In this document: one piece after another, positions 1-64,000 of the stretch
Layout: every line of letters begins with the position of its first letter
Position numbering within the stretch: position 1 is the stretch's first letter
DNA from: Pelagicoccus sp. SDUM812003
Lineage (GTDB): Bacteria > Verrucomicrobiota > Verrucomicrobiia > Opitutales > Opitutaceae
Direction: 5' to 3'
Length of the DNA: 64,000 nt
Assembly (NCBI RefSeq): GCF_031127815.1
Contig: NZ_JARXHY010000001.1
Location: forward strand, 1 to 64,000
Position numbers and translations under genes: made by a program
Notes under the pieces: model-generated
Database searches by the model: none
What the model saw: the letters and a program-made list of their open reading frames with translations, nothing else
Told to the model about the DNA's origin: nothing

Positions 1-243
1 TCGGACTACCTCTCGAAGATAGCGAAGCCAAGGCGGCCACAAAAGGCGGATATTCCTTAGAAGTGTTAATCCACCACGTTACAAAAAAGAGTTGCAGCCC
101 TGGGGGCATGGCGATGGGGAGGGGCGAGGCTCTGGGGCGAGCTGGGGGGCTCAGTTGTGAAGCGGATGTAAATGCGGCCGAAGGTTTTGCGCTTGAAACC
201 GTTATTCTATTCTAGAACAACGGGCTAGCATCCCGGATTGATC
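1..243. other. leading stretch, no confident gene
   Basis: A frame open from base 1 reaches a TAG at 58-60 and could be the last 19 codons of a plus-strand gene cut by the window edge. Nothing in those residues is recognisable, and another plus frame stays open to about 213, so I do not call a gene. The remainder is a G-rich spacer leading to the methionine aminopeptidase gene. I see no clear promoter or terminator. Confidence 0.3.
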
Positions 244-1029
244 ATGATCGTACGCAACGAAGAGCAGAACAAAGCAATCAGAGAAGCCGCGCAGGTCGCA
301 GCTACCGTGCTGGACCGCATGGTGGGTCTGGTGGCTCCGGGAATGAACACCTACGATCTGGATCAAGCGGGCCGTCGATTCATCGAGGAGCTCGGAGCGG
401 AGAGCGCCTGCTACAAGTACAAGGTCGGCTCGCGCATCTACCCGGCGTTTACCTGTCTGTCGGTCAACAACGAAGTGGTGCACGGCATCGGTTCTCTGGA
501 GCGCGTGCTGCAGGAAGGCGATGTGATCAGCGTCGACGTATGCACGCGCTACCGTGGCTACATCGGCGACAACTGCCGTACGGTGCCGGTAGGGCGGGTG
601 GAGCCCGAGGTCCAGCGCTTGCTCGACGTGACGGAAGAGGCCATGTACGACGGCATCCGCAACGCGGTGGCGGGCAACAAGGTGGGCAAGATTTCCAACG
701 CGGTTCAAAAGAAGGTGGAGCGGGCGGGCTTCAGCGTGATCCGCGATTTCGTGGGTCATGGCGTGGGCAAGAGCCTGCACGAGGAGCCGCAGATCCCCAA
801 TTTCGGACGTCCGGGAGATTACCAGCGATTGAAGAAGGGCATGGTGCTCTGCATCGAACCCATGGTGAACATGGGGAGGCATGGCATCGTGATGGGCGAG
901 GACGGGTGGACAGCCCTCAGTTCCGATGGCAGTGTGTCGGCTCATTTCGAGCACACGGTTTTGGTGGGCGAGGACGGGCCGGAAATCATCACCGTGCCCG
1001 AAGGCAAGGTCGCCCCCGCTTTGGGCTAG
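244..1029 (+). CDS. map: methionine aminopeptidase, type I
   Basis: This cytosolic dinuclear-metal peptidase removes the initiator methionine from nascent proteins. The 261-residue length is normal for a type I enzyme without extra N-terminal domains. The metal and catalytic residues of the pita-bread fold are all visible: His80 (VVHGIG), Asp98, Asp109, His172 (GHGVGKSLHE), Glu205 (CIEPM) and Glu236 (FEHTV). I chose the ATG at 244 over an in-frame TTG at 238. There is no neighbouring ribosomal-protein or secY gene, so this may be a second, stand-alone map copy; that cannot be checked within the window. Confidence 0.95.
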   Translation: MIVRNEEQNKAIREAAQVAATVLDRMVGLVAPGMNTYDLDQAGRRFIEELGAESACYKYKVGSRIYPAFTCLSVNNEVVHGIGSLERVLQEGDVISVDVCTRYRGYIGDNCRTVPVGRVEPEVQRLLDVTEEAMYDGIRNAVAGNKVGKISNAVQKKVERAGFSVIRDFVGHGVGKSLHEEPQIPNFGRPGDYQRLKKGMVLCIEPMVNMGRHGIVMGEDGWTALSSDGSVSAHFEHTVLVGEDGPEIITVPEGKVAPALG

Positions 1030-1116
1030 GGTGGGCCTGGCGAGTCGAATGGACGTTCTAGGGAGGAACTCCGAGCGCGATTCGAAGGGGAGCGGAGCTT
1101 TCCGGGGTTTTGAGAA

Positions 1117-1941
1117 ATGTCTGCGGCGCGGCCGCGTCTTCTCATGAGTTTTCCGATCGATACTCTACGCATCGACGAGCTGTTTCGCTTCGAAATGCCT
1201 GCTGGCGGGCAGCCGAATCCCATCGGGATCCCCCCGGGCATGATTCGAGTGGAGCTGATGCTGGAGGGAGGCGGCTGGATACTGGATGGAAACTGCTCTC
1301 GGCGAGTCGAGCCTGGCGATCTCGTTCTCAACCAGCAATGGGACGAAACGATCTATAGAGCGTATCCGGAAAAAGGCTACGTCTGTCTTTCGATAAACAT
1401 CCGATTGCTACCAGGGGTGGACCGGGTGGCGTTGCCCCGGTTTTGTCGCTGGGTCGACGGGGAAGAGCACGCTTCTCACTTCGCGAAACGCTGCGAGGCG
1501 TTGTTCGAGCTCCAGGGCTTCGATCAAGCGACGCTGGAGCGCATGATGCTGGGTGAAATCTTCTTTCAAGTGGAGGCTAGCGGCTACTGGGATGAACGCG
1601 GCGAGATCCCGGTCGCCCTGCGAAAAGCGATAGAGTATTTGGATAGCAACTACCTGGACACCGTTTCCCTCGCTTCGCTAGCCAAGGTGGCGGGCTATTC
1701 GCGCTCGCGCTTTCACGAGCTCTTTTTGAAGTATGTAGGGGTGACTCCACTACGCTATCAGCGCGGGCTGCGACTGCGTCGAGCGAAGCAGCTAGCCTTG
1801 CAGACGACGCAGCCCATAAAGTGGATAGCGGCGGAATGCGGGTTTTCCTCCGCGGCAAGCTTTTGCTCAGCCTTCGCCAAGGAGGTGGGCATGACGCCCG
1901 CCGAGTATCGGCGGGCGCGCAGTCAGCTGAGAGGGGGGTGA
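1117..1941 (+). CDS. AraC-family transcriptional regulator
   Basis: The protein has 274 residues. The N-terminal ~150 residues look like a cupin-type effector domain. The C-terminal ~100 residues carry the paired AraC helix-turn-helix motifs: the first around SLASLAKVAGYSRSRFHELF, the second around WIAAECGFSSAASFCSAF, ending in the usual GMTPAEYRR. An alternative ATG lies at 1144, and neither start has a strong ribosome-binding site. The gene converges on the GH5 glucanase gene, whose stop lies 11 bases away, so it may regulate that gene or others outside the region. Its ligand is not predictable. Confidence 0.85.
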   Translation: MSAARPRLLMSFPIDTLRIDELFRFEMPAGGQPNPIGIPPGMIRVELMLEGGGWILDGNCSRRVEPGDLVLNQQWDETIYRAYPEKGYVCLSINIRLLPGVDRVALPRFCRWVDGEEHASHFAKRCEALFELQGFDQATLERMMLGEIFFQVEASGYWDERGEIPVALRKAIEYLDSNYLDTVSLASLAKVAGYSRSRFHELFLKYVGVTPLRYQRGLRLRRAKQLALQTTQPIKWIAAECGFSSAASFCSAFAKEVGMTPAEYRRARSQLRGG

Positions 1942-1951
1942 CGGCAGACGC

Positions 1952-3133
1952 CTATTGCGGGCGCGTGCCTGTGAGGACCTCGATCATATCGAGGTCGGGC
2001 GCCCCGATGCTGGTGATTTCCGAATGCCACTCGAAAATGCCGAAATCTCCTTTGTACTCCCAATTGGCCCAAGCGACGTCGTTGTCTTCGAGCACCTTGA
2101 GCAGGTCGCGGTAGTAGGCCAGGCGTTGCTCGCGTGGCACGGTGGGCAAGCAGCCGAACTCGCCGCAATAGAGCTGCAGGCCGAGTTTGCGCGCGTGTTC
2201 GATGGCGGGAGCGAATTCCGCCGCGAGACGTTCCGGGCCCCAGTCTTCTCGAGCGTTGTTGAGCAGGTCGGCCAGCGCCGGGTTTTCCGCGACTAGGGCG
2301 TCGTACACCTCTTGGGTGATGGGCGCTCCGGGGTAGCTGACCGGTCCTTCGTAGACTTGGAAAGGAGTCCAGTTCGCTTTGTAGTGGGTGAAGGCGAGTG
2401 GAGCGTAGACGTGGGTGCTGAGGATGATGTTCTTGTCGTTCTCAGGTATCCGAAGCTTGGGTACGTTGACTGGGATCTGCCACATGTTGGCTCCGATGAC
2501 GATGACCCGGTCGGGCTCCAGTTCGCGAATGGTCTTCAAAGCGGTTTCCACCAATCGGTTCCAGTCTTCATGGTCTTCCGCCACCGGCTCGTTCATGATT
2601 TCGTAGGCGACGAGGTCGACCGGGTAGTGATGGAGGCGGGCTGAAAGGTCGCGCCAGAGATCGAAGAAGCCTTCTTGGGCGGCGGGATCGGTCCAGAGGG
2701 TGTTCTCCAGCCCTTCGTTGGCGGCGTTGAAGTGGTGGGCGTTGATGGTGTGCAGGTCGACGACGATGCGCAGATCGTGGGCTTGGCACCATTCGATCGC
2801 TTTTTCCACGTAGGCGAAAGAGGCCTCGATGGGATTGCCTTCGGCGTCCCACATTTCCTTTTCGTCCAACGGCAGCCGCACATGGTCGTAGCCGATGCCT
2901 GCCAGGTACTGAATATCGTTTTCCGTGATGAAGGTTTCTCGGGGGGACCAGCCAAAGTCCTGCGAGAGCCAATGGCTCAAGTTGATGCCGCGTTGAATGG
3001 CGAAGCCGGAGGGATTGAGGGGAGCCTTCTTCCCTGAGGTTTCAGCCTCGATTGAGGTGGTCGCGATGCCGATCAAGGCGATGATCGCGAACAGGTGTCG
3101 CGTCATGCGCGCGATTGTGGAGCGTGGTTTCAT
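1952..3133 (-). CDS. secreted GH5-family endoglucanase-like glycosidase
   Basis: This is a predicted exported glycoside hydrolase of family 5 (cellulase/mannanase clan A), 393 residues. Residues 1-30 form a signal peptide with a hydrophobic core around LFAIIALIGIA. The TIM barrel carries the acid/base Glu182 in EIMNEP and the nucleophile Glu325 in CGEFG, with the active-site HVY near 241-243. The frame stays open upstream to 3424, but that extension is arginine/proline-rich and antisense to the MYG1-family gene, so I place the start at the ATG at 3133 ahead of the signal peptide. The substrate (beta-glucan or mannan) cannot be decided from sequence. Confidence 0.88.
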   Translation of the reverse strand: MKPRSTIARMTRHLFAIIALIGIATTSIEAETSGKKAPLNPSGFAIQRGINLSHWLSQDFGWSPRETFITENDIQYLAGIGYDHVRLPLDEKEMWDAEGNPIEASFAYVEKAIEWCQAHDLRIVVDLHTINAHHFNAANEGLENTLWTDPAAQEGFFDLWRDLSARLHHYPVDLVAYEIMNEPVAEDHEDWNRLVETALKTIRELEPDRVIVIGANMWQIPVNVPKLRIPENDKNIILSTHVYAPLAFTHYKANWTPFQVYEGPVSYPGAPITQEVYDALVAENPALADLLNNAREDWGPERLAAEFAPAIEHARKLGLQLYCGEFGCLPTVPREQRLAYYRDLLKVLEDNDVAWANWEYKGDFGIFEWHSEITSIGAPDLDMIEVLTGTRPQ

Positions 3134-3260
3134 ATCTCGGGAGTACGGGTTGTGTTTGATGGGGGAGCAGCGATTGCGCCTCACAATGGCAGCGGAGCCA
3201 ACCGTATTCGATATCGCGATCGTCCGATAGGTTTTCTCGAATATCCGAAGCTCGGTCGGA

Positions 3261-4142
3261 TCAGGTGGTCTTGAGGCCCAGCAGCAGCAGCTGGCGCAGG
3301 CGCTTGGGATCGGTGGCGGTGGTCTTGGCGACGAAGCCGCTCTTGTGGGCGAAGTGCACGTCGCTCTCCCCCTCGATTCGGGTGAAGTCGAGCAGTGGAT
3401 GATCGTTGTATCGAGAAATCCCATACCCGGTATTTCTCCGGTCGGGGTAGATCGTGCCGATGGTTTGGCCGTCGATGGCTTTTTGGCGCAGGTAGTGTCC
3501 GATCCCCGCCGAGGGCTCTTCCGGCAGGGGATCGACCCGTGGCAGAAAGAGAACGAGGTTCGCCTGGTCGGGGGCTTCGTCGATCTTCCAGATCTGGCAG
3601 GATCGGTCGATTTCGTTCAACCGTTGACGCAAGCCGCTGAGGTACTCGACCAGATCTTGCCCGACCATGCGCATCATTTCCCAGACCGGCTCTCCAGGCT
3701 GGTGGGACGGGGAGGCGGCGAATCGCCTCAGCAGGGAGACGTCGATGGGCGAGTTGAGTTTTCCGATGATTTCCCGTTCCACGCCTAGCCATTGGGCGGT
3801 CTTGTTCGCGCCGCGGCAGTCGAACCACTCCGCCGGCTCGAGCCACTCGCAGAACTGTTTAGCGTCTTCGTAGAGCCCGTAGTACTGCAGCACCAGCGAG
3901 AGGGCGCAGGAGGGAGCGGCGTCGCGGGGAAACTGGTGGTGGTCGAAGTTTCCGTTTTCCGGTTCGTGCGAATCTCCCACGTCCACGATGGCGACGTGGG
4001 GGTCGGCCAGCTCGTGAGGGGCCGGCTCTTTGCGCAGGATGGGCGCGGGATTGAAAGCCAGCAGGAGGCAGCAGGCGAGCAGGTCGTCCTTGTGGGCGCT
4101 GCCGGGATGGGTGAGGATGTGGGTGAAGGTCGCTTCGCTCAT
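3261..4142 (-). CDS. MYG1/GAMM1-family DHH-like protein
   Basis: The 293-residue protein resembles the MYG1 (GAMM1) family, a DHH-like metal-dependent phosphoesterase/exonuclease fold. Family-type motifs are visible: THPGSAHKDD near the N-terminus, in the place of the usual H-G-x-F-H-x-D-E motif, an IVDVGDSHEPENGNFDHHQ segment, and a late HKSGFVAKT segment. The initial histidine and the DHH-type DHH are present. It is transcribed toward the GH5 gene but separated from it by about 130 bases. No partner gene indicates a substrate, and bacterial members lack a settled physiological role. Confidence 0.75.
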   Translation of the reverse strand: MSEATFTHILTHPGSAHKDDLLACCLLLAFNPAPILRKEPAPHELADPHVAIVDVGDSHEPENGNFDHHQFPRDAAPSCALSLVLQYYGLYEDAKQFCEWLEPAEWFDCRGANKTAQWLGVEREIIGKLNSPIDVSLLRRFAASPSHQPGEPVWEMMRMVGQDLVEYLSGLRQRLNEIDRSCQIWKIDEAPDQANLVLFLPRVDPLPEEPSAGIGHYLRQKAIDGQTIGTIYPDRRNTGYGISRYNDHPLLDFTRIEGESDVHFAHKSGFVAKTTATDPKRLRQLLLLGLKTT

Positions 4143-4224
4143 GGATGAGCGAGGCAGGCTAGCGGGGCCTTGGCCCTTGGCAACGGCAAAGCGGTGCGTG
4201 GGCGAGGGCGTCGGGGCGCGGCGC

Positions 4225-5121
4225 TCACTCCTGACTGGAGATGGGCGTTTCGTATTTCTTGAGCAGGGCCAGCTGCTCCTCCGCTTGTCGGCCGATTTCG
4301 TCCAATCCTTCGCGGATTCGGGCGGGAGGGGTATCGTCCCAGGATTTCGAGAGTCGCCAGGAAAGGTTGCTGATCAGGGCCAGCGGATCGCGCAGCTTTT
4401 CGATGAGTACGCTGGAGAGGTCGGCGGTTTCGCCCGATTTCGCGGAGCGTTTCGCGAGGGAGTTTTGCAGGTCCTCCAGTTCGCGAAGGCTAGCCTTGAG
4501 TTCCTTTCTGAGCTCCTTCTTTTCCGTTTCGAGGGACTCGGCTCGGCTTTCCAGGCTGGCGATCTGCTTTTCGGCTTCGCGGGTCGCTTCCTGGGCGTCT
4601 TTCACAGCAGCTTGGAGCTCTTCGATGTCGCTCGGCGAGAAGGCGGAGTAGCGCTCGACCTTGTGCACTTCGTCCTCCATGCGAGCGACTTCCTGCTCCA
4701 GGTCCACCAGCTTGAGGGCGTGGCTTTCGATGAAGTGCTTCAGATGGTCCTCCTCCTTGTTCATGCTCTTCTTTTTGAAGGCGAAGGTGTTCGCTCCCAG
4801 CTTGGTCTGGTCGACGAGATGCTCGAGCGGCGAGACCAGGCGCGTCTTCAGGCGCTTGAGGAGGCCCAGGTCGATGGCGACGATGGCGACTAGGGCGAGA
4901 ATCCAGAGCAGGTCGGCGGGAACGTGGATCTGGCTGGAGAGAAGCTCGCGAGTCTCCTGAAGCTGCGGAAGGGCTGCGAATGCGAAGAGCGCCGCTTTGG
5001 CGACGAGGCCGATCTGGAGGTGGTTTACGAGAATGCTGTGGGATTTTTTCACGGGTGCGTTTCGACGGAAGGTCTGCAAATCGAGAGGTCGTAAGGAAAG
5101 AGTGGCATGTCTCAGGGTCAA
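4225..5121 (-). CDS. membrane-anchored coiled-coil protein
   Basis: This is an uncharacterised 298-residue protein. It has two hydrophobic segments, roughly residues 36-52 and 70-88, enclosing a short extracytoplasmic loop. A long, strongly charged heptad-rich region (about 120-235) follows, then a helical tail containing LIEKLRDPLALISNLSWRLS. The layout recalls a sensor kinase stripped to membrane anchor, HAMP-like linker and an H-box-like helix, but no catalytic histidine or ATPase domain is present. A GTG at 5052 just before the first hydrophobic segment is a plausible alternative start. The function is unknown. Confidence 0.7.
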   Translation of the reverse strand: MTLRHATLSLRPLDLQTFRRNAPVKKSHSILVNHLQIGLVAKAALFAFAALPQLQETRELLSSQIHVPADLLWILALVAIVAIDLGLLKRLKTRLVSPLEHLVDQTKLGANTFAFKKKSMNKEEDHLKHFIESHALKLVDLEQEVARMEDEVHKVERYSAFSPSDIEELQAAVKDAQEATREAEKQIASLESRAESLETEKKELRKELKASLRELEDLQNSLAKRSAKSGETADLSSVLIEKLRDPLALISNLSWRLSKSWDDTPPARIREGLDEIGRQAEEQLALLKKYETPISSQE

Positions 5122-5805
5122 CCGGATTAGGTCCGGCCAGAAAGACCGTCAGGGCGGGGCCTTTTCGCGAGTCCTGGCCAGTCTGCGACAGCGAGCAGCG
5201 ATCGGTGTTTCGCGCCTGCCGACCCCCGACCCGCTAGGTCGAAATCGAGCGCCAGGCGCCGTCCCTAAAGCGAAAACGGCGGTTCGCGGCGGGCGATTGC
5301 CAATAAGCGCCGGATAGGCGCCACAATTTCTCCCTTAAGGGTGCCTTGTGAAAACACTAGCGCGAGGATACACGTAGTAGAAAAGCGGACACATGGGCGG
5401 GCACTTTTATTGACGGGTGCGTAAGTGTTTGTTGTAAGGGGTCTTAGACGCCTAGGGTATAGCTAGACAATTAGGTGGTTGCGTTGGTTGCGCTATTTTT
5501 GCGTCGTTTGGCCGATGCCGGACTTGCGTCGTTAAGTGATAGATAGACAAGCGCTTGCGGAGGTAGGTCGCGGTGGCAAGGCCCGCTTCGGGCATGAGTT
5601 TTTCTAATCACGTGGGAGGGCCTGTGGAATAGGGTGTGCTCGACACGTGGGAAACTTCGATCCACGCCTATGAGCCACGCGGCGATCCCTTTCCGCGATT
5701 CGACATATCCGAAGACTCGATTCGGAGACCTTTCATTCCTGAACCCAACAAGACCCGATGGCGGGCGCTTAGGTCTGGCCTAATTGCCGCGCGGGCTCTC
5801 CTCCT
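5122..5805. other. long intergenic region, no supported gene
   Basis: Nearly 700 bases separate the coiled-coil gene from the fibronectin-domain gene. A 64-codon minus-strand frame at 5471-5665 has no recognisable feature and I do not accept it. Two small structures are visible: the palindrome CCCTTAAGGG near 5332-5341, and a compact hairpin GCCCG-ctt-CGGGC at about 5581-5593 followed a few bases later by a T run. The hairpin might be a weak plus-strand terminator, though no plus-strand gene precedes it. The rest shows nothing I can name. Confidence 0.35.
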
Positions 5806-7380
5806 ATGTTGTGCCAATCTCTTGCTTTTTCTCTTGTCCTCAAATTCAAATTCTCTGCTCGATCGCTTCTGAGGTCCTTGCATTTCGGATACGCGAGGAG
5901 GGGGCTTGTCGCCTCGGGAATCTTGGCGGCCGTCTCCTTCGCGGAAGCGAGTGTACGATTGAGTTGGAGCGACAACTCCGACAACGAGCTCGGGTTTCAT
6001 GTGGAGCGTTCCACGGATGGAATCCGTTTCGTTCGTATCGGCATAACGGATGCGAACGTAAATCAGTTCGAGGACAGCGCCGCCGCTGAAGGGCGCAACT
6101 ACCACTATCGCGTGCGGGCCTTCAATGAGTATGGATTTTCTGGGTACACCAACACGGTCGAGGCGATTGTGGAGGTGGTGGAGGATGCGATCGGTCAGCC
6201 GCTCGAGGATTCGGTTGATTTCGAAAGAGAGTTCACGAATGCGATGATTGGCGGTACGGGCATGCTGGGAAGTTACGTGACCGATGAGGAGACCAATGCT
6301 CATCTGATCAGCGCGTCGGGGCCCGGCTTTCGACCGTACGAGGACGTCTTGGGTTACGCCTATAAGGAGGTGGAAGGGGACTTTCGCATCGTGGCGAAGG
6401 TAACGGATATCGAATCGCAGGTCTCCTACAACAAGGCCGGGCTGATGGTGCGTCAGAGCCTTAGCCCGGATTCGCGCCATGCGGCCATCACGCTCAATGA
6501 CCGGGGGCGCTACCTTGCGGTCTGGCGGGATCGCGACGGGGAGCATGACGTCGGCAGGACCGTGGTTTCCTCGAGGCGAAGCGGTTACGTCTCCGTCGAG
6601 AAGTCAGGCGATGAGATCACGCTCAAGGTCTCGGACGATGGCAGCCGCTGGAGCACGGTTGTGCGGAGGGAGATTCGGTTTGAAGGTCCGTTTCTGCTCG
6701 GAATCGTCATGTCCGCTGGCAGCGAGGACTATTTGAGCGAGGCCCTGGTGACCATTTTGTCGGACTCCGCGAACGGCCCTGGAGAGGTTCGTCATCCCAC
6801 GCAAGGCGAAGCTCAATCCGGGCAGGAAAGCGATGCCGAGGGCTTGACCGGGGCGGTGATCGGACCGCTCGCCGAGGAGGGGCTCTATCTTTTCGACGAG
6901 GAAACCAACCTGCATGCGATCAGCGCGGGCGGTCCCGGCTACCAACCGTACGACGACGTCTTGCGCTTCGCGTATCGAAAGGTCTCTGGCGACTTTCGCT
7001 ACGTGGTGCAGGTGCATGACTTCGATCTGAACGGTCTGTTCTGCCGCGTGGGCATCATGGTCAGAAACTCCTTGGAGCGGGATTCGGCTCACGCGTCGAT
7101 GAATTTCAATGGCAGAGGGCAGTTCGAGGGGATCTGGCGTTCGCGTGCGGGGCAGCGGGACGCCACCGGCGTGATGGCCTGCGGGGGCGATCCCTATCTG
7201 GCGATCGAGAAGAAGGGCGATCGGATCGAGCTTCTGGGTTCGACCGACGGCGAGAGCTGGCGATTGCTCTACGCTCCAGACATCGACTTGTCGGAAGACT
7301 TCTTGCTCGGGATCGTGTTGTCCGGCTACTACACGGACACGCTGGTGGAATCGATCGTGGAGGAGCTCTCTCTCGACTAG
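5806..7380 (+). CDS. secreted fibronectin-III / tandem DUF1349-like protein
   Basis: The protein has 524 residues with an N-terminal hydrophobic export segment ending near FAEA, though the first ~30 residues are unusually long for a signal peptide and a later start is possible. Residues ~48-125 form a fibronectin type III-like domain (LSWSDNSDNELGFHVERS...YHYRVRAFNEYG). Two tandem ~150-residue repeats follow, each with DEETN, a GPG(F/Y)xPY(E/D)DVL motif, AY..V.GDFR and VR.SL..DS.HA, resembling the DUF1349 concanavalin-like fold. The likely role is extracellular carbohydrate or surface binding. No catalytic motif is visible, and the protein is encoded alone. Confidence 0.7.
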   Translation: MLCQSLAFSLVLKFKFSARSLLRSLHFGYARRGLVASGILAAVSFAEASVRLSWSDNSDNELGFHVERSTDGIRFVRIGITDANVNQFEDSAAAEGRNYHYRVRAFNEYGFSGYTNTVEAIVEVVEDAIGQPLEDSVDFEREFTNAMIGGTGMLGSYVTDEETNAHLISASGPGFRPYEDVLGYAYKEVEGDFRIVAKVTDIESQVSYNKAGLMVRQSLSPDSRHAAITLNDRGRYLAVWRDRDGEHDVGRTVVSSRRSGYVSVEKSGDEITLKVSDDGSRWSTVVRREIRFEGPFLLGIVMSAGSEDYLSEALVTILSDSANGPGEVRHPTQGEAQSGQESDAEGLTGAVIGPLAEEGLYLFDEETNLHAISAGGPGYQPYDDVLRFAYRKVSGDFRYVVQVHDFDLNGLFCRVGIMVRNSLERDSAHASMNFNGRGQFEGIWRSRAGQRDATGVMACGGDPYLAIEKKGDRIELLGSTDGESWRLLYAPDIDLSEDFLLGIVLSGYYTDTLVESIVEELSLD

Positions 7381-7414
7381 TTTCGCCCTCGATCACCCGC
7401 TCCCTTTCGGCCGC

Positions 7415-8866
7415 CTAGGTCGCGGCCTTCAGGGCGAAGACCTTCTGGCTGGGCAGGCGCATCAGGGTGACGTCTATGATGGTGGTGCGAAAGCTCTGCA
7501 TGACCGCTTGCAGCTCTTTCGAGCTGAGGCGCAGATTGACGGGGATGTAGTCGATGTCGTCCGAGTCGTCCTCGTGGGCGGTTATCTCCAACCGCACCGC
7601 GGCCGCCCGGTCGAGCAGGTCGACCCAGCTCTTGCGTCGCTTGTCGTAGCGCTGCGTGCGCAGGTAGAAGGTCATGGTGCCGGGGAACTTCTTGTTCTTG
7701 TGCCGATCCTCCAGCATGCCCTCCATCTTGTTTTTGCGAATCCCGAGGGGGGTGGAGCGAAAGGTGATGTCGAAATCCTTAATGCCTTGTCCGAACTGGT
7801 CCCGGAGGCGGAAGATCAATTGGGCGTGGCCTTCGTACTGGCTTTGCTTGTTCCACTCCAGGAAGCTGGACTTCAGCGTCTTGGCCGATTCGAAGGTTTC
7901 GCCTCGGGCGGATTCGAAGCTTTCGACGATCTGGTTGTATTCGCTTTTATCGTACGACGCGCTGAGAGCTTCCTTGATCCGAGGCAGGATGGACTTGCGA
8001 TTTTGGCTGCCGGTCACGATGCCGATCTCGTCGCCGAAGTGAGCGGTTTCGAATGCGATGAAGAAGGGAACGGCTTGCCGTTGGCTGGCGAGCTGGGAAA
8101 GGTCGTAGGTGTAGAAGGAGGAATCGATGGTCTCGTCCTTCAGGCGCTGGGCCACGAGCTCGCGCAGCTTGCGCACTGTGATCTGGCGCGCTTCGTCGGT
8201 GGGGGTGACGCTGATGTAGTTGAAGTTCAGGTTCCCCGCGCTGGTGCGCACGGTGTTGTCGGAGGAGTCCTCCTTCAGGTAGCGGATGGGGATGTGGCGC
8301 AGGGATTCCGGGGTTTGGGATCCTATGAGGCAGAATTCCTGCACCTGATAGTCGTGGTACATGTCGTTGCCCGGCTGGAGGAAGTGTCGATGCAGGTCGA
8401 TGGTTTTCCATGAGCCGAATTCCAACTCGTCGAGGATTCGGATGCCGCGACCGGTGCCGTGCAGGATGAAGCGCCCCCAGCGGGCCAGCTGTCCGCGCCC
8501 GATGTGGGCGAGTCCGCTGCCGAAGTTGGCTCCGGCGAGGTGCACCAGGTTTTGGATGGGGCAGGGCTTGGGGCTGAAGAGTCGGATCCAGTTTCGGGTG
8601 ACCAGCGCTCCGGTGCTGTGGATCACCACGTTGAAGCCGTCGGCCAGCTGTTGCCCTTTCGCTTTGATGGCGCGGTCCATGGCGTAGCTGACATCGTCGA
8701 TGGTGACGCCGTCGCTGAGGGAGATCCAGCGGCTGAGGTCGATGTCGACCACCGCGTCGGCTCCGAATTCCTTTCTGAGGTCGGAAGGCAGGGTGCCGTA
8801 GATTTCTTCGACGGAGGTGCTGGCGCCCTCGGATGAATACCCGTGGATGAGGAGGATGGGGAGCAT
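7415..8866 (-). CDS. alpha/beta-hydrolase-fold protein
   Basis: This 483-residue protein begins with the typical first strand and oxyanion region PILLIHGYSS. The nucleophile elbow sits near residue 84 in VIHSTGALV, a HSxG elbow whose preceding glycine is replaced by isoleucine. The segment FNVVIHSTGALVTRNWI resembles PGAP1/lipase-like hydrolases acting on esters. The C-terminal ~200 residues are unrecognised and may form a separate beta-rich domain. No signal peptide is visible. The gene converges on the fibronectin-domain gene, with 34 bases between the two ends. The substrate is unknown. Confidence 0.65.
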   Translation of the reverse strand: MLPILLIHGYSSEGASTSVEEIYGTLPSDLRKEFGADAVVDIDLSRWISLSDGVTIDDVSYAMDRAIKAKGQQLADGFNVVIHSTGALVTRNWIRLFSPKPCPIQNLVHLAGANFGSGLAHIGRGQLARWGRFILHGTGRGIRILDELEFGSWKTIDLHRHFLQPGNDMYHDYQVQEFCLIGSQTPESLRHIPIRYLKEDSSDNTVRTSAGNLNFNYISVTPTDEARQITVRKLRELVAQRLKDETIDSSFYTYDLSQLASQRQAVPFFIAFETAHFGDEIGIVTGSQNRKSILPRIKEALSASYDKSEYNQIVESFESARGETFESAKTLKSSFLEWNKQSQYEGHAQLIFRLRDQFGQGIKDFDITFRSTPLGIRKNKMEGMLEDRHKNKKFPGTMTFYLRTQRYDKRRKSWVDLLDRAAAVRLEITAHEDDSDDIDYIPVNLRLSSKELQAVMQSFRTTIIDVTLMRLPSQKVFALKAAT

Positions 8867-9150
8867 GGTTGGATAGGCTGAGTGTTGGACGGCTGAGCTG
8901 GGCCCGTTCCGGCGAACGCTGTCCGGAGGCGGCTCGGATGGAACGCGTGAAGCGTATCAGCCGGGCGGGGCCTGTGTCGAGGCGCGAGTGTGGCATTGGG
9001 AACCCTTCGAGGCTCCCGCGGTAGGAATGCGGATGGGAAAAGGGAAACACGTATCGCTCGGGGGCGGGAGCGGGTCTTTTTGTGAAACCTACCCTTGTCG
9101 TGACGCGATGGATTTCTCATCCTTGCCGAGTTTCTAGACCTGTTTATTTC

Positions 9151-11238
9151 ATGATTGGCCGAAAGTCGCGCGTTTTAGGGGTATTTTCGAGTTTTCTTGC
9201 GAGCGCCTCGCTGGGCTCGGACGCCTTTTCCCAGACCGATGTCGACATCGCCAGCATGTCGCTCGACGAGCTGATGGGGGTGGAAGTCACTACGCCGGGC
9301 AAGGTGCCGGAGGAGATTCGCGACACTCCGGCCAGCGTCTATCTGGTGACGCGATCGGATGTGGAGGCCTACGGCTATCGCACCCTGACGGAGGTGTTGG
9401 AGAACGTGCCCGGGTTTTACAACATAGACAACTACACCGGCGTCAGCGGCAACTTCGGCATAAGGGGGTTCTGGAACGGGCGCTCGCAGAACAGCAGCGT
9501 GGCCATCTTGCTCAACGGGGTGCCTCAGTCGCGGCTGGATGTTTGGTCCAACCCGATGGAGTCGCTGAACATCCCGGTGGAGGCGATCGATCGGGTGGAG
9601 GTGTCGCGCGGGCCGAACTCCGTGATTTACGGAAACGGAGCGGCCTTCGGAGCGATCAACATCATCACCGACAGCTCCTACGCCGACGATCAGGTGAGCG
9701 TCTCGGTGGGCGGCTACCACACGCGCTCCGCGGCGGCTCGCTGGTCGGAGTTCGGCGAGGATTTCCACGTCATCCTGAACGCGGGCTACTACGAGACTGG
9801 GGGAGTCGATGTCGATCTCACCGAGCTGGTGGGGCCGCAGAATCAGGCGGTGCTTCCGGCCTTTGGCGTGACCGAGGAAAACCTGTCTTTGGACGGGAAG
9901 CTGGAGAAGGCCTACAGCCAGATGCATCTCAGCGCGGCTTGGCGGGATCTCTCTTTCGAGCTGACGCACAACGAGGCGGAGGTAGAGTCCTTCTCGGGCT
10001 ATCCAGCCTTGTTCGAGGGAAACCAGCGCTTCACCCGCAACACCCGCATGACGCTGGGGAGCGAATTCGAGCTCGGGACGGCCTATCGGCTCAGCACCCA
10101 TCTGATCTACAACACCTTCGACTTGGGCGAGAACTACGACGCCCTGTTCGAAGGCTTTGTCGGATTTCACGGAGCCGACTACAACAGCTGGGAACTGGAG
10201 TCGCTGCTCAGCTACGCGCCTTCGGATCGGTTTAGGCTGATCGGCGGCATCAATCTGCAGCGCCTGCAGAACTATGTGGAGCTGACCGACGTGCCGGCGA
10301 TCGGCCTGGCCAACGAGACGGTCCTTATCGACAAGCGTGACACCCGAGCCTTTTTCACCCAGCTCAGCTACAGCATTTCGGATGCGCTACGGCTGGTTGC
10401 GGGCGGGCGCGTGGAGGAGCTCAAGGAGCACGGCCGACGCATCACCGCGGACAACGCTGACGACATCTTCGGCGTGAAGGGCGGTCATGAGAACTTCATG
10501 CCTCGCGTCTCGCTCATCTACCAGGCCTCGGACGCTAACGTGCTGAAGCTGATGGCGGGAGACGCGATCAAGTTCCCCAGTTTCACCGACGTGCTTGTAT
10601 CGTCGGAAAAGGTGAGGACGGTGGAAGCGAACTACAGCTACGCAGCCGATTCCATGTTGCTAAGCGGCAGCGTCTTTTGGAACTCGCAGCGAGACCTGAT
10701 CACCGACGAGCTGCGCTTTCTGCCGAACTACCTGGTGGATACGGATCGCCGAACGGGGGGCGAGGTCGATACCTTCGGGGTCGAGCTGCTCGCTCGGTTC
10801 GAGCTGACGGAGGCCTATCGGGCCGAGTTCGGGGCGACTTGGCAGGATTCGGACTACAAGCCGCACCCGGAAGGCATCATGAGCTACTCGCCGGAGTGGG
10901 TCGGGCATGCCAAGCTGTCCTATCGCAAGGATAACTTCACCCTGTCAGGACTCTATCGATACGTGGATAACATGTATTCGTTCTACAACGTCAACGCCGA
11001 CGAGCCGGCGGATCGCCCGGACGGTTTCTTCGGCGAGCCGGTCGACGCGTATTCGGTGGTGGATCTTCACGCTCGTTGGGACGATCTATGGGAGGGCGTT
11101 TATCTGAGCCTGCACGTGAACAATGTATTCGATACCACGATACGCTATCCCAACAATCCGATAAACGGGCGATTGCTGGATCGCGGCCACCTCGCCTACG
11201 AGCGCATGCTCAGCGTGAAGGCGGGGGTGGAGTTCTGA
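9151..11238 (+). CDS. TonB-dependent outer-membrane receptor
   Basis: This is a ligand-gated outer-membrane transporter energised by TonB. I use the ATG at 9151, which leaves a compact signal peptide (FSSFLASASLGSDAFS); the frame also opens at 9082. After a short SLDELMGVEV segment common in this group comes the plug domain (TLTEVLENVPGFY, GIRGF, IDRVEVSRGPNSVIYGNGA). A ~500-residue beta-barrel with alternating aromatic strands follows, ending in a terminal phenylalanine as outer-membrane barrels do. It faces the yfiR/hybrid-kinase operon tail to tail, a pairing that suggests substrate sensing. The transported compound is unknown, and no SusD partner is present. Confidence 0.9.
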   Translation: MIGRKSRVLGVFSSFLASASLGSDAFSQTDVDIASMSLDELMGVEVTTPGKVPEEIRDTPASVYLVTRSDVEAYGYRTLTEVLENVPGFYNIDNYTGVSGNFGIRGFWNGRSQNSSVAILLNGVPQSRLDVWSNPMESLNIPVEAIDRVEVSRGPNSVIYGNGAAFGAINIITDSSYADDQVSVSVGGYHTRSAAARWSEFGEDFHVILNAGYYETGGVDVDLTELVGPQNQAVLPAFGVTEENLSLDGKLEKAYSQMHLSAAWRDLSFELTHNEAEVESFSGYPALFEGNQRFTRNTRMTLGSEFELGTAYRLSTHLIYNTFDLGENYDALFEGFVGFHGADYNSWELESLLSYAPSDRFRLIGGINLQRLQNYVELTDVPAIGLANETVLIDKRDTRAFFTQLSYSISDALRLVAGGRVEELKEHGRRITADNADDIFGVKGGHENFMPRVSLIYQASDANVLKLMAGDAIKFPSFTDVLVSSEKVRTVEANYSYAADSMLLSGSVFWNSQRDLITDELRFLPNYLVDTDRRTGGEVDTFGVELLARFELTEAYRAEFGATWQDSDYKPHPEGIMSYSPEWVGHAKLSYRKDNFTLSGLYRYVDNMYSFYNVNADEPADRPDGFFGEPVDAYSVVDLHARWDDLWEGVYLSLHVNNVFDTTIRYPNNPINGRLLDRGHLAYERMLSVKAGVEF

Positions 11239-11300
11239 TCTGGTCGATGGGGCGACGCGGCAGGCGAGTTTCGGGAGCGACGCGTTCCGCAGGGCGCCTT

Positions 11301-13238
11301 TCAGCCGCGGCTGGAGGTTGCTCCCAGCCACTTCTTGAGGATGTGGTTGAGATTTGCGGTGTCGAAGGGCTTGGATAGAAAGTCGTCCATGCCTGACTCG
11401 TAGCTCAGCTCGCTTCCCCGAGTGGTGACGTGGGCGGTCATAGCGATGATGGGCGTGTTTTTGTTTGGATTGTCGCTGGATCGGATCGCCCGAGAGGTTT
11501 CGTATCCATCCATGCGGGGCATCTTGATATCCATGATGATCAGGCTGAAGTCCTCTTGCTCGGCCAATTTGACGGCTTCCTTGCCGTTGCGGGCCCTCGC
11601 TACCCGATGGCCGCAGGAGTTGAGCATGGACTCGCCCAGTTCGAGGTTCACCAGCTGATCGTCGACCAGAAGAATTCGTTTGTCCGACTTGGATTGCTGA
11701 ATCGGCGTGAGCGGTTCCAGCTCGGGGTCGGGATCGCTCTCGGCACTGAGCTCCACCGGCAGCTCGAACCAGAAGCAGGAGCCGTAGTCCTTTTCGCTTT
11801 CGAAATCGAGCGAGCCGCCCATGGCCTCTACGATCTTTCGGGTGATGGCGAGTCCGAGCCCCATGCCGCCGTACTCGCTGGAGAGGCCTTCGTTGAGCTG
11901 TGTGAAGGGCTGGAACACCTTTTCCCGGTCGGTGGAATCTATGCCGATGCCCGTATCGGTAACCTCGATACGCAGGCGATGCCTTTCGCCTCGGCGTCGC
12001 AGGTGGGTTTTTAGGACGACGCTTCCTTTTTCGGTAAACTTGATGCTGTTTGAAATGATGTTTAGCACCACTTGCTGAAGCTTCGTGCGATCGATGGACA
12101 GGGTGCGGGTTTGCTCGAGCTCGGGCGGATCGAAATGGTGCTCGAAGGTTAGGTCTATCCCCTTTTCCGCGGCGCTTTGGCTGAGCAGGATCAGGGCGTT
12201 CTGGCAAAGGCGGCAATAGTCGACTGGTTCGGGCGAGAAGCTCACGGCTCCGCGTTCGAAACGGCTGTAGTCGATGACGTTTCCAATCAGTTTCTGAAGG
12301 TGCTCGGCGTACTGCTTCACCAGGGCGATCTGGCGTTTGTCCTCTTGCTTGTTTAGCTTTCGCTCGAGGATCTCGACGTATCCGATGATTGGATTCAGTG
12401 GGGTGCGAAGCTCGTGGCTGATGACGGAAAGGAAATCGTCCTTGGCCCGGCTGGAGGCCTCGGCGTTTTCCTTGGCTAGGAGGATCTCCGCCTCGCGGCT
12501 TTGTATGGTCTCCATCATTTCGTTGAAAGCGTCCACCAGCGTGCCGGTCTCGTCGTTGGCCAGGCGCGGTTGCCGCTTTGAGAAGTCGTTTTCGGTGGTG
12601 ATGCGTCGGGCGGTTTTGGCGAGCTCCAGGATCGGCTGGGACACCTTGCGCCCTAGTTTGGTGGCCAGTATGATCGCCAGGGATACGGAGAGCAGCAGGA
12701 GAGCTGCGAAGATCCACGCTCTGGCGACTAGGAAGGAGGAGAGTTCGCCCAATTCCGCGTGAAGCGCCACCCGTCCGATTTCGATGCCGTCGCTCATGAC
12801 CGGCACGTTCACGTAGAGGGCGTTTCCCTCGAGTCCGCTTTCGACATCGAAGGGTGGGATCAGCCTTTCGGTATCGTCCGAACTGGGGTTGCGCTCGTAG
12901 GCGGCGAGGATCGATCCGTCCCGAGTGTAGACCACCGCGGTGATGACGTATTCGCGTTGGCGGAACGCGGAGATCATGTCCCTTGCGTCGTAGACTTCGT
13001 CGAAGACCACGGAGGTCTCCAGATTGGTGGCGATGATGCGGGCGGAAGCCTGGTACTCTTCCAGAAGCCGAGTGCGGAAAAAGCCGAACTCGATGAGAAA
13101 CGAGGTCAGCATGGAGAGCGAGACCACCAGCAGGCTCACCGAGGAGATGATGATGCTCAGCTTCTTGCGCAGCGAAAGTTCGCTGAACTGGCGGGAGAGC
13201 AACCTGCTGTTTTCCTGAGATGGGCTGTCCATTTTCAT
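11301..13238 (-). CDS. CHASE8-type hybrid sensor histidine kinase
   Basis: This is a 645-residue inner-membrane kinase with its own receiver. A transmembrane helix at about 27-50 leads to a periplasmic CHASE8-like sensor (to ~165) and a second helix at 172-192. HAMP, HisKA with phospho-acceptor His275 (SHELRTP), and an HATPase domain with the N box (NIISNSIKF) and G boxes (DTGIGI, GGMGLGLAI) follow. The C-terminal receiver has VDDQ, phospho-acceptor Asp570 (IIMDIKMPRMDG) and SKPFD. Its ATG overlaps the yfiR stop in an ATGA junction, so the two genes are translationally coupled. No separate output regulator is encoded nearby. Confidence 0.92.
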   Translation of the reverse strand: MKMDSPSQENSRLLSRQFSELSLRKKLSIIISSVSLLVVSLSMLTSFLIEFGFFRTRLLEEYQASARIIATNLETSVVFDEVYDARDMISAFRQREYVITAVVYTRDGSILAAYERNPSSDDTERLIPPFDVESGLEGNALYVNVPVMSDGIEIGRVALHAELGELSSFLVARAWIFAALLLLSVSLAIILATKLGRKVSQPILELAKTARRITTENDFSKRQPRLANDETGTLVDAFNEMMETIQSREAEILLAKENAEASSRAKDDFLSVISHELRTPLNPIIGYVEILERKLNKQEDKRQIALVKQYAEHLQKLIGNVIDYSRFERGAVSFSPEPVDYCRLCQNALILLSQSAAEKGIDLTFEHHFDPPELEQTRTLSIDRTKLQQVVLNIISNSIKFTEKGSVVLKTHLRRRGERHRLRIEVTDTGIGIDSTDREKVFQPFTQLNEGLSSEYGGMGLGLAITRKIVEAMGGSLDFESEKDYGSCFWFELPVELSAESDPDPELEPLTPIQQSKSDKRILLVDDQLVNLELGESMLNSCGHRVARARNGKEAVKLAEQEDFSLIIMDIKMPRMDGYETSRAIRSSDNPNKNTPIIAMTAHVTTRGSELSYESGMDDFLSKPFDTANLNHILKKWLGATSSRG

Positions 13239-13855
13239 TCCTCGACGATTCTGCTGGCGAGCCGCAGGAGCTTCGCTCGGTACTCGATGCCGCGTTGGCG
13301 CGATGTTTTCAGGTCGATCTCGAATGAGAGCTTACGCTGCCGCTTGATGAAGTTTACCATGCCGCCCATTTCCAGGAAATCCTCGAAGGCCCCGATCAGC
13401 ACGATCGGCTGGCCCGCGGTGCGTAGGACGATTCTAGGGATCGCGGTCAGATCGGGCTCGCTGAAGTAGATGGCCTGAAGCCCTCGCAGCTGCTCCGAGG
13501 AAATGTCGCGATCGATCAGCCTGACTTCGAAGCGCGAGCGGAAGGTTTCGTTTTGCAGCAGCGACTGGAAGGCGGTCAGGCTGTCGGAGTCTTCGAAAAC
13601 GCCGATCTGGATGGGGTGGGCCTCCTGTGGCCATTCGGTGAAGCTGAGCACCCGAAGGGTCATCGCGGCCTCGATCTGTTGCTGCGGCAGGTCTTGGGCT
13701 GGGAGCGTCCAGGCGACCAGGCAAGCGATAAAGGAGACGAAGGCTGCCGCAAATCCGCCTCGGCGCGGCCGCGATTTCGCGGTCTTGTTTGCCGAAGAAT
13801 CGGTTCCTGCCAGTTTTGAGCTCATTTCAAAACACGGCCTAATGCTTGGATTCAT
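13235..13855 (-). CDS. YfiR-family (DUF4154) periplasmic protein
   Basis: The protein has 206 residues. An export segment near residues 34-52 (AAAFVSFIACLVAWTLPAQ) precedes a YfiR/DUF4154 domain recognisable by the opening AAMTLRVLSFTEWP, a central IQIGVFED strand and the closing GGMVNFIKRQRKLSFEIDL. In Pseudomonas, YfiR is a periplasmic repressor of the diguanylate cyclase YfiN. Here it lies in an operon with a CHASE8 kinase, so it probably modulates that kinase's periplasmic sensor. An internal ATG at 13825 is an alternative start. The adjoining TonB receptor completes a common three-gene signalling set. Confidence 0.85.
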   Translation of the reverse strand: MNPSIRPCFEMSSKLAGTDSSANKTAKSRPRRGGFAAAFVSFIACLVAWTLPAQDLPQQQIEAAMTLRVLSFTEWPQEAHPIQIGVFEDSDSLTAFQSLLQNETFRSRFEVRLIDRDISSEQLRGLQAIYFSEPDLTAIPRIVLRTAGQPIVLIGAFEDFLEMGGMVNFIKRQRKLSFEIDLKTSRQRGIEYRAKLLRLASRIVEE

Positions 13856-13985
13856 GTTGTTCAGGACGTTGTTGGGCTAGGCAGGGGTCAGGCTTTGGCA
13901 TTTCTCTGGTAAGCGCAATGCTAAGAAGGGGCTTCGCGGGTCAATGCGCTCGGATTTGCGCAAGAGCGAAGCGGTCGAAGCGCGA

Positions 13986-15647
13986 TCATGGGCTGTTCAG
14001 GCTTTCCTGCTCCGCGAGGGCGAGTTTTGCGACGCGCCGTACGTGATAGTGGATACGCTTCAGATTGCTGATGAGGTCGGATTCCAGGCGAAAAAGATCC
14101 ATGCGGTCGGGCGATCTGCCGAGCAGGCGATCGTGCAGCGACGCTTCGGCTTGATCGGCAAGCTGTTTGAACGAGGCTTTGCTGGCGAGCAGTCGCTTCG
14201 CTTGTTCGACGGACCTGTTGGTGGTGACCATCATCGCGAGACGCATGTCCTCAAGCAGCGCCTGGTGAAGTTGTTCGATGGATACCAAAGTCTCTTCGCT
14301 GATGTTGAGACCCGTTTTTATCCGGTCCTTGCCGAGACCGATCACGTGACTGTCGAGGGCGTCTCCGATGTTCTCCCAGGCGTTCACGATCGCGATGATT
14401 TCGCGGATGCGCGCTTGATCCTTTCGTGAGAGCTTTCCAGCTGGGATGCGGGCGAGGTAGTTGAGGATCGCCGTCTGCAGGGCGTCGATGTCGTCGTCTC
14501 GAGTGGAAAGGGCGTTGAGCTCGCTGAGGCTGCCGGTCGTGGCGGCGATGGGTACCTCCTCCGAAAGACGCACCGCGTAGCTGGCCAGCCTTCCCGCTTC
14601 CAGGCGAGCTCGATCGATGGCCATGCTAGGCGTATTCAAGAAGTAAGCGTCGAGGTAGATCGGTTTCGCCTCGTCGTCGACCGACTGCTGGCGGTCGGGG
14701 GCGAGGCGGCTGGCAAGCTTGCTGATCGGACCGGTGAAACCGATGAAGAGGATCAGGTTTATGCAGTTGAACAAGGTGTGAGCCATGGCGATCTCCCGGG
14801 CGATCGTTCCCTGCTGGGAGCCAAGCATGGCGGCGGCGGCGCTGAGTTGAGCGAGCTGGGGAATGAAGGCGTACCAGATGGCTACTCCCAGCACGTTGAA
14901 GATCACATGGATGAAGACGATGCGCCAAGCGGCGATCGGGCGGCCGATCGCTGCTAGGGCCGCGGTGATGCAGGTGCCGATGTTGGAGCCGAAGGCGATG
15001 GCGATGGCGCTCTCCAGCGTGAGCAGGCCTTGGGAAGCGAACACGATGGTCAGGCCGATGCTGGCCGCCGAGCTTTGCACCACCGCGGTGAAGACCAATC
15101 CCACCAGGATTCCCAGCAGCGGGGCGTCGAAGCCCTGCATCGCTTCCATAAACGGCGGGTAGCTGCGCAGCGGCCGCGTGGCGTCGCCCATCTCCTGCAT
15201 GCCGAAAAAGATGGCTCCGAGTCCGAGCAGGAAGAGGCCGAACTGGGAGAGCCGCTCGTATTTCTTAAGCAGGTGGATGGCCAGACCGATGGCTAGGAGG
15301 GGAGCTCCCGCCTCCGAAATCTTGAACGCGATGATCTGTGCGGTGAAGGTCGAGCCCACGTTGGCTCCGAAAATGACTCCGGCGCTTTGAGCGGTGGATA
15401 TCAGACCGACCGACGAAAAACCGACCAGAAGCACCGTCGTTACGGAGGAGGACTGCACGACTGCAGTGATGGTGGCCCCGGAAAGCGCGGCGGCGAAGCG
15501 GTTGCGGGTGAAGGAGGCCAGCAAGGCCTTCATGCGATCGCCCGCGAGGCTGTTGAGCGCCTGGGTCAGCATGCTCATGCCGAGGATAAAGATGGCGAGG
15601 CCGCCGATGAGTTGGATGAAAATGGGTCCGAGAGCCGGGTCGTCCAT
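13986..15647 (-). CDS. Na/Pi cotransporter family protein with PhoU-like tail
   Basis: This is a 553-residue inner-membrane transporter of the NptA/YjbB type. The two inverted-topology repeats characteristic of PF02690 are visible, each with a QSS motif: TAVVQSSSVTTVLL around residue 60 and TAVVQSSAASIGLT around residue 165. Several hydrophobic helices lie between and after them. From about residue 350 the protein becomes helical and charged, matching the PhoU-like cytosolic domain of the longer family members. The role is sodium-driven phosphate movement. No pho regulator or other phosphate gene is adjacent, and I see no Pho box. Confidence 0.88.
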   Translation of the reverse strand: MDDPALGPIFIQLIGGLAIFILGMSMLTQALNSLAGDRMKALLASFTRNRFAAALSGATITAVVQSSSVTTVLLVGFSSVGLISTAQSAGVIFGANVGSTFTAQIIAFKISEAGAPLLAIGLAIHLLKKYERLSQFGLFLLGLGAIFFGMQEMGDATRPLRSYPPFMEAMQGFDAPLLGILVGLVFTAVVQSSAASIGLTIVFASQGLLTLESAIAIAFGSNIGTCITAALAAIGRPIAAWRIVFIHVIFNVLGVAIWYAFIPQLAQLSAAAAMLGSQQGTIAREIAMAHTLFNCINLILFIGFTGPISKLASRLAPDRQQSVDDEAKPIYLDAYFLNTPSMAIDRARLEAGRLASYAVRLSEEVPIAATTGSLSELNALSTRDDDIDALQTAILNYLARIPAGKLSRKDQARIREIIAIVNAWENIGDALDSHVIGLGKDRIKTGLNISEETLVSIEQLHQALLEDMRLAMMVTTNRSVEQAKRLLASKASFKQLADQAEASLHDRLLGRSPDRMDLFRLESDLISNLKRIHYHVRRVAKLALAEQESLNSP

Positions 15648-15728
15648 GAGAGGAGGATTGTTTTCGGCAGAGTAAGCGCTTGGAAGCTAATGTCATGCGA
15701 AAAGTCCCCGATCTTCGCGGCCTCCCGC

Positions 15729-16058
15729 CTATGGGACCTCGGAAACGTCGCGCCCCGACTCCTTGGTCACCAGCTCGAGCAGACCCGGAAAGCGTAGCTC
15801 CACCTCCTCTTCCCGCAATGAGGAAAGGCATTTCGTGCCATCGGCGCGAGACTTGATAAGACCTGCCTGCCTCAAGGTTTCGAAGTGGTGGGAGCCCGTG
15901 GCCTTGGAGACCTCCAGCGGGATCTCGTTGCACGCTAGCTCGCGCCCCTCGGCTTCCTTGAGGATCCGCACGATCCTTTGCCGGCACGGATCCGAGAGGG
16001 CGTGCAGGACTTCGGAAAGCGAAACCTCCGATAGATCTGGATGGGTGAAACGTTTCAT
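15729..16058 (-). CDS. ArsR-family winged-helix repressor
   Basis: This is a 109-residue winged-helix protein of the ArsR/SmtB superfamily. The segment LHALSDPCRQRIVRIL forms the first helices. The recognition helix is around EVSKATGSHHFETLRQAGLI, and the wing is RADGTKCLSSL. No metal-binding cysteine pair typical of ArsR itself is apparent, so it probably senses redox or an electrophile. It is divergent from an old yellow enzyme gene, a pairing seen in many bacteria, and the 170 bases between them hold operator-like inverted repeats. Confidence 0.85.
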   Translation of the reverse strand: MKRFTHPDLSEVSLSEVLHALSDPCRQRIVRILKEAEGRELACNEIPLEVSKATGSHHFETLRQAGLIKSRADGTKCLSSLREEEVELRFPGLLELVTKESGRDVSEVP

Positions 16059-16109
16059 GTCGCGGCGTACGGAGGAATCGACCCGCCCGGGGCCTATCCC
16101 TGCTCATAG

Positions 16110-16125
16110 TTCGATGACATTCGAA
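16110..16125. promoter_or_regulatory. putative ArsR operator 1
   Basis: The inverted repeat TTCGA-tgacat-TCGAA lies between the divergent arsR-like and old-yellow-enzyme genes, closer to the regulator. Its TTCGA half-site recurs in the second inverted repeat 20 bases away. Binding by the adjacent ArsR-type protein is an inference from position and symmetry. Confidence 0.55.
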
Positions 16126-16143
16126 ATAACCATTGACCTTATG

Positions 16144-16167
16144 TCGAACTCAATCCTTAAAGTTCGA
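16144..16167. promoter_or_regulatory. putative ArsR operator 2 over the oxidoreductase promoter
   Basis: TCGAACT and AGTTCGA form a perfect 7-base inverted repeat with a 10-base spacer. A plausible -35 element (TTGACC, 16133-16138) lies just upstream, so the repeat would cover the core promoter of the downstream flavoprotein gene. That position would let a bound repressor block transcription. Confidence 0.55.
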
Positions 16168-16228
16168 AAATCATCTAACAATGAATCGCGAACGAGCGCG
16201 GCTCGTCTTGTGAAGGAAGAGAGGAATT

Positions 16229-17293
16229 ATGAAAACGTTATTTGAACCGTTGAAAGTGGGCGCCTGGCAGCTCCAAAATCGGATCGTCCTGGCGCCGTTG
16301 ACGCGGCAGAGAGCTGTGGAGAACCGAGTGCCTAACGAACTGATGGCGACCTACTATCGCCAACGAGCCGACGCTGGCCTGATCATATCGGAAGCCACGA
16401 GCGTCTGCCCGATGGGTGTTGGTTATCTGAATACGCCGGGCATCTGGTCCGAGGCTCAGGTCGAGGGGTGGCGCAAGGTGACCGATGCGGTGCATGCGGC
16501 GGGTGGGCTGATCGTCCTGCAGCTTTGGCATGTGGGCCGCATTTCGCATTCGAGCCTGCTTGATGGGCAGATGCCGGTGGCTCCCTCGGCGATCGCGGCC
16601 GACGGTCATGTCAGCGGTATGCGTCCAGTGACGCCTTTTGAGACGCCCCGGGCCTTGGAGACGCAAGAGGTCGCAGGCGTGGTGGAGGCCTTCCGCGCTG
16701 GGGCGGAAAACGCCAAGAAGGCTGGCTTCGACGGTGTGGAGATCCACGGGGCGAACGGCTACTTGCTCGACCAGTTCCTGCAGGATAGGACGAACCGGCG
16801 ATCGGATCAGTATGGCGGCTCGCTCGAGAACCGAGCCCGCTTGCTGCTCGAGGTGACCGATGCGGCGATCGGAGTTTGGGGCGCGGATCGAGTCGGCGTG
16901 CACATCGCTCCGCGAGGAGATGCCCACGACATGGGTGACAGCAATCCGTCGGAAACCTTTGGATACGTGGCCGAGCAATTGGGACGACGCGGCATCGCGT
17001 TTCTCTGCGCTCGCGAATATCAGGGCGAAGACAGCATAGGTCCCGAGCTGAAGCGTCGTTTCGGCGGGGTCTTCATCGCCAACGAACAGTTCACGGCGCA
17101 GTCTGCCGAAGCTGCTATCGAGGCGGGGGACGCCGATGCCGTCGCCTTTGGCCAGCTCTTCATCGCCAACTCCGATCTGGTGGAGCGTTTCCGTCAGGGC
17201 GCTCCCTTGAACGAGCCAAATCCCGATACCTTCTACGGAGAAGGGCCGGAGGGCTATATCGACCATCCCCGATTGGATGACGTGATGGCTTAG
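16229..17293 (+). CDS. old yellow enzyme family NADH:flavin oxidoreductase
   Basis: The 354-residue protein is a full-length FMN-dependent ene-reductase of the NemA/OYE family, which uses NAD(P)H to reduce activated alkenes, quinones or nitro compounds. Typical motifs are present: MAPLTR-like APLTRQRAVE near residue 25, the QLWHVGR strand, the active-site GFDGVEIHGANGYLLDQ segment with the substrate-binding His and Asn, and the RTNRRSDQYGGS loop. A divergent ArsR-type repressor and operator-like repeats precede it. Induction by an electrophilic substrate is the likely logic. The physiological substrate is unknown. Confidence 0.92.
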   Translation: MKTLFEPLKVGAWQLQNRIVLAPLTRQRAVENRVPNELMATYYRQRADAGLIISEATSVCPMGVGYLNTPGIWSEAQVEGWRKVTDAVHAAGGLIVLQLWHVGRISHSSLLDGQMPVAPSAIAADGHVSGMRPVTPFETPRALETQEVAGVVEAFRAGAENAKKAGFDGVEIHGANGYLLDQFLQDRTNRRSDQYGGSLENRARLLLEVTDAAIGVWGADRVGVHIAPRGDAHDMGDSNPSETFGYVAEQLGRRGIAFLCAREYQGEDSIGPELKRRFGGVFIANEQFTAQSAEAAIEAGDADAVAFGQLFIANSDLVERFRQGAPLNEPNPDTFYGEGPEGYIDHPRLDDVMA

Positions 17294-18063
17294 CTGGCTT
17301 CGCCTCTTTGTAGGGACTTCTCGAATACGTAGAGATAACCGTGCCAGGAGTCGCCCGCGCCCGGGTGGCTCCAGAGCGCCTTCAGGTTCAATCCCGCTCG
17401 TCGTTCGCAGAAGTCGGTCACGCTGCGGCGGGGCATCGGGTTCATCTCGAAATAGGGCTTTGCCAAGCCGAGGAGCTGGGCGACGTTTTTTGTCGCGTAG
17501 TGCAGGCGCTTTCGTGCCATGCGAAAGGCCCCCGCGTTTTGGGGCGACGCTCGGTTCAGATGGCTGGGAAGCTGGAACGCGAAGTGACCGCCGGGCCGAA
17601 GCGCTCGCGATATCTCGAGGAAATAGCCTTTCATGTAGCGTCGCGGCATGTGCTGAAATACGATGTCGGAATAGGCGAAGTCAATCGAGCCGCTCTCAAG
17701 GCAGGAAAGGGAATCGCTCGTATTGACGATGAACTTACAAGACTCTCCACGGCCGCTATTTTCCTTCGCCGCACGTATCATGGATTCGGATATGTCGATG
17801 CCGATGCAGTGGCCGAAACGGCGAGATAGCGGGAACGTCAGTCTGCCCACCCCGCAACCGAAGTCCAGGGCGGTCGCGCCGCGCATCGGGATGCCAAGCG
17901 CCGCGAGCCGCTGATGGAGGTCGCGGATCTCGTCTTCGCCAGTTTGATAGAACTCGTCGGGATCCCAGCCTCCGCCACGTTTGCCCTTTTCGGAAAGCAC
18001 TGTCCATAGCGGGTCTTCGCTCGCGAGCGCTTCGAAGTTTTTCTGAATGCGTGAAAGGCGCAC
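17290..18063 (-). CDS. class I SAM-dependent methyltransferase
   Basis: This is a 257-residue cytosolic methyltransferase of the Methyltransf_11/25 type. Motif I is clear (ALDFGCGVGRLTFPLS), followed by IGIDISESMI, SIDFAYSDIVFQHMP and a RPGGHFAFQLP strand. I start it at the GTG at 18063, only 12 bases past the stop of the RNA methyltransferase gene, which implies one transcript. The open frame runs back to 18711, but that extension is an arginine-rich shadow of the RNA methyltransferase. The substrate is not predictable. Its stop codon overlaps the end of the convergent flavoprotein gene by four bases. Confidence 0.82.
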   Translation of the reverse strand: MRLSRIQKNFEALASEDPLWTVLSEKGKRGGGWDPDEFYQTGEDEIRDLHQRLAALGIPMRGATALDFGCGVGRLTFPLSRRFGHCIGIDISESMIRAAKENSGRGESCKFIVNTSDSLSCLESGSIDFAYSDIVFQHMPRRYMKGYFLEISRALRPGGHFAFQLPSHLNRASPQNAGAFRMARKRLHYATKNVAQLLGLAKPYFEMNPMPRRSVTDFCERRAGLNLKALWSHPGAGDSWHGYLYVFEKSLQRGEAS

Positions 18064-18074
18064 GGGCGTGACGG

Positions 18075-18878
18075 CTATGGGCGCTGGCGCACCGCTTCGA
18101 AAAGGGTGATCAAGGTTGCCATGGCCACGTTTAGAGAGTCCGCTTGCCCGGCCATGGGGATGCGCGCTTTCTGATCGCAGGCTTCGAGCCAAGTGTCGGA
18201 AAGCCCGAATTGTTCGCTGCCCATCACGATCGCGAGCGGTCCGTCCAGCGAGATGTCCGTATAGAGGAAGTCCGTATGGGGCGTAGTGGCCACGGTCCGA
18301 ATGCCTCGATCGCGTATCCATTTTATAACTTCGTCGGTGCTGGCGGAGACCGTAGGCATGGAGAAGAGTACGCCGGTGGAGGAGCGCACGACGTTCGGAT
18401 TGAAGAGGTCTGTGACGGAGTCGCAGCAGATGACGGCGTCCACCCCGGCGGCGTCCGCCGATCGCAGGATGGTGCCTAGATTGCCCGGCTTTTCGATGGC
18501 CTCCACGATCAGAAGAAAGGGCGGGTCGGAAAGGGCGAGGTCGGTCAGGCCGTAGCTCCATTGCTTGATGACGGCGAGCAGGCCTTCCGGACGGTCGCGG
18601 TAGGCGACCTTTTCGAAGGCGTGTTGGGAGAGCTCGAACAAGCGAGCCCCGTGACTCGCCGCTTGGGAAAGTAGGGCGTCTTCGTTTTCGCCGAGAAAGC
18701 AGTTTCGGCAAAAGTAGATTTCCTGCGGGTAGACCTCCTTTTCCAAGGCTCGGGAGATGGCTCGATACCCTTCAGCGATGAAGACGCCTTGCTGGTTTCT
18801 CGCCCGGCGGTCGCGCAGCTTCACGAGGTTTTTCACTCTCGGATTCTGTAGACTGGTGATGGTTTCGGCCTCGATCAT
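18075..18878 (-). CDS. TrmH/SpoU-family RNA 2'-O-methyltransferase
   Basis: The 267-residue protein combines an N-terminal substrate-binding domain (SLQNPRVKNLVKLRDRRAR...FIAEG) with a C-terminal SPOUT knot. The three family motifs are visible: EKPGNLGTILRSADAAG, IVMGSEQFGLS and the terminal SLNVAMA. It probably transfers a methyl group from SAM to a ribose 2'-OH in rRNA or tRNA. I place the start at the ATG at 18878, preceded by an AGGGGTG ribosome-binding site; the open frame upstream has no family similarity. Assignment to 23S rRNA or tRNA is not possible from sequence alone. Confidence 0.88.
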   Translation of the reverse strand: MIEAETITSLQNPRVKNLVKLRDRRARNQQGVFIAEGYRAISRALEKEVYPQEIYFCRNCFLGENEDALLSQAASHGARLFELSQHAFEKVAYRDRPEGLLAVIKQWSYGLTDLALSDPPFLLIVEAIEKPGNLGTILRSADAAGVDAVICCDSVTDLFNPNVVRSSTGVLFSMPTVSASTDEVIKWIRDRGIRTVATTPHTDFLYTDISLDGPLAIVMGSEQFGLSDTWLEACDQKARIPMAGQADSLNVAMATLITLFEAVRQRP

Positions 18879-19205
18879 GCAATGCACCCCTAGTTTGCTC
18901 GCCTGCTCCCGGGAGCAAGCTTTTTCACCGTTCGCGTGCCCTTCGGCGGCTCGGGCGCTGCGATGAGGTGCCGGTCGCCGGGAGTGACGAGGGCGGTCGC
19001 CATGGTGAAGGGAATCGATGGATACGAGACTGTATGTTCCAAAGCGCTGTGCAGAAGCGTCTTGCGAAAGTCTATCTCGGCCCGCCGCGATCGAATCGCT
19101 AAAGGAAACCGGCGCCTGCGCCGTAGGGAAAGGTATCATTATAACCTTGATAGGTACGCTTTTACGGATAAAACTTTACCTCCAAGGTGCCCACCCCCGC
19201 TTGAT
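18879..19205. other. divergent intergenic region
   Basis: The region separates the SpoU-type gene from the nuclease-fold gene. It contains a tight palindrome TGCTCCCGGGAGCA at 18904-18917 followed by AAGCTTTTTC, which resembles a terminator but has no plus-strand gene upstream. It also holds the candidate promoter listed at 19147-19174. A plus frame opens from 18936 in phase with the nuclease-fold gene, but its residues look non-coding. Confidence 0.4.
19147..19174 (+). promoter_or_regulatory. candidate sigma-70 type promoter
   Basis: TTGATA at 19147-19152 and TAAAAC at 19169-19174 are separated by 16 bases, matching 5/6 and 4/6 of the consensus. They lie about 30 bases before the ATG of the nuclease-fold membrane protein in a locally AT-rich stretch. 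The call rests on sequence only. Confidence 0.4.
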
Positions 19206-19787
19206 ATGACAATGATTCCCATACTGATTGTCGTAGGATTCGTGATCCTTGCGATGTACTTTCTCTTGAATAAGAATTCGGAGGAGGATGAGAGGGAGGG
19301 AGTGGTGAGAGACGTTTTGAGCAAGGATGCGTTGTCGGTGGATTTTGGCGACGGTCGCTCGGTGGTCGTTAAACTGCATGGCATAGGGCTGGCGAGCGAC
19401 TCCGAGATGCTCGACGAAAAGATTTACTCGTTTTTCGATGAGAACGTCAGGGGCCAGCGCATCACCGTGAAGCCTCGTGTCGTGCAGTCTGCCGAGTTGA
19501 TGAGCGCCGAGCTTTACAGCATGGGTGGCGAATACATCAACGCGATTCTGGTGCGTCATGGTTTCGCCCGTTGGATCGTTTCGGAAGCGCCCGGCGACGC
19601 AGCCCTGACCGAAGCCCAGGAGAAGGCGAAAATGGAAATGCTTGGGGTGTGGAATCCGGCGGTGCGCCAGTTGGCGGAAGACAAGATGAAAGCCGAATCC
19701 AAGGAAGGCATGAGCGACGATGAAATCGCCAACCTTTCCGTAGACCCCAGCGAAGAAGAGGAAGCGAACAAGCGTAACGAAGCTTGA
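19206..19787 (+). CDS. membrane-anchored SNase-fold protein, catalytic residues lost
   Basis: This is a 193-residue protein. Residues 4-21 form a membrane helix (PILIVVGFVILAMYFLL). A staphylococcal-nuclease-like OB-fold domain (about 28-150) follows, recognisable by the closing pattern INAILVRHGFARW and EAQEKAKMEMLGVW. The positions of the nuclease residues are not conserved: the usual R-L-x-x-x-D-T-P-E is replaced by KLHGIGLAS, and the second catalytic arginine is not seen. I therefore infer a non-catalytic, possibly nucleic-acid-binding, envelope protein. The acidic tail (SDDEIANLSVDPSEEEE) is low-complexity. The ATG at 19206 gives the membrane anchor at the very N-terminus. Confidence 0.7.
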   Translation: MTMIPILIVVGFVILAMYFLLNKNSEEDEREGVVRDVLSKDALSVDFGDGRSVVVKLHGIGLASDSEMLDEKIYSFFDENVRGQRITVKPRVVQSAELMSAELYSMGGEYINAILVRHGFARWIVSEAPGDAALTEAQEKAKMEMLGVWNPAVRQLAEDKMKAESKEGMSDDEIANLSVDPSEEEEANKRNEA

Positions 19788-19860
19788 ACTGCGTCTTCGG
19801 CCCAAATCGCTTCTTCGGGCGAAACCGCGGACCGTTAGGCCCTCGCTTTGCAGACCGAGG

Positions 19861-19887
19861 AAAGCCCGTCCTCAAGCGACGGGCTTT
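19861..19887. terminator. bidirectional intrinsic terminator
   Basis: AAAGCCCGTC and GACGGGCTTT form a perfect 10-base stem with a 7-base loop, ending in TTT on either strand. It lies between the converging ends of the SNase-fold gene and the GH9 gene, where it can serve both transcripts. Confidence 0.8.
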
Positions 19888-19913
19888 GTCGGGTTCGCAT
19901 GAAAGCTCGGGCG

Positions 19914-22421
19914 CTATTCCTGATTGAGAAGATAGTCCGCAGCTTGCGCTAGTATGATGTAGTCGGTGGTGCCGCCTCCGAGAACGTATTCAGTTTGCTG
20001 CCACAAAAAAGGCCAGGTCAGCAGCTCCGGGTAGTCGGGGCGGATGAGAGCTGTGCCCGAAGCGCTGCCGCCGGGGATGAAGGACCAGTCCGCTCGGTTG
20101 AGGCCGTATCCGACCTCGATCGAATTGGAGCCTACGCCTGAGACGAAGGAGGCTGTGTTGGAGCCGGGATGGCAGCCGAGCACGAAGGAAAGCGCGTTTA
20201 GCATCAGGTCGCGCGAAAAGAGCTCGGGATAGGCCTGATGCAGGAAGTATTGCTGGGCGCCGAATCTTTGAATACCCCAGCCAGCTCCCCAGATCCCCGG
20301 TTCGTAGGGAACGCCGTAGGGCGTCTTCCCCTCCGCTTCGCGCACGGTTTGGGCATAGCGTTTCGCCGCTTCGTGTAGTGTAGAAAGGAATACGTTGTCT
20401 TCGATCAGAGGCAGCGTTCGGCTGACGGTCCATCCTAGGTTTTCGAAACGTTCGGCGATACCGGCGGCCTGTTGCCTGATCGATTGAGCGTATTTCGGTT
20501 TTCCAGTTGTGATCAGGAGCTCGACCGCTAGCGGGATGCGCGAGATCTCGTTTTCGAATTCGATCGACTCGTAGAGCTCCTCGGCGAATCGAAGGCATTC
20601 CTCAGCGAGGGAATCGTTGTGGCCGCGCAGCGCCCGGGCTGCTGCGGCCAGGCCCGCTGCTCCGATCATTTCATGGCGCTCGGAACGTCGGGTCGTGAAC
20701 ACCCAGCGATCGTCGGGAGCTCCGCCGATGCCTAGTCCGATGTCTGGAACCTGATCTTCGGCCAAGGTCTGGTCGAAGGGGCGGTTGTCCGTCATGTTGA
20801 CGGTGTCTCCAAGCATTACATACTGTGGAAGCGTCGGATTGATGATGCCGCGATAGAGCGTTCCCAGTTCACGGTAGCCAGCCGCTACGGTGATCGCTCC
20901 ATGCTCGATCTGCTGAAGCATGTCGGGTATGCCGTCCGGTTTATGGATCTCCACGGTCAGGGTCTGCTGGTCGATGGTGGTGTTGTCGTAGTCCCGCCCG
21001 AACGCTTCGTAGGCGTGAACCAGTCCGAGCACCGTGCCGGCCTGCGACTCGATGCGAAGGTCATCGTCGCCCGCATCGTGCCATCCGCCTCGATTCAATC
21101 CCGGAACATGCTCCCCTGGTTTGAAATGGGTTCGCGCCTCGGGGCCTTGCTCGTATCCATCGAAATGGACATGATCGAGCGGGGCCATGCGAGCGTCGTC
21201 GAGATGACAGGCTCCGTGCCAAACGCGGTAGCGATCGTTGATGCGCATGTGGCACATCTGGGCGGGAAGGAAGTATTCGAGCGTCGGTTGCCAGACGTGC
21301 CGAGTGAAGATGTCCTTCGCGATGCGAAAGGCGTGGCTGCGCTGCTCGCCGTAGGAAACCACGTAGAGTCCTTCTTGCGTGACATCGGAGAAATCGAGAC
21401 GAAGGTAGTCGTAGCGAAGAAACTGTCCCCAATCGCTCGATACAGAACGCTTCACCGTTTCAAGCGATCCGTCTTCGTCGAGTCGCGAGAGCTCGAGGGG
21501 CTTGCGCTCGGTGTCCCGCTTGTCCAGTTCGACGATGGCGTATTTGGGCTGTTTCGGGTGGTAGCCAACTTGGGAGACTTGTATGACTGGATCGGATTTC
21601 CAGTCGGGAAGGGCGTTCGGGGTGATCTTCCAGCGCAAGGCGTTTTCGACCGCGCCTTTTTCCAAGGTGGCGCGAACGATGTACCAGCCGTTGTCGTGAA
21701 GGCCTCTTCCATCCACGAGCTCCAGTTCGCCGCCCTGCATGCGTTGGATCCGCATGCGTTGACTGTCGTCTTCAGGGGCGATGGTGAGTCGATCGCCGGT
21801 GGCGAGGGCGTCGATCGCGTATGCCCCATGGTCGTCGTAGCGACCCGGACCGTCGGCCTGACGTGGGAAGATTCCCCATTCGCGGTCGTCCATGCTGTAG
21901 GATTTCCCGAAGAGAAAGCCGGGAAAGAGCTCCATCATGAAGGATACCTTCCCGTCCCATTCGGAAGGGAGCTGCTGGTCGAGGTCGACCTGCACGATGA
22001 AGCTCGAACCCTCTTCCGGAGAGACGCTGATGCTGTATGAGAATTCAAGATCTGGATACTCGATGGGATTGAAGCCGGTCCGGTTTCGGGCTTCGTCTGG
22101 ATAGGCGAATCGGCAGCTTATGGTATCCGTTTCGGGGTCGATTTCGCGCTCGCCGATCTTCTTCGGGATGGGCGACCATTGTCCTGGGGTGCGATCGAGG
22201 CGGAGGTCGCCGTTGGTGGCGACGCGTTTCCCATTTTGAATGATGCTGACTCCACCCTGATGCCCCTCCGGGTAGTAGTCGTGGGCCAGCATCACGTTGA
22301 GCCCCGGCATCTCCAGGTACTCGAGCTCGTTGAGGCTTAGGGTATCCTTTTGGCCTTCTTCGGAAAGCGAAAGGGTAGAGAAAGCAAGGCCTAGGGCAGC
22401 AGTAGAGAGTACTTTTAGCAT
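19914..22421 (-). CDS. secreted GH9-family glycoside hydrolase
   Basis: The protein has 835 residues. A signal peptide covers residues 1-20 (VLSTAALGLAFSTLSLS). A ~270-residue N-terminal beta region is followed by the CelD-type immunoglobulin-like domain (VIQVSQVGYHPKQPKYAIVEL...GLYVVSYG). The family 9 alpha/alpha barrel carries the catalytic-base motif GGWHDAGDDD, in the position of the usual GGWxDAGD, and the C-terminal signature region GVGSNSIEVGYGLNRADW. It should cleave beta-1,4-glucan or a related polysaccharide outside the cytoplasm. No dockerin or carbohydrate-binding module is recognisable. The gene is monocistronic, with a strong terminator behind it. Confidence 0.85.
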   Translation of the reverse strand: MLKVLSTAALGLAFSTLSLSEEGQKDTLSLNELEYLEMPGLNVMLAHDYYPEGHQGGVSIIQNGKRVATNGDLRLDRTPGQWSPIPKKIGEREIDPETDTISCRFAYPDEARNRTGFNPIEYPDLEFSYSISVSPEEGSSFIVQVDLDQQLPSEWDGKVSFMMELFPGFLFGKSYSMDDREWGIFPRQADGPGRYDDHGAYAIDALATGDRLTIAPEDDSQRMRIQRMQGGELELVDGRGLHDNGWYIVRATLEKGAVENALRWKITPNALPDWKSDPVIQVSQVGYHPKQPKYAIVELDKRDTERKPLELSRLDEDGSLETVKRSVSSDWGQFLRYDYLRLDFSDVTQEGLYVVSYGEQRSHAFRIAKDIFTRHVWQPTLEYFLPAQMCHMRINDRYRVWHGACHLDDARMAPLDHVHFDGYEQGPEARTHFKPGEHVPGLNRGGWHDAGDDDLRIESQAGTVLGLVHAYEAFGRDYDNTTIDQQTLTVEIHKPDGIPDMLQQIEHGAITVAAGYRELGTLYRGIINPTLPQYVMLGDTVNMTDNRPFDQTLAEDQVPDIGLGIGGAPDDRWVFTTRRSERHEMIGAAGLAAAARALRGHNDSLAEECLRFAEELYESIEFENEISRIPLAVELLITTGKPKYAQSIRQQAAGIAERFENLGWTVSRTLPLIEDNVFLSTLHEAAKRYAQTVREAEGKTPYGVPYEPGIWGAGWGIQRFGAQQYFLHQAYPELFSRDLMLNALSFVLGCHPGSNTASFVSGVGSNSIEVGYGLNRADWSFIPGGSASGTALIRPDYPELLTWPFLWQQTEYVLGGGTTDYIILAQAADYLLNQE

Positions 22422-22795
22422 ATGGGTGGTGGAGCTGTTTGGGGGTTGGAGGATACGGTACGCGATACTCCCTGCTTATCAACGCTGCAGCTCGCAGGCG
22501 CGAGGCCCCAGTTCGTTCATATAGTTGAATGGCGTCACAATGCCGCCCGAAAGCGTTCCGAGGCGCCTCTCTATTCGACGTTTTTGAAATAAAGGGTAAA
22601 TGACTAGGCGTAAGGCAGTCCAAAAGCGAGGGCATGATAGAGGGTCCATTCCGTTCGGCTACGGAGCTTTTTAAGTGCCCTACGTGAAGGCTCTTAGCGC
22701 GGTCCACGAATTAGAGTTGTCTTTGGTTTTTGAGTACAGATAGCTAGAGCTGTTGCCCTTATTCATCTGAAGTATCCTCCGCTTGGAGATTGCCT
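22422..22795. other. divergent intergenic region
   Basis: This 374-base region separates the divergent GH9 and LamG-protein genes and must hold both promoters. It is locally AT-richer, but I see no convincing -35/-10 pair, operator symmetry or small gene. A GGAGA ribosome-binding site at 22785-22789 lies six bases before the ATG at 22796. Confidence 0.4.
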
Positions 22796-25700
22796 ATGCC
22801 TGTATCCAATTGTCGTGATTCGGTTCTCGTTCGCGTTGTGAAGCGCTTCGAAAGGAACATGTGGAAAAGGATCGTTGGACGTCGATTTGTATCCATGGTT
22901 TTATGTGCGCTTTCCTTCGCTCAGGCGACGGTGGGCGTCGCTCAGGAGTTGGTGGAGACTGGCCTTGTTTTGCGGCTCGAATCGAATGCAGGATTGATGC
23001 TAGACGGCGAAACGGTTGTCGGGTGGCAGGACGCTTCTGGTTTCGGCAACGATTTGGAAGCAGTAGGGGCCCCTCAACTACTCGAGGACGCGCTTCCTTC
23101 TCGAAGGGATGCCGTCGGCTTCGATGGCGTAAACGATGTTCTGCAACGTATTTCCTCCACAGATACGATAGCCGGCCTATCTGCTGGTTCGACGGATCGT
23201 TCGGTTTTCTTTCTGGTTCGGTACTACGGAGGTTCGGCCACAGCTGGCTTCAGCTATGGAAATGGAGCGGCGAATCAGGCTTTCGGACTGACGGCGAATC
23301 AAGGGACTGGAAATCTGGTTTTGCAGGGTTGGGGGGCGGCCAACGATCTGACGTCATCCGAAGTCGGATACGGAGCGGGGTGGATAACGCAAAGCGCGGT
23401 ATTGGATTCTGGAGTGGCGACGCATTTCTTGAACGGAACCTCGATCGGTTCGCATTCCCACGTTTACAATACCGTGCTGAGTCGGATCGTGGTTGGAGAA
23501 GAGATATCCGGACTCGGAAAAGTCTCTCTGGATGTGGCCGCGATTCTGGTCTACGATCGAGCTCTTGACGAAACGGAGCGCGCTGCGGTGGAAGCGTATT
23601 TGAATTCTCGTTACTTGCAGGAGCCTTCTTCTCCTACCTTGCCAGATATCGAAATAACCTCGCCAGGGTTTGGGAGCGCATTGTCGGAAACGGCGGACGC
23701 CACCTTGTCTGCCAGCGCGAATGACGCGGAAGACGGAGACCTCTCGAGCGGGGTTTCATGGAACTCCAGCATCGACGGTGATCTGGGGAGCGGAGCATCG
23801 ATCGTGACGAGCCTCTCGCCGGGCGTGCACCGTATCAGAGCCAGCGTCACGGACTCCGGGGGGAATCAGAGCGCCGCCCTAGTGGTGGTGGAGGTTGAGG
23901 ATGATCCGGTGTATTGGCCAGGCGTGCAAGGGCTGGCGTTGCAGTTGGAAGTCGACTCTGGTGTCGCGATAGAGGATGGCTCTACGGTCGAGAGCTGGCT
24001 GGATGGATCGGGTAAGGGGAACGATGTGGCTCGAAGCGGCAAGCCGAGGTTTGGGAGCTCCACGACTCCGACGGGGTGGATCGGTATCCAGTTCGATGGC
24101 ACGGACGATTCTCTGGAGCGCGATGACGGCTTTAGCGGCTTGCCAAGCGGAAACGGGAATCGCAGCGTGTTTTTGGTGACAAGATACGATGGCGGAACGG
24201 GCTACGGTGGTTTCGTCTACGGTCGGGCAGGGTTCAACCAAGCCTTCGGTTTGACGCTGAATGCGAGCTCCGACAAGTTGGTTGTGCAGGGTTTCGGTGG
24301 AAGCAACGATGTGATCTCCTCCCGAGCGGCTCTGGGGCAGGGATGGATTCTCCAATCTGCGATTCTGCGTTCGAGCGAGATCTCCCACTTTTTGAATGGT
24401 GAACTGATCGATCAAGCCACGAGAAGCTACGCGACGGTGCTGGACCGCATGGTTATCGGGGAGTCGATTTCCGGTGGCGAGTTCATTGATATGGATATCG
24501 CCGCGGCCTTGGTCTTCGATCGAGCTCTCGACGAAGGAGAGGCCGCCTTGATCGAAGGCTATCTTATGGCGAAGTATCTGGATTACGACTACGGAGCGAC
24601 GATTGCGATCGATGCCGAGTCAGAGGTTTCCGAGTATCTGGAGGGGGAGACGGTCGTTCTCGGTGCGGTGGCGTATGATCCTCGGCGCGAGGAAATCGCG
24701 GATACCATCGTTTGGAGATCCGATATTGATGGCGAATTGGGCACGGGGCCTGACTTGGAAGTGGTCCTTACCCCGGGCTCGCATGTGGTCACTGCCACCG
24801 CTGCTGGAGCGAATGACCTCGTATTGGAGGATTCACGAACGATCGTGGTGCACGATCTCTCCGAGGACGGTCGCTTGGCCGCGGGGTTGGCGTTGCTTCT
24901 CGAGGTCGATCAGGGGGTCGGTATGGACGCCTTCGCTAACGTTCTTTCGTGGGAGGACCGTTCCGGAAACGAAAATCATTTGATGGCGCAGGGGGATCCG
25001 AGCTTCGAGCTCGACGCCACCCCGAATGGCTATCCAGCGATCGCTTTGGATGGTGTGGGCGACGCTCTTAAGCGTATTAAGGATGAAACTACGAACATTT
25101 CCGGTTTGCCCGATAGCGGCTCGGATCGGGATGTCTTTCTCGTGGCTCGCTACGACGGAGGCTCGGGGACAGGCGGATTTGGCTATGGCTCTGATTCGGA
25201 TCTTGGAGGCTTCGAGCTCGGAATCAAGCAAAGCAATGGTGAGCTGACGCTCGATGTGCAAGGAGAGGGAAACTTGCTCAGTTCGGGGAGCCTCGCCAAA
25301 GGCGCGGGCTGGTTCGTCCACCGGGGAACGGTGTCGGACGGACGGGTCTCGCAGTCGAGAAATGGCGTAGAGAATAGCTGGTTTTCCCGAGATCTCGATA
25401 CGGTGGTGGAAAAAATCGTATTGGGCACGGAGTTGGAGGAGCAAGCGAATCTCGAGATGTCGGTAGCGGCGATTATCATCTACGATAGGGCCTTGGGCGA
25501 TTTCGAGGCGGACTACATGCAGTCGTATTTGGCGTCCAAATACTTCGGGACAGGGAACGAGGCGTCGACGGTCTTGCTTGATTCCGCGTATCAGGAACTG
25601 AGCTATCCGCCAAGCGATTATGTGTTGACGGTTTCCGCTGAGGAAGCATGGGAGGTGAAAGGCCTGCCTGATTGGCTGTCGGTCGATGTCGCGAGCGGCG

Positions 25701-26560
25701 AGGGAGACGCTAGCGTGACGCTTAGCGCCACCGAAAACGAGTCCGTAAATCCGCGCGTGGCCACGATTCGAATAGGCGACAAGAGCCATACCGTAGCCCA
25801 GTTCGGCGTTCCTTTCGTTGCCATAGAATTGCCGACCAAGGAGATGCGTTCGATCGGGCTGATTTATGAGCTGTCGGTATCTTCGAACACTGACTGGGAG
25901 GTCGAGGGCTTGGTCGACTGGGTTCAGGTTTCGCCGGCGCAAGGCCTTGGAAACGGGTTGGTGACCATCGAGGTTCTGGCGAATGAAACCGGTGTCGAAA
26001 GAAGCGTCACGCTGACGATCGGAGGAGAGCCGCATCTCGTCACCCAAGCTGCCCCGGCGTTGCCGGAAGTGACGCAGCAGCCGCAGGAAGTCGCTGTTTT
26101 CGAGTGGCAACGGGCAGATTTCAGGATCGATGCGGTGAGCCCGTATCCGATCGAGTACCAGTGGCAGGTTTCGCTGGACGATGGCCAAACCTGGACGGAT
26201 TTTGAGGGATTGGATTCGGCGGTGGTCGCTTTGCCTCCACTGGGACTGACCTATGACGAGGCTTTGATTCGGTGCGTTCTTTTCAACGGCGACGGGGAAA
26301 CGCTCAGTCAGTCGGCGCTATTGACGGTGGTGGAACGCCCGCTCATGGCGTTCACTACGGGGACTCAAGCGGAGATCGGATTCAGTGTAGAGATCTTGGA
26401 TACGACCGCTAGCTATCGCTTGGAGATGTCCACGGACCTCGTTACGTGGGCGGAAGCGAGCGAAACGCTCAGCGGAGAAGAGCTGACCGAGCTGCTGCAG
26501 GTCGTTCCCGACCTGTCAGGTTCCGGCCGAATCTTCTACCGCGTGGTACGAGTGGACTGA
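22796..26560 (+). CDS. large secreted LamG / BACON / Ig-domain surface protein
   Basis: This is a 1,254-residue exported protein. Three concanavalin A/LamG-like modules repeat with the same phrases (GLVLRLESNAG...WQDASGFGNDLEA; ...WLDGSGKGNDVAR; ...WEDRSGNENHLMA, each ending in a VYDRALDE-type strand and a YL..KY helix). Short Ig/PKD-like linkers separate the first modules (ISTS-type EDGDLSSGVSWNSSIDGDLG). Two BACON domains (WEVKGLPDWLSV and WEVEGLVDWVQV) and an Ig-like domain follow. No catalytic motif is visible, so glycan or matrix binding is likely. The ATG at 22796 has the better ribosome-binding site. The ATG at 22859 gives a more normal signal peptide. Confidence 0.8.
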   Translation: MPVSNCRDSVLVRVVKRFERNMWKRIVGRRFVSMVLCALSFAQATVGVAQELVETGLVLRLESNAGLMLDGETVVGWQDASGFGNDLEAVGAPQLLEDALPSRRDAVGFDGVNDVLQRISSTDTIAGLSAGSTDRSVFFLVRYYGGSATAGFSYGNGAANQAFGLTANQGTGNLVLQGWGAANDLTSSEVGYGAGWITQSAVLDSGVATHFLNGTSIGSHSHVYNTVLSRIVVGEEISGLGKVSLDVAAILVYDRALDETERAAVEAYLNSRYLQEPSSPTLPDIEITSPGFGSALSETADATLSASANDAEDGDLSSGVSWNSSIDGDLGSGASIVTSLSPGVHRIRASVTDSGGNQSAALVVVEVEDDPVYWPGVQGLALQLEVDSGVAIEDGSTVESWLDGSGKGNDVARSGKPRFGSSTTPTGWIGIQFDGTDDSLERDDGFSGLPSGNGNRSVFLVTRYDGGTGYGGFVYGRAGFNQAFGLTLNASSDKLVVQGFGGSNDVISSRAALGQGWILQSAILRSSEISHFLNGELIDQATRSYATVLDRMVIGESISGGEFIDMDIAAALVFDRALDEGEAALIEGYLMAKYLDYDYGATIAIDAESEVSEYLEGETVVLGAVAYDPRREEIADTIVWRSDIDGELGTGPDLEVVLTPGSHVVTATAAGANDLVLEDSRTIVVHDLSEDGRLAAGLALLLEVDQGVGMDAFANVLSWEDRSGNENHLMAQGDPSFELDATPNGYPAIALDGVGDALKRIKDETTNISGLPDSGSDRDVFLVARYDGGSGTGGFGYGSDSDLGGFELGIKQSNGELTLDVQGEGNLLSSGSLAKGAGWFVHRGTVSDGRVSQSRNGVENSWFSRDLDTVVEKIVLGTELEEQANLEMSVAAIIIYDRALGDFEADYMQSYLASKYFGTGNEASTVLLDSAYQELSYPPSDYVLTVSAEEAWEVKGLPDWLSVDVASGEGDASVTLSATENESVNPRVATIRIGDKSHTVAQFGVPFVAIELPTKEMRSIGLIYELSVSSNTDWEVEGLVDWVQVSPAQGLGNGLVTIEVLANETGVERSVTLTIGGEPHLVTQAAPALPEVTQQPQEVAVFEWQRADFRIDAVSPYPIEYQWQVSLDDGQTWTDFEGLDSAVVALPPLGLTYDEALIRCVLFNGDGETLSQSALLTVVERPLMAFTTGTQAEIGFSVEILDTTASYRLEMSTDLVTWAEASETLSGEELTELLQVVPDLSGSGRIFYRVVRVD

Positions 26561-26612
26561 GCGTTCGGACTCGAAACGCTGGAACCTTCTAGTGTTGACT
26601 GTGGCAGGAGCT

Positions 26613-27437
26613 CTAACGCTCGTCCCAGCCGAGGCGTTGGAACTCGGCGTGGGCGTGGGTCATGACGTTTTTGAAGGTGTCGATCCAGAAGCGGTCCTGG
26701 TTTTCGACGAGATAGTCGAGCAAGGCTTGATGCAGCTCCGCGTCGGTGACCAAGTAATCCCCTCCGACTCCATGCATCAGGAAAACCGCTACGGTTCCCT
26801 TTTCGTAGCAATCTTCTAGATACGCGATCGAGGCGCTGAGGTCCTTACCTGAGGGATCGAAACCAGGCGTATTGTTGAAATCTAGGTCCCGTATCGATCC
26901 AAGGTTTGAATACACGCCGCGAGAGGCGACGAACAGGTCGTCAGCGATGGGCAGAAACGAGCTTTCTCCATGCTCAGCCGCTGTGTCTCCGCAGGGGTAG
27001 GCGAAGGTGCGGGTGGACTGGCCGTCTATAGCGTGCAGGAGCGTATTGGTAATTTCCAACTCCGACCGGACGCGATCGAGTGAGTATTGATCCAAGTCGC
27101 GGTTCGCGGCCACCCAATCTCTGCCAGGCAGAGCTTTGCGGCAGGGGTGAAAGAGCGAATGGCTCGCCAGTTCGTGGCCAGCGCTCGCGACGTCCCGCCA
27201 GTCGTCCAGACGGTCGTTCATGGTGCGACCGTTGCCTTGCAGAAAAAACGTACCCTTGAGGCCAGCCTCTTCGAGCTGCGGGTAAGCGACGTCGAGCTGG
27301 GACGCGAGGGAGTCATCGTATGTCAGGCAGACGGCCGCGCCTTTTTCGTTGGGCCATCGGAAGGAGTTGGTGTCGGCGGCGGCGCAGAGCGCGTAGCCAA
27401 TCGAGAGGGCGGCGAAGACGAGCGATTTGGTAGTCAT
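26613..27437 (-). CDS. secreted polysaccharide deacetylase (NodB fold)
   Basis: This is a 274-residue exported member of carbohydrate esterase family 4-like deacetylases. The signal peptide ends around CAAA (residue 20). Metal and catalytic motifs are present: CLTYDDS (motif 1, Asp-Asp), HELASHSLFHP (motif 2, H-x3-H), and a late AVFLMHGVGG histidine motif. It should remove N- or O-acetyl groups from extracellular or cell-wall polysaccharide. It converges on the LamG/BACON gene and has no operon partner. The specificity is unknown. Confidence 0.85.
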   Translation of the reverse strand: MTTKSLVFAALSIGYALCAAADTNSFRWPNEKGAAVCLTYDDSLASQLDVAYPQLEEAGLKGTFFLQGNGRTMNDRLDDWRDVASAGHELASHSLFHPCRKALPGRDWVAANRDLDQYSLDRVRSELEITNTLLHAIDGQSTRTFAYPCGDTAAEHGESSFLPIADDLFVASRGVYSNLGSIRDLDFNNTPGFDPSGKDLSASIAYLEDCYEKGTVAVFLMHGVGGDYLVTDAELHQALLDYLVENQDRFWIDTFKNVMTHAHAEFQRLGWDER

Positions 27438-27477
27438 AGCGAGATTAGGGGCAGAGGTGAAAAACTGGGGGCAGTTT

Positions 27478-27495
27478 AAGCGGCAAGAGCCGCTT
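27478..27495 (-). terminator. possible terminator hairpin
   Basis: AAGCGGC-aaga-GCCGCTT forms a 7-base stem with a 4-base loop just downstream of the minus-strand small protein ending at 27526. A clear T run does not follow immediately, so the call is tentative. Confidence 0.35.
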
Positions 27496-27525
27496 CGCCA
27501 GACGAAGTTTAGCGTCTCGGGCCTT

Positions 27526-27948
27526 TTACTTCCGATTGAAATCTCCGGCTTCCGGGACCGCTTCCAGAATGGATTGCACGGGCACGCCTAACCAGTTCGC
27601 GGCTGAGCTCAGGGTGGAAAAGGTTCTCATCGCCCGAATGTCGGAAACGTTGCTCGCGACGATTTGGCTGAACGCGGTCGTGATGGGCGTGTCTACGATG
27701 AGCGCGGTTTTCGATCCTGCCAGCGCTGTGAGGTTTGTTTTTGTCCATTCCGCGAAGGCGAGGACTTCCGAATGCGTAATGGCGGTGCTGATACGGTGGA
27801 ATATGCCGAGGGAGTTAACGCCTGGGCGTATCCAACCTCGTTCGATTTCGAGCAGGCGCAGCTCGATCAGAGAGTCTAGTGTGACTTCGCCGTTTATGAT
27901 CTCAACGATCAGGCTATGGCTTTCGATGAAATAGGAATTCAAAAGCAT
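27526..27948 (-). CDS. small conserved protein, STAS/SpoIIAA-like fold possible
   Basis: The protein has 140 residues. I start it at the ATG at 27948; the frame also runs back to a TTG at 27990. The alternation SLIVEIINGEVTLDSL, a central VLAFAEW helix, TALIVDTPITTAF and a final RTFSTLSSAANWLG helix resemble the short STAS-like or SEC14-like proteins that bacteria use as stand-alone regulators. No phosphorylatable serine can be assigned. The gene is isolated, with no anti-sigma factor or kinase neighbour. The function is unknown. Confidence 0.55.
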   Translation of the reverse strand: MLLNSYFIESHSLIVEIINGEVTLDSLIELRLLEIERGWIRPGVNSLGIFHRISTAITHSEVLAFAEWTKTNLTALAGSKTALIVDTPITTAFSQIVASNVSDIRAMRTFSTLSSAANWLGVPVQSILEAVPEAGDFNRK

Positions 27949-28024
27949 CGCGTTTGATTGGGTTTGCTCGAATATTCTCTTTCTTGTCAAGAAATTGGTG
28001 GTTACCGAGGAGAGGGCGACACCG

Positions 28025-28561
28025 TCACTCGGCGCCGATTAGCTCGTGATAGGTGGCGCAATGGGCCTTGCGCTGGCAGCTGGGGCAGTGGCCGCCGATC
28101 CATAGCGTGTCGAACTGCTGCATGATCGGCCGTACGAGCTCGGGGTCGTCGCTGAGAATGCCGCCTTCGAAGTTTCGTCGATCCTTGCTTTTCATGCCGA
28201 GACCGGCCCCGGTGAGATTGGCGCTGCCGGTGTAGGCGAGGCGCCCATCGACGATGATCGACTTGAAGTGGGCTCGCGGGCAGAGGATCATCTCCATGCC
28301 ATCGATCAGGTTTGGAAAGCGATCGTAATCCTCGCGAAACGCGGGGCCCGGCTCCTTGGCGTGTATCAAGCGAATGGATATGCCAACGTCGACCAGCTCG
28401 GACAGGCGCTGGAGAAAGGGGATGGCTCGCCTGCCGCGCTTGATGTGCATGTCCTTTATATCGGAGGTGGCGATCCAGAGGAACTGCTGGCACTCGTTCA
28501 CTGCGTCGACGATCACGCTCTGGTGCGTCTCTTCGTTGGCGATGAATCGGGTGGTGGGCAT
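28025..28561 (-). CDS. phospholipase D-like protein with one HKD motif
   Basis: This is a 178-residue cytosolic protein. A PLD-superfamily half-domain ends in the catalytic motif HFKSIIVDG (HxKx4D) followed by AYTGSANLTGAG. A single HKD motif implies homodimerisation to form one active site, as in Nuc- or DISARM-type PLD nucleases. The C-terminus adds a cysteine cluster (CPSCQRKAHC) that could bind zinc or an iron-sulphur cluster, which is unusual for the family. The substrate could be a nucleic acid or a phospholipid. No defence genes lie next to it; its upstream neighbour is a DUF1826 gene. Confidence 0.7.
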   Translation of the reverse strand: MPTTRFIANEETHQSVIVDAVNECQQFLWIATSDIKDMHIKRGRRAIPFLQRLSELVDVGISIRLIHAKEPGPAFREDYDRFPNLIDGMEMILCPRAHFKSIIVDGRLAYTGSANLTGAGLGMKSKDRRNFEGGILSDDPELVRPIMQQFDTLWIGGHCPSCQRKAHCATYHELIGAE

Positions 28562-28582
28562 GGGGTGTTATGGGCCGATGGT

Positions 28583-29299
28583 TCAGCTGATGAGTAGCAG
28601 GCGCGGAATGCTGCTGGCAACTCTTGATGGAGCGCGGTGGATGCAAGGGGGGACCGGGCTTTGCGGATACAAGGTGGCGATGCGCCATAGGTTTCCGAAT
28701 CCGAAACGGTAGGGGCGCGCGTCGGACGCGCTTTCGTAGTGGAGATCGAAGCACTGGTCGTTCAGCCAGGCCTCGAAGAGCGGATCATCTGCTCCCTGAT
28801 AGAGCGCAAGCAGCCGGGCCCTTATTTCGGGGTTGTCCACTTTTCGTCGAGCCTGTTCGTTGGGCAGACCCTCGCTGCAGGCCTGGTTGTAACTGCAAAG
28901 GTAGGTGTCGGCCTCTCCGGTTGCGCTGTCCGCGTGCCAGGAACAGACGTCGGTACTGACTGGTTGGGACTCGAGCTGGGGATCGTAGCCCGGCACGATT
29001 TCCAGGCTCGGTTGCAGGCCCGCGTCTCTGAGCAAGGTCTGGTCGGCGATCATCTGGGCCCGAGCCGTGGTTCCCGCAGCGTCGAGCTCGAGTCCGAGCA
29101 AGGTGGAGGTTTCCAGAGGCGTAATGGTCTTGTGGTGACGAAGCTTGCGGGCGACTGCGTCGAAATCGCCTGGCAGGTTTCGTCGCCAGCAGAGAGCGTT
29201 CACGCCATCGGAAAACCGGACGTCGAGCAGCTCTTGAAAGCTGTCCACGTACTTGACGTGCCGGGAGTCGATGGAGCGCGAGGAGGGAGGGCCGAGCAT
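28583..29299 (-). CDS. DUF1826-family protein
   Basis: The protein has 238 residues. I start it at the ATG at 29299; the frame continues to a TTG at 29335. The pattern of a PRYxFGFGNLWRIATL-like C-terminal segment (here PYRFGFGNLWRIATLY), a final PCIHRAPS motif, and an internal cluster of His and Cys (DVCSWHADS, YLCSYNQAC) fits DUF1826, a family I recall as often lying near zinc-homeostasis genes in Proteobacteria. No zinc gene is adjacent here. The stop lies 22 bases from the PLD-like gene start on the same strand, so they may be co-transcribed. The molecular function is unknown. Confidence 0.6.
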   Translation of the reverse strand: MLGPPSSRSIDSRHVKYVDSFQELLDVRFSDGVNALCWRRNLPGDFDAVARKLRHHKTITPLETSTLLGLELDAAGTTARAQMIADQTLLRDAGLQPSLEIVPGYDPQLESQPVSTDVCSWHADSATGEADTYLCSYNQACSEGLPNEQARRKVDNPEIRARLLALYQGADDPLFEAWLNDQCFDLHYESASDARPYRFGFGNLWRIATLYPQSPVPPCIHRAPSRVASSIPRLLLIS

Positions 29300-29392
29300 G
29301 GTAGGAGTTTGGAGGCGGGCTGTTTGGGCTGGCAATGCTTAGCGAATGCCAGCTACGTTGCGAGAACCCATCAAGTGGAATCCCAATACGTT

Positions 29393-30385
29393 ATGAAAGT
29401 CATTTTTTTTAGCGCGAAGTCCTACGACCGAGAATTCTTCGAAGCGGAAAATCGAGCCTATGGCTTCGACCTGTCGTTCATCGATACGGACCTTTCCCTG
29501 GAGACCGTCCTGTTGGCGAAGGAAGCGGATGCGGTTTGCGCCTTCGTGAACGACACCTTGGACGCGCAGATTCTCGGCTCCCTCGCGGAGAGCGGGGTCC
29601 GCTCCATCGCTCTGCGCTGCGCGGGCTTCAACAATGTGGACTTGGCGGCGGCCAAGCGGCTGGGAATACGCGTCGGCCGCGTGCCGGCCTATTCGCCCTA
29701 CGCTGTGGCGGAGCACGCCGTGGCTTTGATCCTGGCCCTCAATCGCAAGGTGCATCGGGCCTACAACCGCGTGCGCGAAAGCAACTTTTCGCTGGAGGGG
29801 CTGATGGGATTCGACCTGCATGGCACGACGGTCGGTGTGATCGGAACGGGCAAGATTGGCCAGATCTTCGTCGGCATCATGAAGGGCTTTGGTTGCGAAG
29901 TGCTGGCCTACGATCCTTATCCCAGCGAAAAGGCGGCATCGTTGGGAGCGAAGTACGTTTCCCTCGAGGAGCTTTATCAGCGCTCCAGCATCGTGAGCCT
30001 GCATTGTCCGCTGTCTCCAGAATCTCATCACATGATCGATGAAGCCGCTATCGAGAAGATGCAGGATGGAGTGATGCTCATCAACACCAGCCGTGGGGCT
30101 TTGGTGGATACAGCGGCTTTGATTCAGGGCTTGAAGTTGCGAAAGATCGGGCACGTCGGTTTGGACGTCTACGAAGAAGAGGCGGATCTGTTTTTCGAGG
30201 ATCTCTCCACCCAGGTCATGCAGGATGACATTTTCGCTCGTCTTACCACGTTTCCCAACGTGATCGTGACCGGCCATCAAGCCTTTTTGACATCCAACGC
30301 CCTGCGAAACATCGCTCAGACCACGCTTGGCAACCTGAAGGCCTTCGCTGACGGCGCCGAATGCCCGAACGAGCTTTCGGTCTAG
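29393..30385 (+). CDS. ldhA: D-lactate dehydrogenase
   Basis: The 330-residue protein is a D-isomer-specific 2-hydroxyacid dehydrogenase of the fermentative D-lactate type, interconverting pyruvate and D-lactate with NADH. Diagnostic segments are present: ALRCAGFNNVD, the Rossmann VGVIGTGKIGQIF, SLHCPLSPESHH, INTSRGALVDTAAL, DVYEEE, and the catalytic histidine region VTGHQAFLT. I begin at the ATG at 29393; the open frame runs back to 28739 but is antisense to DUF1826 there. The sigma factor gene begins 44 bases after the stop. Physiologically it implies a mixed-acid fermentation capacity. Confidence 0.9.
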   Translation: MKVIFFSAKSYDREFFEAENRAYGFDLSFIDTDLSLETVLLAKEADAVCAFVNDTLDAQILGSLAESGVRSIALRCAGFNNVDLAAAKRLGIRVGRVPAYSPYAVAEHAVALILALNRKVHRAYNRVRESNFSLEGLMGFDLHGTTVGVIGTGKIGQIFVGIMKGFGCEVLAYDPYPSEKAASLGAKYVSLEELYQRSSIVSLHCPLSPESHHMIDEAAIEKMQDGVMLINTSRGALVDTAALIQGLKLRKIGHVGLDVYEEEADLFFEDLSTQVMQDDIFARLTTFPNVIVTGHQAFLTSNALRNIAQTTLGNLKAFADGAECPNELSV

Positions 30386-30429
30386 ACGCCGGGCAGCGCG
30401 CCTGTCGTTTCCCACTGCAAGAACAACGC

Positions 30430-31671
30430 ATGTCTCGTCCAACTGCTATTTCCGCGGAAATCGCTGCCATCTATCGACGCGAATCTGGAAAAGTGATCGC
30501 GACCTTGGCCCATTTGCTGGGCGATTTGGATCTTGCGGAAGACGCCATGCAGGACGCGTTTGCGGTAGCGGTTAAGACTTGGCAGGAGAATGGGATTCCC
30601 GAAAAGCCGGCGGAGTGGCTCATTTCCACGGGGCGATTCAAGGCCATCGATGCGATTCGCCGGCGCTCCAAGCTTGAGACGCTGCAGCCCGAGCTGGCTC
30701 GACGATTGCAGGAGATCGAGGACGCGAATCTTTCTTTGGCGGAACGCGATATCAAGGACGACCGCTTGCGGCTGATCTTCACCTGCTGCCACCCGGCGAT
30801 CGATCTCAAGGTGCAGGTACCGCTGACGCTGCGCGAAGTATGCGGGCTGACGACCGAGGAAATCGCCAGCGCCTTTCTGACCGCTCCAGCCACCATGGCC
30901 CAGCGCATCGTGCGCGGAAAGGCCAAGATTCGAGACGCCCGGATTCCGTTTGTTATCCCCTCGCTGGCGGACTTGCCGGAGCGGTTGGACGCGGTCTTGT
31001 CGGTCATCTATCTGGTTTTCAACGAAGGCTATTCCGCTTCCACGGGTGAGAGTTTGACTCGCCTCGACCTTTCGCAAGAAGCCATCCGGCTGGCCCGCCT
31101 CGTGTTGGAGCTGATTCCCGACCCGGAGGTGAAAGGGCTGCTGGCCCTGATGCTGTTGCACGAGTCTCGTCGAACCACGCGCGTCGACGCCCAAGGAGAC
31201 ATCGTTCTGCTCGAAAATCAGGATCGAAGTCGCTGGGACAAACAGCTTATCGCTGAAGGCTGCGCTTTGGTCGAGGAGTCGCTGGCCTCGCGACGCTTCG
31301 GTTTCTACGCCATTCAGGCGGCCATTTCGGCGACCCATGCCGAAGCGGCTTCGAGCGAGGAAACGGATTGGGCTCAGATCGTGGCCCTCTACGATGTCTT
31401 GCTGCGCATCGAGCCATCGCCAGTGATCGAACTCAATCGCGCTGTGGCGGTCGCCATGCGGGACGGACCCGAGGCGGGCCTGGCTTTGATTGACGCGTTG
31501 TTGGAGCGAGGCGAGTTGGTCGATTATCACTTGGCGCATTCCGCCCGTGGCGAGCTTCTGCATCGACTGGGGCGCGGAGAGCTTGCCAAGGCAGCGTTTG
31601 AGACGGCCCTCGGACTCGCCAAGCAGGAGCCGGAGCGCCGTTTTCTGCGTCGCCGGATCGCGGCGCTTTAG
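30430..31671 (+). CDS. ECF42-type RNA polymerase sigma factor with C-terminal TPR-like domain
   Basis: This is a 413-residue extracytoplasmic-function sigma factor. Sigma2 (IYRRESGKVIATLAHLLGDLDLAEDAMQDAF) and sigma4 (REVCGLTTEEIASAFLTAPATMAQRIVRGKAKIR) occupy the first ~190 residues. The rest is a long helical domain (DAVLSVIYLVFNEGYSAS...ALLERGELVDYHLAHSARGELLHRLGR) found in the ECF42 group, which is regulated through this extension and not by a membrane anti-sigma factor. ECF42 genes are typically linked to DGPF/YCII genes, as here. The ATG at 30430 has no close ribosome-binding site; 30361 is an in-frame alternative that overlaps ldhA. Confidence 0.88.
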   Translation: MSRPTAISAEIAAIYRRESGKVIATLAHLLGDLDLAEDAMQDAFAVAVKTWQENGIPEKPAEWLISTGRFKAIDAIRRRSKLETLQPELARRLQEIEDANLSLAERDIKDDRLRLIFTCCHPAIDLKVQVPLTLREVCGLTTEEIASAFLTAPATMAQRIVRGKAKIRDARIPFVIPSLADLPERLDAVLSVIYLVFNEGYSASTGESLTRLDLSQEAIRLARLVLELIPDPEVKGLLALMLLHESRRTTRVDAQGDIVLLENQDRSRWDKQLIAEGCALVEESLASRRFGFYAIQAAISATHAEAASSEETDWAQIVALYDVLLRIEPSPVIELNRAVAVAMRDGPEAGLALIDALLERGELVDYHLAHSARGELLHRLGRGELAKAAFETALGLAKQEPERRFLRRRIAAL

Positions 31672-31730
31672 GCTGCCCGTCTAGGACCTCGCCCCGGCGG
31701 GCCAATTTTTTTGGAAAAACCTCCGACCGT

Positions 31731-31758
31731 TGTCGATTTGCCGTCAGCTCCTTCGATC
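31731..31758 (+). promoter_or_regulatory. putative ECF42-dependent promoter
   Basis: TGTCGA (31731-31736) and CGATC (31754-31758) are separated by 17 bases. They match the -35 TGTCGA and -10 CGA(T/A)C-type motif I recall for ECF42 sigma factors in Streptomyces. The element lies 60 bases after the sigma gene and about 75 bases before the first DGPF gene, the position expected for the operon promoter. Confidence 0.65.
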
Positions 31759-31834
31759 AATGGGTGTAAATTCAATTAGCTCCTGGCGTCAGTCCAGCGG
31801 AGCGATGTGCAACCCACCAACGATAGATTCGATT

Positions 31835-32683
31835 ATGAGAGTGATGGTATTAGTGAAGGCCACCAAGAGTTCCGAAGCGGGTGAAATGCCCAGCGAGCAA
31901 TTGATGGCGGACATGGGGACGTTCAACGAAGCGCTGGTCAAAGCGGGCATCATGCGGACTGGCGATGGGCTTAAACCCAGCTCTGCCGGAGTGCGTGTGC
32001 GCTTTAGCGGCAAGGAGCGCATGGTGACCGATGGTCCTTTCGTGGAAACGAACGAGCTCGTCGCGGGCTATTGGCTGTGGGAGGTCGCGTCCATGGACGA
32101 AGCGATCGAATGGGTGAAGCGTTGCCCAAACCCGATGCCGGAGGATTCCGAGATCGAGATTCGTCCCTTCTATGAACCGGAGGACTTCGCGAAGGCCGAT
32201 CCGTCGGGCAAGCTGCGAGAGCGGGAGGAAGCGCTTCGCGATGCGATTTCCCTGCAGTCCGCTCAGGTGCAGTCCTACCTCTTTTTCAGTGGTCGCTGCG
32301 AGGAAGCTCTCTCGTTCTACACGGAGGTCTTGGCTGCGAAAGTCGGCATGATGATGCGCTTCAGCGAGTGCCCGGATCCTTTGCCGGAGGGGATGCTTCA
32401 GCCAGGATTCGAAAACAAGATCATGCATGCGGATTTCACCGTTGGGAAAACGAATCTCATGGCCTCCGATGGCTGTGGCGAGTCGGGAAGCTACGAGGGC
32501 TTTCGTCTTTCGCTCACTGTATCCACGGAAGCAGACGCCGCACGAGTTTTCAACGCTCTCTCGGAGGGCGGGAAGATCGACATGCCATTGGGCAAGACCT
32601 TCTGGTCGCCTTGTTTCGGGATGGTGACGGACAAATTCGGTATCGGATGGATGGTTACGATTCCCGATCCAGCGAATTCATAA
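31835..32683 (+). CDS. DGPF/YCII domain fused to a VOC (PhnB-like) domain
   Basis: This 282-residue cytosolic protein is a two-domain fusion. Residues 1-~125 are a DGPF/YCII-type domain, including the signature VTDGPFVETNELVAGYWLWEV. Residues ~147-282 form a vicinal-oxygen-chelate/PhnB-like domain (SYLFFSGRCEEALSFYTEVL...LGKTFWSPCFGMVTDKFGIGWMV). In most genomes these are separate genes. It is the first gene after the ECF42-type promoter. Both domains belong to ferredoxin-like or VOC small-molecule enzyme families without an established reaction here. Co-regulation with four further small genes suggests a shared detoxification or modification step. Confidence 0.8.
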   Translation: MRVMVLVKATKSSEAGEMPSEQLMADMGTFNEALVKAGIMRTGDGLKPSSAGVRVRFSGKERMVTDGPFVETNELVAGYWLWEVASMDEAIEWVKRCPNPMPEDSEIEIRPFYEPEDFAKADPSGKLREREEALRDAISLQSAQVQSYLFFSGRCEEALSFYTEVLAAKVGMMMRFSECPDPLPEGMLQPGFENKIMHADFTVGKTNLMASDGCGESGSYEGFRLSLTVSTEADAARVFNALSEGGKIDMPLGKTFWSPCFGMVTDKFGIGWMVTIPDPANS

Positions 32684-32719
32684 GGTATACAAAATAAGAA
32701 TACGAAAGGAGAAACTGTT

Positions 32720-33205
32720 ATGACGAAAACAAACGACACGAAAGCGGACGAAGCGAAGATTCGAAAATTGATGGCCGACTGGTCCGATGCTTTGGAGCGT
32801 AAGGATGTAGACGGACTGGTTGCGAATTATGCTTCGGACGTGATTCTCTTCGATGCGATTCCACCGTACAAACGAGTTGGCGTTGAGGAGATTCGAGACA
32901 CATGGACGCATTGCTTGCCTCATTTCCCAGAGACATTCCAGTCCGAGCATCGCGACATCACGGTGCAGGTAGCGGGCGATGTCGCGTTCGCATACGGCGT
33001 TCATCATATCGTCGCTGACGATCATCCCGCTGCGAAGTCTTGGATGCGGGTGACGGTTGGGTTCCGTCGCATCGAAGGCCAGTGGAAGGTGATGCACGAG
33101 CACGTTTCGCTGCCATTCAACCCGATGGACAACCAAGCGTGGTCGATCACGGATCCGGAGGTCTTAAGCCAGCCGGACTACTCGGGAGCTTGCGCGGGAG
33201 GCTGA
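32720..33205 (+). CDS. SnoaL/ketosteroid-isomerase-like protein
   Basis: This 161-residue NTF2-fold protein begins with DEAKIRKLMADWSDALERKDVDGLVANYASDVILFD, the usual opening of SnoaL-like polyketide cyclase/isomerase relatives, and ends with FRRIEGQWKVMHEHVSLPF. A strong AAAGGAG ribosome-binding site precedes the ATG. It is the second gene of the DGPF operon, 36 bases after the fusion gene. Members of this fold associate with ECF41/ECF42 systems, but the ligand is not known. No signal peptide is present. Confidence 0.8.
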   Translation: MTKTNDTKADEAKIRKLMADWSDALERKDVDGLVANYASDVILFDAIPPYKRVGVEEIRDTWTHCLPHFPETFQSEHRDITVQVAGDVAFAYGVHHIVADDHPAAKSWMRVTVGFRRIEGQWKVMHEHVSLPFNPMDNQAWSITDPEVLSQPDYSGACAGG

Positions 33206-33254
33206 TGAAACCGATAATGATTCCCCAAACGCCTCACATTCAACCTGACGAACA

Positions 33255-33641
33255 ATGAAGTACATGCTCCTGACTTATGGAAAGGAAGACGCTTGGACGG
33301 AAGAGGAACGCGAAAGCTGCATGCTCGAGTCCATGGCGATCTGCGACGAACTGGAAGCCCAGGGAAAGTGGATAGCTTCCTCGCCTCTTTATCCTGTAGA
33401 CAGCGCCACCAGTTTGCGGATACGCGACGGAAAGCGGCAAATCACCGATGGTCCTTTTGCGGAAACAAACGAGCAGCTCGGCGGATACTACATCATCGAT
33501 GTAGACGATCTCGACGAAGCGATATCGATCGCAAGCCGCTTGCCGCCGGCTAAGAAAGGAACGGTGGAGATCCGTCCCCTGTTTCCGCTTCCTGAGCGAA
33601 GCGCCGAGGCGGAGGCGAGATACGAAGGCAAGCCTGTATGA
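33255..33641 (+). CDS. DGPF/YCII-domain protein
   Basis: This 128-residue single-domain protein has the DGPF signature ITDGPFAETNEQLGGYYIIDVDDLDEAI and the N-terminal YMLLTYGKEDAW strand characteristic of the family. It is a cytosolic ferredoxin-like fold of unassigned activity. It overlaps the DoxX-like gene by four bases (ATGA), so the two are translationally coupled. It is the second of three DGPF domains in this operon and is more similar in pattern to the last one than to the fused copy. Confidence 0.85.
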   Translation: MKYMLLTYGKEDAWTEEERESCMLESMAICDELEAQGKWIASSPLYPVDSATSLRIRDGKRQITDGPFAETNEQLGGYYIIDVDDLDEAISIASRLPPAKKGTVEIRPLFPLPERSAEAEARYEGKPV

Positions 33642-34033
33642 ACAAATCAAAGACAAAGCTGGCCGGCTGGATCTTGAGCGGCCTGTTGTCGGCGTTTCTC
33701 ATCTTCGCGAGCGCCAGCGGAAAGTTCACCGATTGGGAAGGGAAGGAGGAGATGTTTAGCCATCTCGGGTGGTCGATCGATACCATGGTTGCTATCGGGA
33801 TACTTGAGGTGTTGATCGCCATTCTCTACCTTGTTCCTCGCATCGCGTTCTATGGAGCGATTATGCTCTCCGCATATCTCGGAGGCGCCGTCGCTACTCA
33901 TGTGCGCGTTGGTGATCCCTATTTTATGCCGGCGCTGCTTGGCATCGTCGCTTGGGTCTCCCTGGCGTTGCGCGATCCGTCGGTTTGGAATCTAGCGCTT
34001 GGAAAACGTAACGAATTATCAACTACGGATTAG
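33638..34033 (+). CDS. DoxX-like four-helix membrane protein
   Basis: The protein has 131 residues with four predicted transmembrane helices (about 8-26, 47-66, 72-90, 98-113). The sequence LSAFLIFASASGKFTDW, GILEVLIAILYLVPRIAFYGAIML and YLGGAVATHVR follows the DoxX-like family pattern. The role is unknown; related proteins have been linked to redox or sulphur metabolism at the membrane. Its start overlaps the preceding DGPF gene and the PhnB-like gene follows after four bases, so it is firmly inside the ECF42-linked operon. Confidence 0.8.
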   Translation: MNKSKTKLAGWILSGLLSAFLIFASASGKFTDWEGKEEMFSHLGWSIDTMVAIGILEVLIAILYLVPRIAFYGAIMLSAYLGGAVATHVRVGDPYFMPALLGIVAWVSLALRDPSVWNLALGKRNELSTTD

Positions 34034-34037
34034 GCTT

Positions 34038-34514
34038 ATGAAACTGAATACGAAAGTCACCCCGTGGCTCGGCTTCAAGAACCAGGCCGAAGAAGCCGCG
34101 GCTTTTTATACCTCGCTGATTCCGGACTCTCGAGTGGGCAAGGTTCGACGTAATCCCGCCAATGATGAGGTCCTGTTCGTGGAGTTCGTGCTTGGTGGCA
34201 TCCCCGTTTGCGCTCTGAATGTCGGGCAGGACTGGGAGTTTACCACCGCCTTTTCATGGTCGGTCGCCTGCGACACGCAGGAGGAGCTGGATCGGATTTG
34301 GAACGCCTTGTGCGAGGGCGGAAAGGAAGTGCAGTGCGGCTGGCTCGAGGATCGCTACGGCCTATCGTGGCAGATCGTGCCGGCCCAATTGGGCCAGTGG
34401 ATGGACGACCCGGATGGTGAGCGAACCAGTCGCGTGCTGAATGCGGTCTGGAGCATGGTGAAGCTGGACATTCCCACGCTACAGGCTGCTTACGAGGGAA
34501 GGGAGGTCACGTGA
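34038..34514 (+). CDS. VOC-family PhnB-like protein
   Basis: This 158-residue protein resembles the PhnB / 3-demethylubiquinone methyltransferase-like VOC family. It opens with VTPWLGFKNQAEEAAAFYTSLIPDSRVGKV and contains LGGIPVCALN, the DTQEELDRIWNALCEGGKEVQCGWLEDRYGLSWQIVP core and a late RVLNAVWSMVKLDI helix. These proteins bind small molecules or metals in a double beta-alpha-beta fold. I use the ATG at 34038, four bases after the DoxX-like stop. The next gene's GTG overlaps the stop of this one. Confidence 0.82.
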   Translation: MKLNTKVTPWLGFKNQAEEAAAFYTSLIPDSRVGKVRRNPANDEVLFVEFVLGGIPVCALNVGQDWEFTTAFSWSVACDTQEELDRIWNALCEGGKEVQCGWLEDRYGLSWQIVPAQLGQWMDDPDGERTSRVLNAVWSMVKLDIPTLQAAYEGREVT

Positions 34515-34870
34515 AGTATTTGATCCTGCTGCACGCGGAGGAGGGAGCGTGGTCGCCTGAGGACTACAAGGCCGCTCTGGCTGAGTCGATCAAGCTCTGC
34601 CACGAGCTCGCGTCGGAAGACGTGTTTCTCGGGGCTCATCCCCTTCAGGCGCCCGAAACGGGAGCAGTGGTCCGCGTGCGAGAGGGAAAGCGTTTCGTGT
34701 CCGATGGCCCTTACGCGGAAACCAAGGAGTATCTGGGAGGCTACTTTCTGGTGGACGTGCCCAGCATGGAGGAGGCGATCGAAATCGCAGCTCGAATCCC
34801 TGGTTCGCATCGCGGCACCGCGGAAATTCGCCCCGTGCTTGAAGTGGAGGGCTTGCCAGGAGGCGTTTAG
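34511..34870 (+). CDS. DGPF/YCII-domain protein
   Basis: This 119-residue protein is the third DGPF domain of the operon, with VSDGPYAETKEYLGGYFLVDVPSMEEAI and an opening KYLILLHAEEGAW. It starts with GTG at 34511 inside a GTGA overlap with the PhnB-like gene, showing translational coupling. It is the last gene of the operon; the downstream TetR gene has its own operator-like promoter region. The activity is unassigned, as for the family. Confidence 0.85.
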   Translation: MKYLILLHAEEGAWSPEDYKAALAESIKLCHELASEDVFLGAHPLQAPETGAVVRVREGKRFVSDGPYAETKEYLGGYFLVDVPSMEEAIEIAARIPGSHRGTAEIRPVLEVEGLPGGV

Positions 34871-34977
34871 CAGCGTGTCAGGCGGCCCTTGAAGACGCGA
34901 GCGCGAGGGTCCTGGTAGTCGTTTACCCGACAAAGAAAGGAGGATGATCCCAGCTAGGGTGACGAAATGGTTTCAAT

Positions 34978-35030
34978 TTGACCATTTGTCTACTAAATCG
35001 TCAAAACCGCTTGACTAGACGAATGGTCAA
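34978..35030. promoter_or_regulatory. putative TetR operator and promoter
   Basis: TTGACCATT (34978-34986) and AATGGTCAA (35022-35030) are perfect inverted copies 35 bases apart. A further GTCAA-aaccgc-TTGAC inverted repeat lies between them at 35000-35015. The cluster of TTGAC/GTCAA half-sites lies just before the TetR gene and probably overlaps its promoter, implying autoregulation. Confidence 0.6.
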
Positions 35031-35048
35031 CTATCTTTTGGTGTCACG

Positions 35049-35675
35049 ATGGGAAGAAAGTCTGACGCCAAGGAACGTTTGATCGAGGCCGTCCTGGATC
35101 TGATCTGGGAGGGCAGCTACGGCTCCTTGCGCATCGACGACATCTGCGCCAAGGCGGAGGTGAAGAAGGGAAGCTTCTACTATTTTTTCCCGTCCAAGGA
35201 CGCCCTCGCGGTGACCGCTTTGGAGCACTACTGGGAGAATTCCGCAAAGCCGTTCATGGACAAGCATTTCTCCCCATCGATGACTCCCATGGATCGCATT
35301 CAGAGCTATATAAAGGGAGTGATCCAGCACCAGCGTGACATTGCCGAGCAACGCGGCCGCGTGCTGGGTTGTTCTGTTCTCTCCATCGCTTGCGAGACGG
35401 GGACCAGCGATGAGGCCGTGGCCAACACGGCTCGTAGTATCTTCTCCCGCAAGAGCAAGTACCTCGAGTCTTGTATCCGAGACGCTATCGCCGAAGGGGA
35501 GATTCCGCCGATCGATCCCGAGGAGCGAGCGGCGGGCTTGTGGGCCCTTATGGAGGGTTCCATGGCCCAGGTCCGAATACTCGGAGACCTCAAACCGCTC
35601 GAGCGCCTGCCTTCGCTGGCGGTTTCCTTTCTGCGCTCGCCCGTAGAAGGCAAGAATCCGACCTCCGCTCACTAG
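35049..35675 (+). CDS. TetR-family repressor of the adjacent RND pump
   Basis: This is a 208-residue cytosolic regulator. The N-terminal TetR DNA-binding domain is clear: AKERLIEAVLDLIWEGSYGSLRIDDICAKAEVKKGSFYYFFPSKDAL. The C-terminal helical ligand domain (IAEQRGRVLGCSVLSIACETG) resembles the TetR subgroup that responds to small hydrophobic compounds. It is followed 114 bases later by the efflux adaptor gene, which shares a GTCAACTA operator-like element with the promoter of this gene. Repression of the pump relieved by an efflux substrate is the expected logic. Confidence 0.9.
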   Translation: MGRKSDAKERLIEAVLDLIWEGSYGSLRIDDICAKAEVKKGSFYYFFPSKDALAVTALEHYWENSAKPFMDKHFSPSMTPMDRIQSYIKGVIQHQRDIAEQRGRVLGCSVLSIACETGTSDEAVANTARSIFSRKSKYLESCIRDAIAEGEIPPIDPEERAAGLWALMEGSMAQVRILGDLKPLERLPSLAVSFLRSPVEGKNPTSAH

Positions 35676-35761
35676 GAGACCCGAAGCGGACTCCAGCTAA
35701 GCGACAAACTTCGCATTTCATTGCAGCCTTATCAGCACCGTTTTTCGTCTTAAACTAGATA

Positions 35762-35775
35762 AGTAGTCAACTACT
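35762..35775. promoter_or_regulatory. putative TetR operator before the efflux adaptor gene
   Basis: AGTAGT-CA-ACTACT is a perfect palindrome 14 bases upstream of the adaptor ATG. It contains GTCAACTA, which also occurs at 35026-35033 in the TetR promoter, so one repressor could control both units. Confidence 0.55.
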
Positions 35776-35789
35776 AGCCTAATCCAGCC

Positions 35790-37046
35790 ATGAAAGATAC
35801 CAAAGAAACAAACGACCCCAAGCTTACCCCCCAGTCCGCGAAGCGCCCTCGTAGCCAAGGCGCTCGCTTTTGGTCGGCCTTTGCCGTCACCGCTGTCCTC
35901 GCGGGAGGAGTAGCCCTTTGGGCCTCGAAGGATTCCAACGAAGAGCCGCAATCCGCGACTGCGAGCCCTCCGCCTGCGCCGCAGGTTACGGTGGTGCCGG
36001 CTGAAGAGAAGCTCGTGGTGGCCAGAACCGAGCGACTGGGCCGTATCGCCGCCGTTGAGACCGTGGAGCTTCGACCGGAGGTTTCGGGCAAGATCGCTTC
36101 GGTGAACTTCGAGTCGGGTGAACGAGTTTCCAAGGGGCAGGTCCTTTTCGAGATCGATCCTAGCTCATACAGGGCCGCGGTCGAACGAGCCCAAGCGCGG
36201 GTGGCCCAAGCCGAAGCTCGGGCTCGGACCGCTCAGCGTGAAGCGGACCGCGCCAAAACGCTCTTTGAACGTCGAGCCATCTCCAGTGAGGAATCGGAGC
36301 TGCGCCAGTCGCTCGCCGCGGAAGCGTCCGCCGAGCTCCTGGCGGCCCGGGCGGAACTGGAAACCGCTCAGATCGATTTGGACCGAGCCTTCGTGCGCTC
36401 GCCCATCGATGGGCGAGTGAGCCGTGCCTATGTCACTCAGGGTAACCTCGTTTCGGGGACTCCCGGCGGGGCCACGCTCCTAACCACTGTTGTATCCACT
36501 GGAAAGGTACATGTTTACGTGGATGTGGACGAAGCGACCATTCAGAGGTTCCGACTCGCAAAGAGCAGGGGAGAGATCCTTTCGGACGAGAATGGAAACG
36601 TGCCAGTGGAGCTGCGTTTGGATCAAGATGACACGTATTCGTATAGCGGATATGTGGAATCGCTGGACAACCGCATCGATCCGGAGACTGGAAGCTTGAC
36701 GGTGCGGCTGCTCTTCGAGGATCCGGAGGAGATGCTTCTCCCGGGTTCCTTCGCTCGCGTGCGCATCCCGATCAGCGCCCAGGTCCCACGCATCGTGGTC
36801 AAGGAACAGTCTATCGGCACGGACCAAAGCCAGAAATTCGTGCTCGCCGTTCAGCCTGACAACACCGTGGCCTATCGAGCAGTTTCCCTCGGAGCCTCTC
36901 TGGGAGGCGAGCGGGTGATCACCGCAGGCCTGGAGCCGGGAGATCGCGTCATCGTGAACGGCGTACAGCGTGTGGGCCCTGGCATGACGGTTGAGCCTCA
37001 ACTGGCGTCGACCTTCCAAGAACCAATCGAAGTGGCAACGCGCTAG
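35790..37046 (+). CDS. RND efflux periplasmic adaptor (MFP)
   Basis: This 418-residue membrane-fusion protein links the RND pump to the outer-membrane channel. A cytoplasmic N-terminus precedes a single anchor helix at about 27-46 (WSAFAVTAVLAGGVALWA). The lipoyl/biotinyl halves (VSGKIASVNFESGERVSKGQVLFEIDP and IDGRVSRAYVTQGNLV) flank a short alpha-hairpin rich in Ala, Glu and Arg. Beta-barrel and membrane-proximal domains follow (LLPGSFARVRIP, VIVNGVQRVGPGM). The MexE/AcrA-like spacing and the order adaptor-pump-channel identify the system. Expression is probably TetR-controlled through the palindrome just upstream. Confidence 0.9.
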   Translation: MKDTKETNDPKLTPQSAKRPRSQGARFWSAFAVTAVLAGGVALWASKDSNEEPQSATASPPPAPQVTVVPAEEKLVVARTERLGRIAAVETVELRPEVSGKIASVNFESGERVSKGQVLFEIDPSSYRAAVERAQARVAQAEARARTAQREADRAKTLFERRAISSEESELRQSLAAEASAELLAARAELETAQIDLDRAFVRSPIDGRVSRAYVTQGNLVSGTPGGATLLTTVVSTGKVHVYVDVDEATIQRFRLAKSRGEILSDENGNVPVELRLDQDDTYSYSGYVESLDNRIDPETGSLTVRLLFEDPEEMLLPGSFARVRIPISAQVPRIVVKEQSIGTDQSQKFVLAVQPDNTVAYRAVSLGASLGGERVITAGLEPGDRVIVNGVQRVGPGMTVEPQLASTFQEPIEVATR

Positions 37047-37293
37047 CCGCCTTCTCAAATCCACCACCACAACAAAGCATCGCCAATTGTAGTTTCTCCT
37101 TTGCCGTAGGGCGGGGCGCCGAACCGCCATCTAGGATGAACTGTCGCCTCAACGCGGCGACCTACAGGTTTCAACCGAAGTGATGCTCTCCTAAATAAGT
37201 AACTGACACATGCGGGCGCTCCCTGACGCCCGCCGAGCTACTGCTTTGCCCGGATACAGGGGCATTGCGGCGCTGAACCCGGAGCCTTCTGCT
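37047..37293. repeat. intergenic hairpin-rich spacer inside the efflux operon
   Basis: The 247 bases between adaptor and pump genes contain two G+C-rich inverted repeats: GGCGGgg...CCGCC around 37108-37130, and GTCGCC-tcaacgc-GGCGAC at 37143-37161, followed by CTACAGG. Such hairpin pairs look like an extragenic palindromic repeat inserted in the operon. The frame upstream of the pump ATG opens at 37210 but is not supported. A GGAG at 37281-37284 serves the pump gene. Confidence 0.45.
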
Positions 37294-40200
37294 ATGAACT
37301 TCACGGACTTCTTCATCAAACGACCCATCTTTGCTGGGGTTGTATCCATAATTATATTTCTCGTGGGAGCGATCGCGCTCTTTCGATTGCCGATCTCGGA
37401 ATACCCCGAGGTCGTGCCCCCCACGGTGGTGGTGAGAGCCACCTATCCAGGGGCCAATCCTAAAACCATTTCCGAAACGGTCGCCGCTCCGCTGGAGCAG
37501 GCCATCAACGGGGTGGAGAACTCGCTCTACATGTATTCCCAGGCCACCAGCGATGGGGTCATGACGCTTACCATCACCTTTTCGCTGGGGACGGATTTGG
37601 ATACCGCTCAAGTGCAGGTGCAAAACCGCGTGGCTCAAGCCTTGCCGAAACTGCCGGAGGAGGTGCGGCGTCTTGGTGTGACAACTACAAAGACTTCGCC
37701 CGACCTGCTGATGGTGGTGCACTTGTCGAGTCCGGATGCTCGTTACGACGATATCTACGTGCGCAACTACGCCACCCTGCAAGTGCGCGATGTTCTGGCA
37801 CGCTTGCAAGGTGTAGGCGAGGTGCGGGTGTTTGGTTCCGGCGACTACGCCATGCGAGTATGGCTGGACCCGGACGAGATGGCGTCGCGCTCGCTAGTGC
37901 CGAGTGATGTGGTGGACGCCATACGCGAACAGAACGTGCAGGTGGCAGCCGGAGGGATCGGGCAGCAACCGCTTTCCGACACTTCCGACTTCGAGCTGCT
38001 GATCAACTCCCAGGGGCGGCTTTCGTCGGCCGAGGAGTTCGGAGAGATCATCGTCAAGTCTGACGCCTCCGGCAACGTGGTGCGCCTCGATGAAGTGGCG
38101 AGCATCGAGATGGGAGCCTCGCTCTATTCTCTGCGTTCCTTGCTCAACAACAATGCCGCGGTCGCCTTGCCGATCTCGCAGTTGCCCGGTTCTAACGCCA
38201 TCGCGGTATCCGACTCAGTGCGCGAAACCATGGCCAATCTCTCGGAGAATTTTCCGGAAGGGCTGCGCTACGACATCGTTTACGATCCGACTATTTTCGT
38301 ACGCCAATCGATCGACTCGGTCATCCACACCTTGCTGGAGGCGATCGCGCTTGTGGTGGTTGTAGTGATATTATTCCTACAAACCTGGCGGGCATCCATC
38401 ATCCCTCTGGTGGCGGTGCCCGTGTCGCTGGTTGGCACCTTCGCGGTGATGCTGGCCCTGGGCTTTTCGATCAACAACCTTTCACTCTTCGGTCTGGTCT
38501 TGGCGATCGGCATCGTGGTGGATGACGCCATCGTGGTGGTGGAAAACGTGGAGCGAAACATCGCCCTTGGATACAGTCCTTTCGAGGCCACTCGCCGAGC
38601 GATGAAAGAGGTGACCGGCCCGGTGATTGCCACTTCACTGGTGCTGGCGGCCGTTTTCGTACCCACCGCGTTTATCAGCGGATTAACCGGGCAGTTCTAC
38701 AAGCAGTTCGCCATCACCATCGCAATCTCGACCTTTATTTCGACCATCAATTCGCTCACCCTTTCACCGGCATTGAGCGCGATTCTCTTGAAAAGCCACG
38801 ATGCTCCCAAGGACGCTTTTTCGCGCTTCCTCGACGCCGCGTTGGGCTGGTTCTTCCGCCCTTTCAATCGCTTCTTCGAATGGACCGCTGGCAAATACGC
38901 TGCTGGGGTGGGACGTCTGATTCGGTTCAGCGCATTGACGCTGCTGCTCTACGGAGGGCTGTTGGCCTTGACTGGTTGGGGCTTCAAGGAAACGCCGACC
39001 GGGTTCATTCCCACGCAGGATAAGGGCTATCTCGTGGCCTTCGCCCAGTTGCCTGATGCCGCTTCGCTGGATCGGACCGATAGTGTGATTCGGGCGATGG
39101 GAGACATCGCCCTCGAACACCCTGGCGTGGCGAACGCAATTGCCTTCCCAGGTCTGTCCATCAATGGCTTCACCAATTCGCCTAACAGTGGCATCGTGTT
39201 TGTGGCTCTTAAGGATTTCGATGAGCGCGAGGGCCCCGGCATGTCAGGACAGGAAATCGCTCAAACCCTGCAGCAACGTTTCGGAGCCATCCAAGACGCC
39301 TATATCGCCATCTTCCCGCCGCCGCCGGTTCAAGGACTCGGCACCACCGCTGGCTTCAAGCTCTACGTTGAGGATCGTGCCGATCTCGGATTGGACGCCC
39401 TCTACGCCAGCGTGCAGGACCTCGTCGGAAAAGGCTACGCCTCGGGGCAGCTGACTGGTTTGTATTCAAGTTTCACTATCAACACGCCGCAGCTGCAGGC
39501 GGATGTGGATCGGGAAAAAGCCAAGCAGCAGGGCGTCGATTTGCGTGAGCTCTACAACACGATGCAAGTGTATTTGGGATCTCTATACGTGAACGACTTC
39601 AATCGCTTCGGGCGCACCTATCAAGTGGTGGCCCAGGCCGACGAAAACTTCCGCGACGAAGCGGAAGATATCACTCGACTGCAAACCCGCAATCGAAATG
39701 GCGACATGGTGCCGCTCGGAGCGTTGGTGGAGGTCAGCGAGACCTATGGTCCCGATCGCGTCATGCGCTACAACGGCTATCCCGCGGCGGAGATCAATGG
39801 AGCGCCCGCGCCCGGGGTCAGTTCCGGAACGGCGGAAGCCACCATCGCCGCTCTGGCGGAGCAGAATCTGCCCAAGGGGATGGCCTTCGAATGGACGGAA
39901 CTGACCTACCAGCAAGTGCTCGCGGGCAACACCGGTGTATTCGTTTATCCGATATCCATCCTTTTGGTGTTCCTTGTATTGTCAGCTCAATACGAGAGTT
40001 TTCGTTTGCCGTTCGCGGTCATTCTGATCGTGCCCATGGCCTTGCTCGCCGCCCTGACGGGCGTTTGGTTGACCCAGGGGGACAATAACATCTTCACCCA
40101 GATCGGCTTGATCGTGCTCATTGGCTTGGCGGCCAAAAACGCGATTCTGATCGTGGAGTTCGCTGCCCAGCGACGTTCGGAAGGGCTGTCACCGGTTGCC

Positions 40201-40485
40201 GCCGCGGTGGAGGCGGCCAAGCTGCGGCTACGTCCAATCCTGATGACCAGCATCGCCTTCATCGCCGGGGTTTCGCCGCTGGTCTACTCATCTGGAGCGG
40301 GGGCTGAAATGCGACGTGCCATGGGGGTGGCGGTCTTCTCCGGCATGATCGGGGTGACGGTGTTCGGCTTGCTGCTGACGCCTGTGTTTTACGTCGTAGT
40401 TGAAAAGCTAGGACGAACTAAAAAAGTAGAATCTAAAAACGAAGGCCCTCTGCCGGCAGGCGCTCAGGCAGAGGCGGGAGCATAG
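37294..40485 (+). CDS. RND-family multidrug efflux pump (HAE1)
   Basis: This 1,063-residue inner-membrane proton antiporter forms the trimeric pump of a tripartite efflux system. It opens with the canonical NFTDFFIKRPIFAGVVSI and has the two periplasmic loop domains of the HAE1 group. The proton-relay aspartates lie in transmembrane helix 4 (LAIGIVVDDAIVVVENVER). The helix 10-11 region contains GLAAKNAILIVEFA with the essential lysine. I start at the ATG at 37294, which gives the standard N-terminus. The closest well-known relatives are MexF/AcrB types exporting hydrophobic drugs. The C-terminal tail is alanine- and glycine-rich. Confidence 0.93.
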   Translation: MNFTDFFIKRPIFAGVVSIIIFLVGAIALFRLPISEYPEVVPPTVVVRATYPGANPKTISETVAAPLEQAINGVENSLYMYSQATSDGVMTLTITFSLGTDLDTAQVQVQNRVAQALPKLPEEVRRLGVTTTKTSPDLLMVVHLSSPDARYDDIYVRNYATLQVRDVLARLQGVGEVRVFGSGDYAMRVWLDPDEMASRSLVPSDVVDAIREQNVQVAAGGIGQQPLSDTSDFELLINSQGRLSSAEEFGEIIVKSDASGNVVRLDEVASIEMGASLYSLRSLLNNNAAVALPISQLPGSNAIAVSDSVRETMANLSENFPEGLRYDIVYDPTIFVRQSIDSVIHTLLEAIALVVVVVILFLQTWRASIIPLVAVPVSLVGTFAVMLALGFSINNLSLFGLVLAIGIVVDDAIVVVENVERNIALGYSPFEATRRAMKEVTGPVIATSLVLAAVFVPTAFISGLTGQFYKQFAITIAISTFISTINSLTLSPALSAILLKSHDAPKDAFSRFLDAALGWFFRPFNRFFEWTAGKYAAGVGRLIRFSALTLLLYGGLLALTGWGFKETPTGFIPTQDKGYLVAFAQLPDAASLDRTDSVIRAMGDIALEHPGVANAIAFPGLSINGFTNSPNSGIVFVALKDFDEREGPGMSGQEIAQTLQQRFGAIQDAYIAIFPPPPVQGLGTTAGFKLYVEDRADLGLDALYASVQDLVGKGYASGQLTGLYSSFTINTPQLQADVDREKAKQQGVDLRELYNTMQVYLGSLYVNDFNRFGRTYQVVAQADENFRDEAEDITRLQTRNRNGDMVPLGALVEVSETYGPDRVMRYNGYPAAEINGAPAPGVSSGTAEATIAALAEQNLPKGMAFEWTELTYQQVLAGNTGVFVYPISILLVFLVLSAQYESFRLPFAVILIVPMALLAALTGVWLTQGDNNIFTQIGLIVLIGLAAKNAILIVEFAAQRRSEGLSPVAAAVEAAKLRLRPILMTSIAFIAGVSPLVYSSGAGAEMRRAMGVAVFSGMIGVTVFGLLLTPVFYVVVEKLGRTKKVESKNEGPLPAGAQAEAGA

Positions 40486-40490
40486 GGAAA

Positions 40491-41915
40491 ATGGGAAAAC
40501 GAAACGTGAAAACGATAAACCTAACAATCGTCCTGGCTGGGTTGCTTGGCATGGCGGCCCCGTTGGGAGCCTTCGAAGTGGGGCCGAAATACGCCTCGCC
40601 AGAGGTGGGACTGCCGGAGTGTTTCGACTACCATCAGCAGGATCCGGCGGTCCCCACAGAACTGACGCGCTATTGGTGGACCCTGTTTCAAGACCAGGAG
40701 CTGGATCGCCTCATCGAGCTGGCGCTTTCCCAGAATCTCGATCTGCAAGCCGACCTGCAGCGAATCGCCCAAGCCAGAGCTGCTGTCGGGCAGGCACGAG
40801 CAGACCTATTTCCTCAGCTCGCTGTGGATGGTTTAGGCTCTAGGGGACAGAGTCTGGAAAGCAAGTATCGAGAAGTTGACTACGGTTTGCTCGAAGGGGT
40901 TTTGAGCTACGAAGTCGACCTGTGGGGCGGGGTGCGAAAGGGAACCAAGGCGGCGCGCTACGAAGCGTCGGCTCAGGTTTTTCAGCACCACGCCCTGCGG
41001 CTCTCCATTGCGGGGCAGGTGGCGAAAACTTGGGTTTTGTATCGAGCGACGCTGCGTGAAGAACAGATCGTGTCGCGAACGGTGGATACACGCCGAGACG
41101 CTCGCGATCTCATCGCGGATCGCGTTTCGCTCGGAACGGAAGCCGAATACGACCTAGCCCGAGCGGATACAGAACTCGCCACCGTGGAAGCGGACCTGGC
41201 GGAAGTCCGGCAGCGTCGCAAGCAGCTCGGAAACGCCTTGGCGCTTTTGCTCGGCAAGGCAGCTCCCGGATTTGCCAGCGAGCTCGCCGAGGTGGAGCGA
41301 TTGCCCGCCGCTCCCGAGCTGCCCGTGGCCGTGCCGGCGGAAGCTGTTTCTGCTCGGCCCGACGTGGCGGCAGCGGAGAGACAGCTTGCAGCGGCCGTGG
41401 AACGTATTGGCGTGGCTCGGGCGGCCTTTTATCCAAGCATTCGCCTAAGCGCATCGGGTGGCTGGGAAAGTGGCGAGCTCGATGACTTGATCGACGACGA
41501 CAATCGGATTTGGTCCTTTGCTCCGCAGGTTTATCTGCCTGTGTTTCAAGGGGGGCGAAACAAGTCGCGCCTCGCTCGAGCCCAAGCCCGTTACGCGGAG
41601 CAGGAAGCCCAGTTTCGACAGACGGTTTTGACCGCCCTGAGTGAAGTGCAGACCGCCCTGGATGCGGTGAGTCTGCTCGGCGAGCGCGAGCAAGCCACCG
41701 CTCGAGCGATCACCGCCGCTCGAAAAGCCGCGTCGCTCTCGCAGGTTCGTTACGATGAAGGATTTGTCAGCTACTTGGAAGTGGTGGACAGCGAGCGAAC
41801 CGCTCTCTCGGTGGAGCGTTCGCAAGTGGCGCTGCAGGCCTTGAAGCTGATTGAAACCATTAGTCTAATACAATCGCTCGGCGGAGGCTGGGAACTCCCC
41901 ACTGAAACCGAGTAA
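40491..41915 (+). CDS. outer-membrane efflux channel (OprM/NodT family) without lipobox
   Basis: The protein has 474 residues with two outer-membrane-efflux-protein domains forming the trimeric TolC-like tunnel. Family motifs include TRYWWTLFQDQELDRLIELAL, NLDLQADLQRIAQARAAVGQARADLFPQL and a repeated ..ARYAEQEAQFRQTVLTALSEVQTALD. Most OprM/NodT relatives are lipoproteins with a cysteine after the signal peptide (LxGC). Here the signal peptide ends LGMAAPLGAFEVGPKY with no cysteine, so the lipid anchor seems to be missing. It starts five bases after the pump stop and ends the operon before a terminator. Confidence 0.9.
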   Translation: MGKRNVKTINLTIVLAGLLGMAAPLGAFEVGPKYASPEVGLPECFDYHQQDPAVPTELTRYWWTLFQDQELDRLIELALSQNLDLQADLQRIAQARAAVGQARADLFPQLAVDGLGSRGQSLESKYREVDYGLLEGVLSYEVDLWGGVRKGTKAARYEASAQVFQHHALRLSIAGQVAKTWVLYRATLREEQIVSRTVDTRRDARDLIADRVSLGTEAEYDLARADTELATVEADLAEVRQRRKQLGNALALLLGKAAPGFASELAEVERLPAAPELPVAVPAEAVSARPDVAAAERQLAAAVERIGVARAAFYPSIRLSASGGWESGELDDLIDDDNRIWSFAPQVYLPVFQGGRNKSRLARAQARYAEQEAQFRQTVLTALSEVQTALDAVSLLGEREQATARAITAARKAASLSQVRYDEGFVSYLEVVDSERTALSVERSQVALQALKLIETISLIQSLGGGWELPTETE

Positions 41916-41925
41916 ACGACCCATG

Positions 41926-41953
41926 ATCCCCGTCGTCCGCGGCGGGGATTTTT
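41926..41953 (+). terminator. intrinsic terminator of the efflux operon
   Basis: ATCCCCG (41926-41932) pairs with CGGGGAT (41943-41949) around a 10-base loop and is followed directly by TTTT. It lies 10 bases after the stop of the outer-membrane channel gene. Confidence 0.8.
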
Positions 41954-42070
41954 CGCTTCGTAAGGGATCAGCGTTTGTACGATCGAGGGTGTGTGGATGA
42001 CGATGGCCGATAGAAGGTGAGTTTTTTGACCGGTTCTTACCGCCTTGGCGCGTTCCCCTTTTGAGCTTGC

Positions 42071-43210
42071 CTAGTCGTTTCGCTTGAAGAGGCGAAGGTA
42101 GGGCTCGAAGAGAAAAAGCCGGCCACGCTTGGCCCCGGTCATTTCGCGTAGTAGGCCACAGTCAACGAATCGCTCGATTAGCTTGTAGGCTGTGGGCTGA
42201 GAGACTTCGGCGGCTTTGGACACGACCTGGGCGTTGACCCAAATATTGGTGAATAGAAACTGAAACAGAGCAAGGCCTGACGTCGCTTGGGGTTTCCATG
42301 CTGAAATCTCAGCTTCCCAATGGTTCTTGAATTGAAGGATCAGGTTAAAGGTTTCGACACCTCTGGCCGCTGTTTCGCTAAGTCCATCTAAGAAGAAATG
42401 CAGCCAATCATCGATCGCGTTCTCTGTCCGCACGCGAGTCAGTCGATCATAGTACTCCTCTCGATTTCGTTCTAGATAGTCTGACAGGTAGAGTACTGGC
42501 TTTTTCAGAATCCTCTGAGAGACGAGATACAGAGGTACCATCAAGCGACCGATGCGTCCGTTCCCGTCGAGAAACGGGTGGATCGTTTCGAATTGGTAGT
42601 GCATGATCGCGACCTTTAGAAGCGGAGGCAGATGCAGCTCGCTGTTGTGGGCGAAGAGTTCCAAATCCCCCATCAGTTCAGGCACGTTCTCGTAAATGGG
42701 AGGGACGAAGCGGGCGTTTCCCGGATTTGAGCCTCCTATCCAGTTCTGGCTTCGGCGGAATTCGCCCGGTGTCTTATGCTCGCCTCTCACGCCGGACATC
42801 AAGGTCGCGTGGGCTTCTCTCAGCAAGCGAGTGGAAAACGGGAGGTCTACGAGGGTTGCGATCGCGGTGTCCATCGCTGCGATGTAGTTGTTTACCTCGT
42901 GCCAGTCGTCGCGTCGCTCCTCGACGATTTCCTCTTCGGGCAGCAATGCTTCCTCCATCTCGGTTTGGGTATCTTCGATGCGACTAGACTCTGTAGCTTC
43001 TTTCGCTACGTGCATGCGAACGAACAAGTCTAGGTTAGGTACGTATTCGGAGAACATGTCCAAGCGTCCGAGATTGCGGTCGGCGCGGCTCAACGCCTCA
43101 AGAACCTTAGGTTCATCGATTCGCCACGGTCGATTGATCAAGCTTGGTTCAAAGCTTCGAAAACCTGTCTGCATTAACCATTTGCCCGCCTCAAAATCAT
43201 GCATTCTCAT
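42071..43210 (-). CDS. Fic-family AMP-transferase with C-terminal winged helix
   Basis: This 379-residue protein carries the complete Fic motif HPFLDGNGRIGR (residues 211-222), so AMPylation (or a related nucleotide transfer) on a target hydroxyl is expected. An inhibitory-helix-type motif, SSRIED (residues 75-80), precedes the domain as in class II Fic proteins, though with Asp where Gly or Asn is usual. A C-terminal region, including VVSKAAEVSQPTAYKLIERFVDCGLL, forms a winged helix that could bind DNA. Two large palindromes in its own promoter are candidate autoregulatory sites. It is the leftmost gene before the recombination scar. Confidence 0.9.
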   Translation of the reverse strand: MRMHDFEAGKWLMQTGFRSFEPSLINRPWRIDEPKVLEALSRADRNLGRLDMFSEYVPNLDLFVRMHVAKEATESSRIEDTQTEMEEALLPEEEIVEERRDDWHEVNNYIAAMDTAIATLVDLPFSTRLLREAHATLMSGVRGEHKTPGEFRRSQNWIGGSNPGNARFVPPIYENVPELMGDLELFAHNSELHLPPLLKVAIMHYQFETIHPFLDGNGRIGRLMVPLYLVSQRILKKPVLYLSDYLERNREEYYDRLTRVRTENAIDDWLHFFLDGLSETAARGVETFNLILQFKNHWEAEISAWKPQATSGLALFQFLFTNIWVNAQVVSKAAEVSQPTAYKLIERFVDCGLLREMTGAKRGRLFLFEPYLRLFKRND

Positions 43211-43220
43211 GCTCTAACGC

Positions 43221-43240
43221 GCTTTCTTAATTAAGAAAGC
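43221..43240. promoter_or_regulatory. perfect 20-bp palindrome upstream of fic
   Basis: GCTTTCTTAATTAAGAAAGC is a perfect palindrome 11 bases upstream of the fic ATG. Its core is repeated 41 bases further upstream, about four helical turns away. It is likely an operator, possibly for the winged-helix domain of the Fic protein itself. Confidence 0.6.
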
Positions 43241-43263
43241 ACCTTATTTAAAAAAAAAGGCTA

Positions 43264-43279
43264 TTTCTTAATTAAGAGA
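43264..43279. promoter_or_regulatory. second palindromic operator-like site upstream of fic
   Basis: TTTCTTAATTAAGAGA is a near-perfect second copy of the fic-proximal palindrome core, differing at one outer position. Its centre is 41 bases from the first, placing both on the same face of the helix. Confidence 0.55.
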
Positions 43280-43396
43280 TCCCGCTATTTAAAAATTCGA
43301 AGTCTGGGTGAGGAGCGCCAGTTGCTTGACGAGATCGTAGTCAGACTGCTCTTGAGCAGAGTTCTTGGGGCCGAAGCGGCTTTGTTTCGCGATGCT

Positions 43397-43556
43397 GGTA
43401 GGCCCGCTCCGACTCGTTCACGAGCGAAGCGAGTACCGAGGCGAAAGCCGACAGCGTAGCGAACAACAGGCCTGACACCGAGGACATAAGTCCTTGGTTC
43501 GAGAGGTTCCTTTTCGGAACTCTTTCCCCCGCTGGACGGAGGGTTACTTTCGAGTT
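43397..43556. repeat. 160-bp tandem repeat, copy 1
   Basis: This is the first of two 160-base tandem units. It begins with the 3' end of a tRNA gene in reverse orientation (GGTAGGCCCGCTC, then GACTCG, with one C/G change relative to copy 2) and continues with an island-type sequence containing ACGAGCGAAGCGAGTACCGA. It differs from copy 2 at only a few positions over the first ~120 bases. The last ~35 bases are more diverged. Confidence 0.85.
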
Positions 43557-43716
43557 GGTAGGCCCGCTCGGACTCGTTCACGAGCGAAGCGAGTACCGAG
43601 GCGAAAGCCGACAGCGTAGCGAACAACATGCCTGACACCGAGGACATAAGTCCTTGGTTCGAGAGGTTCCTTTTCAAAACTCGGTCCACCGATGTACGGG
43701 TGGATGTTATCGAGTT
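43557..43716. repeat. 160-bp tandem repeat, copy 2
   Basis: This is the second 160-base unit, nearly identical to copy 1 for its first ~120 bases. It is followed in register by a partial third copy (43717-43736) that instead continues into a genuine tRNA 3' half. The exact 160-base spacing of the tRNA-derived core at 43397, 43557 and 43717 points to serial duplication or repeated integration at one attachment core. Confidence 0.85.
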
Positions 43717-43760
43717 GGTAGGCCCGCTCGGACTCGAACCGAGGACCAATGGATTATGAG
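43716..43760 (-). tRNA. tRNA(CAU) 3'-half, attachment-site remnant
   Basis: Read on the minus strand, this is the 3' half of a tRNA. It has the anticodon loop CTCATAA (anticodon CAU), a T arm CTCGG-TTCGAGT-CCGAG, the acceptor strand CGGGCCT, discriminator A and encoded CCA. The sequence 5' of the anticodon loop does not pair with it and has no D arm, so the 5' half is missing. This is the pattern left at one end of an integrated element. An intact tyrosine recombinase gene starts 84 bases away. Elongator Met and Ile(CAU) cannot be separated from half a molecule. Confidence 0.8.
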
Positions 43761-43843
43761 TTGGCCGATTCGTTACAAGTTCCGTCTCTAGGATTACAAG
43801 CCTTTCCAAGTGAAATGACTGTGAATCAAAAACTTAGGAGACG

Positions 43844-45271
43844 ATGGCTGCGAAAATTGAAAAAGTCCAGAACAACCTTATTCAGGTGAATTTCGGAGAT
43901 TCTAGTACAGAACTAGTACAGAATTTTCCGCCGAAAAAGCCCCGCAAACGGCAAAAACTGAAGAATTCGACAACCAACGGAAACGGCGAAACAACCAAGT
44001 CCAAGTCGACGCTGGCGTACTGGAAAAGCGCGATCCGGCAGCGGACCTACCGCCACAAGGGAGAGCTTCGAAGATGTGCGGACTATTCTGTTCGAATCGC
44101 CCACGACGGGGAGCAGCATGACATTCCGCTAAAGATCTCCGATCGAGAGAAGGCGGCAGCCAAGGCTAAGTCGATTTGGGAGTCGGTCGTCGCGAACGGT
44201 TGGGAGCGAACGCTGCTGGGATTGGGAGTTAAGTCCAAAGGCGACGCGTTGACCTTCGGAGACTACTTGGCCGAGTTTCTGAAGATGCCAGGTGTCGCGT
44301 TGATGACTGCGGAAGAATACCGCAAGAAGGTCATCACCCTTGTCGCTGAAGTCGCTGAAATCAAACGCTCGCCCTCCGTGAAGGCACCCCGGAAGGAACT
44401 CGAGAAATGGCGCAGGAAGGTGGAGAAGGTCAGGATTTGCTCGCTCTCAGACAGGCAGTTCACGAAATGGCGTGAGTCATGCCGTTTGGCTTTGGAGAGA
44501 GGCGAGGTCTGCGGCCAAATCAAACGCAGGCGATCCGCATCGACAATCAACGGATTGATCAGGGCCTACAAAGCTGTCTTCAGGGCAGAGCAGATCGAAA
44601 AATTCGCTTACTTGGATCTTCCCGAGAAGATTCCTGGCGCATCGCTTAGATTACTCCGAGAACCTTCGTACCGATACAAAGGAGGCATCGATGCCCAGGC
44701 TCTTCTCGACAAGGCAGACTCGGAACTCAGGGAAACAAATGTGGAGGCTTACAAGGTTCTCCTGCTGACCCTGGTATGCGGACTTAGAAGAACCGAGGCT
44801 GATCTTCTCCTCTGGAGCTCGTTCGATTTCTCGCAGAGCTGTATTCATGTTACGGCGACGGAATACTACCAGCTGAAATCGAAGTCTTCGGAAGGCGTCA
44901 CCTACTTTTCGGAGGAGGTTTGTCGGTTCTTCCAAGAATGCTTTGCTGGGAGATCGGGAGAGTTCGTCTTGGAGTCGAAACGTCCGCCTCTCCGGCACAA
45001 AGTAACTTACCAATACCATCGAGCCGAAAAGGCTCAGGAGGAACTCATTGCTTGGCTCCGCGCGAACGGAGTGAAATCTCGCAAACCCATCCATTCGCTG
45101 CGTAAGGAATTCGGGAGTCTGATCAATGAAGCCTACGGAATTCACACCGCCTCATCTGCTTTGAGGCACAGCACGGTGACTGTCACAGAGAGCCACTACA
45201 TCTGTCGCAAGGTAAAGCCAGTTGTCGGTTTGGGGAGAAACCGCCTATCTGTGCCTGATGGATCGGGGTGA
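43844..45271 (+). CDS. tyrosine recombinase (integrase)
   Basis: This 475-residue site-specific recombinase appears intact. A basic N-terminal region and core-binding domain (DYLAEFLKMPG...) lead to the catalytic domain. That domain has Arg I in CGLRRTEADLLLW, a lysine in the QLKSKSSEG turn, HxxR in HSLRKEFGS, the second His in ALRHSTVTVTESHY, and the nucleophilic Tyr in SHYIC. It reads away from an adjacent tRNA(CAU) 3'-half, fitting an integrase that uses that tRNA as its attachment site. No excisionase is evident, and flanking genes look decayed, so mobility may be lost. Confidence 0.88.
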   Translation: MAAKIEKVQNNLIQVNFGDSSTELVQNFPPKKPRKRQKLKNSTTNGNGETTKSKSTLAYWKSAIRQRTYRHKGELRRCADYSVRIAHDGEQHDIPLKISDREKAAAKAKSIWESVVANGWERTLLGLGVKSKGDALTFGDYLAEFLKMPGVALMTAEEYRKKVITLVAEVAEIKRSPSVKAPRKELEKWRRKVEKVRICSLSDRQFTKWRESCRLALERGEVCGQIKRRRSASTINGLIRAYKAVFRAEQIEKFAYLDLPEKIPGASLRLLREPSYRYKGGIDAQALLDKADSELRETNVEAYKVLLLTLVCGLRRTEADLLLWSSFDFSQSCIHVTATEYYQLKSKSSEGVTYFSEEVCRFFQECFAGRSGEFVLESKRPPLRHKVTYQYHRAEKAQEELIAWLRANGVKSRKPIHSLRKEFGSLINEAYGIHTASSALRHSTVTVTESHYICRKVKPVVGLGRNRLSVPDGSG

Positions 45272-45416
45272 ATGGGCTATGTCGGACCCGCTGTAGACTT
45301 GTCGCCAGCATTCGCTGCTCCTTCGCGACATGTTTGCGGCCCCATACTCTAGTGCTGGAACGGGAATGCGTTTTTTTCCGAACGACTCGGGCTTGCGGTA
45401 TCGTGAGAGGTCGAAA

Positions 45417-45659
45417 TCGAGTCTCGTGCCTGAGGGTGGCGACGGCTCCGACTCCGTCACCAAGGCTCGCGAGCGTGAGCTCCCCGCATAGTTGCTTCGA
45501 CGTGTTCGCGGCCGCGTGGAGACCGAATCCGTGGCCGTTCTTCTTGGTCGTGAACCCGTGTTGGAAGATGCTTTCCATATGTGCGTCCTTGCTGTCTGTA
45601 CTATTTTCTCGAATACTCAGACTCACGAGAGTCTCGTCTTTGTGGTCTTCGATAGTCGT
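45417..45659 (-). pseudogene. histidine kinase C-terminal (ATPase) fragment
   Basis: About 80 codons continue in frame from the transposase fragment and encode the tail of a sensor histidine kinase. ESIFQHGFTTKKNGHGFGLHAAANTSKQLCGEL matches the region around the G2 box and the last helices of an HATPase domain. The N-terminal kinase portion, H box and N box are absent. The open frame continues ~75 codons past the domain into unrelated residues that overlap the integrase 3' end on the opposite strand. It is a remnant, not a functional gene. Confidence 0.75.
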
Positions 45660-45662
45660 CGC

Positions 45663-45908
45663 TCTGCGACCTCGCTTGCCCTTGCGGACTCCGCCGAAGT
45701 AGCTCACGTCGGCCTCGATCTCCCCGCTCAGCTCGAAGCTCGGGAGCTTGCTGGCTATGAGTTCCCTCAGCCGCAAAAAGAAGTTCGCCGCCGTGTTGCG
45801 GTGCACACCGACAATCTCCGCAGTCGCCCTTGCGGTGGATCCCGCCACGAAAAGCTTGATCAGCTCCTCTTGATTGCGAGGGCTGAGTCGACTGCTTCTT
45901 ATATACAT
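45663..45908 (-). pseudogene. IS1595-family transposase N-terminal fragment
   Basis: About 82 codons match the start of an IS1595 (ISXO2-like) transposase: SRLSPRNQEELIKLFVAG, a helix-turn-helix with AEIVGVHRNTAANFF, and the IEADVSYFGGVRKGKRGR catalytic-domain entry, where the first acidic residue of the active site lies. The rest of the DDE domain is missing, and the frame passes straight into a kinase fragment. The element's left terminal repeat is visible just upstream. Only the 5' end of the insertion sequence remains. Confidence 0.8.
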
Positions 45909-45921
45909 TCTACCATCCTAA

Positions 45922-45947
45922 TGTCCTTCCTTAGCTAGGACAGCCCC
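45922..45947. mobile_element. putative IS1595-type terminal inverted repeat
   Basis: Read on the minus strand, GGGGCTGTCCTAGCTAAGGA starts at 45947 and ends just ahead of the transposase fragment, as expected for the left end of an IS1595-family element. I find no matching right end within the window, consistent with a truncated copy. Confidence 0.55.
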
Positions 45948-46045
45948 TAGAGATTAATTGGGTAAGGAACGCGACCGGAACGACAGTGTATCGTAGCAAT
46001 CGATACCCGGGAGCTGACTATAAGCGGTTAAATTAGACTAGCGGT

Positions 46046-47236
46046 TTAATCGGGCCGTTCGTTGTTATCGTGTTCCGGCGAAGCAAACTCGCTTTTCTTG
46101 GAAAGCCGGTATTTGCGAGGGGTGGTGCCGATTTGCTTTTGGAAGACTCGGTGTAGGTATTCGGGGGTGTTGAATCCGGATTGGGCGGCGATGTCGGCGA
46201 TGGGCATTGCGGATTCGCGGAGGAGGCGACAGATGTGGTCTAAGCGATGCTGGTTGAGCTTGCCGAGGATGGAGAGCTTGAGGTGTTCTTGGAAGCGTCG
46301 CTCGAGGGCACGACGAGAGAGGCCGGTGGCTTTGACGATATCGGCGACGTTGATGGGGTTTTGGAAATGGTTGTTTATGAAGTGAAGGGCCTTCACGACG
46401 TGGGTGTCATTGATCGCGAATACGTTGGTGCTTTGCCGCACAGTGATGCCTTGATGCGGGATCTCGATGATGCGGTTTTTGCTTGGGGCCCCGCGCATTA
46501 TGAGGTCTAGCTCGGCTGCGGCCCGCCTGCCAAACTCTTCCAAGTCGTGGTTGATACTCGAGAGCGGCACTGCAGCGGTGGGGCAGATGAGCGGGTGGTT
46601 GTCGGTGCCGAGTACTGCGACTTCTTCGGGGACGCGGAATCCGCAGGCGATGCACGCATCCAGGAGGTTGACCGCTTGGCTATCTTTGAAGGCGTAGACG
46701 GCGCAGGGGAAGCCACGTTTTTGGAGAGTCTCTTGTATCCAAGTTCTGAGGGTACGCCAGTTCGGAGGAGACGATTGGAAGGCTTCGCTTACGATCAGGG
46801 TGGCGCATTCGAAGCCATTGGATTCCAGTTCCGATCGGTAGCCTCTTAGGCGCAGTTGGGCTGCGGGAGAGCTGTTTTCCGAGAACCAGAGAAAACGTTG
46901 GAATCCGCGTCCCAAGAAGTGCTGAGCGGCGCTCCGCCCCATTTGTTCATTGTCGCCGGTCAGATGCGGCATCTTGAGTCGGTGGCGGGTAATCGACAAG
47001 TTGACTGTCGGTTTCTTGCGTTGGATAACGGCATCGCTCAAGGGGTCGTTTGAGCTGAGCACTGCGATGATGCCATCGCATTCGCGTTGTTGGATCAGCT
47101 CGGGTGTGTTGCCGAAGAGGTTTGTCAGATGCCATCCGTTTTGCCCCGCGTACTGGGCTATACCTCGGTGCATGCGATCGATGTAGTGGGGGCCCATCGC
47201 GAGGAGTACGCTCTTTTGCTCGGTGGCTCGGCTCAT
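46046..47236 (-). CDS. XylR-type LacI/AraC hybrid transcriptional regulator
   Basis: This 396-residue regulator combines an N-terminal periplasmic-binding-like effector domain (SVLLAMGPHYIDRMHRGIAQYAGQ...) with a C-terminal AraC double helix-turn-helix (INVADIVKATGLSRRALERRFQE and IADIAAQSGFNTPEYLHRVFQKQIGTTPRKYR). This architecture is that of XylR, which binds a sugar directly. I use the ATG at 47236; the frame opens earlier at 47332. It is divergent from a secreted glycosidase-like gene, suggesting control of that gene and the neighbouring glycan genes. A short ATGTACAT palindrome at 47267-47274 lies between them. Confidence 0.88.
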   Translation of the reverse strand: MSRATEQKSVLLAMGPHYIDRMHRGIAQYAGQNGWHLTNLFGNTPELIQQRECDGIIAVLSSNDPLSDAVIQRKKPTVNLSITRHRLKMPHLTGDNEQMGRSAAQHFLGRGFQRFLWFSENSSPAAQLRLRGYRSELESNGFECATLIVSEAFQSSPPNWRTLRTWIQETLQKRGFPCAVYAFKDSQAVNLLDACIACGFRVPEEVAVLGTDNHPLICPTAAVPLSSINHDLEEFGRRAAAELDLIMRGAPSKNRIIEIPHQGITVRQSTNVFAINDTHVVKALHFINNHFQNPINVADIVKATGLSRRALERRFQEHLKLSILGKLNQHRLDHICRLLRESAMPIADIAAQSGFNTPEYLHRVFQKQIGTTPRKYRLSKKSEFASPEHDNNERPD

Positions 47237-47337
47237 GCACGACCTATTGATGAGCGAGAGACGCAAATGTACATAAAAAACTCGGATAATTACATGATAG
47301 CGTGTGTGCTGATGTTCCGTATGAAGGGACATTTACT

Positions 47338-49503
47338 ATGAGTCATCCAAGATTAGATTGTTGTGTGCCGATGAAAACGTTGTTGCTCGTATCGCTGTGC
47401 CTGATGATAGGTGTTCATCTGGGGGCTGAGGTTATTCCGATCGTGCGAAGCGAGGCTGCGGATGTGCGGGAGAAGTGGGCGGCCTCGGAGCTTTCACGCT
47501 TTCTCGAGGAAATCTACGAGGGTGACCGTTTCCCGGTGAGAACAAAGGAACCGAAGAGTGGGGGCTATATTTTGCTTGGGACTCACGGGAGTGTTCCTCT
47601 CTTGAGGGAGTTAGTCGATGATTCGGGCGTTACGAAGCCGGGATCTTTCGTCGTGAAGCGGGTGACGAATGGTGGGCGCGAGATTGGCGTAATCGTGGGA
47701 AATAATAGCCGCGGGACGCTTGACGGCGTTTACGCGCTGCTGGAGCAGAAGCTGGGCTATGGCTTTTATTTGCATGGGAACGCGGCGGAGAATGCGGACT
47801 CGGGGCCATTTTCTTTCGATAAATGGGATTTGGCTGCTAGCCCGGAGTTTCAGGAGCGGCTTGTTTTCAATTGGTACAATTTCATTTCCGGGGTGAGCGC
47901 TTGGAACTTGGATGACTACAAGAAATGGATACGGCAATCTGCTCGTATGCGTTATACGAGCGTAATGCTTCATGCGTACTCTTGGAGCCCGTTTCATGCT
48001 TTTTCCTACAATGGAGAAACGAAGCCGGTGTTGCGTATCCAAAATACTCAGTACGGGCCGCTGTGGGATAATAAGCAGACGGAGGATATTCGGAAGCTGA
48101 TCGGTGGGGAGCTGTTCGAGGACGAGGGGCCCATCTTCGGGGCGGACGTGAGCAAGGTCGGGTTTGATGGCGTTACGCTGGAGAATCGAGTCGCTAGGGC
48201 AAAAGCGATGATGCGGGAGGTCGTAGACTACGCGGTGAACACGGTTGGTATGGAGTTTAACTGGGTGATCGATGTGGATACGGGGTATGCGAATCCGCAG
48301 AATGTGATCATGACTTTGCCCGAAAAGGACCGTATTCGCATGTGGGATCGCTACGTCGCGCGTCCGGATACGGAGGAAGGCTATTTGTACTATAAGAATA
48401 TGATCGAGACGATCATAAGTGACTATCCGGGGATCACGAATCTGACGGTTTGGTGGCGGGCGAATAGTGGTACGAAGTACGATGGGATGGTGAACCCTTT
48501 GCCCTTTGACGATAAGCTAGCTCGACTGCCGGATGAATGGCATGAGGAGTACAAGGCTGCTCCGGATGATGCGATCGGGCCTGATACAGAGCAGTTCCCG
48601 ACAGTGGCTCCTGCTAACCTGTTTTATGCGAAGGTAACCGAGGCGTTCCGGAACGCTTTGGACGAGCTTGGGCGTTCTGAAGTTAAGTTGGGTTACGGTA
48701 GTTGGATACGATCGAATGAGGAGTATACGAGCTTCTTTCCCGCAAACTATTTTCAGGATGAGGAGCTTACCGCTTACGCCTTGGAGTACAATATGAAGTT
48801 CGATACGAACGAGGCGTTTCGGGAACGGCTCCGGCGTTATGGGGAGAAACGGAATCTTGTAGTGATTGAATGGGCACACCACGACGATGGAATGTACCTG
48901 GGGCGTCCCTATACCCCGCCTACCGATTTTGCCGACAAGCTTCACGAGTCGAGGGCGCATGGTTTCGGCGTGATACATTGGATGACGAAGCCCTTGGATG
49001 TATTTTTTAAGAATCTGCAGAATCAGATCTGGAGTGATTCCTTGAACGAATCTTACTTGCAGACCTGCGAGAAGGTTGCGTATGACTACTTCGGACCGAC
49101 GCAAGCCGAGCAGATGGCGAACTACCTTGCGGAGTGGTGGACGACGGCGCCCCAGTTCGGGAGAGAAACGGGATTGCTTGGGCAGACGAATGTAGGGGAT
49201 TTTGATGATCGGATTGCGGGTTGCGAACGACGGATCGCGCTGTTGGAAGCGGTGGATACCTCTGGGTTTTCCGGTGAGGCTCTTGCGCGTTGGAGATTCT
49301 TCAAGGGACACGAGGAGTGGATTGCTCTCTTTCATCAGGCACAGCGCGACTGGGACCTTGAGTTGCAGAAGGCAACGATTCTCAAGTACATCGAAAAGGG
49401 AACAGCTGAGGGCCCGATGACTCGTGGGGAGGAGGGAATCCTTATCCAGCACAATCTTAAATGGCTGGATACCGAGAAGGAGCACAAGAGGATGGCTCAT
49501 TGA
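47338..49503 (+). CDS. secreted alpha-glucuronidase-like / GH20-domain-2-type protein
   Basis: This is a 721-residue exported protein of uncertain family. A signal peptide core (LLLVSLCLMIGVHLGA) follows the start; the ATG at 47338 has a GAAGGGA ribosome-binding site, and the ATG at 47371 gives a shorter leader. Residues ~30-150 resemble the alpha-glucuronidase N-terminal / GH20 domain 2 fold (WAASELSRFLEEIY...YILLGTHGSVP...GVYALLEQKLGYGFYLHG). The long central region (YTSVMLHAYSWSPFHAF, EWAHHDDGMYLGRPY) is probably a TIM barrel. I do not name a catalytic pair. Divergence from a XylR-type gene supports a sugar-degradation role. Confidence 0.6.
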   Translation: MSHPRLDCCVPMKTLLLVSLCLMIGVHLGAEVIPIVRSEAADVREKWAASELSRFLEEIYEGDRFPVRTKEPKSGGYILLGTHGSVPLLRELVDDSGVTKPGSFVVKRVTNGGREIGVIVGNNSRGTLDGVYALLEQKLGYGFYLHGNAAENADSGPFSFDKWDLAASPEFQERLVFNWYNFISGVSAWNLDDYKKWIRQSARMRYTSVMLHAYSWSPFHAFSYNGETKPVLRIQNTQYGPLWDNKQTEDIRKLIGGELFEDEGPIFGADVSKVGFDGVTLENRVARAKAMMREVVDYAVNTVGMEFNWVIDVDTGYANPQNVIMTLPEKDRIRMWDRYVARPDTEEGYLYYKNMIETIISDYPGITNLTVWWRANSGTKYDGMVNPLPFDDKLARLPDEWHEEYKAAPDDAIGPDTEQFPTVAPANLFYAKVTEAFRNALDELGRSEVKLGYGSWIRSNEEYTSFFPANYFQDEELTAYALEYNMKFDTNEAFRERLRRYGEKRNLVVIEWAHHDDGMYLGRPYTPPTDFADKLHESRAHGFGVIHWMTKPLDVFFKNLQNQIWSDSLNESYLQTCEKVAYDYFGPTQAEQMANYLAEWWTTAPQFGRETGLLGQTNVGDFDDRIAGCERRIALLEAVDTSGFSGEALARWRFFKGHEEWIALFHQAQRDWDLELQKATILKYIEKGTAEGPMTRGEEGILIQHNLKWLDTEKEHKRMAH

Positions 49504-49757
49504 GATTTGGGACGCAGGGGCACGTTTTTTGAGGATCCGTTCTAACTGGTAAGGTGATTTTGAGAGGGTTTGGTCTTGGCGTTTTATCGATTTCCCAATC
49601 GAAGCTCCTTACCCCGAAATGCTGCTTTCGAAGGGAGCGGGGCCAATCTTCAGTACCTTGCTATCCTCGCGTCCGAATCCAGGAATTCACTACTTGCCGC
49701 AATGGACTGAAGACTCTGCCAGTGGGGGCGGGGCAAGATGTATGAGATGAGAAGACA

Positions 49758-50852
49758 CTATTCAGAGCTCCCAGGCAGGGCTAGGAATCGCTTGAGCTGC
49801 GTCTCAGCATTCTGTTGAAAAGAACCTGTTCTGTCGCTTGGTAGTTGAGGTGTTGAAGTGATACGGATTTCCTGTGTCTGTCGGTAGTCGCTGGGAGAGG
49901 CTCCCATGTGTTTCTTGAAGAGGCGGGAGAAGTAGTAGGGATCAGTGAAGCCGAGTTGCTCTGAGATTTCGGATACGCGTAGAGTGGTGGTGGCGAGGAG
50001 TTCGCAGGCGCGTTGGACCTTGAGTTGGTTGAAGTAGTTGATAGGGGAGCAATTGTGGCGTTTGCTGAAAAGGGTGCCGAAGTGATTGGCGCTCATGGAG
50101 GCAGAGGAGGCGAGATCGTCGAGGGTGAGGCGACGCGAGAGGTTGCGGTGCATGAACTCGATGCTTTTCTCGACGTTTTCGTCGGCGGTGCGGGTACGTT
50201 TTTCGGCGGCCCGCATGCGGAGCTGAATGAGGCCGAGCAGGGCGCTTAGCGCTCCTGTGGCGGCGACGAGGTTGGTATGGGTGTGGGCGTCGCTCATGAG
50301 CTGGAGGAGTTGCTCGATGGAGAAGGTGAGCTCTTGGTGTTGGGCGACGTGGAAGACGGGGAGAGGTGTGGTCGAGCGGATGAGATCGAGGTAGTCGGAA
50401 GCTTGTTTGCCTTGGAAGTGAACCCAGTAGGGCTTCCACGGATTGTCCGGGTCGGCTCCGTAGGCGTGAGGGGCTTTACTGGGGAGCAGAATGGCGTCGC
50501 GCTTTTCGATTGCGTAGCTTTTGCCTTGGTACTCGAGCCAGCCGCGGCCATCGGGATTGTAGATGAAGATGGTATCGTCGATCCCGACCGGGCGGGGCAT
50601 GTAGTGGGTCCGCGGAGCCTCGTGGTAGCCAGCTCGAGTGCATAGTAGGTCTCTGGTTATGGGGAGGGCGAGGAAGCGTTCGGTCAGCTCGGGGGAAAGG
50701 TGGGCAACTCGCATGCCAGGAACCGCTCCGCGCATGAGATAGCGTATGGTTTCGAGGGGGACGTCTTCGAACCTCTCGAATACTGCTCCGCGCTTGTGCA
50801 GGAGTTGGGCGACGGCAGATTCGCCTTTTGTTTGTGGGGAGACTGAAGGCAT
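49758..50852 (-). CDS. AraC-family regulator with cupin sensor
   Basis: This 364-residue regulator has an N-terminal cupin-type effector domain (GRGWLEYQGKSYAIEKRDAILLPSKAPHAYGADPDNPWKPYWVHF, residues ~100-150). A C-terminal AraC pair of helix-turn-helix motifs follows (LTLDDLASSASMSANHFGTLFSKRHNCSPINYF, ISEQLGFTDPYYFSRLFKKHMGASPSDYR). It is divergent from the first fucosidase gene; the ATGs are separated by about 75 bases, which must hold both promoters. It probably activates glycosidase genes in response to a sugar. Confidence 0.88.
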   Translation of the reverse strand: MPSVSPQTKGESAVAQLLHKRGAVFERFEDVPLETIRYLMRGAVPGMRVAHLSPELTERFLALPITRDLLCTRAGYHEAPRTHYMPRPVGIDDTIFIYNPDGRGWLEYQGKSYAIEKRDAILLPSKAPHAYGADPDNPWKPYWVHFQGKQASDYLDLIRSTTPLPVFHVAQHQELTFSIEQLLQLMSDAHTHTNLVAATGALSALLGLIQLRMRAAEKRTRTADENVEKSIEFMHRNLSRRLTLDDLASSASMSANHFGTLFSKRHNCSPINYFNQLKVQRACELLATTTLRVSEISEQLGFTDPYYFSRLFKKHMGASPSDYRQTQEIRITSTPQLPSDRTGSFQQNAETQLKRFLALPGSSE

Positions 50853-50926
50853 ATCCAGATATAGTCCATTACTACGGTCTTTTTGTCCATGGAAAGATTT
50901 GGGGATCTGAGGTAGAACTAGCGGAT

Positions 50927-52450
50927 ATGAGTACTTCGGAGGTGAGCCAAGAGAACCGCAGCGAATCCAAATCCCGGCCAGAGAGTGTCCAGCAGACTGT
51001 CTTCCAGGAGGAATGGTCGTCGATCGCTCGGCACCGCACGCCGGAATGGTTTCGCGATGCGAAGTTCGGCATCTACACGAACTTGGGGCCGGCCTCTCTG
51101 GCGACCCAGCATCGGACGACCGAGTGGTACGGCTGGGCGATGTACAACCGGAAGATGAAGGATTGGACGAATGAGCTGCTTCCGGGGGATCAGCCGAGCA
51201 AGGAGTTCGAGTTGCATCGGGAGCTGTGGGGGGATCAGAACGAGTTTGGCTACAAGGATCTGATCAAGGAGTTTCAGCCGACTCGGTTCGATGCGCGGGA
51301 ATGGCTGGACGTTTTCGAGAAGTCGGGGGCGAAGTATGTGGGTCCGATCGCGGTGCATCATGACAACTATATGATGTGGGACTCGGAGGTGACGCGTTGG
51401 AATAGCAAGCGGATCGCGGGGGTGGACATGTGCGGGGAGCTTGAGAAGGAGACGCGCAAGCGCGGGTTGAAGTATGTGATGACGTTTCATCATGCCTTCT
51501 GTTGGTGGTTCTTCAGCGAATCTTACAAGTTCGATGGCGGGCTGCCGGGGAACGAGGATTTGTACTGTCGGCCCCACGAGTTTAACGAGGATCCGGACAG
51601 TTTCGGTGAGTATCCGGATGAAGAATACGAGGAGCTCTGGTACCGAAAACTTGAGGAAGCCTGCCGTAAGTACAGTCCGGACCTGATCTGGTTCGACATG
51701 GGGCTGGAGCTGATGAGTGATCGGATCCGCCGGAAGGCCTTCGCCAAACTGCTCAACATGGCGGCCGAACGACAACAGGAGGTGGGGATCAGCTACAAGA
51801 TCAAGTATAGCGTTTGTTTTCCGCCAGCCGCAGGGATCCTCGACTACGAGAAGGGGCGTTCGACTGGGCTGCGCGAAGACGCCTGGCTTACGGATACGCC
51901 GCTAGGAGGCTGGTACTACAATACGACCCCTTCGCGCTCGGCTAAGGTCATGATCGAGATCCTAATCGACATCGTAAGCAAGAACGGCTGCATGCTGTTG
52001 GCGGTGAGCCCGAAGCCCGATGGCTCGTTGCCGGAGGATCAGGTTGAGACTTTGCTGGGGATGGGCGAATGGCTGGAGATGAATGGTGAGGCTATTTACG
52101 AGACGCGTCCCTGGGGGATCGCGGAAGAAGGGCCAACGAAGCTGGCGAAGGAGGATCACTTTAACGAGAATTGGGAAGCGAGCTACACGGAGAAGGATAT
52201 CCGATTTACGCGTAGTAAGGATGGGGACACGCTCTACTTGATCGTGTTGGACCGGCCGAGCGGGGAGCGGCTGAGCTCAGTCATGCTAGCGACTATCAAT
52301 CCGTTTCTGGATCGGGAAATCGAAAGAGTGGAACTGATCGGGACGGATGCGGAGATTGGCTGGGAGCGTAGTGCTACCGGGCTGCGCTTGGACTTTCCCA
52401 GGGACGCCAATGGGAAATACGCGTGGTGCTACAAGCTTAAGCTCAGGTAG
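50927..52450 (+). CDS. GH29 alpha-L-fucosidase, cytosolic form
   Basis: This 507-residue retaining glycosidase of family 29 hydrolyses terminal alpha-L-fucose. The nucleophile is Asp257 in DLIWFDMGL. Conserved active-site segments include RDAKFGIYTNLGP, the HHDNY...WDSEVTRW loop and FHHAF. I start at the ATG at 50927, because upstream in-frame residues overlap the divergent promoter. No signal peptide is visible, so this copy probably acts in the cytoplasm on imported oligosaccharides, unlike the next two. The C-terminal ~90 residues form a beta-sandwich. It is the first of three adjacent paralogues. Confidence 0.88.
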   Translation: MSTSEVSQENRSESKSRPESVQQTVFQEEWSSIARHRTPEWFRDAKFGIYTNLGPASLATQHRTTEWYGWAMYNRKMKDWTNELLPGDQPSKEFELHRELWGDQNEFGYKDLIKEFQPTRFDAREWLDVFEKSGAKYVGPIAVHHDNYMMWDSEVTRWNSKRIAGVDMCGELEKETRKRGLKYVMTFHHAFCWWFFSESYKFDGGLPGNEDLYCRPHEFNEDPDSFGEYPDEEYEELWYRKLEEACRKYSPDLIWFDMGLELMSDRIRRKAFAKLLNMAAERQQEVGISYKIKYSVCFPPAAGILDYEKGRSTGLREDAWLTDTPLGGWYYNTTPSRSAKVMIEILIDIVSKNGCMLLAVSPKPDGSLPEDQVETLLGMGEWLEMNGEAIYETRPWGIAEEGPTKLAKEDHFNENWEASYTEKDIRFTRSKDGDTLYLIVLDRPSGERLSSVMLATINPFLDREIERVELIGTDAEIGWERSATGLRLDFPRDANGKYAWCYKLKLR

Positions 52451-52454
52451 GGGG

Positions 52455-52504
52455 CGTCGTCCACGACGGACATGAAGAGGTTTGATAGCCATCGAGGGCG
52501 ATGG
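52455..52504. other. paired hairpins between fucosidase genes
   Basis: CGTCGT-cc-ACGACG (52455-52468, too tight a loop to be a strong hairpin) and CCATCG-aggg-CGATGG (52489-52504) lie between the first and second fucosidase genes. No T run follows either. They may attenuate or process a shared transcript. Confidence 0.35.
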
Positions 52505-52534
52505 ACAACGCATAAGTTTTGAGAGATTAGGAAT

Positions 52535-54112
52535 ATGAATACAGTTAATAATACTATACGAATTATAGGATCTTTCTTCGTCGTTTCACTTGCGGGATGT
52601 GCTAATGATGATGTATCCGAAACTCCGAGATATGAAGCGAACGAACAGTCATTGGCGAAGCACTACGAAGCGCCGGAATGGTTTCGCGACTCGAAATTGG
52701 GGATCTACTTTACCTGGGGGCCTTATACTGTAGCTGAAAAGACCAACGAGTGGTATCCACGCTGGATGCATTTCCGTGCGAGCAAGGAAGACTGGGAAGG
52801 TAAGAAACCAGGCTACCACCACGACCTGCACGAGTGGCATGTAGAGAAGTTTGGCGAGGGCTTCGCCTACCACGATATGGTGGACCTCTTTACCGCCGAG
52901 CATTTCGATGCGAAGGAATGGGTGGATCTATTCGAGCTAGCTGGCGCTAAATTCGCCGGCCCGATCGCTATGCATCACGACGGATACGCTCTTTGGCATA
53001 GTGAGATCACTCCTTGGAATACCTTTGATACTGCACCGCAGGTAGATGTCATGGGAGAACTCTATAGGGAGCTTCGGAAACGTAATTTGAAAACGGTGGC
53101 GACCTTTCACCACGCTCGGCACCTGCAACGCTACAAGGGCATGTCTTTCCAGGAGGCGACTTCTAGATATGGTCACCTAGACAGCTATCATGCCTTTTGG
53201 AACTCTCACTATCCCTGGGATGAAGAATTGGCCACCTCTTCCGAAGATCCAAAACTAGCGCTTCTTTACGGGAATCTTCCAGAGGAAGAATGGCTAGAGG
53301 TGTTTTGGCTGGGTACGCTGAAGGAGGTCATCGATAACTACGAGCCGGACCTCATCTGGTTTGATACATGGCTAGACCTAATCCCGTGGGAAAAGCGCTA
53401 CGAGTTTGCGGCTTACTACCTTAACGCGGCGGATGAATGGGGAAAGGATGTCATGATTACGCACAAGGATACCGACATGCCTGAGACGGTTTCCGTCGAG
53501 GACTTCGAACAGGGGCGCCGGAACTCGTTGACTGTTGAGCCTTGGCTAACGGATGACACTATTTCACTCCATAGCTGGTCTTACATCGATGGGCTCCCGG
53601 TTAAGGCGTCGAGTCGAGTTATTCATGATTTTATTGATATCGTATCCAAAAATGGCCAGTTGCTCCTGAACGTGTCTCCAAGGTACGACGGAACGATTCC
53701 GGAAGATCAGCGGGCTGTATTGAAGGACTTAGGAGATTGGCTGCGGATAAACGGTGACGCTATCTATGGTACGCGCCCTTGGAAGATCTATGGGGAGGGG
53801 CCGACAAATATGAAAGGCGACGGGCACTTCGCAGAGGCAACGAAGTACACTGCCCAAGATGTTCGGTTTACGACTCGGGGCGAGCAACTCTACGCGATTG
53901 CTCTCGGTACGCCGCGGGAGGAGCTGACCATTGTCGCATTGGCCTCCAACAACAGTTTGCAGGAGGAGCCGATCATATCTGTTCGTTCTCTGAGCGGCGA
54001 CTATGTCGAATCCTGGCGTCAAGAGCATGATGGACTCAAAATCACGCTTAAGGACGATGCTCCTGAACAAATCGCCTATGCGTTTGAGATAGGGCAGGAG
54101 ACCCCTAATTGA
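52535..54112 (+). CDS. GH29 alpha-L-fucosidase lipoprotein
   Basis: This 525-residue family 29 enzyme carries a type II lipoprotein signal: hydrophobic IIGSFFVVSLAGC with the lipidated Cys at residue 22, so it should be anchored to the envelope. The nucleophile region is DLIWFDTWLDL (Asp277). The second-shell HHDGYALWHSEITPW and FHHARH segments are retained. It is only moderately similar to the first copy, with an added ~30-residue loop (GMSFQEATSRYGHLDSYHAFW). The gene lies 84 bases after the first fucosidase and its base composition is lower in G+C than the operon around it. Confidence 0.87.
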   Translation: MNTVNNTIRIIGSFFVVSLAGCANDDVSETPRYEANEQSLAKHYEAPEWFRDSKLGIYFTWGPYTVAEKTNEWYPRWMHFRASKEDWEGKKPGYHHDLHEWHVEKFGEGFAYHDMVDLFTAEHFDAKEWVDLFELAGAKFAGPIAMHHDGYALWHSEITPWNTFDTAPQVDVMGELYRELRKRNLKTVATFHHARHLQRYKGMSFQEATSRYGHLDSYHAFWNSHYPWDEELATSSEDPKLALLYGNLPEEEWLEVFWLGTLKEVIDNYEPDLIWFDTWLDLIPWEKRYEFAAYYLNAADEWGKDVMITHKDTDMPETVSVEDFEQGRRNSLTVEPWLTDDTISLHSWSYIDGLPVKASSRVIHDFIDIVSKNGQLLLNVSPRYDGTIPEDQRAVLKDLGDWLRINGDAIYGTRPWKIYGEGPTNMKGDGHFAEATKYTAQDVRFTTRGEQLYAIALGTPREELTIVALASNNSLQEEPIISVRSLSGDYVESWRQEHDGLKITLKDDAPEQIAYAFEIGQETPN

Positions 54113-54145
54113 ACCATTGGGTACCTCTCTGGAATTGATAGAAAA

Positions 54146-55228
54146 ATGAATATGATGTTTCGATATAAATCTTTGGTTTCCAGCTTTGCTGTCGTTGGTG
54201 GCATTTTGACAACGAGCGTTTCCGCTGACAAACTAGGAAACGATAGCGAAGTCGAGGCGCTCGGGTCAGCGCTAGCTCGCGTGAAGTGGACTTTTAAGGA
54301 GGAGTGGCCCTCTATCGCTCAGCACACCACACCTGAGTGGTTTCGGGACGCGAAGTTCGAAATCTACACTTGCTTGGCTCCTGCTACGGTGGTTACGCAG
54401 TACCAAACAACAGGATGGTATGCTTGGGCTATGTACAAGACGGAGCCGATCTGGTGGACGAACGCCCCGCGTTTCGACTTGCTGCAGGAGCCGTCTCGAG
54501 AGTTTAAGATGCACCGCGAAAAGTGGGGCGATCAGAACGAGTTTGGATACAAGGATTTTATTGGACTTTTCAATCCGGAGAAGTTCGACGCCGCGGAAAG
54601 GGCAGAAATTTTTGAGGACTCAGGAGCGCGATTCGCAGGATCGATGGCGGTGCATCACGACAACTATTATCTCTTGGATTCCAAGACGACGCGTTAGGAT
54701 ATTGTGGATACCGTTGGCTTTGATATGAGCGGAGAACTCGAACGCGAGGTCAAGAAGCGCAACATTAAGTTCGTGATGACCTTTCACCATGCTTTTGCGT
54801 GGGGGGGGCATCCCTCCAATGCATTCGATGTTGGACAGCCTGGTAATGAAGATCTGTACGAAAGAACGCATGATTTTTCGACGGATAATTTCAGTTTTGC
54901 TCCGTATCCGTATGAGGAATACGAGATGAGGTGGTGGAAGCGTTTGGAGGAAGCTTGCCTGAACTACAGCCCGGACTTGATTTGGTTCGATATGGGCCTT
55001 GAGCTGTTGAGCGATGACATCAGAAAGGGGGCCTTTGCGGGGCTGTTGCAGATGGCTGAGGATTGCGATTAGGAGATCGGCCTGTGCTACAAGGTTAATT
55101 ACGATGTTTGCATTCCGCCTACAGCGGGCATTCTCGACTACGAAAAGGGGCGCTCGACCACCATACGTGAATTGCCTTGGTTGACGGACACACCACTAGG
55201 TGGTTGGTTCTACAATGGAAAGAAGTCT
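54146..55228 (+). pseudogene. broken GH29 alpha-L-fucosidase gene
   Basis: This is a third fucosidase paralogue, decayed. A signal peptide (SFAVVGGILTTSVSA) and ~345 codons match the first copy closely. Two in-frame amber codons interrupt it: TAG at 54695-54697, where the paralogue has Trp, and TAG at 55070-55072, where it has Gln. The frame is otherwise preserved across both. The nucleophile segment PDLIWFDMGLELL is still present between them. Similarity stops abruptly after GGWFYN near 55216, and the last ~170 residues are replaced by unrelated sequence. It is likely non-functional. Confidence 0.85.
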
Positions 55229-55876
55229 CGCACGCCCGCGGCGGACCCCATGGGGTCCAGGGGAAGAAGGGATCCTTCTCCTAAGAAGAAGCCCGAACAG
55301 GCTACCTCCAAATTCTTATTGGTTGTCCAGTCCGCGAGGGGGACGCTATACGTTGTTGCACCCGAGGTGTTGGATGGAGTGGGATTCCTCCCCTTCGCCA
55401 GCGGGATAGTCCCAGGCCAATACAATTTTCTGGAGAAACTCCTCCTTGGTGTCGACTTGACTCTTCCCAAGTCGCTGACGTGAAATTTTCGAGCTAGATT
55501 GCCACCGGGGCAGGGCAGCATCTATTGGTCACCGGCAACAAGTAGACGCACCAACTCGCCCGTGGTGAGCCACAAGAGTCCATTGGGTCTATCCAGCCAT
55601 TCGAAGCGGTGGTTAGATAGGCTGCGAGTGCCCACCACACTTAGGAGTGGTCAACTGAACAGGGCAAAGCTTCCAGGAAGTCGAGATCTTCTTCGCTTAG
55701 CTTTATTGGAACTGAAGGATGGTTTGTTATGTACAAGAAAAATGAATACGATAGGGTGCTTTGTATCCTATTTTTGACATAAAGTTCAACGACAGCGTAC
55801 TCAAATGCGCATTCAATTGGATGGAAGGCGTTTTAACAATGTTCTGTTTCAGAAAGGGGAAGAACTAATGAGGTTT
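55229..55876. other. decayed sequence replacing the fucosidase 3' end
   Basis: The fucosidase frame continues without a stop to 55483 but encodes residues unlike any paralogue. A minus-strand frame at 55210-55521 is likewise unrecognised. A perfect 16-base palindrome, GGACCCCATGGGGTCC, lies at 55243-55258 at the breakpoint. The remaining ~350 bases turn AT-rich and hold no supported gene. This looks like an insertion or deletion scar; no transposase could be identified. Confidence 0.5.
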
Positions 55877-56140
55877 TTAGAAGTCTGAGACTGTCTGGGC
55901 TTTGTGTCTTTGAGCAATGATCAATTTCGTTGTCCAATAAGTGACCACGATCCACAGATATATTGCATAGGAGAATCCGGCGACCTCATGCAGAATAGAA
56001 ATCGATTTTTTTGAGTTTTCAACTTCTGCAATTGAGCATGCGATAACTAAAGAGACCGAGCCTATAATGATAGCCAGAAATGCAAGCGCGATGAACGCCA
56101 AGTGCAGTCGATTGCTTACTTTTGGCAATTCGCGTATCAT
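55877..56140 (-). CDS. small two-helix membrane protein
   Basis: This is an unrecognised 87-residue protein with two hydrophobic helices: LHLAFIALAFLAIIIGSVSLVIAC (about 12-35) and AGFSYAIYLWIVVTYWTTKLIIA (about 54-76). A short polar linker and a basic C-terminal tail complete it. The composition is AT-rich, as in its surroundings. The plausible transmembrane pattern supports it as a real gene, but it has no family or neighbour that suggests a function, and it could be part of the same insertion as the scar next to it. Confidence 0.5.
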   Translation of the reverse strand: MIRELPKVSNRLHLAFIALAFLAIIIGSVSLVIACSIAEVENSKKSISILHEVAGFSYAIYLWIVVTYWTTKLIIAQRHKAQTVSDF

Positions 56141-56195
56141 CTGCGATTGGACATTTGATTGTAAACGTCATCTGTTGAAAGCATGATTCAGGTAT

Positions 56196-58520
56196 TCATA
56201 AATAGTTCAGCAAACACTGATGTTGGCCAAGGCGAGGCGCAGGGGTTTTATTGCGGATAACTTTGCCGTTCAATCGAATTGGACAGCATGTTGTATGCAA
56301 TGTCGACTTGTTATCGTAGTGAATCGACTGCTCTAGTCCTAAGACCCTGTATGCCTCTGATTCTGTAAAGCCTTTGTAGTCGAGAACCTCGGAGCACCAG
56401 ATGTCGGCGGGCTGGAGGATGTCGAGCCAGTGCTGAGTGCTTTGGGCTTTCAGGTGGCTTGCGAGTATGGCTTTAATGGCGTCACGTTGGGCGAACCAGC
56501 TTTTTGGGTCGGTGTATTCGGAAAGTGGAGCGCAGCCGATGAGTTCTCCGATCTGCAAGATGTTGGCCATGGCGAGGGCGAGGTAGCCGTCGCTGGTTTG
56601 GTAGACGCCGTAGGGGGCTCCGACGAGCGGGTGGGCATTGTGGGTGGCAGAGCGTTCGACGGGCTGGCCGCCGTCCTGCCAGTAGATGGTCAGCGGCTCG
56701 AATTGCAGGTCGAGCGAGCTTTCCAGCATGTTGACCTCTACGATGCCACCTTGTCCGGTGCGATTCTTGCGCGCGAGGCAGGCGAGGAGGCCTTGGGCGA
56801 GTTGGGCTCCGGCTAGGATGTCCACGGCGGCGACGCCAAAGGGGACCGGGCCGGAATCGCGGTTGCCTGTGAATTGGGTGAGGCCGGAGAGGGCTTGCAC
56901 CAGCAGGTCCTGGCCGGGCTTGTCGCGCCAGGGGCCTTCCGTGCCGTAGCCGGAAATCTGGCCGTAGACGAGCTGCGGGAATCGCTGCTTCAGTGTTTCA
57001 TAGTCGAGGCCGAAGCGCTGCATCACGCCTGGGCGGAAGTTGCTCATCACGACATCGGCCCCTTCGATGAGGCGTAGGACCTTCTCGATGCCCGCGGGGC
57101 TATTGAGGTCGAGCGAAACGCTTTTCTTGTTGCGGTTGATCGCGTGGAAGAGGGTGGACTCGCCTTCGATCTCGGTGTCGGAAACGTAGAGGCTGCGGCA
57201 GAGGTCGCCGCGCGTAGGATGCTCGACCTTGATGACCTCCGCCCCGAGGTCGGCGAGTCGCAGGGAGGCGGAAGGACCGGAGAGGAATTGGCTGAAGTCG
57301 ACGATCTTGATGCCCGCGAGCGGGAGTGTGGCCTCGTTGGCTTTCGCCCCGTTTGTCTCGGTTGGGGATGCTGGCTTTCTTGCGAGGAGCGATTCTACAT
57401 AGGCATTGTCGGCCCCGATGCGGGGGGCGGCCGTATCCGAAAAGAGGCGACGCCGGTCGATGCGGATGGGACAGCGGGTGGTGTCGACGGCGACACCTCC
57501 GTCGCGCTTGACGGTTTGCTTCATATGCAGGACTTCGAAGGCCTCGTGCTTGAACAGGCGTTCGTAGTCGAGCACGTCGGCACACCAGAGGTCTTCCTTG
57601 TCTAGCAGGGCGAGCCATGCTGCAGTGGGTTTCTGGGAAAGGCAGCTGCTGAGGATCTCGTAGATTTCGGTTCGGCGGGAAAACTCCTCTGCTTTGGCGA
57701 AGCGTTTGACTCCTTCGCAGCCGATGACGCGTCCCAGCTTTTGCAGGTCGCACATGGCGATGGCGAGGTAGCTGTCAGCCGTTTCGTAGATGCCGTAGGG
57801 AGATCCTAGATACGGGTGGGCGTTGCCTTTCTTGGCCCGGACCGGGAGCTGTTGGCCGTTGTGGAAATAGGTGGTGAAGAGCTCGAATTGGAGATCGATA
57901 ATCGACTCCAGTAGGCTTACCTCGATGCGGCAGCCTTGGGGGCTTTTGTTTGCCAGGGCGGCGAGGATGCCTTGGGCGAGGTGGGTGCCGCAGATCATGT
58001 CGGCGATGGCGAGGCCGAAGGGAGTGGGCGGGTTGTCGGCGTTGCCGTTGAGCCAGGTCAGGCCGGAGCGGGATTGGGCAAGTAGGTCTTGCCCGGGGAA
58101 GTCGCGCCAGGGGCCGCTCTTGCCGTAGCCGGAGACTTCGCCGTAGACGAGGCGGGGGTTGATTTGGCGAACCGTTTCCCAGTCGAGGCCGATCTTTTCC
58201 ATCACGCCCGGACGGAAGTTGTGGGTGATGACGTCGGCACGCGTTATAAGCTCCTTGACCTTCGCGAGGTCGGAGGGGTCCTTGAGGTTCGCGGCGAAGG
58301 ACTTCTTGTTCCGGTTGATGGTGTGGAAGACGAGGCTGTCGCCGTCGACGATCATGTTCTTGGTCGCCAACTGCCGGCAGGCGTCGCCACTGCCGGGTCG
58401 CTCGATCTTGATGACCTCGGCGCCGAGGTCGGCGAGGCGCAGACCGCAGTAGGGGCCGGCGAGGTATTGGCTGAATTCGAGGACGAGAATGCCTTCGAGA
58501 GGGAGCGGGGGGTGGGACAT
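56196..58520 (-). CDS. double-domain class III CoA-transferase (CaiB/BaiF)
   Basis: This 774-residue protein is two complete CaiB-like domains in tandem (about 5-375 and 398-774). Both contain [31 protein letters not shown], and SGYG..GPWRD.PGQDLL. The residue equivalent to the catalytic Asp of formyl-CoA transferase is kept in both (Asp145, Asp538). Class III CoA-transferases normally form intertwined dimers of single-domain chains; here the dimer appears built into one polypeptide. DddD is a known enzyme with two CaiB-like domains, but substrate identity cannot be inferred. The IclR regulator gene starts 18 bases upstream in the same direction. Confidence 0.85.
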
Positions 58521-58538
58521 GATGTAATGGGAAAAGAT

Positions 58539-59306
58539 TTACAGGCCGTGGGCCCGATTGATCTTGTTGGCCGCTTCCAGGGTGGCGCTGACCAGAAAAT
58601 CAGTGTCGGACTTCGAGTCGCCAATGGTGGAGCTGACGTAGGAGAGCGCTACGGTGGCGAGCAGGTGTTCGCCTTCCGGACCGACGCGAGCGGAGACGTT
58701 GGTCACGCCCTGGGTGATCTCGCTAGGGGCGACGGCGTATCCGGCTTTGGCCAATTCATCGAGAGACTTGACCAGCTCCTTTTGCTTTTTGGCGGAGAGA
58801 TCGGTGTAGTGCTTGAGTCGATTCAAGGTGGCTTCCCGCACGTCGTGGGGCAGACTGGCCAGCATGAGTTTGCCGGAGGTGGTCGTGAGCAGCGGGAAGC
58901 GGCTGCCCTCCGCGATGCTGAGCGAAACCGGTCCTGGACTGCGGGCCTGGGCGACCACGAGAAGCTCGTCGCCGTCGATGATGGAAAGGTGGGAGGCGTG
59001 TCCGACTTGGTCGGCCAGTTCGCGCAGGGGTTCGATGGCGGTGCGCCGCAGGAGCTCGATGGGCGAGTGGGTGTGGCTCAGGTGAAAGAGCTTGAGCGAC
59101 AGCTCGTATTTGCCCGAGGCGCGATCGCGGATGATGTAGCCGCGGTGCTCGAGGCGGGCGAGCATGCGGAAGATCTCGGTGTGGGTCCGGCCCAGGGCTT
59201 CGGCGATCTCCTGCTGGGTTTGGGGAATGCCGACACGGGAGAGACGTTCTAGGATATCAAGGCCTTTGTCCAAGGCAGGGGCAGCGTACTTCTCTTCTTT
59301 TTTCAT
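58539..59306 (-). CDS. IclR-family transcriptional regulator
   Basis: This is a 255-residue regulator. The N-terminal winged helix-turn-helix (ALDKGLDILERLSRVGIPQTQQEIAEALGRTHTEIFRMLARLEHRGYI) is followed by the IclR effector domain (HLSIIDGDELLVVAQARSPGPVSLSIAEGSRFPL, TTTSGKLMLA, GYAVAPSEITQGVTNVSARV). I use the ATG at 59306. It is divergent from the solute-binding-like gene and co-directional with the CoA-transferase gene 18 bases downstream, so it probably controls both arms. The intergenic region contains repeated TTCGAAT-type elements. Confidence 0.88.
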   Translation of the reverse strand: MKKEEKYAAPALDKGLDILERLSRVGIPQTQQEIAEALGRTHTEIFRMLARLEHRGYIIRDRASGKYELSLKLFHLSHTHSPIELLRRTAIEPLRELADQVGHASHLSIIDGDELLVVAQARSPGPVSLSIAEGSRFPLLTTTSGKLMLASLPHDVREATLNRLKHYTDLSAKKQKELVKSLDELAKAGYAVAPSEITQGVTNVSARVGPEGEHLLATVALSYVSSTIGDSKSDTDFLVSATLEAANKINRAHGL

Positions 59307-59317
59307 TGACGAACTTG

Positions 59318-59352
59318 ATGTTCGAATATGAAAACAATGTTCGAATTTGAAA
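59318..59352. promoter_or_regulatory. putative IclR operator repeats
   Basis: ATGTTCGAATATGAAA (59318-59333) and ATGTTCGAATTTGAAA (59337-59352) are direct repeats with a 19-base period, and each contains the palindrome TTCGAA. A GAAC-ttgat-GTTC inverted repeat (59311-59323) overlaps the first. The cluster fills most of the short gap between the divergent iclR and solute-binding-like genes. Confidence 0.6.
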
Positions 59353-59367
59353 TCAACCCCATTTTTC

Positions 59368-60528
59368 ATGTCGAACGATAAGATTGTCCTCAAGGGGATC
59401 ACGTGGAATCACAGTCGCGGATTCACTCCAATGGTAGCGACGGCGCAGCGTTTTTCGGAATTGAATCCACAGGTGCGGATCGATTGGGAGAAGCGCTCTT
59501 TGCAGGAGTTTGCCGACAAGCCGATCGCCGACTTGGCGGAGGCTTATGATTTGTTGGTGATCGACCATCCCTGGTCGGGCTTCGCGGCGGCGAGTGGCGT
59601 GCTCGAGCCCTTGAATTCTTGGCTCTCCGAGGCGTTTCTGGCGGACCAACGGGTCAATTCGGTTGGCAAGTCGTATGAGAGTTACGAATACGATGGAAAG
59701 CAGTGGGCATTGGCGATCGATGCGGCCACTCCGGTTTCGGCCTTCCGTAGGGACTTGCTGGAAAAGGCGGGACTTGAGGTGCCCAGGACTTGGGACGAGT
59801 TGATTGCGGTTGGCCGGAAGGGCTTGCTGGTGTGTTCAGCCATTCCCTTGGATGTTTACGGGAATTTCCTGAACCTGTGCATCACGGATGGGGCGGAACT
59901 GTTTCCCAACGACGAGGAGATCGTCGATGGGGAGGCTGGATTGCTAGCCCTGGAGCGCTTGCGGGAGATGATGTCCTACGTGCCGGAGCGGTACTACGGT
60001 ATGAATCCGATCGCGGCCCTGGAGGAGATGTCGTCTACGGACGAAGCGGGATACGATCCGTATCTGTATGGTTACTCTAACTACAGTCGGGCGGGATACG
60101 CGAAGCGTCATGTGGATTTCTGCGGTGTGGTCGCTACCCGGGAAGGCGTGCAGCCACGGACGATGTTAGGCGGAACCGGTTTGGCGATATCCGGGCGCAG
60201 CCAGCACAAGGAAGCCGCTGCCAAGTACGCGGAGTTTGTAGCGAGTCCGGAAGTGCAACGTACCCTGTTTTTCTACAGCGGCGGACAGCCGGGGCATCGT
60301 TCGGCATGGCTGAGCGAGGAGTGCAACGCCTTTACCGAGGGGTACTTTAAGAGCACGCTGCCGACCTTGGATGCGGCTTTCGTGCGTCCGCGCTACGCCG
60401 GGTATTTGGAATTTCAGGACAACGCGGGATTCCCGATTCACGATTTCTTGAGAGAAGGTGGCGAGGCGAAGTCGGTGTTGGAGGCGGTAAACCATTTGTA
60501 CCGGGAAAGTCGCTTGGCGATTCGCTAA
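59368..60528 (+). CDS. solute-binding-protein-like protein without a signal peptide
   Basis: This 386-residue protein has the fold pattern of ABC sugar-binding proteins (family 1/8-like): ITWNHSRGFTPMVATAQRFSELNP, DLLVIDHPWSGF, GLEVPRTWDEL, GGTGLAISGRSQHKEAAAKYAEFVAS. It begins MSNDKIVLKG with no hydrophobic leader or lipobox, and no permease or ATPase gene is nearby. It may therefore be a cytosolic derivative used as a sensor, chaperone or enzyme. It opens the right arm of the IclR-controlled cluster, followed 21 bases later by an enoyl-CoA hydratase gene. Confidence 0.72.
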   Translation: MSNDKIVLKGITWNHSRGFTPMVATAQRFSELNPQVRIDWEKRSLQEFADKPIADLAEAYDLLVIDHPWSGFAAASGVLEPLNSWLSEAFLADQRVNSVGKSYESYEYDGKQWALAIDAATPVSAFRRDLLEKAGLEVPRTWDELIAVGRKGLLVCSAIPLDVYGNFLNLCITDGAELFPNDEEIVDGEAGLLALERLREMMSYVPERYYGMNPIAALEEMSSTDEAGYDPYLYGYSNYSRAGYAKRHVDFCGVVATREGVQPRTMLGGTGLAISGRSQHKEAAAKYAEFVASPEVQRTLFFYSGGQPGHRSAWLSEECNAFTEGYFKSTLPTLDAAFVRPRYAGYLEFQDNAGFPIHDFLREGGEAKSVLEAVNHLYRESRLAIR

Positions 60529-60549
60529 ATTTCTAAACCGGCGAGGAAG

Positions 60550-61347
60550 ATGGACGCAGCGCAGGAGTCTAAGGATTGGGTTCGCTACGAGGTAAGCGGA
60601 GCGGTGGGAAGCATTGTCTTCGCCCGCCCCAAGGCGAATGCCTACACGCGTGCCTTCATGGAGGCGTTTCATGCGGCTTTGGATGCGGCGGTGGCGTGCG
60701 AACGGTCGCGGGTGATTGTGATTCGCAGCGCCTTGGAGCGGTTCTTTTGCGCGGGGGCGGACATCGCGGCGTTTTCCGAAAACGATACGGAGAGCAACAA
60801 GCTCATGGTCGACCTGGCCCGGGCGGCCCTGGCGAAGATCGAAGAAAGCTCCAAGCTCTTCGTGGCCGCGCTGGCGGGACATGCCTTAGGCGGTGGGCTG
60901 GAAATAGCCATGGCCTGCGATTTGCGGATCGCCAAGGAAGGAAGTTATCAGATCGGCTTGCCCGAGGTGAAGCTCGGCCTGCTGCCCGGCAATGGCGGCA
61001 CCCAGCGGCTGTTGCGTTTGGTCGGGGCGAGCAAGGCGATGGAGCTGATGGCGCTCGGTCGCAACGTGCATCCGGCGGAAGCCTATGCGATTGGCTTGGT
61101 GAATCGCTTGTATCCAGAATCTGAATTTGAAGCGAAGCTGCAGCAGGATCTCGAGACGATCGCGGAGGGGCCTCCGCTGACGTTGGCGGCGCTGAAGCGC
61201 TCGCTGCAGGAAGGCCGAGAGCTGAGCTTGCTGGATGGGCTGGCCCTAGAGGCTCGGCTGGTGGATTCGCTCTATGAAACGGAAGACGCGAAGGAAGGCT
61301 TCCGCGCGTTTTGCGAAAAACGATCTCCTAACTATACCGGAAGGTAA
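60550..61347 (+). CDS. enoyl-CoA hydratase/isomerase family protein
   Basis: This 265-residue crotonase-fold enzyme keeps both catalytic glutamates of enoyl-CoA hydratase: one in [15 protein letters not shown] and one in [18 protein letters not shown]. The oxyanion-hole loop is [11 protein letters not shown]. Hydration of an alpha,beta-unsaturated acyl-CoA is the expected reaction. A GAGGA ribosome-binding site lies just before the ATG, and the gap from the preceding gene is 21 bases. Together with the double CoA-transferase it suggests activation of an organic acid followed by hydration or isomerisation. Confidence 0.85.
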
Positions 61348-61377
61348 ACGGTAACCCCCAACCTAACCCCGAAACCA

Positions 61378-62826
61378 ATGTCTATTGTGAAAGGCTATTA
61401 TCAATGCTTTGTGGATGGCGAGTGGATCGATAGTTCCTCTGGCGAGCGAATCGATGTGCGCAATCCCGCTAACGGCGAGTTGTTCGCCCAGGTTCCGTCG
61501 TGCAGCAAGGACGACGCCCAGCGCGCTTTGGAAAGCAGCGCTCGGGCCCAGAAGGAGTGGCAGGCCCTGCCGCCGGTCGAGCGAGCGAAGTACCTGCTCG
61601 CCCTGTGCGAGAAGCTCGAGGAGGAGAAGGACCACTTTGCCCGTCTGCTGGTGATGGAGCAGGGCAAGACCTTGGCCGAAGCCGAGTACGAGGTCGACGA
61701 CACGATCCGCTACATCCAGTACAACGCGGAGGCGGGCCGCCGCATCGAGGGTCAGATCTTTCCGACCGACGCGCCGCGCGAGCAATTGTGGATACACAAG
61801 GTGCCGTATGGCGTGACGGTGGGGCTTTGCGCTTTCAACTATCCTCTGGCCCTGATCGGGCGCAAGATTGGCCCGGCCTTGATCACGGGCAATACGATGG
61901 TGCTGAAGCCGCACGAGTTGACCCCGGTGAGCGCCTGCGAATTTTGCCGCTTGGTGAAGGAGGTCGGCTTGCCCAAGGGGGTGATCAACATGGTGATCGG
62001 CACCGGGCTGGAAATCGGAGCGACCTTGGTCGAGAGTCCGATCACGAAGCTGGTTACTGTGACCGGCAGCATTCGGGCGGGGCAGGCGATTTGCGCCTCC
62101 GCGGCGGAGAACGTGACCGCCCTCTCGCTAGAGCTCGGTGGCAAGGCTCCTTTTATTGTATTGGAAGATGCTGACATCGACGAGGCGGTCGAGGCGGCGG
62201 TGGTGGCCCGCTACGCGAATTGCGGCCAGGTGTGCATTTGCAACGAGATGGTCTTGGTGCACGAAGCGGTGGCGGATGAGTTTACCGAGAAGGTGATCGC
62301 CCGGGCTTCGCAGATCAAGGTGGGCGACCCGATGAAAAACATCGGCATGGGGGCCAGCACCAGCCCCGGCGGGTTGAAGCGGATCGAGGACATCGTCAAC
62401 GAGACGGTGAAGCAAGGCGCCAAGGTCGCGCTCGGCGGCAAGCGTCCCGAGGGCCCGGAATTCGAGAAGGGGAACTGGTACCTGCCCACTATCCTGACCG
62501 ATGTGACCAAGGACATGGCGGCGGTGCAGGAAGAGATCTTCGGACCGGTGATGCCGATTGTACGGATTTCCGGATACGAAGAAGCTCTTGAGATCGCCAA
62601 TGCGCGAAACGATGGCTTGTCGGCCTACCTTTGGACGAAGAACTACTCGACCTTCATGGACGCGATCCAGCGCATGGAGACGGGAACGATCTTCATCAAC
62701 AAGGGCATTTGCGGCTACATCCAGGGCTACCACTCCGGTCACAAGCGCAGTGGCTTGGGGGGCGAGGATGGCATCTACGGCTTGGAAGGCTATCTGCAGA
62801 AGCGGACGATCTATCTCAAGTACTAG
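61378..62826 (+). CDS. aldA: AldA-like aldehyde dehydrogenase
   Basis: This 482-residue NAD-dependent aldehyde dehydrogenase has the general base Glu252 ([11 protein letters not shown]) and the catalytic Cys286 (NCGQVCIC). The C-terminus [25 protein letters not shown] resembles E. coli AldA, which oxidises L-lactaldehyde and glycolaldehyde. L-Lactaldehyde is the product of fucose and rhamnose breakdown, and three fucosidase genes lie 7-10 kb upstream, so the substrate is plausible but inferred. No ribosome-binding site is visible before the ATG. It is followed by a cupin gene after 21 bases. Confidence 0.82.
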
Positions 62827-62847
62827 TCCGGGAAGGGGAGTTGCGAA

Positions 62848-63216
62848 ATGAGCAGACACTATCTCATGAGTCAAACGGAGTGCGGGAGTGTTCTCTCCGA
62901 AAATGAGGGGCCCTCTTTTAGCCTCTTGGATTTTCCTGGTTGGAAGGGCTTGTCTCTAGAGGATGTTGGGCTGCTTTTTTTCCTGTTCGATATCGAAGCA
63001 GGAGCCGCCGAATTTCCGTTGCACGCATCGGAGGACGAGTGGTTGGCTTATGTGATCGAAGGGGGTGGAGAGCTGTATTCCGGTTTCGGCGATACGAAAA
63101 AGACGGGATCTGTTCGTTTCGCGGAAGGGGATTTCATCACCTTCCACTCGAATACATCGCATGCCTGGAAGAACGGGCAGCAGCGGACGCGGATCCTCTT
63201 TGCCAGGAAGGCTTAG
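62848..63216 (+). CDS. cupin-domain protein
   Basis: This 122-residue single-domain beta-barrel protein contains the cupin pattern EFPLHASEDEWLAYVIEGGGELYSGFGD...GDFITFHSNTSHAWKN, which supplies probable metal ligands (His, Glu, His). A GGGGAG ribosome-binding site precedes the ATG. Small cupins in sugar and organic-acid clusters serve as isomerases, dioxygenases or sensors; which applies here is not known. It belongs to the same transcript as the aldehyde dehydrogenase and lies before the GH2 gene. Confidence 0.78.
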   Translation: MSRHYLMSQTECGSVLSENEGPSFSLLDFPGWKGLSLEDVGLLFFLFDIEAGAAEFPLHASEDEWLAYVIEGGGELYSGFGDTKKTGSVRFAEGDFITFHSNTSHAWKNGQQRTRILFARKA

Positions 63217-63304
63217 CCTATAGACCAGAGGAAATGTATTTAAATAGTGGATAGCGATGCAAGGTCGCTTCCCACCTCGAGAACTATTGAAAACCTACTT
63301 TGTC

Positions 63305-64000
63305 ATGGAAATTGATCTCAGCGGAAATCACTGGAAGATGGAAAAGATTCGCCCCGGAGCTGGGGTGAAGGAGGAATGGCACAAACTGCCTTCCGAATAC
63401 CAAGGGACTTACTTCAATTGGAATCAGGCCTCGGTGCCGGGCGACGTCTACACGGACCTTCAGCGGGCGGGTGAGATTGACGACATCCTGATGGGCCGAA
63501 ACATGGGCAAGGCGAAGTGGGCCCATGAATACGAGTATTGGTACATGTCCAAGTTCAACGCTCCGGAAGAAATGCGGGGCAAGCAGATCGAGCTGGTTTT
63601 TGAAGGCGTCGACTACAGTTGCGAGGTTTGGCTTAATGGTATCTACCTCGGCAAGCACGAGGGCATGTACGAGGATTTTCACTTCGACATAACCCGCCTG
63701 ACCCGTTTCGAGCAATGGTACGAAGGCTGCAATATCATTATGATCAAGCTCGATCCTCCGCCGCGCAACTATCGACGTGTGGCGGGTAAGAAGTTCTGCT
63801 TCTCCGGCGACTACATGCCAGGGTTAGTGCCCTTTGGCATATGGCGTCCAGTCAAGGTGCGTGCGACTGGAATTACGCGTATTCGAAATTTCAGGATTGA
63901 GTCAGATCTGTTGAGCCAGCAGGGGGCAAATGTAAGGGTAGAAATCGAAATTGAGAACTTGGGCTGTCAGCCGATCGAAGTAGATCTGGTTACCCAGATC
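63305..64000 (+). CDS. GH2 beta-mannosidase-like enzyme (5' part, cut by window end)
   Basis: At least 232 residues of an open gene. The start resembles the N-terminal sugar-binding domain of family 2 beta-mannosidases ([64 protein letters not shown]), followed by [10 protein letters not shown]. Signal-peptide-like sequence is absent, which suggests a cytosolic enzyme. The catalytic barrel is outside the window. It lies 88 bases after the cupin gene and probably continues the glycan-degradation region. The ATG at 63305 is the first in frame. Confidence 0.82.

Follow-up and report, generated by a model that had tools for sequence, protein, structure and literature searches.

A predicted ECF42-type sigma factor gene (30430..31671, forward strand) precedes six genes in the 64,000-nucleotide stretch of Pelagicoccus sp. 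SDUM812003 analyzed here (the window), which raises the question of whether the 163 bp that separate the sigma gene from the first of the six hold a promoter that this factor would recognize. On the forward strand, this gap contains a two-part motif: an earlier note on this DNA had placed TGTCGA at 31731-31736 and, after a 17-base spacer, CGATC at 31754-31758, and both positions are accurate. Its reading of the pair as an ECF42-type promoter in front of a DGPF/VOC/SnoaL/DoxX operon, in a non-actinobacterial setting, holds in outline, but its definition of the -10 element and its suggestion of novelty do not. The two elements reportedly match the ECF42 target motif of Streptomyces.

The 413-aa product of the sigma gene contains sigma70_r2, sigma70_r4_2, and DUF6596 above the Pfam cut-offs and thus has the core of an ECF sigma factor. 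It also carries a C-terminal extension of about 200 residues of the TPR kind typical of ECF42 factors, with DUF6596 above its cut-off and the TPR models, TPR_12 and TPR_8, below theirs. The predicted structural model (pLDDT 85.9) is helical, including the C-terminal half, for which the best structure matches are TPR proteins, all of them weak (none below E 0.001); a search by sequence gave no solved structure at E 0.01. Two further ECF42 traits concern the neighborhood: the Pfam scan found no match to anti-sigma families in the seven downstream proteins, and the operon encodes three YCII (DGPF) domains. An ECF42 model is absent among the 25 NCBIfam matches listed.

The six co-directional genes (31835-34870, forward strand) all have intact reading frames. 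The first encodes a YCII(DGPF)-VOC fusion protein (31835..32683; Pfam YCII, 1-102, and 3-dmu-9_3-mt, 145-274), followed by a SnoaL-like protein (32720..33205; SnoaL_3, 5.7e-19), a YCII (DGPF) protein (33255..33641; YCII, 8.5e-25; PDB 1s7i, PA1349, 2.9e-24), a DoxX-like protein (33638..34033; DoxX_2, 1.3e-13) that is by family a predicted membrane protein, a VOC-like (3-dmu-9_3-mt) protein (34038..34514; Pfam, 2.3e-36; PDB 1u69, 1e-31), and a second separate YCII (DGPF/DGPY) protein (34511..34870; YCII, 1.2e-17). With intergenic distances of 36, 49, -4, 4, and -4 bp, the operon is "tightly coupled," as it had been described, at three of its five junctions but not at the first two. The two widest intervals, 36 and 49 bp, could accommodate internal promoters. 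PADLOC matched none of the seven proteins of the locus (0/7), and an anti-phage system was discarded as a candidate.

The -35 element and the spacer of the site agree with an ECF42 target promoter, in which TGTCGA is followed by 16 to 17 bases; the 17 found here is the commonest spacing. The -10 element (31754..31759, forward strand) reads CGATCA. The -10 element of the family is CG(A/T)C, mostly followed by TA, and not CGA(T/A)C as had been proposed, and the window, with CGAT, is among the 6 of 57 lineages that fail the strict pattern. We call this -10 divergent because a T occupies the fourth base, a position with C in 98% of the 80 homologous sites, and the site is accordingly labeled ECF42-like with a divergent -10. 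A weight matrix trained on 80 distinct sites with a 17-base spacer, taken from other ECF42 loci and preselected for TGTCGA and CG(A/T) so that those columns are fixed by construction, scored the window site at 22.1 and the runner-up position, anywhere in the window on either strand, at 8.3; the site falls at about the 10th percentile of leave-one-out true-site scores (21.6; median, 31.2). In a second matrix of 28 positions, to which each 80%-identity lineage contributed a single row, the site scored 15.9, below the 10th percentile of the training sites (22.1, scored in-sample), and two further sites with a 17-base spacer, elsewhere in the genome, ranked above it at 18.7 and 16.5, both of which overlap open reading frames of more than 300 aa. 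The note's pattern, with spacers of 15 to 19, has 3 matches in the 64-kb window where 0.74 would be expected; 3 of 100 shuffles gave at least as many.

Stronger evidence comes from other ECF42 loci. Among 57 lineages of the same subgroup (90 loci), 51 have TGTCGA-N16/17-CG(A/T)C in the gap regions near the operon, whereas none of 298 permuted motifs reached more than 2 of the 57 and the opposite strand of these regions gave 1. The excess is less striking when whole loci and both strands are counted, with 179 motif sites against a median of 34 and a maximum of 100 for 60 permuted motifs. When TGTCGA-N15..18-CGWCTA was sought, the spacing was 17 in 59 of 79 cases, 16 in 17, 15 in 2, and 18 in 1. 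The motif counts exclude eleven distant loci (L155-L165) on the ground that these constitute a clade of their own, with a different motif. Part of the sample consists of the best 80 of 589 loci, ranked by similarity to the window sigma factor, so that it leans to the window's subtype, with many Pseudomonas and none named as an actinobacterium; 20 of the 29 matches other than the window's own were taken as larger stretches, and the structure alignment omits L112, whose stretch contains a stop codon, and L120.

The four nearest loci (G001, G003, G039, and Verrucomicrobiota bacterium JB023) resemble the window in having the operon 3' of the sigma gene, a YCII-VOC fusion, and TGTCGA at the same spacing. 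In an alignment with them, the longest stretch of the gap without any variation is TGTCGA, and CGA follows it at a constant distance. Loss of the motif in close relatives that keep the operon had been named beforehand as a result that would count against the promoter; all four retain it. Unlike the window, three of the four have DUF1428 and lack a SnoaL match. The fusion gene is restricted to the window's clade, while near ECF42 genes in general SnoaL occurs in 34 of 101 loci and DoxX in 8 of 101 (VOC proteins were counted with a single model, which may miss another VOC type). Across 57 genomes, ECF42 and YCII occur together in 19, ECF42 alone in 1, YCII alone in 4, and neither in 33 (Fisher p 2.5e-10, uncorrected for kinship). 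What the sequences show directly is the gene content, a promoter whose architecture and position are conserved in relatives, and the co-occurrence of ECF42 and YCII. TGTCGA-N17-CGATCA is, on these comparisons, very probably a real ECF42-type promoter.

The promoter could instead be a weakened relic that has kept its -35 while its -10 changed from CGACTA to CGATCA; the operon would then be expressed for the most part by read-through of sigma-gene transcripts, or from a different promoter. In favor of this reading are the deviation at a position so nearly invariant and the CGACTA of all four near relatives. The sigma2 segment of the window has not changed along with its -10: it reads GRFKAID, as do 62, the window included, of the 79 rows that carry CGA at the -10, an agreement that also counts in favor of an ECF42-type promoter. 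Read-through is possible because the terminator-like hairpin before the promoter is without statistical support. This possible hairpin with a T-run, 3' of the sigma gene (31675..31712, forward strand), has a fold z of -1.57, with 14 of 200 shuffles equally good (wider stretch, z of -0.48), and a terminator scan over the region found 6 against 7.1 in shuffles; a terminator separating the sigma gene from the operon is therefore not supported. However, the -35, the spacer length, and the spacer composition are retained, the six reading frames are intact, and the site still scores by far the best in the window, and we regard decay as unlikely.

The genome-wide search bears on a different doubt, that the motif matches by chance and that the operon is served by some other, unrelated promoter. 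The note's pattern (spacer 16 to 18) has 50 genomic matches against 11 for the pattern read backwards, so that the pattern alone says little, and with 33 of them at the untypical spacer of 18, 13 at 17, and 4 at 16, it fails as a predictor of the regulon. Against chance stand the conservation of the motif at the same place in relatives and its first rank in the window, which make coincidence very improbable. All 12 of the other genomic sites inspected overlap, on one strand, an open reading frame of 100 aa or more, a weak criterion because the true site too lies in a mechanical upstream extension of the first gene. These searches yielded no second convincing ECF42 promoter (the 12 being inspected for coding overlap), and a search of the assembly for ECF42 genes gave a single full-length one and two further weak matches; the only three YCII matches of the assembly are all inside the operon, in keeping with the self-contained appearance that had been attributed to the module. 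A two-sigma cascade, in which ECF42 would also drive an ECF41-like sigma gene on contig C18, was suggested by the genome's sole exact TGTCGA-N16/17-CGWCTA, located about 75 bp upstream of that gene. It is likewise very improbable and was rejected: exact sites did not exceed the backward control (1 against 3), the site runs into the end of the gene before it, and in the 400 bp examined all 15 relatives of the ECF41-like gene lack a TGTCGA site. Among these relatives, the closest (G015, 70%) has TGTCACA...CGTC, which follows the published ECF41 motif TGTCACA-N16-CGTC (PMC3426412, accessible portion), and G020 has TGTCGG...CGAC.

We therefore return to an ECF42-type sigma factor acting on one promoter at 31731-31759 and hence on the six-gene operon, with control lying in its C-terminal half and small-molecule proteins as products, an explanation that we consider likely as a whole. 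The active factor would direct RNA polymerase to TGTCGA-N17-CGATCA, and the operon would be transcribed from a start a few bases past 31759. We infer that the window's own sigma factor acts at this site and that the six genes form one transcript. The YCII, VOC-like, and SnoaL-like products are small and would probably bind or modify small molecules, alongside one DoxX-like membrane protein. What controls sigma activity is probably the TPR-like C-terminal half and not an anti-sigma factor, by analogy with other ECF42 members in the literature, and a YCII protein may be the partner of that half.

A sigma factor beside its own apparent target operon is an arrangement known from many bacteria; the promoter is slightly unusual here. 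In the accessible portion of its description (PMC6180224), Sinorhizobium meliloti RpoE10 is an ECF42 factor outside the actinobacteria that has a related motif and whose targets are glyoxalase-like and hydrophobic-ligand-binding; this precedent and the recurrence of SnoaL and DoxX in ECF42 loci remove the hint of novelty. Like the window, RpoE10 combines an ECF sigma factor and a TPR-type extension, with a YCII-related neighbor, a TGTCG-type -35, glyoxalase-like targets, and, in that portion, no anti-sigma factor identified nearby. Its YCII gene, however, lies upstream of the sigma gene and its sites read TGTCGG...CGTC, whereas the window has the operon downstream, TGTCGA...CGATCA, and additionally a YCII-VOC fusion, SnoaL, and DoxX. 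Pseudomonas loci (e.g., L069 and L072) likewise group SnoaL, YCII, and ECF42 genes, with TGTCGA-N17-CGACTA preceding the operon, but there the sigma gene comes after these genes and is read together with them, while in the window the target operon follows the sigma gene. ECF41 factors share a C-terminal extension and a neighboring target; their extension is SnoaL-like rather than TPR, and their motif differs as given above (PMC3426412, in part). Our literature search returned no paper pairing ECF42 with DGPF or TGTCGA, and the accessible portions of the reviews and of the S. meliloti paper contain nothing on this operon in its lineage.

These results place the window's lineage among the carriers of a known module, one sigma factor with one operon and a conserved promoter, and correct the search motif to a -10 of CG(A/T)CTA in place of CGA(T/A)C. 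Having a single predicted target promoter, the module is convenient for testing the ECF42 signal and the substrates of the YCII, VOC, and SnoaL proteins. The best leads, both testable with reporters, are the divergent -10 and the promoter differences among ECF42 subclades, which occur side by side, sometimes in one genome, with TGTCGA/CGACTA, TGTCGA/CGTCT(A/C), or TGTCC/CGT(T/C). It is conceivable, if rather doubtful, that promoter specificity has diverged repeatedly within a single bacterial family and that the CGATCA of the window is a further private state. If so, subclade-specific promoter elements would insulate coexisting ECF42 modules from one another.

The 413-amino-acid ECF42-type sigma factor of the window (gene at 30430-31671; Pfam sigma2, sigma4 and DUF6596) is encoded upstream of a six-gene operon on the same strand (31835-34870), whose products match YCII (the DGPF-type domain) plus VOC, SnoaL_3, YCII, DoxX_2, a VOC-like family and YCII. 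The promoter-like sequence that the earlier note placed between them is there: TGTCGA (31731-31736), a 17-base spacer and CGATC (31754-31758), with a -10 hexamer that reads CGATCA. The first operon gene starts at ATG 31835, 75 bp past this hexamer; a longer mechanical ORF from 31730 probably does not represent the real protein, since M(R/K)VM also opens the relatives' proteins. This gene (31835-32683) is a YCII-VOC fusion found at 5 of 101 ECF42 loci, exactly the clade formed by the window, three related genomes (G001, G003 and G039) and Verrucomicrobiota bacterium JB023 (SH-aLRT 99 in a quick tree). A Verrucomicrobiota origin of the window is likely: the closest named relative of the sigma factor belongs to that phylum, and one sigma gene of the genome passes the cut-off for the Rhodopirellula/Verrucomicrobium subfamily, a threshold reached by 0 of 14 control genomes. 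Beyond the operon, directly 5' of a TetR gene (35049-35675) that is followed by RND-type efflux genes, lies an inverted repeat (34978-35030; two 23-nt arms, 83% complementary, 7 nt apart), likely a TetR operator.

The motif by itself is barely above chance, and it is the comparison with relatives that decides. The pattern of TGTCGA followed by CGA(T/A)C occurs 3 times in the window (spacer 15-19) versus 0.74 expected; proposed with spacer 16-18 as a search for the regulon, it did not serve, with 50 genomic matches versus 11 for the backward control. We compared 80 named loci (the best 80 of 589) and 20 stretches from further relatives, with neighbors placed by tblastn. In the comparison loci, TGTCGA followed by CG(A/T)C peaked at a spacer of 17 (88 sites), with 32 sites at 16 and 4 to 29 at each remaining spacing from 8 to 31. 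When loci were clustered at 80% identity and 11 distant-clade loci set aside, TGTCGA-N16/17-CGWC (W, A or T) was present in 51 of 57 lineages, in gaps 5' of operon genes or just 3' of the sigma gene (81 of 90 loci unclustered), versus 0.09 lineages on average and 2 at most for 298 permuted motifs in the same regions, and 1 on their reverse strand. A looser control, covering whole loci and both strands, was less striking: it gave 179 sites, while 60 permuted motifs had a median of 34 and went up to 100. The motif is also kept in the window's near relatives that have the operon (G001, G003, G039 and JB023), where TGTCGA is the longest invariant run of the gap alignment; beyond it, three invariant bases in a row occur only at the -10 CGA and at an upstream AAA, with single invariant columns elsewhere. 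At a locus of G029 with the same layout (60% identical), the exact motif is absent, and the gap holds, by eye, GGTCGA-N17-CGACTA, a site that may have been kept with a changed -35.

The window itself is one of the six lineages failing the strict motif. Among 97 collected sites, pre-selected for TGTCGA and CG(A/T) and hence free to vary only in the spacer and the later bases of the -10, the -10 forms were CGACTA (66), CGACCA (8), CGACAA (6), CGTCTA (4), CGACTC (3), CGTCTC (2) and single forms. CGATCA was the window's alone, and the sole other CGAT was a CGATTA site at locus L137; CGA(T/A)C does not hold as the general -10. The Streptomyces ECF42 paper reportedly gives CG(A/T)C, of which CGA(T/A)C would be a misreading. 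A matrix of 80 other sites scored the window site 22.1, near the 10th percentile (21.6) that true sites reach in leave-one-out scoring, versus 8.3 for the next best window position. When each lineage contributed a single row, the site scored 15.9, below the 10th percentile of the training sites (22.1), and two other genomic spacer-17 sites outscored it (18.7 and 16.5); some spacer-16 sites scored 17.3 to 19.4 with a matrix built from nine sites. The promoter is therefore identified by position and conservation, not by sequence score alone. No change matching CGATCA was seen in the sigma2 segment, because the window's GRFKAID is what most CGA users have (62 of 79 rows, window included). CGATCA may reflect drift, a weaker promoter or an assembly error.

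A single promoter serving a self-contained module is the best reading of the genome, not a proof. We found one full-length ECF42 gene in the assembly (97.5% complete) and three YCII domains, all inside the window operon. Exact TGTCGA-N16/17-CGWCTA occurs once (backward control, three), as TGTCGA-N16-CGTCTA about 75 bp upstream of an ECF41-like sigma gene on another contig, C18 (1501-2528 of stretch L187); this site overlaps the preceding gene, a cation-efflux-like one, at its end, and none of 15 relatives of that ECF41-like gene shares it in the 400 bp examined. Twelve further genomic sites examined all overlap ORFs. In G001 and in G003 the exact pattern occurs twice, once 5' of the operon. 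About 2.3 kb past the ECF42 operon of JB023 there is an ECF41-like sigma gene (L066 12272-13159), whose SnoaL_2 match stays below the cut-off.

Across 57 genomes of the same order, ECF42 (E 1e-30 or better) was found in 20 and YCII in 23: both in 19, ECF42 only in 1 (a partial match in a genome 86% complete), YCII only in 4 and neither in 33 (Fisher p 2.5e-10, kinship ignored). Three same-genus genomes lack both, and in two others (G004 and G005) the ECF42 genes belong to other subclades. Among the 101 loci (window included, 80 being the best of 589), a YCII relative lay within 5 kb of the sigma gene, on its strand, in 97 cases, SnoaL in 34, VOC in 29, DoxX in 8 and both SnoaL and DoxX in 3; at G001, G003 and JB023, DUF1428 is present and SnoaL gave no match. 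Operon content therefore seems to vary within a range of small proteins that probably bind ligands. At least 96% of YCII rows have D-G-P, two E residues, one G and, last, an E and an R in common, which suggests a conserved binding or active site; structures are available for relatives of YCII (1s7i, PA1349) and of the VOC-like protein (1u69).

Promoters differ between ECF42 subclades. In a distant clade of eleven genes from ten genomes of the same family or order (L155-L165, a second G011 gene among them), the YCII gene stands 5' of the sigma gene and is preceded by TGTC-N17..19-CGT(T/C) at 10 of 11 loci, in nine cases as TGTCC; the average for permuted motifs was 0.5, and 1 of 200 permutations, the real motif being allowed in shuffling, reached 10. 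Judged from these sequences, this is another promoter type within ECF42. A further subclade (L150, L151, L152 and L154, from G019, G005, G015 and G004) has TGTCGA with CGTCT(A/C), not CGACTA, and a residue other than F at the F70 place of sigma2 in 4 of 4, a kind of difference that is confounded with kinship. G011 and G029 each hold ECF42 genes from more than one promoter subclade. Insulation between coexisting modules would be a speculative role for these differences.

For other ECF42 members, one paper describes the TPR extension as essential for activity and suggests that a YCII protein takes part in regulation (PMC8999054), and another suggests that partner binding to the TPR domain suppresses activity (PMC9023288). 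The predicted model of the window sigma factor is helical, its C-terminal half confident, and its best structural matches were TPR proteins, none below E 0.001; by analogy, the factor would be controlled through a TPR-type extension. Sinorhizobium meliloti RpoE10, like the window's factor an ECF42 member outside actinobacteria with a TGTCG-type -35, is described with glyoxalase-like targets and a motif that its authors find in agreement with earlier ECF42 predictions (PMC6180224). The window locus is of a known ECF42 kind, and its own trait is the divergent -10.
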